Both the position numbers and the translations under genes were made by a program. This document shows, piece after piece, positions 1 through 33,315 of a stretch of 33,315 nt of DNA; position 1 is the stretch's first letter, and each line of letters opens with the position of its first letter. The stretch spans positions 1 to 33,315 of the forward strand of contig JAUZFR010000027.1 of the NCBI GenBank assembly GCA_030840335.1, given 5' to 3'. The notes under the pieces are model-generated. The model was not told where the DNA came from and made no database searches. It worked only from the letters and a program-made list of their open reading frames with translations. The stretch comes from Actinomycetota bacterium. GTDB lineage: Bacteria > Actinomycetota > Actinomycetes > Actinomycetales > Microbacteriaceae.

Positions 1-149
1 CACCGCTGATTGTCTCGATTCTCACGGCGGTCGCGTCAATCGCGGTCGCGACAGGGGTCATGGGCCTGCTGGGGCTCCTTGGCGCAGGCATCCTGCTGCG
101 CTATGTGCCGCGCTACGTCCCGCACACTGGTCGCAGCGCTCGAGCGTAG
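1..149 (+). CDS. C-terminal fragment of a membrane protein (partial)
   Basis: A rightward reading frame enters from the left edge (first full codon at base 3) and stops at TAG 147-149, giving 48 codons. The peptide is one strongly hydrophobic Ala/Val/Leu/Gly segment (about residues 1-33) followed by a short basic tail ending HTGRSARA, which looks like a last membrane helix with a cytoplasmic end. Third codon positions are nearly all G or C, as expected for a real gene here. It converges on the Tad operon. The family cannot be named from this fragment, and the rest of the gene lies outside the window. Confidence 0.55.
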   Translation, partial: PLIVSILTAVASIAVATGVMGLLGLLGAGILLRYVPRYVPHTGRSARA

Positions 150-167
150 CTGCACCCGCCGATCGCA

Positions 168-191
168 GCCGCGTGTCGACAGGCACGCGGC
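168..191. terminator. Hairpin between convergent genes, terminator-like
   Basis: A perfect 8-bp inverted repeat (GCCGCGTG / CACGCGGC) has an 8-nt loop. It lies between the stop of the rightward fragment at 149 and the stop of the leftward TadG-like gene at 200. No T-tract follows on either strand, so it is at best a GC-rich actinobacterial bidirectional terminator or mRNA-end stabiliser. Confidence 0.4.
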
Positions 192-199
192 GAGCATAT

Positions 200-679
200 T
201 CACGAGAAGACCGAGCGGGCAACCGCGGTGACCGTGATTCGGAAGCCGTTTGGCACAAACAGACTCACTACGGGCGGTGACCAGTAGGCCGAAAGCTCGA
301 CGGTAGCGCTTCGTCCGTCGACGGTGACCGCGCGATCGACATGCAGCGCGCTGAAACCGTCGGCGGGGTTGTCGCGCAGGTATTGCTCGACCGACGTGCT
401 TACATCCTGTGAACGAAGCAGCGGGCGGAACCCCGCAGGCGTCTGATGCACGTCGTCCAGCGCGAAGGCTTCGGCGCCCGCAAGCGCCGCTCCGTCTGCC
501 ACCGTGAAGAGGCGCTTGCGCTCGAGATACAGGGAGGTCGACGCGACAACCAGAAGAATGACAGCCAGCGACAGCGCCGCGTAGAAGATCGTCAGGAGTA
601 ATGCCGAACCATCGTCGTGCCGAAGCCTCGCAAGCGGCGCCGACCACTTCGTCGTGCGGTCCTGCGCAGCCAGCCTCAT
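200..679 (-). CDS. TadG-like pilus-assembly protein (Rv3654c type)
   Basis: This is a 159-aa protein of the Tad (Flp) pilus locus, predicted to be anchored by one N-terminal membrane helix with an extracytoplasmic C-terminal domain. A positively charged start and the sequence HDDGSALLLT lead into a hydrophobic helix (about residues 25-50). The helix is followed by ERKRLFTVADGAALAGAEA (about 53-71), the hallmark of TadG-like proteins. The E at +5 after the Gly, as found in true TadE pseudopilins, is missing. The ATG at 679 overlaps the TGA of the preceding TadE gene (ATGA), so translational coupling is likely. A longer open frame reaches 829 but lies inside that gene and was not used. It is the last gene of the operon, followed by a hairpin. 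Confidence 0.75.
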   Translation of the reverse strand: MRLAAQDRTTKWSAPLARLRHDDGSALLLTIFYAALSLAVILLVVASTSLYLERKRLFTVADGAALAGAEAFALDDVHQTPAGFRPLLRSQDVSTSVEQYLRDNPADGFSALHVDRAVTVDGRSATVELSAYWSPPVVSLFVPNGFRITVTAVARSVFS

Positions 680-1152
680 CGTCCGGCCCAGAATCGCGAG
701 ACCTGCTGCGTTGCGGTAGCCCGCAGCGGCACCGACAATGGCGCCTTCATATCCAGTGCCGGCGGACTCAAAGGCAACGGAACCGAGGCGGACACCGTGA
801 CCGTGACGAACCCCCGACGGGTTAGGCACTGTGACGGATGTGGTGTGCAGCTGATCGTGACGTTCACCTGATCGGGATCGAGACCGTAGTCAGCGAGCGC
901 GAACTCAACTGCCAGTTGTGCGCTGACTCGCGCATCCTTCAGTGATTTTCCTTGTACGAACACTCGCGCAGCCTGCCGCGATGCGCCCTCGACCGACAGC
1001 GACGCAGCCTGAATCGCAGACACCGAAAGGATCAGGTAAACCATCGGCACCAACAGGATGAGGCCGGCCGTGATGAACTCGAGCGAGGCAGACCCGCTGT
1101 CATCGAGCAGGCCGAATCGCCGGAATCTACGGAAGCACTTCGATCGCAGCAT
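676..1152 (-). CDS. TadE-like minor pseudopilin
   Basis: This 158-aa protein has a basic N terminus and the prepilin-type motif DDSGSASLEFITAG near residues 17-30, then about 20 hydrophobic residues. Gly followed by a residue at +1 and Glu at +5 is the signature of TadE-type pseudopilins cut by a prepilin peptidase. The rest is extracytoplasmic and contains two cysteines (CTPHPSQC) that could form a disulfide. The start at 1152 overlaps the upstream TadE gene by 26 bases, and the stop overlaps the TadG start. Known TadE/F proteins are minor components needed for Flp pilus assembly. The precise role of two TadE paralogues here is inferred from synteny with the Rv3654c-Rv3660c cluster of mycobacteria. 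Confidence 0.8.
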   Translation of the reverse strand: MLRSKCFRRFRRFGLLDDSGSASLEFITAGLILLVPMVYLILSVSAIQAASLSVEGASRQAARVFVQGKSLKDARVSAQLAVEFALADYGLDPDQVNVTISCTPHPSQCLTRRGFVTVTVSASVPLPLSPPALDMKAPLSVPLRATATQQVSRFWAGR

Positions 1153-1534
1153 GCCCGCGCACCTCCAGTCCGTGATCTATCCCGACGAGTCCGATGAGCG
1201 GCAACGGTGTGACGACCGTCACGATTGCAGCGGGATGTCCTCGATAGCTGCCCCTCGATACCTCTATGTCCTTGGCGTAGGCAGGCCCGATGGCGGTAGT
1301 GATCAGATCGCGAGTTCGTGCCACGCCGTCCGCGAGATCATTGTCGGCGAGTGCTGCAAAACGCGCGCCCTCCGATGCCGCGTCAAGAATGGTGTTTCGG
1401 ATGTGGAGAGCGAGCCCCAGCTGCAGAACCGACAGTGTCAAAACGGTAAGCAACGCGCCAACGAGCACGAATTCAACGATCGCGGACCCCGTTTCGCCCG
1501 CAATCCCTCGTCTAGAAACCAGTGACACGGGCAA
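1127..1534 (-). CDS. TadE family pseudopilin
   Basis: This 135-aa protein has the motif TGSAIVEFVLVG (about residues 15-26): a Gly cleavage site, Glu at +5 and a long hydrophobic helix, which is typical of TadE. The C-terminal part is the usual extracytoplasmic domain. The start is uncertain. TTG at 1534 gives the longest frame and lies inside the end of the Flp-like gene; an in-frame GTG two codons later (1528) is nearly as good, and neither has a strong ribosome binding site. Overlap at both ends implies coupled translation within the operon. Confidence 0.8.
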   Translation of the reverse strand: MPVSLVSRRGIAGETGSAIVEFVLVGALLTVLTLSVLQLGLALHIRNTILDAASEGARFAALADNDLADGVARTRDLITTAIGPAYAKDIEVSRGSYRGHPAAIVTVVTPLPLIGLVGIDHGLEVRGHAAIEVLP

Positions 1535-1688
1535 TGGCCTGTTGGAACACGTTACTGAGAGCCGGACCCGCCAGCCCCCAGATGACGATCACAAGGCCCG
1601 CCGTCATGAGTGTGATCAATACCCAACCCGGCACGTCACCCCGGTCGGCTCGCAACCGAATCGCGCATCGATCGATCAAACTCCTCAC
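1512..1688 (-). CDS. Flp-like major pilin candidate, 58 aa
   Basis: This small gene starts at GTG 1688 and stops at TAG 1512-1514. The sequence GAGAGGA lies just upstream as a possible Shine-Dalgarno region. The peptide has a basic, Arg-rich leader, then RGDVPGWVLITLMTAG and about 20 hydrophobic residues, and ends in a short amphipathic tail. Size, single helix and position between tadC and the tadE genes match the Flp pilin slot of actinobacterial Tad loci. Unlike canonical Flp it has no Glu-Tyr pair after the presumed cleavage Gly. Known for the family: Flp is the pilus fibre subunit. Inferred: this peptide fills that role, or it is a reduced relative of it. Confidence 0.7.
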   Translation of the reverse strand: MRSLIDRCAIRLRADRGDVPGWVLITLMTAGLVIVIWGLAGPALSNVFQQAIARVTGF

Positions 1689-1709
1689 AGCATTCCTCTC
1701 ATCGCCGCT

Positions 1710-2648
1710 TCAAAAGCCCAATTGCAAGACATAGACGCCGGGAAACACGGCGATCGCGATCGTCGTCGGAAGGATCAGAAAGACCAGAGGTACGAGCATC
1801 GCAATCTCCTTCTTGCCGGACACCTCGATCAATCCGCGCTTGGCATCGTCCCGTGCGTCCTGCGCCTGGGCCCTCAATACCTCTGCGAGTGGCGTTCCAC
1901 GCTCGAGCGCGCCCGTGATCTGGTCGATGGCGCGAGTAAGCGGCAGCAGCTGGAGTGCAGCTGCGAGCTTGTTCAATGAGTCGGCAAGCGGCAATCCGGT
2001 GTTGACATCCGCAACGACGGTCCCCAGCTCCACGGCGAGCTCGCCGCGTGAGATGCGGGAGACCCGTCGGATCGCGTCAAGGATGCCCTCGCCCGCCGAA
2101 AGGCTCAGGGTCATGAATTCCAGAACGGTCGGGAGTTCTGCCGACATCCGACGGATGCGGGACGCCGCCGTCCGCTGAAGCAGGTAGTCCCGTACGACGA
2201 GACCGGCGACGCAGGTCAGCACCACTAACGCCGCTTCTGCGACAAAGGGGATGGGTTGGACGGCCGCAATGGCGATCACCGCGACGACTCCTACGCCGAC
2301 GCCGCCAAGCGCCCAGATGAGCTGTTGGGACCGGAACCCATCGATGCTCGTGGCCGAGCCCGCCTGTCTGAGCCGCCTGGCGATCCGGTCACTACCACCC
2401 GGTACGTAGCCGAGCAGCCGTCGCACGCGCCCCAGAATCGGCCCGAAGATCGCACCAAATACGGGCAGCGGATCCGCCGTGCGATGGTCGAGCAACTCCC
2501 GTGCATCCTTGGACACGTCGATCACGTACGGGGCGACGCGGGCAGCAAGGCTCGGCGTGCCGAGGCGGGGTGCGAGACTCACGAGCAACCACAATCCAAG
2601 TCCGAGCGTCAATCCGCAGATCACCGCGAGCGGGGCGAGCCCACTCAC
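1710..2648 (-). CDS. tadC: TadC-like type II secretion F domain protein
   Basis: This 312-aa inner-membrane platform protein of the Tad pilus machine has membrane segments near residues 4-27, about 112-155 (a pair) and 285-308. The cytoplasmic T2SSF domain lies between them (roughly 165-285), containing ELPTVLEFMTLSLSAGEG and GTPLAEVLRAQAQDARDDA, both characteristic of TadB/TadC. The GTG start at 2648 overlaps the TGA of tadB (GTGA). The frame stays open to 2849, but that extension lies inside tadB and has no TadC character. The stop at 1710 leaves 21 bases before the Flp-like start. TadB and TadC are thought to couple the TadA ATPase to pilin extrusion. Confidence 0.85.
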   Translation of the reverse strand: MSGLAPLAVICGLTLGLGLWLLVSLAPRLGTPSLAARVAPYVIDVSKDARELLDHRTADPLPVFGAIFGPILGRVRRLLGYVPGGSDRIARRLRQAGSATSIDGFRSQQLIWALGGVGVGVVAVIAIAAVQPIPFVAEAALVVLTCVAGLVVRDYLLQRTAASRIRRMSAELPTVLEFMTLSLSAGEGILDAIRRVSRISRGELAVELGTVVADVNTGLPLADSLNKLAAALQLLPLTRAIDQITGALERGTPLAEVLRAQAQDARDDAKRGLIEVSGKKEIAMLVPLVFLILPTTIAIAVFPGVYVLQLGF

Positions 2649-3520
2649 GTGAACCACCGCCGCTCCTCGGGCAGCCTCCCAAGCCCGAGCATGATGCGGT
2701 AGGCAACGATCGAGAGAGCGGCACCAACGACAATCACTGCAACGCCCGACGGTGAGTTGTACGCCGCCGCCGCTTCCGGGCGGGTCGAGAGCAGAAACAG
2801 CACGACCCACGGAGCCGCGACGCCTAATCGGGCGGCGTTCACGGTCCACGATTGCCGCGCCTCGACCTCAGAGCGGATCGCTGCGTCCTGGCGCAGGTAG
2901 GTCGCGAGATTCCGCAGAACCGTTGTCAGCTCGTTTCCGCCGACTTCGCGGGACATCCGCAATGTCTCGATGATGCGGTCGGCAACCGGGTCTACGAGAC
3001 GATCCTTCAGGCGATCCAGCCCCTCGGAGAAATTTCCGCTGGTGCGATAGTCACGCTCGAACTGCGAAAATGCCGCGCGGGTCACCATCGGGCCCGAGCG
3101 AGCCAGCGTGACCACACTCTCGGGTAGCGCCAGCCCCGACCGCACGGCCGAAACCAGATGATCAACGACGTCGGGCCAGACGACCCTCGCCGCCCGACGC
3201 TGTGCGCGAGCTCGCCACACCACGAGTGCCGAAGGAAGCAGGAAGGCGAGGGTCCCCGCCGCAGCGGACACCGCGACAACCGGCACAAGCACAACGGCGA
3301 GAGCCGCGCAGGCGATCGCGAGAATCAGCGAAACCACGAGGATCGTCGGCAAACTGACACCGCCCAAGCCGGCTTGCGCCACGCGCTCGCGAGCTGCTGA
3401 CGCGAACGATCTGCCCGCGCTTGCGTCGCTGCCGTCCGGCCCTAACCAAATAGGCCATAGCCACACAGAAGCCACGAGAAGCAACCCGACGCCCAGAACA
3501 AGTCCCCACGCGATAGTCAC
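2645..3520 (-). CDS. tadB: TadB-like type II secretion F domain protein
   Basis: This 291-aa membrane protein has an N-terminal helix (about 3-25), a hydrophobic pair (about 58-103), a cytoplasmic T2SSF domain (about 110-235; VVDHLVSAVRSGLALPE and LRMSREVGGNELTTVLRNLA), and two C-terminal helices (about 230-280). This is the standard TadB layout. The ATG at 3520 overlaps the tadA stop by 4 bases, and the stop overlaps the tadC GTG, so tadA-tadB-tadC is one translationally coupled unit. The role, as a platform partner of TadC, is known for the family and not shown directly here. Confidence 0.88.
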   Translation of the reverse strand: MTIAWGLVLGVGLLLVASVWLWPIWLGPDGSDASAGRSFASAARERVAQAGLGGVSLPTILVVSLILAIACAALAVVLVPVVAVSAAAGTLAFLLPSALVVWRARAQRRAARVVWPDVVDHLVSAVRSGLALPESVVTLARSGPMVTRAAFSQFERDYRTSGNFSEGLDRLKDRLVDPVADRIIETLRMSREVGGNELTTVLRNLATYLRQDAAIRSEVEARQSWTVNAARLGVAAPWVVLFLLSTRPEAAAAYNSPSGVAVIVVGAALSIVAYRIMLGLGRLPEERRWFT

Positions 3521-4746
3521 AGTCGTACTCCCGACAGAACCGCCGCAGGATCGAACCCGGATGCTCGGAACTTCGAGGTCTTCGACGGATATCCGCCGGT
3601 CGGCTCGAGCAGGTTGCCTCGAAGGGCGAAGATGCCGCTTGCCTCAATCGTCGACCCCGCTGTCTGGCCGCTCGGCGCAATAATTTCGGTGACACGCCGT
3701 TTGCCACTGCGGGCGAGCTCGCAGTGCACGACGATGTCGATGCAGCTCGCCACCGTCGGGACTACGAAATCCGAGTCGATGTTGCGACCGGCGAGCAACG
3801 GCAAAGTGCAGAGTTTGGCGAGGGCGTCCCGTGCACTGTTCGCATGGATCGAACACATTCCCGGAAGCCCGCTGTTCAACGCAATCAAGAGATCGAGCGA
3901 CTCGGCCTCGCGCACCTCGCCAACGACGAGTCGATCGGGACGCATCCGCAATGCCTCTTTGATGAGGCGCCTGAGACCGACTTCGCCCGTGCCCTCGAGG
4001 CTGGGTTGCCGACATTGCATCGATACCGTGTCTCGAGCCGACAGATCGAGTTCGAAGGTCTCTTCAACCGTCACGATGCGTTCCGAGACCCGCGCGCTGG
4101 ACAACAGCGCGTTGAGCAACGTTGTCTTCCCGCTCTGGGTTGCACCGGAAACGAGGATGTTCTGCCCGCTCAGCACGCACATCCGCAGGAATTCGGCGGC
4201 TTGGTGCGGCAGCGACTCGAGCTCGACGAGCTGCTGGAGGCTGCGGATGCGCTTCGCGAACTTGCGGATGTTCACCGACCAGTGTCGAGCCGTGATGTCC
4301 GGGATGACCACGTGCAGTCGGGAGCCGTCGGGCAGCGATGAATCGACAAAGGGCGAGCTCAGATCGACGCGACGGCCGGATGACTGCAGCATCCGCTCGA
4401 CCAGATCGCGTATTTCGCCGTCAGAAAGTTCGAGATCGGTCAGCTCGGGGACGCCGTCGCGAGCGATGAAGATCTTGTCGGGTGCGTTGATCCAGATTTC
4501 TTCGACGCCGGGATCGTCGAAGTAACGCTGTAGCGGACCATAGCCCGTGAGGGTCGCGATGACGAGACTCGTTGCCTGGCCCTCGTCGACGAGCAGCGGA
4601 ACAGACCCGCCCAAAGCGCGTTCGCTGTAACGGCGAACTTCATCGCGAACGTATCGCTCAGCTACTCCGACGACGCTGAGATCGACACCCTCGCGTCGCA
4701 CACGCTCTCGGACCCGGTCGGTGATGATCGCGACCGCCTGTGACAT
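3517..4746 (-). CDS. tadA: TadA/CpaF secretion ATPase
   Basis: This 409-aa cytoplasmic hexameric ATPase powers Tad pilus assembly. Visible motifs are an N-terminal CpaF-type domain (GYGPLQRYFDDPGVEEIWIN, 68-87), Walker A GATQSGKTT (201-209), an Asp/His-box stretch VTVEETFELDL (226-236), Walker B DRLVVGEVRE (271-280) and the His box GMCSIHANS (296-304). Length matches the CpaF family. It is the first gene of the operon. In mycobacteria and many relatives a CpaE/TadZ-like gene (ssd) precedes it; here a TetR gene does, 66 bp upstream. No strong ribosome binding site is visible before the ATG at 4746, so the promoter and leader remain undefined. Confidence 0.92.
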   Translation of the reverse strand: MSQAVAIITDRVRERVRREGVDLSVVGVAERYVRDEVRRYSERALGGSVPLLVDEGQATSLVIATLTGYGPLQRYFDDPGVEEIWINAPDKIFIARDGVPELTDLELSDGEIRDLVERMLQSSGRRVDLSSPFVDSSLPDGSRLHVVIPDITARHWSVNIRKFAKRIRSLQQLVELESLPHQAAEFLRMCVLSGQNILVSGATQSGKTTLLNALLSSARVSERIVTVEETFELDLSARDTVSMQCRQPSLEGTGEVGLRRLIKEALRMRPDRLVVGEVREAESLDLLIALNSGLPGMCSIHANSARDALAKLCTLPLLAGRNIDSDFVVPTVASCIDIVVHCELARSGKRRVTEIIAPSGQTAGSTIEASGIFALRGNLLEPTGGYPSKTSKFRASGFDPAAVLSGVRL

Positions 4747-4812
4747 GCCGACAGTCTGGAGCGCAGCGCGAAACGGCCGCGCGAGTTGTCCACAGGGCGA
4801 CCGCCCAGCGCA

Positions 4813-5373
4813 TCAGCGCGCGCGAATCCCGTCGATCGCCATGCGCAGCACGCGCTCGCGCTGCTCGTCGGTGCGGTACTCGACCCCGATGATGCCAGTG
4901 ATCATGTGGAGCACGTCGTCGACCTGGGCATCGGGGCGAACGACTCCAGCAGACTTGGCGCGCTCCATGAGAGGCGTCCCGGCTCCATACATGACTTCGC
5001 GGCAGGACTGGAACATCGCCGAGTCACGGTTGAGTCCATCGATGAGCGCCCGCTTGGTGTGCGCGTAGGCGACGAAACGGTCGAGCCAGGTCGTCAGAGC
5101 ATCCCACGGTGGCAGCGATGAGACCTCATCGGCGACTCGGGCAAGGTCGTTGATCTCGTCGACATAGACGGCCAGAACAAGATCCTGGCGGGTTGGAAAG
5201 TTGCGGTACAGCGTACCGATTCCGACGCCGGCCTCTCGGGCGATCGCCTCGAGAGACGTGTCGGAGCCCTTGTCGGCAAAGGCATCTCGCGCCGCAGCGA
5301 GAACCGCGTCGTAGTTGCGCCGCGCATCCGCTCGCTGGGGTCGACGAGTCTCGACGGTGGGAACACTCGTCAT
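4813..5373 (-). CDS. TetR/AcrR family repressor of the adjacent MFS gene
   Basis: This 186-aa regulator has an N-terminal helix-turn-helix (SLEAIAREAGVGIGTLYRNF, about residues 40-59) and an all-helical ligand-binding domain of the SbtR-like C-terminal type. The start at 5373 is well placed behind GAGGAG with 5 bases of spacing. It is divergent from the MFS gene with a 174-bp gap that holds two tandem GGAGG-N4-CCTCC palindromes. The natural reading is that it represses the exporter, and perhaps itself, and is released by an exported substrate. The ligand is unknown. The stop lies 66 bp from tadA, which runs in the same direction, so read-through into the Tad operon is possible. Confidence 0.88.
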   Translation of the reverse strand: MTSVPTVETRRPQRADARRNYDAVLAAARDAFADKGSDTSLEAIAREAGVGIGTLYRNFPTRQDLVLAVYVDEINDLARVADEVSSLPPWDALTTWLDRFVAYAHTKRALIDGLNRDSAMFQSCREVMYGAGTPLMERAKSAGVVRPDAQVDDVLHMITGIIGVEYRTDEQRERVLRMAIDGIRAR

Positions 5374-5398
5374 CGGAACTCCTCAAATCGACCTCAAC

Positions 5399-5428
5399 TT
5401 GCAAAGCGGAGGCATACCTCCGTATACT
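5399..5428 (+). promoter_or_regulatory. Sigma-70-type promoter of the MFS gene
   Basis: TTGCAA at 5399-5404 and TATACT at 5423-5428 are separated by 18 bp, a good housekeeping promoter. Transcription would start near 5435, inside the second operator, giving a leader of about 110 nt before the ATG at 5548. The first operator occupies 5407-5422, almost exactly the spacer. Confidence 0.65.
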
Positions 5429-5444
5429 TGGAGGCACCCCTCCA
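5407..5444. promoter_or_regulatory. Two tandem TetR-type operators
   Basis: Two perfect 16-bp palindromes share one architecture: CGGAGG-CATA-CCTCCG at 5407-5422 and TGGAGG-CACC-CCTCCA at 5429-5444, with centres 22 bp apart (about two helical turns). The first fills the -35/-10 spacer and the second starts immediately after the -10. Placement and symmetry strongly suggest the binding sites of the divergent TetR protein; the pairing is inferred from position. Confidence 0.75.
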
Positions 5445-5547
5445 CTTTAGCACTGGACCGCGGATCGTGCGAAACACACACGATTTTCGCGGTTATCCGT
5501 CGCGCAATCGGTGCGTGCGAATTTCTCTGCGCTCGAAAGGAAGCATC

Positions 5548-6966
5548 ATGCCAACCATCACTCGCCGCGCTCCCGCCGTCACGTTCTTCGTGCTCGCGCT
5601 CGGAGGCGCATCCTTCTCTCTGCTGCAGTCGCTGTTGAACCCGGTTCTGCCCACGATCCAGCGCGACCTGCACACCGACCAGAGCACCGTGAGCTGGGTG
5701 CTGATCGCCTGGATCCTCTCCGCCGCGATCGCCACCCCTCTTCTCGGCCGCCTCGGCGACATGATCGGCAAGAAGCGCACCTTTGTGCTCGCCTTGTCTG
5801 CCGTCGTGCTCGGCAGCGTCCTCGCAGCCCTCTCCCCCACCATCGGCGTTCTCATTCTGGCGCGCGTGCTCCAGGGGCTCGGTGGCGCGGTCTTCCCACT
5901 CTCGTTCGGCATCATTCGGGACGAGTTCCCCGGCGAGCGCGTCGCAACGGCAGTCGGCGCCATGTCGGCCGTCATCGCAGTCGGCAGCGGCGTCGGCGTA
6001 GTTCTCGCCGGACCGATCGTCGCAGCGCTCGACTGGCGCTGGCTGTTCTGGATCCCCGCGATCGTCTCGACCATCACCGCCGCCCTCGCCCACTTCATCG
6101 TGCCGGAGTCGCCGGTTCGCCCCGGCGGCCGCATCAACTGGACCGCCGCCACCCTCCTGGCCGGATGGCTCGTCGCCCTTCTGCTCCCGCTGAGCGAAGC
6201 ATCGCAGTGGGGCTGGTCGTCGCCCCTCACCATCTCGCTACTCGTTCTCTCCGCGGTTCTGCTGGCCGCCTGGATCGCCTTCGAAGCGCGATCAAGCAAC
6301 CCAGTGATCGACATGCGGATGATGCGCCGCCCGGCCGTCTGGACCGTCAACCTCGTCGCCCTCTTCTTCGGCGGAACGATGTTCGCGATCTTCGCCTTCC
6401 TGCCGCAGTTCTCCCAGACCCCCACGAGCGCGGGCTATGGATTCGGCGTCAACATCACCGGTGCCGGCCTGCTGATGCTCCCAATGCTCGTCACAATGGC
6501 GATCGGTGGATTCGTGAGCGGCCCGCTATCGAAGCGCATCGGCTTCAAGACACAGCTCGCAGTCGGAGCATCCCTCGTCGCGGTGTCCGCCCTCGCACTC
6601 GCGTTCTTCAACACCGAGGCCTGGCAGGTCGCACTCGAGGCCGGTGTCTTCGGCCTCGGGATCGGTTTCGTCTACTCGTCGATGACCAGCCTCATCGTGC
6701 AGGCTGTGCCATCCAGTCAAACCGGCGCGGCCAGTGGAATGAACGCGAACATCCGTAACATCGGCGGCGCCATCGGAACGGCCGTGATGACCACGATCGT
6801 GACGAGTCATCCGCAGGCGAGCGGACTGCCAACCGCGAGCGCCTACTCGACAGCCTTCCTGGTAATGGGCCTCATCGCCGTTGTCGCGGTCGCCGTGTCT
6901 GCCGCAGTGCCGTCCGCGAACCGGGTTGCCCGTGTTTCGCGCCTCGAACTGGCAACCCAAAGTTAG
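5548..6966 (+). CDS. DHA2-type MFS drug/proton antiporter
   Basis: This 472-aa integral membrane exporter is of the EmrB/QacA type, probably with 14 transmembrane segments judging by length. Motif A GRLGDMIGKKR is at about 67-77. An antiporter motif-C-like Gly-rich run GSGVGVVLAGPIV is at about 146-158, followed by the DWRWLFWIP sequence typical of DHA2 proteins. The start ATG at 5548 follows GAAAGGA with suitable spacing; the frame is open back to 5428 but that stretch is promoter and operator DNA. It probably pumps out a hydrophobic or toxic compound by proton exchange. The substrate cannot be read from sequence. Regulation by the divergent TetR is very likely. Confidence 0.9.
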   Translation: MPTITRRAPAVTFFVLALGGASFSLLQSLLNPVLPTIQRDLHTDQSTVSWVLIAWILSAAIATPLLGRLGDMIGKKRTFVLALSAVVLGSVLAALSPTIGVLILARVLQGLGGAVFPLSFGIIRDEFPGERVATAVGAMSAVIAVGSGVGVVLAGPIVAALDWRWLFWIPAIVSTITAALAHFIVPESPVRPGGRINWTAATLLAGWLVALLLPLSEASQWGWSSPLTISLLVLSAVLLAAWIAFEARSSNPVIDMRMMRRPAVWTVNLVALFFGGTMFAIFAFLPQFSQTPTSAGYGFGVNITGAGLLMLPMLVTMAIGGFVSGPLSKRIGFKTQLAVGASLVAVSALALAFFNTEAWQVALEAGVFGLGIGFVYSSMTSLIVQAVPSSQTGAASGMNANIRNIGGAIGTAVMTTIVTSHPQASGLPTASAYSTAFLVMGLIAVVAVAVSAAVPSANRVARVSRLELATQS

Positions 6967-7053
6967 CTTTCCGGCTCTGGACTGGATGCCCCCGCGGTTC
7001 TAACGTGAGCATCAACGGCGCAGTCCGGTGCGCCCCTGGGAAGGGATTGAACA

Positions 7054-7917
7054 ATGGCTGCTTCACCCACCACATCTGTTCTGACACCGCACGAACTTGA
7101 CGAAATCACCCGCGCGAATGAGAGCGGCCTCGAGCCTGTCGTCTTCATTCACGGGCTCTGGTTGCTCTCGAGCAGCTGGCAGCCGTGGCGCGACTTCTTC
7201 GAGGAGAACGGCTATACGACAATCGCACCGGGCTGGCCAGACGACCCGGAATCCGTCGAAGCCGCAAAGGCCGACCCCGACACGTTCGCCCACAAGATGG
7301 TGCAGCAGGTGACCGACCACTACCTGGATGCGATCTCCCGGCTTGAGAAGCGGCCGATAGTGATCGGGCACTCCTTCGGCGGCCTTATCGCGCAGAAGAT
7401 CGCCGGCGAAGGCGTGGCCGTCGCGACCGTGTCGATCGACAATGCGCCGTTCAAGGGCGTGCTGCCGTTGCCACTTTCGGCGTTGAAATCCGCTTCCCCG
7501 GTGCTCGGCAATCCAGCCAATCTCAACAAGGCGGTGGCGCTCACCTTCGATCAGTTCGTCTTCGGATGGGCGAACAACCTGCCAGAAGAGGAAGCCCACC
7601 ACCTCTACGAGACATTCCACGTGCCGGCATCCGCAGTCCCGCTGTTTCAAGCGGCGATCGCGAACTTCAATCCCTTCGGGGGCGAGACGAAAGTCGATTC
7701 GAAAAACCCGAATCGCGGCCCGCTACTGGTGATCGCGGGCACCAAAGACAACACGGTGCCGCTCGCGATAACCCACGCGACGTACAAGATCCAGTCGAAA
7801 AATCCGGGCGTCACGGAGATCGCGGAGATCCCCGGCCGCGGACACTCGCTCGTCATCGACAGCGGCTGGAAGGATGTGGCGGAGGAAGCCCTCGCTTTCG
7901 CCAAACGCTTCGCATAG
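7054..7917 (+). CDS. Alpha/beta hydrolase
   Basis: This 287-aa alpha/beta-hydrolase-fold enzyme has no signal peptide. The oxyanion-side HGLW motif is at 33-36, the nucleophile elbow GHSFGG at 105-110 (Ser107), the acid Asp232 in AGTKDNTVP and the catalytic His264 in GRGHS. The triad is complete and the length is normal. The ATG at 7054 follows GGGAAGGGA. The gene lies 87 bp after the MFS gene in the same direction, so co-expression is possible, and it converges on the alpha-glucosidase with a 21-bp gap. An esterase, lactonase or similar activity is plausible; the substrate is not predictable. Close relatives are often annotated only as alpha/beta hydrolase. Confidence 0.88.
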   Translation: MAASPTTSVLTPHELDEITRANESGLEPVVFIHGLWLLSSSWQPWRDFFEENGYTTIAPGWPDDPESVEAAKADPDTFAHKMVQQVTDHYLDAISRLEKRPIVIGHSFGGLIAQKIAGEGVAVATVSIDNAPFKGVLPLPLSALKSASPVLGNPANLNKAVALTFDQFVFGWANNLPEEEAHHLYETFHVPASAVPLFQAAIANFNPFGGETKVDSKNPNRGPLLVIAGTKDNTVPLAITHATYKIQSKNPGVTEIAEIPGRGHSLVIDSGWKDVAEEALAFAKRFA

Positions 7918-7938
7918 TCGAGGATGCGCCGGCGCGCG

Positions 7939-9606
7939 TCAGCCCAGCCAGACCGCTCGATTGGGCTGAAGCGCTCCGTCGACCACCGCGTCCGCATCGC
8001 TCGTTACGAGCACCTCGCGACCATCGGGCAGCGGAATCGGCTGTACACCGAAGTTGACGATGACCCGCACTCCCGAGTTCTCGAAGTCGAGCATCACATG
8101 CGTCGCGGCGTGCCACTTCAGGATGCCTGAGCCCAGCCCGTGCTCGCCGCGAACAGCGATCGCGCTGCGGTAGAACTCGAGCGTCGAATCGAGAACGCCA
8201 TCCTGCCGGTCCACCGCCAGTTCGCCGAAGATCTCCGGCTGCGGCAGCCAGGTCTTGCCCGTTGGGCCGAAACCAAACCCTGGCTTGTCGGATTGCCATG
8301 GGATGGGCACGCGACAGCCGTCACGTCCTGCTTCGTCGCCACCGGTGCGCGCGAAGGCCGGGTCCTGCCGCGTCTCGTCCGGCAGGGTGGTGTGTTCGGG
8401 CAACCCGAGTTCTTCCCCCTCGAAGATGTACGCAGAGCCCGGCAGAGCGAACATCAGCAGGGATGCCGCGCGAGCGCGATTGAGACCGAGAGCCACGAGC
8501 GGTTGTTCATCCTCGGCCCCGATGCCCTTCGGCCAGCTGGTCGGATCCTCGAGGCCGAAGCGAGATGCGTGACGCACCACGTCGTGGTTCGACAGAACCC
8601 ACGTCGTCGTTGCGCCGACCGCGGCGTTTGTCTCGAGAGCACCATCGATCGAGCGACGAAGCCCGGGCGCATCCCATCCGACGGTCATGAAGTCGAAGTT
8701 GAAAGCTTGCTGCATCTCATCCGGACGCACATAGCGGCTGAGCCTCTCGGCCGGCGACACCCACGCCTCGGCGACGAGCATGCGGTCTCCGCCGTATTCG
8801 GTGAGTACCGAGTTCCAGCCGCGGTAGATGTCGTGCACGTCATCCTGATCCCACATCGGGCCGCGATTGCCGCCACCCTCGATCAGTGCCATGGTGCCGG
8901 TCGTGTCGGGGAGCTCATCGTGCTTGATCAGGCCGTGCGCGACATCCACTCGAAACCCATCCACACCACGGTCGAGCCAGAAGCGCAGGATGTCCTTGAA
9001 CTCGTCGACGATCTCCGCGTTGCGCCAGTTGAGGTCGGGCTGCCCTGGGTCGAAGAGGTGCAGGTACCACTGGCCGTCGGCGGCGCGAGTCCAGGCCGGA
9101 CCCCCGAAGACCGACTCCCAGTTATTAGGAGCCAGTTCTCCGGATGCGCCCTTCCCGTCGCGGAACATGTACCGGGCGCGCTCGTGGCTTCCGGGTGGGG
9201 ATGCGAGGGCCGCGCGGAACCATTCGTGCTCGCTCGAGGTGTGGTTGGGAACGAGGTCCACAATGACCTTGAGACCGCGGGAATGAGCCGAGTCCAACAT
9301 CCGATCGAAGTCTTCGAGTGTGCCGAACAGCGGGTCGACATCGCGGTAGTCCGCCACGTCATACCCGGCGTCGGCCTGCGGAGACACGTAGAAGGGGGAA
9401 AGCCAGATCGCGTCGATTCCGAGCTTCTCGAGGTAGTCGAGGTGCTCGTACACGCCCACCAGATCGCCTACGCCATCACCGTTGCCGTCGGCAAACGAAC
9501 GCGGGTAGATCTGGTAAATGACAGCATCGTTCCACCACGACGAACCAGTCGAGGATGTCCTCGTTTCGGGGGACACGGCAGTAGGCACAGGGGAATCAGT
9601 TTTCAC
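7939..9606 (-). CDS. GH13 alpha-glucosidase
   Basis: This 555-aa cytoplasmic glycoside hydrolase of family 13 (oligo-1,6-glucosidase/alpha-glucosidase group) hydrolyses terminal alpha-glucosides from short sugars. Visible motifs are YQIYPRSFADGNGDGVGD (31-48, including the calcium-loop-like segment), VDLVPNH (116-122), GFRVDVAHG with nucleophile Asp221, LVAEAW with acid/base Glu280, and SNHD with Asp342. GCRVPIPW (430-437) is typical of this subgroup. The start is GTG at 9606, with no strong ribosome binding site. It is divergent from the sugar-binding-protein gene and shares LacI-type operators with it, so it probably cleaves the sugar imported by that system. Maltose, trehalose or isomaltose-type substrates are possible; sequence alone does not separate them. 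Confidence 0.92.
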   Translation of the reverse strand: MKTDSPVPTAVSPETRTSSTGSSWWNDAVIYQIYPRSFADGNGDGVGDLVGVYEHLDYLEKLGIDAIWLSPFYVSPQADAGYDVADYRDVDPLFGTLEDFDRMLDSAHSRGLKVIVDLVPNHTSSEHEWFRAALASPPGSHERARYMFRDGKGASGELAPNNWESVFGGPAWTRAADGQWYLHLFDPGQPDLNWRNAEIVDEFKDILRFWLDRGVDGFRVDVAHGLIKHDELPDTTGTMALIEGGGNRGPMWDQDDVHDIYRGWNSVLTEYGGDRMLVAEAWVSPAERLSRYVRPDEMQQAFNFDFMTVGWDAPGLRRSIDGALETNAAVGATTTWVLSNHDVVRHASRFGLEDPTSWPKGIGAEDEQPLVALGLNRARAASLLMFALPGSAYIFEGEELGLPEHTTLPDETRQDPAFARTGGDEAGRDGCRVPIPWQSDKPGFGFGPTGKTWLPQPEIFGELAVDRQDGVLDSTLEFYRSAIAVRGEHGLGSGILKWHAATHVMLDFENSGVRVIVNFGVQPIPLPDGREVLVTSDADAVVDGALQPNRAVWLG

Positions 9607-9625
9607 GCTGACTTGTCTACACCAA

Positions 9626-9652
9626 TGTAAGCGCTTTCGTAAAACGCTTGCA
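9626..9652. promoter_or_regulatory. Two LacI/cre-like operators in the divergent gap
   Basis: TGTAAGCGCTTTCG (9626-9639) matches 13 of 14 positions of the LacI/CcpA-type consensus TGWAANCGNTNWCA. On the other strand, TGCAAGCGTTTTAC (9652-9639) is a weaker relative. Centres are 13 bp apart. The first overlaps a possible leftward -10 (TACATT on the minus strand, 9629-9624). The second overlaps the -35 of the rightward promoter. The LacI-family protein at 13312-14325 is the obvious ligand. Confidence 0.7.
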
Positions 9653-9677
9653 CTGGCCCCTCGTCCGGGGGTAACTT
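9648..9677 (+). promoter_or_regulatory. Probable promoter of the sugar-binding-protein operon
   Basis: TTGCAC (9648-9653) and TAACTT (9672-9677) are separated by 18 bp. The second LacI-type operator overlaps the -35 box, which would give repression by exclusion of polymerase. The leader to the TTG start at 9745 would be about 60 nt. Confidence 0.5.
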
Positions 9678-9744
9678 CGGCTGGACGGCGTCATCCTTGC
9701 ACCCCGCACCGGCGCCGACGTATCGACTCGATGAGGAGTTTGAA

Positions 9745-11019
9745 TTGAGAGCACAAAGAGTGTCACTGGTGATTGCCTCAATCGCCGCAGCAGGTCTCGT
9801 ACTCACGGGATGTTCATCTTCAGGAAGCGGGGGAACCGGCTCCGACAACGCCCTTACTTCGCGCGGACCGATCACCTACGTCCAGGGCAAAGACAACAGC
9901 AATGTCGTGCGCCCCACGATCGACCGGTGGAACAAGCTGCATCCTAAGGAAAAGGTCACGTTCAAGGAACAGTCCGACCAGGCCGACCAGCAGCACGATG
10001 ACCTCGTGCAGAACTTCCAGGCCAAGAACAAGAACTACGACGTCGTTGACGTCGACGTCGTCTGGACCGCGGAGTTCGCGGCCAAGGGTTGGCTGCAGCC
10101 GCTGACCGGCAAGATGGCGATCGACACGTCAGGCCTGCTGAAGCCGACTGTTGCGAGCGCAACTTACAACGGCAAGCTGTACGCGGCTCCGCAGACATCC
10201 GATGGTGGGATGCTCTACTACCGCTCCGACCTCGTCAAGACTCCCCCGACCACGTGGGACGAAATGATGAGCGACTGCTCGATTGCCAAGAAGGCCGGGA
10301 TCGACTGCTACGCAGGACAGTACGCCAAGTACGAGGGCCTGACGGTCAACGTTGCTGAAGCGATCAACAGCGCGGGCGGCACGATCGTCGGTTCGGATGG
10401 CAAGACCCCGACGCTGGATACTCCTGAGGCCGCAAAGGGCCTGCAGAACCTGGTCGACGCTTACAAGAATGGCAACATTCCCAAGGCGGCAATCACGTAC
10501 CAGGAAGAACAGGGACGCATGTCGTTCGAAGCCGGCAAGCTCCTCTTCCTTCGCAACTGGCCGTATGTGTACAGCCTCGCGAAGACTGACGGCAGCTCCA
10601 AGGTGAAGACCACGTTCGGCATCGCACCGCTCCCGGGCGCAACCGGTATCGGCGCGTCAAGCCTCGGTGGCCACAACGCCGCAATCAGTGTGTACTCGGC
10701 CCACAAGGCGACGGCACACGACTTCGTCGAGTTCCTGGAGAGTGCGGAGACGCAGAAGTTCTTCGCAACGCAGGGTTCGCTCGCGCCGGTCGTTGCCTCG
10801 CTTTACACAGATGCCGCTCTGGATGCCAAGCTGCCGTACCTTCCGGTGCTGCTCAAGTCCATCTCGAGCGCTGTCCCGCGTCCCGTAACGCCGTTCTACC
10901 CGGCAGTCTCCACAGCCGTGCAGGACAACGCTTACGCCGCAATCAAGGGTGACAAGTCTGTCGCCAAGGCACTATCCGACATGCAGGCCGCGATCTCTGC
11001 GGCGAGTTCTGGCAACTAA
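9745..11019 (+). CDS. Sugar ABC transporter substrate-binding lipoprotein
   Basis: This 424-aa extracellular solute-binding protein (family 1, trehalose/maltose-binding-like) is tethered to the membrane by lipid. The N terminus is basic then hydrophobic and ends in the lipobox LTGC (Cys23), followed by a Ser/Gly linker. The start is taken as TTG 9745 because GAGGAG (9733-9738) sits 6 bases upstream. The open frame back to 9697 would spoil the signal peptide. Segments such as DVVDVDVVWTAEFAAKGWL and AAPQTSDGGMLYYRSDL are typical of the family. It is the first gene of a rightward import operon and is followed by a strong hairpin, which may allow its higher expression relative to the permeases. 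The sugar is inferred to be an alpha-glucoside from the neighbouring GH13 enzyme. Confidence 0.9.
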   Translation: MRAQRVSLVIASIAAAGLVLTGCSSSGSGGTGSDNALTSRGPITYVQGKDNSNVVRPTIDRWNKLHPKEKVTFKEQSDQADQQHDDLVQNFQAKNKNYDVVDVDVVWTAEFAAKGWLQPLTGKMAIDTSGLLKPTVASATYNGKLYAAPQTSDGGMLYYRSDLVKTPPTTWDEMMSDCSIAKKAGIDCYAGQYAKYEGLTVNVAEAINSAGGTIVGSDGKTPTLDTPEAAKGLQNLVDAYKNGNIPKAAITYQEEQGRMSFEAGKLLFLRNWPYVYSLAKTDGSSKVKTTFGIAPLPGATGIGASSLGGHNAAISVYSAHKATAHDFVEFLESAETQKFFATQGSLAPVVASLYTDAALDAKLPYLPVLLKSISSAVPRPVTPFYPAVSTAVQDNAYAAIKGDKSVAKALSDMQAAISAASSGN

Positions 11020-11052
11020 CCAGTACCCAACAAGACAGGTGCGGTGAAGCGG

Positions 11053-11084
11053 GCTGGCGGCGGCACACGAGTTCCGCCGCCAGC
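11053..11084 (+). promoter_or_regulatory. Strong intercistronic hairpin
   Basis: A perfect 11-bp GC-rich inverted repeat (GCTGGCGGCGG / CCGCCGCCAGC) with a 10-nt loop lies between the binding-protein gene and the first permease. No T-tract follows. It resembles the stem-loops that protect upstream mRNA or partly attenuate transcription in sugar ABC operons. Confidence 0.65.
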
Positions 11085-11121
11085 TACGCCTATCCCCTGA
11101 CTCTCAAAGAAGAGGGCTCCC

Positions 11122-12141
11122 ATGACAACTGCAACGGACATCGTCCCCCCAACTACCCCGGCACCCCGTGCCAGTAAGTCGCGAAAACGCAACCGAGAAA
11201 CCCGATCAGCACTGTGGCTGATCCTGCCGACGATTGTGTTGCTCGCGATCGTGATCGGCTACCCGATCGTCACGGCGATCATCCAGTCGTTCCAGAAAGA
11301 CCCCGGCCTTGACGCGGCGACGGGACTATTCGTCACCGGTGGATTCGCCGGAGTCGCCAACTACGCTCACTGGCTGTTCCAGCAGTGCATGAGCTCGACG
11401 GGTCAGACAATCGCCTGCCCACCGGGCAACCTCGGCGCCGGATTCTGGAATGCCGCTGGCGTGACGTTCTTCTTCACCGTCGTGACAGTGATCCTGGAAA
11501 CCGTGATCGGCACCTGGTTTGCGATCATCATGAACCGTACGTTCCGCGGTCGCGGCCTCGTGCGCGCTGCCATCCTCGTGCCGTGGGCCATCCCCACCGC
11601 CGTTACCGCGAAGCTCTGGTACTTCATCTTCGCCTTCGCCGGCATTGCCAACGCGTTGTTCCACACGAGCATCCTGTGGACAAGCGATGAATGGGCGTCG
11701 CGATTCGCGATCATCATCGCGGACACCTGGAAGACGACCCCGTTCATGGCTCTGTTGATCCTCGCGGGCCTGCAGCTGATCCCCGAGGAGGTCTACGAGG
11801 CGGCGCGGATGGATGGCGCGAGTACGTTCCGCACCTTCACGACGATCACGCTCCCGCTGGTGAAACCCGCGCTCATGGTCGCGATCCTGTTCCGCATTCT
11901 CGACGCGCTCCGCATGTACGACCTTCCCGCCATCCTTACCGGCGGTGGCGGCGGTAACGGTAACGCCACTACCACGCTGTCGATCCTGGTCATAAAACAA
12001 GTGAGATCGGGGTACAACAGTGCCTCGGCGTTGTCGACCATCACGTTCATCATCATTTTCCTCGTCGCGTTCATCTTCGTTCGGGTGCTCGGCACCAACG
12101 TCGTTCGCACTCAGGAAGCCCAGCAAAAGGGAGCAAAGTAA
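11122..12141 (+). CDS. Sugar ABC transporter permease (MalF/ThuF type)
   Basis: This 339-aa inner-membrane permease has a cytoplasmic basic N terminus (about 1-30), a first helix near 33-56, and the binding-protein-dependent transport domain with about five further helices. The EAA loop, which contacts the ATPase, is EVYEAARMDGASTFRTF followed by ITLPLVKPAL. The start at 11122 follows AAGAAGAGGG. The TAA stop shares one base with the ATG of the second permease. Together with that partner it would form the membrane channel of the alpha-glucoside importer. Confidence 0.92.
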   Translation: MTTATDIVPPTTPAPRASKSRKRNRETRSALWLILPTIVLLAIVIGYPIVTAIIQSFQKDPGLDAATGLFVTGGFAGVANYAHWLFQQCMSSTGQTIACPPGNLGAGFWNAAGVTFFFTVVTVILETVIGTWFAIIMNRTFRGRGLVRAAILVPWAIPTAVTAKLWYFIFAFAGIANALFHTSILWTSDEWASRFAIIIADTWKTTPFMALLILAGLQLIPEEVYEAARMDGASTFRTFTTITLPLVKPALMVAILFRILDALRMYDLPAILTGGGGGNGNATTTLSILVIKQVRSGYNSASALSTITFIIIFLVAFIFVRVLGTNVVRTQEAQQKGAK

Positions 12142-13061
12142 TGAGCGCAGTACCCGCGGGATCGACGACGATCCCGCTATCAAACGCACAGTCAAAGTCC
12201 ATTGCGAAAACGAAGGTCGCCGTTCGACGCAAGAGCACCGCGAAGAGGTGGCGCACGACGATCAGCGCCCTCGTGATCGTGGTCTGGTGTCTTCTTCCGT
12301 TCTACTGGATGATCATCACCGCGTTCCGGGATGTCGGCTACACCTATGACACCGCTTTCTGGCCAACCCACGTGACGTTCGACAACTTCACGACAGCGTT
12401 CTCCACGAAGCTGGGCAACCACCTCGGGCAGGCGCTCCTGAACAGCCTGTTCATCGGCGTATGCGTAACCGCGATAGCGCTGCTGATCGGAACCTTCGCT
12501 GCGTACGCGCTGGCACGGCTCGACTTCCGCGCCAAGGGAATCGTGCTCGGATTGATCCTCGGAGCGTCCATGTTCCCGGGGGTTGCCCTCATCACGCCGC
12601 TGTTCCAGCTGTTCACGAACATCGGCTGGTTCGGCACCTACCAGGCGTTGATCCTGCCTAGTATCTCGTTCGTGCTGCCGCTGACGGTCTACACGCTGAC
12701 CTCGTTCTTCCGCGAGATGCCGTGGGATCTCGAAGAAGCCGCTCGAATCGATGGATGCACGCAGGCACAGGCGTTCCGCAAGGTGATCCTGCCGCTGGCG
12801 ACACCGGCCGTGTTCACGACCGCCATCCTCGCGTTCATCTCCTCATGGAATGAGTACCTGATCTCGAGCCAGCTGTCGTCTGACGCGACGCAGCCGGTGA
12901 CGGTCGCGATCGCGAGCTTCGCCGGCAGCCAGCCGCACCAGGAGCCCTACACCACCGTCATGGCGGCCGGCACGATCGTCACGATTCCGCTCGTGATTCT
13001 CGTACTGATCTTCCAGCGTCGGATCGTCGCCGGTCTCACCGCTGGCGGCGTGAAGGGCTAG
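12141..13061 (+). CDS. Sugar ABC transporter permease (MalG/ThuG type)
   Basis: This 306-aa partner permease has a basic cytoplasmic N terminus (about 1-35) and then six predicted membrane helices. The EAA loop is LEEAARIDGCTQAQAFRKV with ILPLATPAV. Its start overlaps the previous stop (TAATG). No ATP-binding subunit follows; the next gene is a small membrane protein 2 bases later. Known for many actinobacteria: sugar importers of this class share one MsiK/UgpC-like ATPase encoded elsewhere, which is inferred to apply here. Confidence 0.92.
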   Translation: MSAVPAGSTTIPLSNAQSKSIAKTKVAVRRKSTAKRWRTTISALVIVVWCLLPFYWMIITAFRDVGYTYDTAFWPTHVTFDNFTTAFSTKLGNHLGQALLNSLFIGVCVTAIALLIGTFAAYALARLDFRAKGIVLGLILGASMFPGVALITPLFQLFTNIGWFGTYQALILPSISFVLPLTVYTLTSFFREMPWDLEEAARIDGCTQAQAFRKVILPLATPAVFTTAILAFISSWNEYLISSQLSSDATQPVTVAIASFAGSQPHQEPYTTVMAAGTIVTIPLVILVLIFQRRIVAGLTAGGVKG

Positions 13062-13063
13062 CC

Positions 13064-13291
13064 GTGTGGTTCCCGGAAAAGCGCGAAGGGCTCGACATTG
13101 TCATCGGCATTGTCGGGTTCTTCGCGGCCACATTTTTCGTGGTCACCGTTGTGGCAGAGTTGACCCGCACCGATGCGCTGGGCTGGGCACTTACGCTCCT
13201 GGTTCTCGTCCTGGTGCTTGCTGCCCTTCTGCTCTTCCGACGCAGAATGACCACCGCGAGATCGAAGGAAACAGAGGACTCAGTTCTCTGA
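13064..13291 (+). CDS. Small two-helix membrane protein in sugar-import operon
   Basis: This 75-aa protein is read from GTG 13064, two bases after the permease stop, and so is very likely co-translated. It has a short charged start (WFPEKREG), a hydrophobic helix about 10-31, a short polar turn (TRTDALGW), a second helix about 40-58 and a basic tail FRRRMTTARSKETED. No catalytic motif or named domain is recognised. Position suggests an accessory of the importer, or merely a passenger gene. It is followed 20 bp later by the LacI-family gene in the same direction. Confidence 0.7.
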   Translation: MWFPEKREGLDIVIGIVGFFAATFFVVTVVAELTRTDALGWALTLLVLVLVLAALLLFRRRMTTARSKETEDSVL

Positions 13292-13311
13292 TTGTGGGGT
13301 GATCAGACGTC

Positions 13312-14325
13312 GTGACGAGCATCGATGACGTAGCGCAGGCATCCGGGGTTTCGATCGCAACGGTTTCCCGCGCGCTCCGGGGGCTGCCGAATGTGTCGGA
13401 GCCCACCCGACAGCGCATCCGTGGAATTGCGGACCAGCTTGGATACGTCGCGTCCTCAAATGCATCGGGCCTTGCGACCGGCCGAACCCTGACCATGGGA
13501 GTGGTTGCACCATCGGTCAGCCGTTGGTTCTACACGACCGTGATCGAGGGGATCGACTCGGTTCTTCGCCACGCGAACTACGACATGATCCTGTACAACC
13601 TGGCCAGCCGTGGCGGCGATCGGGAGCGCGTCTTCCATCGCTCGATCCTGCGCAAACGCACGGATGCGCTGATCGCCCTGTGCCTCGATTTCACGGCGGA
13701 CGAGCGCGACCAGTTGCTGTCGATCGGGCATCCGATGATCATGATCGGCGGACCGGTTCGCGGCATCCGCCACATTGGAATCGACGAGCGGGGTGTGGCG
13801 CGTTCTGCCACCGAGTACCTGATCGGACTGGGTCATCGCCACATCGCGCATCTCGGTGGCGACGATGATGAAGGACTCAACCGCCAGGTGCCGCTCGAGC
13901 GCCGACGCGGCTTCCTTGATGCCCTGCGCGACGCCGGAATCGAGTCCCACGACGACTGGATGCTCACCGGCCGCTTCTCACTGACCGCCAGCCGTGACGT
14001 GGTCAACGAGTTGCTCGATCGACCGGGACCTCGACCGACGGCGATCTTCGCGAACTCCGACGAAATGGCTATCGGCGCCATGCTCGCCGCGCTAGACCAC
14101 GGGCTGTCGATCCCCGGCGACCTATCGATCATGGGAATCGACAATCACGACCTCTCAGAGTCGTTTGGTCTCACGACGATGGCGCAGGATCCATTCGAAC
14201 AGGGGGCGCTCGGCGCGCGCATCCTTCTCGATGACCTGAATGGCGGTCCGCTTAAGCGCAAGACCTCTGTGCGCGCTCCCGCGCAGCTTCTGGAGAGAAC
14301 CAGTACCGCTCCCCCGCGCAGTTGA
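13312..14325 (+). CDS. LacI family repressor of the alpha-glucoside locus
   Basis: This 337-aa transcription regulator has an N-terminal helix-turn-helix SIDDVAQASGVSIATVSRAL (residues 3-22), the hinge region and a periplasmic-binding-protein-like sugar-sensing domain. The sensing domain includes IGLGHRHIAHLGG, AIFANSDEMAIGAM and SIMGIDNHDLSE, all typical of the family. The start is GTG 13312. It lies at the end of the import operon. The TGTAAGCGCTTTCG operators between the alpha-glucosidase and binding-protein genes fit the LacI/GalR consensus and are its likely targets. The inducer is presumably the imported sugar or a derivative. No operator is obvious directly upstream of this gene. Confidence 0.92.
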   Translation: MTSIDDVAQASGVSIATVSRALRGLPNVSEPTRQRIRGIADQLGYVASSNASGLATGRTLTMGVVAPSVSRWFYTTVIEGIDSVLRHANYDMILYNLASRGGDRERVFHRSILRKRTDALIALCLDFTADERDQLLSIGHPMIMIGGPVRGIRHIGIDERGVARSATEYLIGLGHRHIAHLGGDDDEGLNRQVPLERRRGFLDALRDAGIESHDDWMLTGRFSLTASRDVVNELLDRPGPRPTAIFANSDEMAIGAMLAALDHGLSIPGDLSIMGIDNHDLSESFGLTTMAQDPFEQGALGARILLDDLNGGPLKRKTSVRAPAQLLERTSTAPPRS

Positions 14326-14379
14326 TCGCGCGTCGCTGACGTTGACCCGCACTTTTGGCGCTCCCAACCGTTCGATTCT

Positions 14380-14565
14380 TCACCGCCAGCTGCACCTTCG
14401 CGGCGCGGCCTTCCAGCGCTCCTTGCCATCGGCCAGCACGCCGAAGCGATTAGCACGCCGGATCGAGGACATTCTCATGGGTACGTTCTCGGCCTCGCTC
14501 AGCTGGTCGTGCTCTTCGAGAGCCGCGCGGGTACGCGCTCCGTCGGGCTTTCCTAACTCGGTCAT
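14380..14565 (-). CDS. Small basic orphan protein, 61 aa
   Basis: This leftward frame starts at ATG 14565, with GGAAGG about 9 bases upstream, and ends at 14380. Codon third positions are mostly G or C and codon choice looks like the neighbours, so it is probably expressed. The N-terminal half is acidic and helical (AALEEHDQLSEAENVP). The C-terminal half is basic with three Trp/Arg-rich turns (KERWKAAPRRCSWR). No family is recognised. It converges on the LacI gene and follows the CHAT gene by 128 bp, so it could be the distal end of that operon. If it is not a gene, the 368 bp from 14326 to 14693 are non-coding with nothing else visible. Confidence 0.4.
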   Translation of the reverse strand: MTELGKPDGARTRAALEEHDQLSEAENVPMRMSSIRRANRFGVLADGKERWKAAPRRCSWR

Positions 14566-14693
14566 CTCGTGAAACCTTCCGTGTCGCGGCGAGGGCTCCG
14601 ATCCCTGTGGATGGAAGACTTTGCGCGCCTGTGACCCTAAGGAGTCGACGGATCGGCCGGTGATACGAGAAAGCGCGAAACAGAGCGCGGAAA

Positions 14694-17168
14694 TTACCAG
14701 CCGGCTCCGTAGCACTGGAAGGCCGAGGCGACGCCGAGCCCGCTCGCCGCCGAGGCGAGAGCATCTGCGGGGGCACTACCTGCGGCAAGCAGTGCGTGAG
14801 TCGCGGTCAGCACATCGCGCGCGACGGAGTCGCTGACACTGGCTGGGGCGGCGATGACGCAACGGGCTCCCGCGTTCAGCCAGGCTGGCGACATCCCGAG
14901 AGCTTCCTGTCCCCAGCGCACTGAAGACCTGCCGAGTTCGCAGGCCGAGAGGATGACGAGGCTCGGCACCTGAGAGAGCTGGTCGATGTCATAGCCGTAC
15001 AGCCGGCCATCCGCGAGTTCGATCCCCGAGAACAGGGGATTGTCGGCGGAGTGCCGGCCGTGAGCCGACACGTGCAGCACATCCACTCGCTCTGCCAGCG
15101 CCGAGACGCCCGAGGTGGTAGCCCTGTCTCCTATCAACACATCCCGCGTCAGTTCATCGGTCATTCTCCAGCTGTGAGCTGCGGCGCGAACTTCCTCCTC
15201 GGCGCGTTCGACCCGAGGCCCTGCGGCAAATCCGGGGGCGCCGAGTGCGCTGTGGGATTCTCGCTGCTCCAGCCAGCGGGACGCCGAGAGCGGAATGGTG
15301 AGTGGCCGCCCGGCGAGCGCGGGCAACATCGACCACGGAACACCGGACAGCGCGGCGGGCGGCGTGATGACTATCCGGCCGTCGCCAAGGAACGGTGAAA
15401 CCGGTGCGAGCAGGGCTGACGACAGTCTGCTGAGCCGATCGTCAAGTGTCCCCAGCACCACCGCGTGCATCGCAGGTGTCAGTGCTGCCGCCGCCATATC
15501 GAGATCGGCCGGCATTCCATCGAGGAGGGCTCCAATCGGTGCCCATGTGCCGATGTCGACTATGCGGGCATCCTTTGGTCCGACGACGAGGGCACTGAGG
15601 GTGTCTCCGGTCCAGAGGTAGGCAAGCAGCACCGCACCGCTCGAGTCGAGTTCCTCCTGCACCTCTGTCAGCGAAGCAAGTCTCGCGACGCTCCCTGATC
15701 CCTTGTCTGACCACTGCCGGCGTCGAATCCGATCGCGCAACAGGCCTTCGCGCTGGCCGTCGGCTGATGATGATGCCGGGTCGAGCGCGCGAAGCTGGCG
15801 GAGTTCTGCGAGATCGGCTGCGGCATCCAGCGTGGAAGGCGGGCGAAGCGGCACCGACCGACTGGCCAGGCTCCTCGTGCGCTCCGACCATTCGAAGACG
15901 GTATCCGGCCGACCGGTGGCGAGAGCGGAACGGATGCCGATCGCAACCAGCTGCCGACCGTGCACGACGATTGTGCTGCGCAGGTCGAGGCTTCCGAACG
16001 TCGCAATCCACTCACCGAATTCGTCGAGCCCGGTCCGCACCTGTCGCAGCGCGTCGGCGGGCCGGCGCTTCGCGACGGCGACTTCTGCGCGGATCTCCCG
16101 ATCGAGCAGGCGTGTGGCAATCGGCGCGCGGGCCGATACGCGGGCGCTGCGCAACGAATCGAGAGCTGCAGCAATGTTGCCGCCGCGGAGAGCGATTCGA
16201 GCGATTTGGAGCCGCAGCGGCAGAGCATCACCGACGAGCGTGCGTGCCTCAAGGGCGTCCGCCGTTTCTGCGGCTTCCCGCGCTATCGCAACCCCGTGCC
16301 GACCCTCGGCCACCGCCGCACTGACCGCGACTGCCTCCGCTCGGAGCGCCCACGACTCACTGCCGCGAGAGCGGAACCGGCGCGCCGCGGTTCGCGCCAC
16401 CGTCGTGGCGGCGCGCGGATCTTCGAGCACGAGGATGCGCGCGAGCAACAATTCGGCTTCGGCCTGCGCCTGCCGCAGTCGCCGCGAGCCGTAGATGCGG
16501 GCGACGCTCGCAAGCAGCGCGGCCGCCTCAGTAGTCATTCCCGCAGCCGACAGTACCTCGGCGCGATCCTGATCGCAGATCGCGAGCGCGACCGGCGAAA
16601 GCGACGCAAGCACCGGGCGCGCCTCATCCATCAGGCGAAGCGCACCAATGATGTCTCCCGCGAGAAGCGCGGCATACCCCTGGTTGTGACGAGCCTTCGC
16701 ATACTCGACGGGCTCGTTGCCGCCAAGGAATGCGAGTGCGGCGACATCGAAGTCGGCCTCGGCCTTGGTGACCTCGCCACGCTGCAGGTAAACGTCGCCG
16801 CGATTGAGGCTCGCACGACCAAGTCGGCGGGGATCGGATTCGAGAGCGCTGATTGCGGCCCCGAGCCAGTCGATTGCGGCATCCGTGTCGCCCCGGCGCA
16901 TGGCGATGAGGCCAAGCTGGCTGGTAAGGATCGCGCGGGTGTGCGCAGAGATGCCCGGGGTCGCGAGCGCCGCATTGCACAGGTCGATGCCGTGCTCGGA
17001 GTCGCCCGTTTCCGAATCCAGGTACGCGAGCGTGCCCGCGATCTGGGCGGACAGGTCGGGGTCGCGCGAACGATCGGCGGCCTCGTCGAGCGCTCGTCGA
17101 GCAGCGGCATGGCGCCCCGCGTTACCGTGATCCACGCCGCGTTGATACAGCACAGCGGCTGTCAGCAT
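14694..17168 (-). CDS. TPR-CHAT caspase-like protein
   Basis: This 824-aa protein has an N-terminal array of degenerate tetratricopeptide-like helical repeats (about residues 1-440; for example AIDWLGAAISALESDP and RGEVTKAEADFDVAALAFLG). A linker leads to a C-terminal CHAT domain (about 560-824). The peptidase dyad is visible: His703 in LHVSAHGRHS and Cys743 in VILSACELG, with the GIELADGRLYGYDID segment between them. CHAT (Caspase HetF Associated with TPRs) domains are clan CD cysteine proteases; some are effectors in bacterial conflict systems. No signal peptide or membrane helix is seen, so it is probably cytoplasmic. The start lies 7 bp after the subtilase stop, so they are one operon. 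The protease substrate is unknown; the TPR region may be the sensor. Confidence 0.88.
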   Translation of the reverse strand: MLTAAVLYQRGVDHGNAGRHAAARRALDEAADRSRDPDLSAQIAGTLAYLDSETGDSEHGIDLCNAALATPGISAHTRAILTSQLGLIAMRRGDTDAAIDWLGAAISALESDPRRLGRASLNRGDVYLQRGEVTKAEADFDVAALAFLGGNEPVEYAKARHNQGYAALLAGDIIGALRLMDEARPVLASLSPVALAICDQDRAEVLSAAGMTTEAAALLASVARIYGSRRLRQAQAEAELLLARILVLEDPRAATTVARTAARRFRSRGSESWALRAEAVAVSAAVAEGRHGVAIAREAAETADALEARTLVGDALPLRLQIARIALRGGNIAAALDSLRSARVSARAPIATRLLDREIRAEVAVAKRRPADALRQVRTGLDEFGEWIATFGSLDLRSTIVVHGRQLVAIGIRSALATGRPDTVFEWSERTRSLASRSVPLRPPSTLDAAADLAELRQLRALDPASSSADGQREGLLRDRIRRRQWSDKGSGSVARLASLTEVQEELDSSGAVLLAYLWTGDTLSALVVGPKDARIVDIGTWAPIGALLDGMPADLDMAAAALTPAMHAVVLGTLDDRLSRLSSALLAPVSPFLGDGRIVITPPAALSGVPWSMLPALAGRPLTIPLSASRWLEQRESHSALGAPGFAAGPRVERAEEEVRAAAHSWRMTDELTRDVLIGDRATTSGVSALAERVDVLHVSAHGRHSADNPLFSGIELADGRLYGYDIDQLSQVPSLVILSACELGRSSVRWGQEALGMSPAWLNAGARCVIAAPASVSDSVARDVLTATHALLAAGSAPADALASAASGLGVASAFQCYGAGW

Positions 17169-17175
17169 GGTTCGA

Positions 17176-18810
17176 TTATCGCCGTATGGGCGTCACTTTC
17201 TCCAGAGCCGTCCAGGCGCGGTCGATGGCACCGCGGCGATCCGCGGTCTTGGCTTCGTGTGTGGCGACTGCGTCCAGGACCGCGGCGATCCTGCCCGCGA
17301 CGACGGGAGCGGCGAAGGATGTGCCGCTCCAGACCGCGAATCCGCCGGAGAAGTCGTCGGCGTCGATCGATTCGCGGGTGTGCCCCCACGCATCCGTTCG
17401 CGCCGCCGGCTGCCAGCCGCCCTGAAACCCCGTTGGGATTGTGCTCACGACTGCGGCCCCCAATTCGTAGGTACGCACCCAGAACCCGGTATTGCTGAAG
17501 AGAGCAACGGTTGTTCCATTCGGGTTGAGGGCACCGACGGACACAATCGGCACGGCGTGGGGGTCGAGGGCGATCGGCGCATATCCGTTCGACCACGGAG
17601 CGAACGCGGCCGGGAATGACGGCCTCGCGGTCGAATCGTTGCCCGCTGAGGCGACGACGACGGTGCCGTTACGCCCGAGGGCCGCGAGGATCTCGTACAT
17701 CGTCGGGTCGAACAGGGCGTCCTGCGGCGTCTCGTGGTAGTACCCCATCGACAGGTTGAGCACGTCGAGCGCGAGCCCTCCCTTGCTCCGCGCGGCCAGT
17801 TCGCCGAGGTTGGCGATGCCCGCCAGCGCGGCAACAAGATCCGACTCGACGATCGTTCCATCCGAATCGACGACTCGCCATGCGACGATGTCCGCGTCGG
17901 GGGCGGCCTGATGGACGAGCCCGGCGATGAATGTGCCGTGCCCCGAGACTTCGTCAATCACCCCATCGAGATCGCCGGTCTGGTCCGGATGGACTTCCGG
18001 ATCGCTTGCAGGGTCGTCATAGCCGATCTGTGGGCCTGCAATCAACGACCCGGCGCGCACAACGCCATCGAGCCAGGGGTGCGAGCCGCATCCGGTATCC
18101 AGGATGCCGACGACCGCTCGCCTGCGCCCGCCGCGTTCATGATCGCTCCGTCGATGCGGACGGTGCCCGGCGAATGCGACCGGCTGGAGCCCGCCACCGC
18201 CTGGCGCGCCGTAGGCGTCTTCCGGTCCTGCGCCGTTGGCCGAGGAGAACGGATTCGTGGAGTGGAACGGGTTCGTCGAGTGGAACGGATTGGTTGAGTG
18301 GAATGGATTGGTTGAGTGGAACGGATTTGCGCCAACTCCGCCGACGGTCAGAATGTGCTCGAGTCCGACCCCGTGGAGGTTCGCCACACCGACTTCGCGA
18401 CGCGCGGCACGCAGCAGGCGCCACGCGTCCGGCTCGGGCGAACGGTCGGATCCGGCGATGGTATAGCGACGAACGCCGAGCGTTCCTGTCGCCCACGGGA
18501 TGCGTCGACGCCTGGCGACGCGCGCCTCCTCCGATTCCTGGACGACCACCTCGCCGAACTTCTGGTCGAGTGTGAGGCTCCAGCCGAATCGCTCGGCGAC
18601 GGCGGCGAGCAACTTTTCGTTCGCGTCAACATCGGCGAGCGTGGACAACAGCAGGCGATAGGCGACATAGCTGGTCGGATACGCGGTCACGCCGTCGTCT
18701 TCCTGGTCGTCGGGAACGAGGAGTGTGCCCCGATAGTGAGGAAGGCCGAGGCGGCCGATCCAGCTCGAATCGGCTTCGTTGCCGTCCGAGGTACCGCGAA
18801 TGTCGCTCAT
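17176..18810 (-). CDS. Intracellular S8 subtilase with NPFHST repeats
   Basis: This 544-aa serine peptidase has a complete triad: Asp238 (GILDTGCG), His291 (GHGTFIAG), Ser497 (SGTSFAAP), plus oxyanion Asn391 (ASAGND). About 230 residues precede the catalytic domain. They comprise an alpha/beta region with YPTSYVAYRLLLSTLAD and RFGWSL, a Gly-rich segment (HGVGLEHILTVGGVGA), then four NPFHST hexapeptides and one NPFSSA (162-191). No signal peptide or C-terminal anchor is present, so it is probably cytoplasmic, which is unusual for subtilases. The N-terminal part may be a propeptide and the repeat array a flexible or cleavable linker (inference). The gene is spaced 10 bp after the small protein gene and 7 bp before the CHAT gene. 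Confidence 0.88.
   Translation of the reverse strand: MSDIRGTSDGNEADSSWIGRLGLPHYRGTLLVPDDQEDDGVTAYPTSYVAYRLLLSTLADVDANEKLLAAVAERFGWSLTLDQKFGEVVVQESEEARVARRRRIPWATGTLGVRRYTIAGSDRSPEPDAWRLLRAARREVGVANLHGVGLEHILTVGGVGANPFHSTNPFHSTNPFHSTNPFHSTNPFSSANGAGPEDAYGAPGGGGLQPVAFAGHRPHRRSDHERGGRRRAVVGILDTGCGSHPWLDGVVRAGSLIAGPQIGYDDPASDPEVHPDQTGDLDGVIDEVSGHGTFIAGLVHQAAPDADIVAWRVVDSDGTIVESDLVAALAGIANLGELAARSKGGLALDVLNLSMGYYHETPQDALFDPTMYEILAALGRNGTVVVASAGNDSTARPSFPAAFAPWSNGYAPIALDPHAVPIVSVGALNPNGTTVALFSNTGFWVRTYELGAAVVSTIPTGFQGGWQPAARTDAWGHTRESIDADDFSGGFAVWSGTSFAAPVVAGRIAAVLDAVATHEAKTADRRGAIDRAWTALEKVTPIRR
18238..18327 (-). repeat. 18-bp tandem repeat encoding NPFHST array
   Basis: Five consecutive 18-bp units lie inside the subtilase gene and encode NPFHST four times and NPFSSA once. 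The units differ at synonymous positions (for example AACGGATTGGTTGAG versus AATGGATTGGTTGAG on the plus strand), so the peptide is conserved more strictly than the DNA, which hints at selection on the protein. Confidence 0.9.
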
Positions 18811-18820
18811 GCATTACTCC

Positions 18821-19312
18821 CTATAGCTCGAACTCCGGTGTTGTGAATCCTCGACGGACGGGGCCCGACTCTTCGTCGCTCTGAGGATCGAGCCACATCC
18901 GCGCGCGTCCCAGCGCGACATCGGGAAAAACGAAGCGGCCTTCTGGGCTCGCTTCGATCGAATGCTCGTCGCCGTCGACCACGATGCGAAGTGTTCCTGT
19001 GGATGCCGGCGCGAGCCATCCGTCGATCCTTCGCGTTCCGGAACCGGACGGGCTCACTCTCAGGAGGATCGTGATCGCCCCATCCGTGAACTCGAGTGTT
19101 CGACTCTCCGAGAGGCTGCGGGTACCGACGAGCTCTTCCGAGTGCTCGACCAGCGTCAGCAACGCGTACTCGTCACCGAGGTTCTCGGTCGCGAGCCGAA
19201 CGAGAATGTCGTCGACGAGGTCCTCGGGCATCGGGTCCAGCCGCGACCACATGCCTCGAAGTCGGGCGTACAGGTCGCGGTTGTCGTCTGATGGCGCGAT
19301 TCTGGTTGTCAT
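18821..19312 (-). CDS. Small helix plus beta-sandwich protein linked to sigma factor
   Basis: This 163-aa soluble protein has an acidic helical N-terminal half (about 11-65; LRGMWSRLDPMPEDLVDDIL). The C-terminal half is rich in beta strands (about 72-142; RRIDGWLAPASTGTLRIVVD and GRFVFPDVALGRARMWL), resembling carboxypeptidase-regulatory-like or Ig-type beta-sandwich domains. The start ATG 19312 overlaps the TGA of the sigma gene. The open frame continues upstream only inside that gene. No zinc-binding anti-sigma motif and no membrane helix are present. In actinobacteria similar proteins sit between such a sigma factor and a subtilase (from memory, not searched). It could be an unusual sigma regulator or an adaptor for the proteases; function is unknown. 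Confidence 0.75.
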   Translation of the reverse strand: MTTRIAPSDDNRDLYARLRGMWSRLDPMPEDLVDDILVRLATENLGDEYALLTLVEHSEELVGTRSLSESRTLEFTDGAITILLRVSPSGSGTRRIDGWLAPASTGTLRIVVDGDEHSIEASPEGRFVFPDVALGRARMWLDPQSDEESGPVRRGFTTPEFEL

Positions 19313-19938
19313 GCTGTCCCGCCTTTCGCAAGCAGCGCATCCTTCAGTTTCGACAGGCATCGGCCCCTGGTGGGGCCGATGCTGCCGACGGGCATAGACA
19401 AGTCCTGCGCGAGCTTCGCGTAGTCGGGTCGCTCGTCGAATGCCACGATTCGCAGAAGCCGCTGGCACCGTTCGGAGAGGGTACGAACGCACGCCCAGAG
19501 GCGACGATCGCCGTCATCCGCCAGCGCGACGTCTTCAGCCGATGGTTCGTCGTCGAGCGCGAGCTCGATGACGTCATCGGAAACTGCGATGCTGCGAGCC
19601 CCCCGACTCGCAGCACGCCACGCTTCACGCCTTGCAGTCGTCGTCAGCCAAGCGGCGACGGCGCGCGGGTCTGCAATAGTGTCGGCGCGTCGGATGAGTA
19701 TTAACCACGTGGACTGGATGACGTCCTGCGCAAGGTCCTGGGCCAGACCGTATGCGCGCACGACGTTCCACAAGACGGGGGTCATTGTGCGAACCAGTTC
19801 ATCAACGCCGCCCGGTTGTCCGGATCGCCAGGCGGTGAAGGCTGCCGCGGCACGGTCCCAGAGTTCGGCTGGTTGCGCGCGCGACGAATCGCTGTAGGTG
19901 TGGAGCGAGTTCCCTTCCTCCATGGTCTGAATTCTCAT
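19309..19938 (-). CDS. Sigma-70 family (ECF-like) sigma factor
   Basis: This 209-aa protein has sigma region 2 (about 44-111: VDELVRTMTPVLWNVVRAYG, DLAQDVIQSTWLILIRR, AAWLTTTARREAWR) and region 4 (about 146-200: LSERCQRLLRI, then the helix-turn-helix DYAKLAQDLSMPVGSIGPTR). The ATG at 19938 is chosen because the frame further upstream runs into the tRNA-Leu gene. An in-frame ATG at 19923 is an alternative, and neither has a good ribosome binding site. No classical anti-sigma gene follows. Being first in the operon with the subtilase and CHAT genes, it may drive their expression. Confidence 0.88.
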   Translation of the reverse strand: MRIQTMEEGNSLHTYSDSSRAQPAELWDRAAAAFTAWRSGQPGGVDELVRTMTPVLWNVVRAYGLAQDLAQDVIQSTWLILIRRADTIADPRAVAAWLTTTARREAWRAASRGARSIAVSDDVIELALDDEPSAEDVALADDGDRRLWACVRTLSERCQRLLRIVAFDERPDYAKLAQDLSMPVGSIGPTRGRCLSKLKDALLAKGGTA

Positions 19939-19968
19939 CACACTCTGAGGAGCACGGCAATACCCCCG

Positions 19969-19998
19969 CTGATACACGCCGGCACAATATTCTTTCAA
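19969..19998 (-). promoter_or_regulatory. Candidate promoter of the sigma-subtilase-CHAT operon
   Basis: Read leftward, TTGAAA (19998-19993) and TATCAG (19974-19969) are separated by 18 bp, upstream of the sigma gene start at 19938. This looks like a housekeeping promoter and would leave a leader of about 25 nt. No ECF-type autoregulated promoter motif was recognised. Confidence 0.4.
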
Positions 19999-20036
19999 AT
20001 CCGCCCCGGCGCCCCGCGGGTACACTGAACTGGCTC

Positions 20037-20118
20037 GCGGGAGTGGTGAAATTGGCAGACACGCAGGATTTAGGTTCCTGTGCTTTCGAGCGTGAGGGTT
20101 CAAGTCCCTTCTCCCGCA
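20037..20118 (+). tRNA. tRNA-Leu (anticodon TAG)
   Basis: The 7-bp acceptor stem GCGGGAG (20037-20043) pairs with CTCCCGC (20111-20117), followed by discriminator A at 20118. The anticodon stem CAGGA / TCCTG flanks the loop TTTAGGT, giving anticodon TAG (leucine, CUA codons). A short extra arm (TGCTTTCGAGCG region) and the T arm with GGTTCAAGTCC fit a type II tRNA-Leu of 82 nt. CCA is not encoded. A possible -10 TACACT lies at 20021-20026. Confidence 0.96.
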
Positions 20119-20237
20119 CATAACACGTCATTCGCAAGACGGAGGCGCCGCGAAGGATTCGCCTAGTAACCTTGCAGCTAAGCCCCATATGGCCGCCGCC
20201 GATTGACCGCAAACGGCAACCGACTGGAGAAGTTCTT

Positions 20238-20972
20238 TTGCTACACACTGCCCTCATTCCATGGCTCAGCCCGCACGCCCTCATTGAGGGTGCTGGCCCG
20301 TGGGCTCTGCTGGTGGTCTGCGCCATCATTTTTGCCGAGACGGGCCTGCTGATCGGCTTCGTCTTCCCGGGTGACACGCTGCTCCTGATCACCGGCCTGC
20401 TCGCCTTCGGTCCCCATCGGGTCATCCATGTCGATATCTGGTGGATCGCCCTGTCCATCGGGTTCGCGGCATTCCTCGGCGGCGAAGCTGGATACTACAT
20501 AGGTAAAAAGGCCGGCCCGCGAATCTTCGAGCGAAAGGAAAGCGGGCTCTTCAGTATCAAGAACGTGAAGCGCACGAACGCCTTCTTTGAGAGGTATGGC
20601 GGGTTCGCCGTCATTCTGGCGCGGTTCGTGCCCATCGTTCGCACCTTCGCGCCGATTGCCGCTGGCGTGGGCAAGATGAACTACCGCAAGTACTCGCTGT
20701 ACAACCTGATCGGTGCCGTGGTCTGGGGCGGCGGCGTCACCACCGCGGGGTACCTGCTCGGAAATATCAAGCCGGTGGCTGACTTCGTGACGGCGTACAT
20801 CGACCTCGTGCTGATCGCAGTCGTGGTGCTGACTCTCGTGCCCGCACTGTTCCACTACTTCAGGTCTGCCGCAAAGGCGCGCGCCGCAAACCGCGAGAGC
20901 GGCGGCATCCTCCCGACCGACGAGGAAGTCACCCTTCCGTCGACGAAGTTCGACCAGAAAATGGGCGACTAG
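20238..20972 (+). CDS. DedA family membrane protein
   Basis: This 244-aa integral membrane protein belongs to the DedA/SNARE-associated superfamily, whose characterised members translocate lipids such as undecaprenyl phosphate or support envelope homeostasis. Visible motifs are FAETGLLIGFVFPGDTLLL with the conserved Glu and Pro-Gly-Asp, the Gly-rich FLGGEAGYYIG, and ILARFVPIVRTFAPIAAG with the conserved Arg-Pro region. Several membrane helices run to about residue 215, followed by a hydrophilic tail. The start is TTG 20238 because GGAGAAG lies 5 bases upstream; the frame back to 20172 is considered leader. It is a single gene just downstream of tRNA-Leu. Confidence 0.9.
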   Translation: MLHTALIPWLSPHALIEGAGPWALLVVCAIIFAETGLLIGFVFPGDTLLLITGLLAFGPHRVIHVDIWWIALSIGFAAFLGGEAGYYIGKKAGPRIFERKESGLFSIKNVKRTNAFFERYGGFAVILARFVPIVRTFAPIAAGVGKMNYRKYSLYNLIGAVVWGGGVTTAGYLLGNIKPVADFVTAYIDLVLIAVVVLTLVPALFHYFRSAAKARAANRESGGILPTDEEVTLPSTKFDQKMGD

Positions 20973-21093
20973 CTCCGCAGATTGCGGGTTGGCTCCGCTT
21001 CCCGTCGCCCAGGTGAACCCAGTTGACGCAAATGGTTGCTACTCGACGGCCATGACAGCCATACGAGTCAACTCACTCTGCTGGGTCGGTCAG

Positions 21094-21636
21094 CTAGTCG
21101 ATCGGGCGGTCGAGCCGAACTGCAGCTGCACGAAGTGCGTTGCCCGCGGCACGGCGTACCTCGACCTCTGAGTCGGTGAGCAGGGCTTTCAGCTGCACGA
21201 CATGCTCGTATTCGCCGATCGACCCGAGCGCTCGGGCGGCGACCGCCCGAACTCGCGCGACCTCGTCGGCCAGGAGCGGCACAACGGCGTCCGGGTAGGG
21301 CAGGTCTCGGGCGGCGACGACCTTGCCGCACATCTCGCGGACCCGCCAGGCCTGGTTGCCGAGGCCGAGCTTCACCGCGGCGCCCGCCGAGCCATCCCAC
21401 GCGTACAGCAGCGCACGAGCTCCCCACACCTCCGGCCAATACAGTGCCGGGGCGCCATCCAGGATGCCCTTGGCGTGCCGGCCGCCTACCCAGAGCAGGA
21501 ACTCTTCGCCCTCATTGGCTCCACCGAGCAGAGCAGCTGCGCGGTCGGCGACCACCGACTCACCGAACAGGCCGATCGCGGTGGCGATCCGGTCCCCGGG
21601 GGACGCGTCAAGTGGAACGATCTCGTTAGCTGGCAT
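21094..21636 (-). CDS. HEAT-repeat protein
   Basis: This 180-aa soluble protein is entirely helical. The C-terminal third shows HEAT-like repeats: VVPLLADEVARVRAVAARAL (about 118-137) and QLKALLTDSEVEVRRAAGNAL (about 148-168). The middle contains WGARALLYAWDGSA, where an earlier degenerate repeat may lie. No catalytic motif is seen; such repeats usually mediate protein contacts. It starts 9 bp after the stop of the Nramp transporter gene and ends the leftward murI-rph-rdgB-mntH run, so it is probably co-transcribed. The function is not known. The 121 bp to the DedA stop contain no recognised signal. Confidence 0.8.
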   Translation of the reverse strand: MPANEIVPLDASPGDRIATAIGLFGESVVADRAAALLGGANEGEEFLLWVGGRHAKGILDGAPALYWPEVWGARALLYAWDGSAGAAVKLGLGNQAWRVREMCGKVVAARDLPYPDAVVPLLADEVARVRAVAARALGSIGEYEHVVQLKALLTDSEVEVRRAAGNALRAAAVRLDRPID

Positions 21637-21645
21637 CGTTCAACC

Positions 21646-22953
21646 CTATGTGCCGGTGAAGGCGGGCATCACCGTGAGCACGATGAGCGCGACGTTGAGC
21701 GAGAGCACCAGAACGACAGTGGCGGTAAGGGCGATAGTGATGCCGACCGGGTTCACGCTCGTCCCCATGACCGCACGACTTCTGGTCAGCCTCAGCAGCG
21801 GGATGAGCGCGAACGGGATTCCGAAGCTCAGCGCGACCTGGCTGATTACGAGCGCAGCGGTCGGGTCGGCGCCGAATGCCAGCAGCAACAGCGTCGGGAC
21901 CAGCGTCACCGATCGCCGAACGATCAGCGGGATCCGTCGCCGCAGCAGGCCAGCCATGATGGTCGCGCCCGCGTAGCTGCCGACCGAGGTCGACGCAAGA
22001 CCGGATGCGAGCAGCCCGATCGCGAAGACCAGCGCGATTACGGGGCCGAGCGAGCTGGATATTGCCGCGTGAGCACCTTCAATGGTGTCGGTATTCGGGA
22101 CGTGACGCAGATTGACCGCCGCGAGCAGAAGCATCCCGATGTTCACGAGACCAGCGATCCCGAGTGCGATCCCGACGTCCCACTTCGTGATTCGAAGCAG
22201 GCGACGAGTCTGCAGCGGCCCGACCGCTCGTCCGTGGCGGTCCCGTGCGAGCGCGGAGTGAACGTAGATCGCGTGAGGCATGACGGTCGCGCCGAGCATG
22301 CTCGCGGCGAGAATCACCGAACCCGTGCCCTCGAATCGCGGAACCAGTCCGCCAAGGACCGCGCCGGCATCCGGCGGTTGAATCACGAGGCCAGAGAGAA
22401 ACCCGATGGCGATGATGGCGAGCAGCCCGACGATGACGTATTCGAATGGTCGCTGACCGCGCCGCGACTGAATCGCGAGCAGACCAAGCGAAACAGCTCC
22501 AACGATCACGCCGCCGACCAGCAGTGGCAGGTTGAACAGCAGGTGAAGGGCGATTGCGCCGCCGATCACCTCGGCGAGATCGGTCGCGGCGGCCACAAGT
22601 TCGGCCTGCACCCAGAACGCCAGTCGGGAAGGAGTGCGCAAACGATCGCCCAGCAACTCCGGCAGGCTGCGCCCCGTGATGAGGCCAAGCTTGGCGGATT
22701 GGTACTGGATGAGACCAGCCATCAGATTCGACAGCAGCAGCACCCAGACCAGCAGGTACCCATACTGCGCGCCACCCGTGAGGTTGGCCGCGACGTTGCC
22801 CGGATCGACGTACGCGATCGCCGCAACGAAGGCGGGCCCGAGCAACAGGACGCCGCGCGACGCTGTGTCCGTCTTGGTCGCCACTCCTCCAGCGTATCCG
22901 TCGGGATTCTCGTCAAACGATCCCTCGCTCGTCAGCGGCGGCTGTGCATCCAC
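21646..22953 (-). CDS. mntH: Nramp family divalent metal (Mn2+) transporter
   Basis: This 435-aa integral membrane proton-coupled metal importer has the TM1 metal site DPGN at 50-53 and the TM6 motif MPH at 225-227 (in GATVMPHAIYVHS), both diagnostic of Nramp proteins. Eleven hydrophobic segments are expected for bacterial Nramp proteins. The start at ATG 22953 overlaps the end of rdgB by 22 bases. An in-frame GTG at residue 24 exists, but its Shine-Dalgarno-like GGAGGAG is too close to use. Manganese (or iron) is the usual substrate of bacterial members. No MntR or Fur-type operator is visible, since the gene lies inside an operon. Confidence 0.93.
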   Translation of the reverse strand: MDAQPPLTSEGSFDENPDGYAGGVATKTDTASRGVLLLGPAFVAAIAYVDPGNVAANLTGGAQYGYLLVWVLLLSNLMAGLIQYQSAKLGLITGRSLPELLGDRLRTPSRLAFWVQAELVAAATDLAEVIGGAIALHLLFNLPLLVGGVIVGAVSLGLLAIQSRRGQRPFEYVIVGLLAIIAIGFLSGLVIQPPDAGAVLGGLVPRFEGTGSVILAASMLGATVMPHAIYVHSALARDRHGRAVGPLQTRRLLRITKWDVGIALGIAGLVNIGMLLLAAVNLRHVPNTDTIEGAHAAISSSLGPVIALVFAIGLLASGLASTSVGSYAGATIMAGLLRRRIPLIVRRSVTLVPTLLLLAFGADPTAALVISQVALSFGIPFALIPLLRLTRSRAVMGTSVNPVGITIALTATVVLVLSLNVALIVLTVMPAFTGT

Positions 22954-23513
22954 GAGATCAGCTTGCCGAACGCGATGGCCCGATGGCTGATCGCATTCTT
23001 TTCGTCGGCGGTCAGCTCGGCCGAGCTGACTGGGAGCCCCTCAGGTTGAAACACCGGGTCGTAACCGAAACCGCCGTCTCCCGTTTCCTGCTCGAGCACC
23101 CGTCCGGGCCAGATGCCCAGCTCGACGTGCTCGGTCGCGCCGTCGACGAAAGCCGCTGCGCAGGTGAAATAAGCGGCGCGGTCGGCAACGCCGATCATCC
23201 GTTCGAGTAATAGCACCCGGTTGTCGTGATCGTCGCGGGTACCGGCAAAACGGGCTGAGTGGATGCCGGGGGCACCGCCCAGCGCGTCGACCGAAATCCC
23301 CGAATCGTCCGCGATTGACGGAAGACCGGTGTGCGCGTAGGCGGCTCGCGCTTTGATCAGGGCGTTCGCCTCGAAGGTGTCGCCATCCTCGACAGGCTCC
23401 GGCCCGTCGTAGCCGATCAGCTCGATTTCGCCGAGCCTGCTGCCGAGAATGCGCCGCAGCTCTTCCACTTTGTGCGCATTGTGAGTGGCGAGGACGACCT
23501 GGATGCCGGTCAC
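22932..23513 (-). CDS. rdgB: RdgB/HAM1 non-canonical purine NTP pyrophosphatase
   Basis: This 193-aa cytoplasmic housecleaning enzyme hydrolyses ITP, dITP and XTP to the monophosphates. Motifs include the N-terminal [14 protein letters not shown], then [20 protein letters not shown] with the catalytic acid cluster, [17 protein letters not shown], and the C-terminal SHRAIAF. The GTG start at 23513 overlaps the rph stop (GTGA). A longer open frame reaching 23807 lies inside rph and was rejected because the resulting length would exceed the family norm of about 200 residues. Confidence 0.93.
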
Positions 23514-24235
23514 GACGACAGCGCTGTCCTTTGGAACTCGGCGAGCGACGCTGCTCCGCCAAGAGCCAGGTCGAGAAGCGAATTGAGTTCGCTGCGATCG
23601 AACGGCGCTCCCTCCGCAGTTCCCTGTACCTCGACGAACAGTCCGCGACCGGTAACGACGACGTTCATATCGGTCTCGGCGCGAACATCCTCTACGTATG
23701 CGAGATCGAGCATGGGCTCGCCGTCGATGATGCCGACCGATACCGCCGCGACGCTGTCGATGATCGGAACTGCCTTCTGGGCGATGAACTTCTTTTCGCG
23801 CGCCCACTCGATCGCGTCCACGAGGGCAACGTAAGCGCCGGTGATCGCCGCGGTGCGGGTGCCTCCATCAGCCTGAAGCACGTCGCAGTCGAGCACGATC
23901 GTGTTTTCGCCGAGCGCCTTCATGTCGATGACCGCGCGCAGGCTGCGCCCGATCAGTCGGGAGATCTCGTGCGTGCGTCCGCCGATTTTTCCCTTCACCG
24001 ATTCGCGATCCATGCGATCGTTCGTGGACCGCGGCAGCATCGAGTACTCCGCGGTGACCCAGCCTTTACCTTTGCCCGAGAGCCAGCGCGGCACTCCATT
24101 GGTGAAGGATGCCGTGCACAGCACCCGGGTGCCGCCAAACGAGATGAGCGCGGACCCTTCGGCCTGTGTGCTCCACCCGCGCTCGATGGTTATTTCGCGG
24201 AGCTGGTCTACCGAGCGTCCGTCGGACCGAGTCAT
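23510..24235 (-). CDS. rph: Ribonuclease PH
   Basis: This 241-aa phosphorolytic 3'-5' exoribonuclease trims the 3' ends of tRNA precursors. Visible signatures are the N-terminal [15 protein letters not shown], the phosphate-binding region [35 protein letters not shown], and the C-terminal [15 protein letters not shown]. Length is normal. The ATG at 24235 overlaps the murI stop by 4 bases, and its own stop overlaps the rdgB start, so murI-rph-rdgB are translationally coupled, a common actinobacterial arrangement. Confidence 0.95.
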
Positions 24236-25098
24236 GCTGTCTCATTTCTGTCGAGCACAGGGATGGACCTCTGTGGGAGTGCGATGGTTCCGGTCTCCAC
24301 GAGTTCGACCCGCGTGACTTCTGGCCCGAGAAATCGGTTTGCGAGCCTCAGAAACTCGGTCTTGCTCGGACCCGTGGCTTCGAAGGTGTAGGTCGGGGGT
24401 TGGGTGGACTCGCGCTCCAGGCCATGCTTCACAAGCATCCGGTACACGTCGTAGGCGGTCTCTTCCGCGCTTGAAACGAGAGTCACGTCCTCGCCCATGA
24501 CGTACTGGATGGCGCCGGCCAGCAACGGATAGTGCGTACAGCCGAGCACGAGTGTGTCGATACCCGCGGCCTTCAGCGGGGCGAGGTATGCGTCGGCGAC
24601 AGCGAAGAGCTCTTCGCCACTCGTCACACCGGACTCGACGAATTCGACGAACCTCGGGCAGGCCTGGGAAAAGATCTCGAGGTCGGATGCCGCAATGAAA
24701 GCGTCATCGTATGCGCGCGAGTTGACCGTACCGACGGTACCGATCACGCCGATCCTCTTATTGCGGGTCTGTCGCACCGCCGCCCGCACCGCCGGGTGGA
24801 TGACCTCGACCACGGGAATCCCGCGGCCCTCCGTGTACCGTTCGCGGGCATCCCGAAGCATGGCTGATGACGCAGTATTGCACGCGATCACGAGGAGCTT
24901 CACTCCCTGATCGACGAGATCGTCAAGGACGGCGAGAGCATACTCCCGCACCCGCGCGATCGGCTTGGGACCGTAGGGTGAGTGAGCGGTGTCACCGACG
25001 TAGAGGAGCGACTCGTTCGGCAACTGGTCGATGATCGCGCGAGCTACGGTCAGCCCGCCGACTCCGCTGTCGAAGACTCCAATGGGCGCGTCAGTCAC
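24232..25098 (-). CDS. murI: Glutamate racemase
   Basis: This 288-aa cytoplasmic enzyme makes D-glutamate for peptidoglycan by a two-cysteine mechanism. The motifs are [13 protein letters not shown] (Asp10), [12 protein letters not shown] (Cys73) and [11 protein letters not shown] (Cys187). The GTG at 25098 is used because family proteins begin just before the FDSG motif; the frame reaches 25194, but that part has no MurI character. It is divergent from the nicotinate phosphoribosyltransferase gene with a gap of about 76 bp, which must hold both promoters. Confidence 0.94.
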
Positions 25099-25162
25099 GG
25101 GAATCGAGTTTAGTCTGCGCTGCACCGTGCAGCTCGCTGGCGAGGGTGAGCGGCGGGACGCG

Positions 25163-25168
25163 TATGTT
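25163..25168 (+). promoter_or_regulatory. Candidate -10 box for a leaderless pncB transcript
   Basis: TATGTT at 25163-25168 is followed by 6 bases and then the ATG of the nicotinate phosphoribosyltransferase gene, which has no ribosome binding site. This spacing matches the TANNNT leaderless promoters common in actinobacteria. No convincing -35 box is visible. Confidence 0.45.
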
Positions 25169-25174
25169 GTAAAG

Positions 25175-26479
25175 ATGACGAGCGCGCTTCTCACCGATCG
25201 CTATGAGCTCACGATGATCGATGCGGCGCTCGGGAGCGAGCACGCCGATCGCGAGTGCGTCTTCGAGGTTTTTGCTCGTCGACTACCGGATGGCCGTCGC
25301 TACGGCATCGTGGCCGGCACCGGCCGCCTGCTCGAGCTCGTGCACAATTTCCGCTTCTCCGACGCGGAACTCGCCTGGCTCAGAGACAACAACGTGGTCA
25401 ACGCGGCGACCCTTGCGTGGCTGGCCGACTATCGCTTCACGGGGTCCGTCTCCGGATACCGCGAGGGCGAGGTGTACTTCCCCGGCTCGCCCCTTCTCAC
25501 CGTGCAGGGCGGATTCGCCGAGGCCGTCGTACTCGAAACTCTCGTACTCAGCGTGCTCAACTACGACAGTGCGATCGCGAGTGCCGCCAGCCGAATGGTG
25601 ACTGCGGCGGATGGCAGGCCGCTCGCTGAGATGGGTTCACGTCGCGCACATGAGCAGTCGGCAGTCGCCGCCGCTCGCGCGGCATTCATCGCAGGATTCG
25701 ACGCCACGAGCAATCTCGAGGCCGGGCGTGACTGGGGCGTGCCGACCATGGGCACGGCGGCTCACGCGTTCACTCTGCTTCACGACAATGAAGAAGAAGC
25801 GTTCGCTGCGCAGGTCGCGGCCCTCGGACCAGGCACGACGCTGCTCGTCGACACCTACGACGTGCCGACCGCCGTCGAGCTTGCGGTCAAGGTTGCGGGA
25901 ACGGGCCTCGGCGCGGTGCGCATCGACAGCGGCGACCTTCCCTCGCAAGTAGCCGCGGTGCGTAGGCAGCTCGATGGGCTCGGCGCGACTTCGACGAAGA
26001 TCACGGTCACAAACGATCTCGATGAGTACACAATCGCCGCACTTCGCGCCGCCCCGGTCGATTCGTTCGGGGTCGGCACGTCCGTCGTGACCGGCTCCGG
26101 GCATCCGGCCGCCGGGCTGGTCTACAAGATGGTCGCGCGCCGGGACTCGACGGGCGACTGGATATCCGTTGCGAAGACATCGGCACAGAAGGCCACGATC
26201 GGTGGTCGCAAGACAGCCGTTCGAACCCTGTCTCACGGCGTCGCTCAGAACGAAACCCTCTATGTCGGGGGGACGCCGACACTCTCCGAGGATGAGCGCC
26301 CGCTCATCGTTCCGCTGATCACCGCCGGCAAGGCCGATGACACCTACCTTGGCGCACAGGGCACGGTGCTCGCCCGCGAGCACAGAGCCCTGGCGGTGTC
26401 CGAACTGCCTGCCGATGCCCTCCGCTTGAGCAAGGGCGACCCGGCAATCCCGACGCTCCACGTCGAACTCAATCGCTGA
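25175..26479 (+). CDS. pncB: Nicotinate phosphoribosyltransferase
   Basis: This 434-aa enzyme of NAD salvage joins nicotinate and PRPP to give nicotinate mononucleotide, usually with ATP. It starts with [19 protein letters not shown], typical of the family. Other marks are [18 protein letters not shown], the [20 protein letters not shown] stretch, [12 protein letters not shown] (with the His region) and [11 protein letters not shown] (phosphate binding). The ATG 25175 is preferred over upstream frames because homologues begin at this motif. It probably has a leaderless mRNA. The 35 bp to the following convergent gene contain no clear terminator. Confidence 0.93.
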
Positions 26480-26514
26480 GCCGACCCGGTCAGCACGGTC
26501 GTGGCGTCAGTACG

Positions 26515-26790
26515 TTAGCGCTTCATCTTTTCGTAGACCTCTTTGCAGGTCGGGCACACGGGGAACTTCTCCGGGTCACGACCTGGGGTCCAGAGCTTGC
26601 CGCAGAGCGCACGCACCGGCTTTCCGGTCATCGCGGACTCGAGAATCTTGTCTTTCGGCACATAGTGCGAAAAGCGCTCGTGGTCGCCCTCTTCGATCTG
26701 CTCCTGATTGATCAGCTCTTCGAGTTCGCGGTCGAGCGTGTCAATGCCGCCCCCGGCACCGCCGGTAGTGGGATCGGTTTCACTGCTCAT
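26515..26790 (-). CDS. DUF3039 zinc-ribbon-like protein
   Basis: This 91-aa protein belongs to the conserved actinobacterial DUF3039 family. It has a Gly/acidic N terminus (DPTTGGAGGGIDTLDREL) and the family core with HERFSHYVPKDKILESA. A probable metal site is made by Cys in VRALCGKLW and the CPTC pair near the end, before a basic tail. The ATG at 26790 is preferred over the open frame to 26841, which lies inside the permease gene. It follows the ABC permease stop by 4 bp. The biochemical role of the family is unknown. Confidence 0.88.
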   Translation of the reverse strand: MSSETDPTTGGAGGGIDTLDRELEELINQEQIEEGDHERFSHYVPKDKILESAMTGKPVRALCGKLWTPGRDPEKFPVCPTCKEVYEKMKR

Positions 26791-26794
26791 GCTT

Positions 26795-28366
26795 CTAGTT
26801 TCGCACGCTGAACGCCAGAATTTCCGGCGAGCGTCGATCAAAAATGTGACCGCCCCACAAGATGCCGAGCGCGAGGAAGCCGCCGCCCAGCACTAGCCCG
26901 CTCGCCAGAGCCGCGAGGCCCCAATCGTCGCCGTCGACAACGGCTCGGAAGGCGAAGTAGAACGTCGGAGCAGCCAGGAGGAATGTCGCCGTGAACGAAA
27001 TGGACTGGATGAAGGACGTCGCCGTCCCAGCCGCCTGCGGCTGTGCGAACGGGCTGTCCCCGGGGCGAACCGCCGGATAGGGGAATCGCGCGGACATCAC
27101 GCTCGAGAACCCGAGTGCGCTGAACAGCACGCCGAGCCCAACGCCGAGTAGCGCCGGAAGTACGGATTCGTCGCCGTACAGCGGCGCGCAAATCAGAGCG
27201 CCGACGACGAGCAGGGGAACGCCAACGACCAGCGGCGGGATGACGCGGCCGAGCCGATCAAGTCGCCCGCGCACTCCGGTCGCGATGTGCAACCAGATGG
27301 CGGTGCTGTCGTATGCGACGTCGTTGTGGATCGACCAGCCGAGGAACACAGCAACGATCGGCACGGGCAAAAGGGCGAGTGCGTTCGTCGGAACCCCGGC
27401 AACCATCAGCGGAACCATGAGCAGGAATGGCACGATCGGGATGATGAGCAACGACACGTGGTAGCGCGCATCCCGCATCCAATAGGTGAAGCTTCGCGCC
27501 GCGATCGCGCCGGCCTTGCTGTGCCCGCTGATCGCGAAGAAACCCAGCCCGTGGTAGTTCTTGGCCGCGGGCTGTCGCTGCTGCGTGACCATCATCGTGT
27601 GCACGAGGTACTGCCAAACGAGCCAGAGCAGGCCAACGAATGCCAGCGCGACCAACTCTTTCAGGAGTGCGGATCCGATCAACCCTGCGGCCGCATCCGC
27701 GGGGGCGTCCCAGACGGCGCCGAACGGCGTCCAACCGGCGAAGCTTGCGATCCTGTCGAGCACGGTGATGCCGTCGCGCTGCCAGTCGACGTTGAGCAAG
27801 AGCAGGAAGAGCGGCGCAACGGCCAGCAGCAGGACGATTCCCAGCACGCCGGTGGTGTCCCGCGAACGTCGGCTGGCGAGCAGGAACGCGGCGATCGAGG
27901 TCGCGACTCTCGCGCAGAGCACGCACGTGGCGACGATCACGGGAGCGCCGATCAGCGACAGGATCACCGACAGCGGCGTTCGCGACCACGTGACGATCTG
28001 CGCGAGCGCGATGAAGGCGACGACGAGCGAGGGGATGCTGATCAATGCGGCGATCGCGAGTCCGCCCGCGAGCCGGTCGTTTGCGATGCCGAAGAGAGAG
28101 AATCGCCGCGGGTCCATGACGTCTTCGACCCCGAATGTGAGCGGAACGAGAATGAAGCCGATCACGAGGATGGAGCCGAACACCGTCACCGCGCTGGTGG
28201 CTAGCTGAGTGCTCGCGAGTCGCAGACCGATCAGCGAAGACACCACGGCGATGGAGATTCCAAACCCGTAGAGGAGTCCGATGACGAGGCCAACGAGTTG
28301 CCACGGGCTCCGCTTGAAAGCGTTACCGAGCAATCGAAGCTTCAGTCGGAGAAGCTGTGCAACCAC
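26795..28366 (-). CDS. ABC transporter permease (large exporter type)
   Basis: This 523-aa polytopic membrane protein has roughly 12 hydrophobic segments spread through its length. It is encoded directly after the ATPase gene with a 25-base overlap, so the two form one exporter. The N terminus (VAQLLRLKLRLLGNAFKRSP) is a basic amphipathic lead-in typical of actinobacterial ABC-2-type permeases. Loops such as WSIHNDVAYDSTAIWLHIAT are typical of this class. No extracellular substrate-binding domain or MacB-like domain is seen. The substrate is unknown; drug, peptide or lipid export are possible. Confidence 0.85.
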   Translation of the reverse strand: MVAQLLRLKLRLLGNAFKRSPWQLVGLVIGLLYGFGISIAVVSSLIGLRLASTQLATSAVTVFGSILVIGFILVPLTFGVEDVMDPRRFSLFGIANDRLAGGLAIAALISIPSLVVAFIALAQIVTWSRTPLSVILSLIGAPVIVATCVLCARVATSIAAFLLASRRSRDTTGVLGIVLLLAVAPLFLLLLNVDWQRDGITVLDRIASFAGWTPFGAVWDAPADAAAGLIGSALLKELVALAFVGLLWLVWQYLVHTMMVTQQRQPAAKNYHGLGFFAISGHSKAGAIAARSFTYWMRDARYHVSLLIIPIVPFLLMVPLMVAGVPTNALALLPVPIVAVFLGWSIHNDVAYDSTAIWLHIATGVRGRLDRLGRVIPPLVVGVPLLVVGALICAPLYGDESVLPALLGVGLGVLFSALGFSSVMSARFPYPAVRPGDSPFAQPQAAGTATSFIQSISFTATFLLAAPTFYFAFRAVVDGDDWGLAALASGLVLGGGFLALGILWGGHIFDRRSPEILAFSVRN

Positions 28367-29403
28367 TCCATGCCCTCCGGGTTGGTGCGGCCACCCGCGA
28401 GTTCGACGAAGCGTTCTTCGAGCGTCTTGCCACGGCGGACGGATTCCATGGTTCCGGCATCCAGAATCGCGCCGTTTACGACGACGGCGACGCTGTCACA
28501 GATGCGCTGGATGAGGTCCATGCTGTGGCTGGATAGCACGACAGTGCCGCCGGCGGCCACATAGTTGCGGAGGATTTCGGTGACGTTGGCGGCGGAAACC
28601 GGGTCGACAGACTCGAACGGTTCGTCGAGTACGAGAAGTCGAGGGGAATGGATCATCGCCGCGGCCAGGGCGATCTTCTTGCTCATTCCGGCCGAGTAGT
28701 CGGTGACGAGTCGGTTGAGGGCATCGGTGAATCCGAACGCGGCCGCAAGGTCGGCGCTGCGCGCAAGGGTCGTTTCTCGATCGAGACCGCGCAGGGTTCC
28801 CGAGTAGAACAACAGCTGCGATCCGGTGAGTCGATCGAACAGGCGCAGCCGATCGGGCAGCACTCCCATGGCGCGCTTGGCGGCGACCGGATCTTTCCAG
28901 ACGTCGATGCCGTGCACGCGCACCATGCCGGCGTCCGGCCGCAGGAGTCCTGTGACCATCGACAGCGTCGTGGTCTTGCCCGCGCCATTGGGGCCAACGA
29001 CGCCGAAGAATGAGCCGGCGCTCACCGACAGGTCGATACCGGCGACTGCGGTGGTTTCGCCGAACCGCTTGACCAGTCCCTCGATGACGAGGACGACCTC
29101 GCGAGGCTCGGGTGTGACTGCCTGTTCGGTAACAGCGGTGGTCTTGCTGGGCCGACGCGCCGGAGTCTTGCGCGGCGCAGGCGTCGTCTTCGGCGCGGCC
29201 GTTCTCGACGTACTCGGAGACTTGGTCGCGGTCGTCTTCGCGGCGGGCGCGGCCTTTGCTGCAGGGGTCTTCGCGGCGGGCGCGGCCTTCGCCGAAGTCG
29301 CTCTCGGCGTCGACGCAGTCTTTGCCTTCACTGTTTTGGTCGCCGGAGCCTTACGGGTGCGCGAAGGGCTTTGAGCTGAGGGCGCATCAGGTTCTGGATC
29401 CAC
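28342..29403 (-). CDS. ABC exporter ATPase with Ala/Lys/Pro-rich N-terminal tail
   Basis: This 353-aa ATPase has its nucleotide-binding domain at about 103-340: Walker A GPNGAGKT (137-144), signature YSAGMSKK (236-243), Walker B LLVLDEP (256-262) and the switch His in SSHSMD. Residues about 10-95 are an unusual low-complexity tail of A, K, T, P, S and R resembling histone H1 tails. It contains a 33-bp-period DNA repeat. The start is taken as GTG 29403, 6 bases after a TACGGT -10-like box (leaderless candidate); ATG at 29487 is possible but lacks a ribosome binding site. It pairs with the permease that follows. Confidence 0.85.
   Translation of the reverse strand: MDPEPDAPSAQSPSRTRKAPATKTVKAKTASTPRATSAKAAPAAKTPAAKAAPAAKTTATKSPSTSRTAAPKTTPAPRKTPARRPSKTTAVTEQAVTPEPREVVLVIEGLVKRFGETTAVAGIDLSVSAGSFFGVVGPNGAGKTTTLSMVTGLLRPDAGMVRVHGIDVWKDPVAAKRAMGVLPDRLRLFDRLTGSQLLFYSGTLRGLDRETTLARSADLAAAFGFTDALNRLVTDYSAGMSKKIALAAAMIHSPRLLVLDEPFESVDPVSAANVTEILRNYVAAGGTVVLSSHSMDLIQRICDSVAVVVNGAILDAGTMESVRRGKTLEERFVELAGGRTNPEGMEWLHSFSD
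29234..29289 (-). repeat. 23-bp direct repeat in the ATPase tail
   Basis: An exact 23-bp sequence at 29234-29256 recurs at 29267-29289, a period of 33 bp (11 codons). It encodes AKAAPAAKT-type units twice, so the low-complexity tail probably grew by local duplication. Confidence 0.85.
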
Positions 29404-29544
29404 GCTTAAACCGTACCAAGCTCGCGAGAGGTTCCCTGCGTTAGTATCACGAAACGACAACAACCCACGGATGCCCTGTGTCTTCACAGGTCCGGCCTAT
29501 AGGGTTTTCAGCAGCACAAAGGAGTGTCCAGACGTAATCCCCCA

Positions 29545-29572
29545 GTTGAACAGCTTGCAAACAACGTTCAAC
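29545..29572 (+). promoter_or_regulatory. Inverted repeat in leader of the nucleotidyltransferase gene
   Basis: GTTGAAC (29545-29551) and GTTCAAC (29566-29572) form a 7-bp inverted repeat with a 14-nt spacer, followed by TTTTCTGG. It lies about 33 bp before the TTG start at 29606. It could be an operator or a weak leader hairpin. The remaining bases of the 202-bp gap hold AT-richer DNA (for example TATAGG near 29508) but no convincing promoter. Confidence 0.35.
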
Positions 29573-29605
29573 TTTTCTGGGGCGACTTTCACTAGGAGAC
29601 GAATC

Positions 29606-30298
29606 TTGAGCACGCAGGTAGTAATTCTTGCCGCCGGAATGGGCAGCCGACTCGGCCGATCCCTCCCGAAGCCCCTGACCGAACTCAACGACGGTCGCAC
29701 CATCATGCAGCAGCAATTCGACAACATCCACCTGGCTTTCGGTAAGACCGCCCAGGTGACCGTCGTTGTCGGCTACAAGCTCGAGCACATCATCGAGGCG
29801 TTCCCGCAGGCATCCTTCGTTTATAACGAGCAGTATGACCAGACGAACACGTCGAAGAGCCTCATGCGTGCGCTGCAGGCATCGGCACCCGGTGGAGTTC
29901 TGTGGATGAACGGGGACGTCGTCTTCGACCCTGAGGCGCTCGAACGTGCGGCGAAGATGATCGCTCGCGACCAGTCGTTCGTGTCGGTCAACACCTCGAA
30001 GGTTTCTGACGAAGAGGTCAAGTACACCACCGACGCCGAAGGCTTCATCCGCGAGCTTTCGAAGACTGTCACCGGCGGCCTGGGCGAGGCCGTGGGAATC
30101 AACTACATCTCGCGCGACGACAAGGCCATTTTGCTGCGTCAGTTGAAGCGCGTTGAGGACCAGGACTACTTCGAGCGTGGCATAGAGTTGGCAATTGAGC
30201 AGGACAAGCTGCGCATTGAGCCGGTCGATATTTCCGACCTCTACGCCGTGGAAATTGACTTCGCCGAAGACCTGGAGAGGGCAAACCTCTTCGTCTGA
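29606..30298 (+). CDS. Sugar/choline-type nucleotidyltransferase
   Basis: This 230-aa cytoplasmic NTP transferase of the LicC/phosphocholine-cytidylyltransferase-like group has the signature VVILAAGMGSRLG (residues 5-17), PKPLTEL, and the metal-binding MNGDVVFD. It activates a small phosphorylated compound with CTP or UTP for a surface polymer. The start is TTG 29606 with AGGAG (29594-29598) 7 bases upstream; the open frame to 29471 is leader. It heads the rightward run with the Wzm/Wzt-type exporter. The substrate (sugar phosphate, phosphocholine or glycerol phosphate) cannot be fixed from sequence. Confidence 0.85.
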   Translation: MSTQVVILAAGMGSRLGRSLPKPLTELNDGRTIMQQQFDNIHLAFGKTAQVTVVVGYKLEHIIEAFPQASFVYNEQYDQTNTSKSLMRALQASAPGGVLWMNGDVVFDPEALERAAKMIARDQSFVSVNTSKVSDEEVKYTTDAEGFIRELSKTVTGGLGEAVGINYISRDDKAILLRQLKRVEDQDYFERGIELAIEQDKLRIEPVDISDLYAVEIDFAEDLERANLFV

Positions 30299-30348
30299 AC
30301 GAGGTTGCTTTACCAGGCACGGGGCCGCTCGACCGGAGTGAGGAACCC

Positions 30349-31179
30349 GTGACGGTGGCTTCTGCCCGCGAATGGACTCCGTTTTCGCGGTATCGCCATT
30401 CGCTTTGGTTATTGACGCGTCGCGACCTCAAAGTCCGTTATTCGACGTCGTTTCTCGGCTACTTCTGGTCAATTCTCGATCCGCTTGTCATGGCGGGCAT
30501 CTACTGGGTCGTGTTCACCGTGGTGTTCCATCGGGGCGGCACGAGTCCCGAGCCGTACATCGTGTTCCTGCTCACCGGTCTTCTGCCGTGGATGTGGTTC
30601 TCGGGAGCTGTATCCGATACGACCCGCGCATTCCTTCGCGAGCAAAAGCTCATTCGATCGACGAAAATCCCCCGCACGATCTGGATTCTGCGACTGGTTC
30701 TTTCGAAGGGCATCGAGTTTCTCGCGAGCATCCCCGTGCTCGCAGTGTTCGCGATCGCCACGCAGTTCGCGATCGATCCGGCGCAGCGCGCGCAGCTGCA
30801 CTGGGAGGCCTTTCTGTCGATCATTGCATTCGTGCTTGAGGGCGTGCTCATCATCGGCATCGGGCTGATCGTGGCGCCGCTCGTGGTGTTCTTTCGTGAC
30901 CTGGAGCGCGCGGTCAAGCTGATTCTGCGCTTTCTCTTCTACGCGTCTCCGATTGTGTACGGGCTGACGGATGCTCGGCTCGTGCACCGGGTGAACCTCG
31001 ATCGTATTCTGGCGTTCAATCCGTTGACCGGCATTTTTTCGCTGTACCGATCAGCGTTCTTTCCCAAGGAACTCGATCTCTTTGCCGTTGCCGTCTCGGC
31101 CGTGCTGTGCTTTGTCGTGCTGATTATCGGAATCATCGTCTACCGTCGCACCATCCACTCGGTGCTCAAGGAGATCTAG
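30349..31179 (+). CDS. Wzm/TagG-type polysaccharide ABC permease
   Basis: This 276-aa integral membrane protein of the ABC-2 polysaccharide/teichoic-acid exporter family has the N-terminal amphipathic signature LTRRDLKVRYSTSFLGYFWS (about 22-41), six predicted helices, and VVFFRDLERAVKLILRFLFY with the helix that contacts the ATPase. The GTG at 30349 follows GAGTGAGGA. The stop is 2 bp before the ATPase start. It would form the channel that moves a lipid-linked polymer across the membrane. Confidence 0.9.
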   Translation: MTVASAREWTPFSRYRHSLWLLTRRDLKVRYSTSFLGYFWSILDPLVMAGIYWVVFTVVFHRGGTSPEPYIVFLLTGLLPWMWFSGAVSDTTRAFLREQKLIRSTKIPRTIWILRLVLSKGIEFLASIPVLAVFAIATQFAIDPAQRAQLHWEAFLSIIAFVLEGVLIIGIGLIVAPLVVFFRDLERAVKLILRFLFYASPIVYGLTDARLVHRVNLDRILAFNPLTGIFSLYRSAFFPKELDLFAVAVSAVLCFVVLIIGIIVYRRTIHSVLKEI

Positions 31180-31181
31180 CG

Positions 31182-31961
31182 ATGACCGACACTTTTCACA
31201 TTGCGGGCACGGCCACCTCGACGGAGCCTGTCATCCGGGTTGAAGATGCGGGCATCCGGTTTCGCCGTAATCGGCTGTCACGCCGCAACTTCAAAGACCT
31301 GTTCTCGTCGCAAAGGCGACGCATTCGGCCCGGCGAGTTCTGGGCGCTCCGCAACGTTAGTTTCTCTGTAGCGCCCGGCGAGGCAATCGGCGTGATCGGG
31401 CGCAACGGGCAGGGTAAGTCGACTCTGCTGAAGCTCGTCGCTGAAGTGATCTTCCCGGATGAGGGCAGAGTGCGCGTCAACGCCGGCGTTGCGCCACTGA
31501 TCGAGATTACGGGCGGGTTCGTCGATGACCTGTCGGTTCGTGACAACGTCTATCTCACCGCGGGACTCCACGGGATGACGAAGCCCGAAATCGATGTGGC
31601 GTTCGACGAGATCATCAGCTTCGCGGAGATCGGCGACTTTCTCGACACGCCGTACAAGCACCTGTCGAGCGGGATGCGCGTGCGGATCGCCTTCGCAGTG
31701 ATCTCTCGTCTCGATGAGCCGGTATTGCTCGTTGACGAGGTTCTGGCGGTCGGCGACAAGGGATTTCGGGACAAGTGCTACGCGCGAATCGAGGAGATGC
31801 TGCAGGGCGGTCGAACGCTGTTCTTCGTTTCGCACAGCGAGAAGGATCTTCTCCGATTCTGTACGCGTGGACTGTACCTGGACAAAGGCAAGCTGGTACT
31901 CGACGCTCCAATACAAGAGGTTGTGGACCGGTACAACTCCGACTACAACTCGAAAGCATGA
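31182..31961 (+). CDS. Wzt/TagH-type polysaccharide ABC ATPase
   Basis: This 259-aa ATPase has Walker A GRNGQGKST (73-81), signature LSSGM (161-165), Walker B VLLVDE (181-186) followed by VLAVGD, and the switch His218 in FFVSHSEKD. The LIEITGGFVDDLSVRDNVYL region is typical of polysaccharide exporters. The C terminus ends soon after the ATPase core, so no carbohydrate-binding extension of the Wzt O-antigen type is present. The ATG at 31182 follows AAGGAG; the stop overlaps the next start (ATGA). Confidence 0.93.
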   Translation: MTDTFHIAGTATSTEPVIRVEDAGIRFRRNRLSRRNFKDLFSSQRRRIRPGEFWALRNVSFSVAPGEAIGVIGRNGQGKSTLLKLVAEVIFPDEGRVRVNAGVAPLIEITGGFVDDLSVRDNVYLTAGLHGMTKPEIDVAFDEIISFAEIGDFLDTPYKHLSSGMRVRIAFAVISRLDEPVLLVDEVLAVGDKGFRDKCYARIEEMLQGGRTLFFVSHSEKDLLRFCTRGLYLDKGKLVLDAPIQEVVDRYNSDYNSKA

Positions 31962-32719
31962 CCATAGTTCCCAGTTCCCCCACCACCTTCGTTCGGGGTA
32001 TCGACAAGGTGCTGTCTGTTCAGCGACCGGTTGTCCTCGCGCACATCCGGCGCATCCGTAAGTCGAAGCCCAACGCGGGGCCGGCCGAAGTCATCCGGAT
32101 TCTCGAGCGACGCTATCTTGCCGCGGTCACGGCGGGCGGTGCGCTGGTCGGCGCCAGCTCGGCTATTCCGGCGATCGGCACTGTCACCTCCGTCGCCATG
32201 TCGACGGTTGAGACGGCGGCCTTTCTCGAGGCGAGCGCCCTGTTCGCGCAATCTGTTACCGAGGTTCACGGTTTTGCAATTGACGACCCCGAGCGCGCCC
32301 GGACACTGGTGATGACCATGATCCTCGGTGGGGCCGGCACGGAGCTCGTGGAGCAACTGGCGGGGCAGGTCGTCGGCTCCGGACCGTCACGGCCCGCATT
32401 CTGGGGCGAGCTCGTCACCAAGAGCCTGCCCAAGTCCGCCGTTGGTCGCATCGCCAAGCAAATCAAAGCGCATTTCCTCAAGCGGTTCGCTGCGCGCGAG
32501 GGTGCGAGCATCGTCGGGCGTGCCATTCCGTTTGGCATCGGCGCGGTCATCGGCGGCGCCGGGAACCACCTGTTGGGCAGGCGCGTCATCACGAGTTCGC
32601 GAACCGCGTTTGGACCCGCGCCCCTCGCATTTCCGTTGGTGCTCCAGCCCGTCTCTACGACCAGCGTTGTGGATGCTGCTCCCTCCCAGTCGGTGGTCGG
32701 ATCGGTGCCTCCCCAGTAG
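31958..32719 (+). CDS. EcsC-like membrane-associated protein of unknown function
   Basis: This 253-aa protein begins at ATG 31958, overlapping the ATPase stop. It has a basic helical N-terminal part (VRGIDKVLSVQRPVVLAHI and KPNAGPAEVIRILERRYL) and a Gly/Ala-rich hydrophobic stretch (about 55-95; AAVTAGGALVGASSAIPAIG). Next come a helical middle with FAIDDPERARTLVMTMILGG, a second Gly-rich hydrophobic stretch (about 184-206; RAIPFGIGAVIGGAGNHLLG) and a low-complexity Ser/Pro/Val tail. The layout resembles EcsC-family proteins, but the match is by appearance only. Coupling to the exporter ATPase suggests a role in polymer export or its control. Confidence 0.75.
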   Translation: MTIVPSSPTTFVRGIDKVLSVQRPVVLAHIRRIRKSKPNAGPAEVIRILERRYLAAVTAGGALVGASSAIPAIGTVTSVAMSTVETAAFLEASALFAQSVTEVHGFAIDDPERARTLVMTMILGGAGTELVEQLAGQVVGSGPSRPAFWGELVTKSLPKSAVGRIAKQIKAHFLKRFAAREGASIVGRAIPFGIGAVIGGAGNHLLGRRVITSSRTAFGPAPLAFPLVLQPVSTTSVVDAAPSQSVVGSVPPQ

Positions 32720-32744
32720 TGCGTGGGCGGTCGGATGCGGCAGA

Positions 32745-32750
32745 TAGCTT
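32745..32750 (+). promoter_or_regulatory. Candidate -10 box, leaderless
   Basis: TAGCTT at 32745-32750 is followed by 6 bases and then the ATG at 32757, which has no ribosome binding site. It fits the TANNNT leaderless pattern. No -35 is visible. Confidence 0.4.
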
Positions 32751-32756
32751 TCGATT

Positions 32757-33053
32757 ATGACCCGAAGCCGCCTTGCCGCCCTGAGCACCGAATCCGCCTA
32801 TCGCGTGCCGTGGACGTTCGAACGCGGCGACGGCCACTACTCCCTGCGCAACCTCGGTCGCGAGCCGCTGTCGGCAGTCACGTTCAGCCTCTACGGGTCA
32901 GGCGTGATGCCCGCGACGAGGCCATCGACCCTCCATGCCGGTGAGGCCCTCGAGATCATGATTTCCGGCAGCAACCTGGCGCGGGACACGATCGGAGTGG
33001 TGCGTTGGTTCCGGCCGAACGGCCACGAGTACCTGTGGCGCGTCAGCTTCTGA
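32757..33053 (+). CDS. Small conserved actinobacterial protein, 98 aa
   Basis: This 98-aa soluble protein is predicted to be mostly beta strands. It contains the regions WTFERGDGHYSLRNLGREPL, VTFSLYGSGVM, LEIMISGSNLARDTIGVVRW and RPNGHEYLWRVSF. The pattern looks like a small Ig- or beta-sandwich fold, and similar proteins ending in WFRPxGxEYLWR occur in other actinobacteria (from memory, not searched). No signal peptide is seen. The gene starts 37 bp after the EcsC-like gene and may have its own leaderless promoter. The function is unknown. Confidence 0.7.
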   Translation: MTRSRLAALSTESAYRVPWTFERGDGHYSLRNLGREPLSAVTFSLYGSGVMPATRPSTLHAGEALEIMISGSNLARDTIGVVRWFRPNGHEYLWRVSF

Positions 33054-33178
33054 GCCGGTTGCCAGCCGCGCATCCGAGACGACTAGTCCTCACCCGCAGA
33101 GACTTCGTCCCTTATTCAAAAGGATCCGCGGCCTGGTCAACGCGGTCTCCTGCTTCAACGGCACGGGCGGTCCTTTCA

Positions 33179-33193
33179 GGGCGAGTTTCGCCC
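33179..33193. terminator. Short hairpin after the 98-aa gene
   Basis: GGGCGA / TCGCCC with a 3-nt loop forms a 6-bp stem about 125 bp after the stop at 33053. There is no T-tract, so it is a weak terminator candidate. The rest of 33054-33178 shows nothing recognisable. Confidence 0.3.
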
Positions 33194-33210
33194 GCTCAAC
33201 CGTACCCCGA

Positions 33211-33241
33211 CCACGCGAGCCCCACGCGTGGCTGGTACTGT
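33211..33241 (+). promoter_or_regulatory. Palindrome and -10 box before the final gene
   Basis: CCACGCG occurs twice (33211-33217, 33222-33228), and the second copy is part of the perfect palindrome CCACGCGTGG (33222-33231). TACTGT (33236-33241) is followed by 7 bases and the ATG at 33249, so it may be a leaderless -10. The palindrome would then sit just upstream of the -10 and could be a regulator site. Confidence 0.35.
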
Positions 33242-33248
33242 CTCAGAA

Positions 33249-33315
33249 ATGCGCCGCTTTACGTTCTCCAGCGGCAACGCCCGCAAGATTCTGGCTCTTC
33301 CGTTGTACGCTCTCG
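33249..33315 (+). CDS. Start of probable CDP-glycerol glycerophosphotransferase (partial)
   Basis: The frame opens at ATG 33249 and runs off the right edge after 22 codons: MRRFTFSSGNARKILALPLY and two further residues. A basic start followed by a KxLALPLYALG-like stretch is characteristic of actinobacterial CDP-glycerol:glycerophosphate glycerophosphotransferases and related teichoic-acid polymerases. The preceding nucleotidyltransferase and teichoic-acid-type exporter support this. The call rests on a short N terminus and context, so it is tentative. Confidence 0.5.
   Translation, partial: MRRFTFSSGNARKILALPLYAL

What the first reader, a model, noticed from the sequence alone, without database searches (positions are those of the whole stretch)
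5399..5444. Two matched TetR operators fitted into a promoter
Seen: palindromes CGGAGGcataCCTCCG and TGGAGGcaccCCTCCA share GGAGG-CA-NN-CCTCC, have centres 22 bp apart, and sit respectively in the 18-bp spacer and directly after the -10 of TTGCAA-N18-TATACT. This looks like a strongly repressed, possibly cooperative switch for the exporter. The operator motif can be used to find other members of the regulon.
Basis: partly seen in the sequence, partly recalled or inferred. Interest (0 to 1): 0.5.

Follow-up and report, generated by a model that had tools for sequence, protein, structure and literature searches.

The report
Paired repressor sites at exporter promoter
Two matching repressor-binding sites sit in the start region of a drug-exporter gene, and the same arrangement recurs before related gene pairs in many actinobacteria, so this looks like a real but fairly ordinary self-regulated exporter switch of a kind best known from the tetracycline system.

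Summary
CGGAGGcataCCTCCG (5407-5422) fills the 18-bp spacer of TTGCAA/TATACT; TGGAGGcaccCCTCCA (5429-5444) follows the -10; centres are 22 bp apart. In 53 of 54 motif-blind TetR orthologues a 13- or 14-bp site lies inside the promoter spacer.

The promoters face each other and site 2 should cover both start points. Best reading: site 1 blocks the exporter promoter, site 2 blocks exporter and tetR, as in Tn10 tetR/tetA.

Cooperativity is not established: 22 bp recurs in several families, but orthologues also use 25, 26 or 21-44 bp. No further regulon member was found in this 88%-complete genome. Some related TetRs sit beside oxidoreductases instead of an exporter. The paper searches made found no description of this operator. 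Binding itself is untested.

The parts
5407..5422 (.). Operator 1 (O1), CGGAGGcataCCTCCG, fills the -35/-10 spacer of the exporter promoter
   Evidence: sequence; a site in the promoter spacer in 53 of 54 motif-blind orthologues
5429..5444 (.). Operator 2 (O2), TGGAGGcaccCCTCCA, between the two facing -10 elements, over both predicted start sites
5399..5404 (+). -35 of exporter promoter, TTGCAA
   Evidence: promoter scan; TTGAA[GC] or TTGCNA near this place in relatives
5423..5428 (+). -10 of exporter promoter, TATACT
   Evidence: promoter scan; TANAGT or TATAAT in relatives
5444..5452 (-). Extended -10 of tetR promoter, TGcTAAAGT (read 5452 to 5444), abutting O2
   Evidence: sequence; positions 37-45 of the logo; reverse -10 after a later site in 45 of 53 motif-blind orthologues
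4813..5373 (-). TetR-family repressor gene (TetR_N + SbtR-like C-terminal domain), 186 aa
5548..6966 (+). MFS exporter gene (EmrB-like), 472 aa, start ATG 5548 after AAAGGAAG
   Evidence: start inferred from sequence

Best explanation
The two palindromes are operators (half-site GGAGG, 14-bp core GGAGGN4CCTCC) of the adjacent TetR-family repressor. They lie in a control region with two facing promoters: the exporter promoter (TTGCAA-18-TATACT, reading right) and the tetR promoter (extended -10 TGcTAAAGT, reading left). A dimer on O1 occupies the exporter -35/-10 spacer. A dimer on O2 sits between the two -10 elements, over both predicted start sites (about 5435 and 5437), and so should shut off both the exporter and tetR itself. 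A small molecule, probably a substrate of the exporter, would release the repressor. Shown here: the sequence layout, its conservation, and the tie to this TetR subfamily. Inferred: binding, repression, autoregulation, start sites, ligand.
For: Motif-blind orthologue set: a site in a -35/-10 spacer in 53 of 54 (for the miss, L181; for the 53); a tetR-directed -10 after a later site in 45 of 53; these loose flank patterns fit about 2.3% of positions each. Logo of 107 distinct pairs: TTGAA[GC]-17 bp-TANAGT-O2-ACTTTAgCA. The pair also occurs where the neighbour is not the exporter: SDR in L085, F420_oxidored in L138. Recognition helix nearly invariant in orthologues. Five of five Streptomyces TetRs with under 200 bp to a divergent gene repressed it (PMC3511530, passages); here the gap is 174 bp.
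Against: No binding, footprint or expression data for this protein; none for a close relative was seen. Start sites are predicted from consensus only. 8 of 53 motif-blind loci show no tetR -10 by my pattern, and L181 has no such site at all. The scan loci are dominated by Streptomyces and some motif-blind loci are identical in the TetR (L211/L212, L172/L173), so counts are not independent. In the window the -35 and -10 registers differ by 1-2 bp from Streptomyces. In three Solirubrobacter loci (L087, L098, L114) the TetR has the pair but no MFS match, and in L087 the nearest called gene on that side points towards the pair.
Confidence: 0.8

Rival explanations
1. Cooperative pair: two dimers bind O1 and O2 side by side, and the 22-bp spacing is selected for contact between them (QacR-like or MAB_4384-like two-dimer binding).
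For: 22 bp is exact in six Microbacteriaceae genomes and recurs in Streptomycetaceae, Streptosporangiaceae, Solirubrobacteraceae and Nocardiaceae. In Micromonospora a 22-bp pair (selected by the scan for that spacing) has no promoter -10 between the sites. Triples at 22+22 occur in 6 of 44 three-site loci. The relative MAB_4384 binds one operator as two dimers (PMC5895659, passages).
Against: 26 bp in 10 and 25 bp in 1 of 22 motif-blind loci with the 14-bp site; 21-44 bp in the 31 loci with the 13-bp site. A DNA survey open to spacings of 14-44 bp peaks at both 22 (10 places) and 26 (12 places, one genus). 22 bp also follows from promoter geometry. Tn10 TetR shows no indication of cooperativity between its two operators (PMC3037858, passages).
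Confidence: 0.3
2. Division of labour without overlap: O1 alone controls the exporter, and O2 (with O3 in other lineages) serves only tetR autoregulation; O2 lies near the exporter start merely because the region is compact.
For: A site in the exporter spacer is the invariant part (53 of 54), while later sites move relative to the exporter promoter but a later site lies beside a tetR -10 in 45 of 53. In 20 of 31 loci with the 13-bp site O2 and O3 keep 17 bp while O1-O2 varies.
Against: In the window and the 22-bp class O2 directly follows the exporter -10 and covers its predicted start, a classic repressing position.
Confidence: 0.25
3. The palindromes are not TetR operators but RNA hairpins or sites of another factor.
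For: Both can form short stems; GGAGG is also a ribosome-binding-like word.
Against: They track the TetR subfamily even where the neighbouring gene changes; 53 of 54 motif-blind orthologues keep these very letters with at most one mismatch; positions are promoter core, not near start codons.
Confidence: 0.04

Closest known systems
Tn10 tetR/tetA control region (tetO1/tetO2)
   Same: Divergent TetR and exporter genes, two operators overlapping the promoters of both, one operator able to shut off both genes (PMC3037858, passages).
   Different: Different operator sequence (recalled; spacing there not checked); here one operator fills the exporter spacer and the tetR -10 faces it from the other side.
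SbtR (TTHA0167) of Thermus thermophilus
   Same: C-terminal domain family PF21597 (65.3 bits, cutoff 27); 14-bp palindromic operator, TGACYRNNYRGTCA (PMC4948773, passages).
   Different: Half-site letters differ (GGAGG here); that paper lists 12 potential SbtR targets, here none beyond the local pair was found.
MAB_4384 of Mycobacterium abscessus (5ovy)
   Same: TetR structural match (rank 5, 28% identity), divergent from an efflux operon, represses it (PMC5895659, passages).
   Different: 27-bp operator with 13-nt degenerate repeats bound by two dimers; MmpS/MmpL pump, not MFS.
SCO7222/SCO7223 of Streptomyces coelicolor
   Same: Divergent TetR with three tandem palindromes of one consensus in the intergenic region, represses its neighbour (PMC3511530, passages).
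   Different: Operator TGGAACGNCGTTCCA; neighbour is a monooxygenase. None of the seven footprinted TetRs in the table seen there has a GGAGG operator.
SCO0520 of Streptomyces coelicolor (2q24)
   Same: Nearest solved structure (40% identity, Foldseek rank 1; phmmer E 2e-35).
   Different: One paper naming SCO0520 appeared in a 5-row listing (PMC4418694) and was not read; its operator is not known to me.

Membership tests
TetR family of transcriptional repressors | N-terminal TetR_N helix-turn-helix domain and all-helical fold | tested here: met
   PF00440 49.8 bits vs cutoff 24; AlphaFold2 mean pLDDT 92.3, eight helices; the best seven Foldseek rows are TetR-family entries
TetR family of transcriptional repressors | Binds a palindromic operator and is released by a ligand | not testable with these tools
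   Only sequence conservation of the palindromes was tested
SbtR-like TetR subfamily (PF21597) | TetR_C_43 C-terminal domain | tested here: met
   65.3 bits vs cutoff 27, residues 89-185; TTHA0167 is Foldseek rank 24
SbtR-like TetR subfamily (PF21597) | 14-bp palindromic operator (feature of SbtR itself, not of the Pfam definition) | tested here: met
   GGAGGN4CCTCC is 14 bp here; but 31 of 54 orthologues carry a 13-bp form GGAGGN3CCTCC, so the length is not fixed
Tn10-type divergent tetR/exporter control region | Divergent regulator and exporter with two operators overlapping the promoters of both genes | tested here: met
   Sequence layout, conservation; promoters are predicted, not mapped
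Tn10-type divergent tetR/exporter control region | Repressor represses both genes | not testable with these tools
   Needs reporter or transcript data
Cooperative two-dimer operators (QacR type, recalled) | Fixed spacing between the two dimers across orthologues | tested here: inconclusive
   22 bp in 11 of 22, 26 in 10, 25 in 1 motif-blind loci with the 14-bp site
DHA2/EmrB exporters (TIGR00711) | Score above the curated cutoff | tested here: not met
   192.4 bits vs cutoff 230.2; MFS_1 is met, 172.2 vs 33.4; so filed as MFS exporter, EmrB-like only

The most novel reading that the evidence does not exclude
An undescribed, actinobacteria-wide repressor-operator module (SbtR-like TetR with GGAGGN3-4CCTCC) whose shared central operator overlaps the start points of two face-to-face promoters, so that repressor gene and effector gene exclude each other when derepressed. 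The effector slot is interchangeable: MFS exporter, luciferase-like monooxygenase, SDR or F420-type reductase. This points to one class of redox-active toxic ligands that is either exported or chemically altered.
Probability: 0.3. Interest if true: 0.5.

Novelty: new member of a known kind. Interest (0 to 1): 0.32.

Why it matters
It gives a sharp, testable operator for a TetR subfamily spread over several actinobacterial families, useful for predicting targets by sequence and for building biosensors. The natural spacing series (22, 25, 26 bp, and 21-44 bp with the 13-bp site) is a ready experiment on whether tandem TetR operators need helical phasing. The partner swap between exporter and oxidoreductases hints at a common ligand class.

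Tried and rejected
The loose 3-mismatch motif search in the window found no excess over shuffles. A wider regulon was looked for and not found: the extended motif AGYGGAGGN4CCTCC matches perfectly only at these two sites; with one mismatch there are 7 more places (9 matched rows in all against 16 control rows). Of the 5 other exact GGAGGN4CCTCC places, 4 lie inside ORFs called by my script and 1 in a convergent intergenic gap. The genome is 88% complete.

A conserved redox-sensing cysteine in the TetR was considered: Cys124 is present in 89% of 152 distinct orthologue rows, but it is Ala in several of the window's close relatives with the same operators (L009-L011, L192, L194), so no redox mechanism is claimed.

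Papers: nine counted searches. Five of them were aimed at this operator or layout; their capped listings showed no paper whose title or abstract start names a GGAGGN4CCTCC TetR operator. Passages were read of PMC3511530, PMC4948773, PMC3037858 and PMC5895659; no whole paper was read. QacR features are recalled and seen only as a cited title.

The first ORF pick by length failed in GC-rich loci and was replaced by a codon-position score. The L181 protein sent to Pfam was a transposase fragment, not its partner gene, so the partner of L181 is undetermined.

Rows dropped before counts: the logo used 108 loci (107 distinct), including 3 non-scan loci (L040, L041, L043), and left out 12 (5 without TetR, 4 with more than one overlapping pair, 2 with distant TetR, 1 at a contig edge). 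One search examined 53 loci; the 54th, L181, has no site and is counted as a miss. Homologues under 51% identity were looked at in part but not counted. The tree used 87 chosen rows, not every locus.

Full report
Observation. The reported features are all present at the stated places: TTGCAA 5399-5404, CGGAGGCATACCTCCG 5407-5422, TATACT 5423-5428, TGGAGGCACCCCTCCA 5429-5444; spacer 18 bp; centre spacing 22 bp. The promoter scanner returns only this promoter in 5200-5700, against a shuffle mean of 0.0. In the window's genome (3.09 Mb, 213 contigs, 88% complete) GGAGGN4CCTCC occurs at 7 places, two of them these; the reversed pattern occurs at 4. The gene left of it is a TetR-family repressor (TetR_N, and an SbtR-like C-terminal domain above cutoff); the gene right of it is an MFS transporter, EmrB-like but below the TIGR00711 cutoff, with EfpA and EmrB among the nearest solved structures.

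Conservation, by DNA alone. A family survey for two GGAGGN4CCTCC sites 0-24 bp apart matched 10 of 398 genomes; six of these (including the window's) have exactly 22-bp centre spacing with a TATA-like -10 between the sites; the other four have other spacings and were not examined further. Of these 117, 103 lie between a divergent homologue of this TetR and a homologue of this MFS, 6 have the TetR only, 1 the MFS only, and 7 neither within my limits. Of the 6 with TetR only, three are Solirubrobacter (L087, L098, L114), L138 has another gene there, and in L140 and L165 the pair lies within 200 bp of the end of the fetched stretch. Of the 7, L061 and L085 carry the pair before a short-chain dehydrogenase-like gene, with a homologous TetR 1.3-1.6 kb downstream (Pfam run for L085 only); L050, L073, L101, L106 and L111 have no TetR match.

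Conservation, blind to the motif. TetR orthologues were found by protein: 4 of 6 genomes of the genus at 60% identity or more, the window's included; 21 of 197 class genomes and 40 of 398 family genomes at E 1e-40 or better. They gave 54 loci at 51% identity or more. In 53 of 54 a GGAGGN3-4CCTCC site (at most one mismatch) lies between TTG within 11 bp on its left and TANNNT within 0-3 bp of its right end; the miss is L181. A reverse -10 for tetR follows a later site in 45 of 53. Each flank pattern fits about 2.3% of positions in the same regions. Loci are related, some identical, so these are not independent trials.

Promoter anatomy. In the logo of 107 distinct pairs, with the first GGAGG as positions 1-5, TTGAA[GC] lies at -6 to -1, the spacer is 17 bp, TANAGT lies at 17-22, O2 at 23-36, and ACTTTAgCA at 37-45. 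The last is the reverse complement of TGcTAAAGT, an extended -10 reading towards tetR. The flank AGY is shared by both sites, but TTTAgCA occurs only beside O2, so it is better read as promoter than as operator (inference). In the window the tetR -10 is 5449-5444 (minus) with TG at 5452-5451. Both start sites are predicted inside O2 (about 5435 and 5437; inference). The two promoters therefore face each other and O2 lies between their -10 elements. Of the 65 scan loci with just two sites, 60 show both -35 and -10 around the first and 63 the tetR -10 after the second.

Spacing. Of 22 motif-blind loci with the 14-bp site, 11 have 22 bp, 10 have 26 bp (all one unnamed genus, g127) and 1 has 25 bp. 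Another 31 loci carry a 13-bp site, GGAGGN3CCTCC, with O1-O2 spacing 21-44 bp; in 20 of these 31 a third site lies 17 bp from the second. A DNA survey of 296 class genomes open to spacings of 14-44 bp (26 with a match, 29 places) gave 10 places at 22 bp, 12 at 26 bp (all g127), 1 at 25 bp, 2 at 29 bp (third sites), and four others at 16, 16, 21 and 36 bp. Of the ten at 22 bp, G536 is a perfect 36-bp palindrome and G602 lacks a -10-like word, so eight look like this promoter. For cooperativity: 22 bp recurs across distant families (tree), in Micromonospora without a -10 between the sites, and as 22+22 triples in 6 of 44 three-site loci. Against it: 26 bp puts the sites on a different helical face. 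I judge cooperativity possible, not shown. What is near-invariant is a site in the exporter-side spacer and, in most loci, a later site beside the tetR -10.

Phylogeny and partners. The operator classes cluster on a tree of 87 TetRs (8 changes for 5 labels against a shuffled mean of 41.8), and the window's TetR groups with the six other Microbacteriaceae rows of the 22-bp class (support 95/79). Names of the window's relatives come from the scan (Glaciihabitans sp. and Microbacteriaceae records). In the 26-bp genus no MFS match is found beside the TetR in 10 of 10 loci; the neighbour of L169 is a luciferase-like monooxygenase (PF00296), and the start of what looks like the same gene can be read in 8 of 10. 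L138 (Rhodococcus rhodnii) has an F420-dependent oxidoreductase domain gene, and more distant homologues with other operator letters have aldo/keto reductases (L014, L225), an SDR (L012) or an ApbA-type reductase (L020). This suggests, but does not show, a ligand that can be either exported or chemically altered.

Mechanism. Step 1, TetR dimers bind O1 and O2: inferred from conservation and from the tie to this TetR subfamily. Step 2, O1 occupancy prevents polymerase from using the exporter promoter: inferred from position. Step 3, O2 occupancy blocks both start sites, giving autoregulation: inferred from position and from the tetR -10. Step 4, ligand release: family knowledge. The layout works like Tn10 tetR/tetA, where two operators overlap the promoters of both genes, one operator shuts off both, and no cooperativity is indicated (PMC3037858, passages). 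Streptomyces TetRs with under 200 bp to a divergent gene repressed that gene in all five cases tested (PMC3511530, passages); here the gap is 174 bp.

Regulon. The extended motif AGYGGAGGN4CCTCC matches perfectly only at the two sites; one-mismatch places do not exceed the control. The other exact 14-bp matches are in called ORFs (4) or a convergent gap (1). The genome is incomplete, so a missing target cannot be excluded.

Verdict. A well-conserved TetR-exporter control region, very probably a self-regulated switch: a new member of a known kind, with an operator that the paper searches aimed at it did not turn up.

Noticed in passing
window 14694-17168 (-) and 17176-18810 (-): A subtilase gene (PF00082, E 2.6e-20) lies 7 bp upstream, on the minus strand, of a TPR + CHAT protease-like gene (PF12770, E 3e-25); only weak PADLOC matches (subtilase 6.3e-6, BovA 1.5e-5). 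Possible paired protease module.
   Followed up: partly
window 28342-29487 (-), neighbour 26795-28366 (-): PADLOC mad3 match, E 3.5e-23 (MADS defence candidate), beside a 523-aa ORF with no Pfam or PADLOC match.
   Followed up: partly
L187, L189-L191, L193, L195-L219 promoter regions: Other Microbacteriaceae orthologues use a 13-bp operator GGAGGN3CCTCC; in 20 of the 31 loci of this class a second and third site are locked at 17 bp while the first site is at variable distance.
   Followed up: partly
L225, L226 promoter regions: Distant homologues (L225 beside an aldo/keto reductase by Pfam, L226 not tested) show three GGGGANNCTCCCC-type repeats, suggesting operator letters drift with the TetR.
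   Followed up: no
L061 and L085: The same operator pair lies before an SDR-like gene with the TetR gene further downstream on the same strand in two Streptomyces, a different gene order from the divergent pairs.
   Followed up: partly
L253 (G536:C9:149999-150034): A perfect 36-bp palindrome made of two such 14-bp words around TGACGTCA; context not examined.
   Followed up: no
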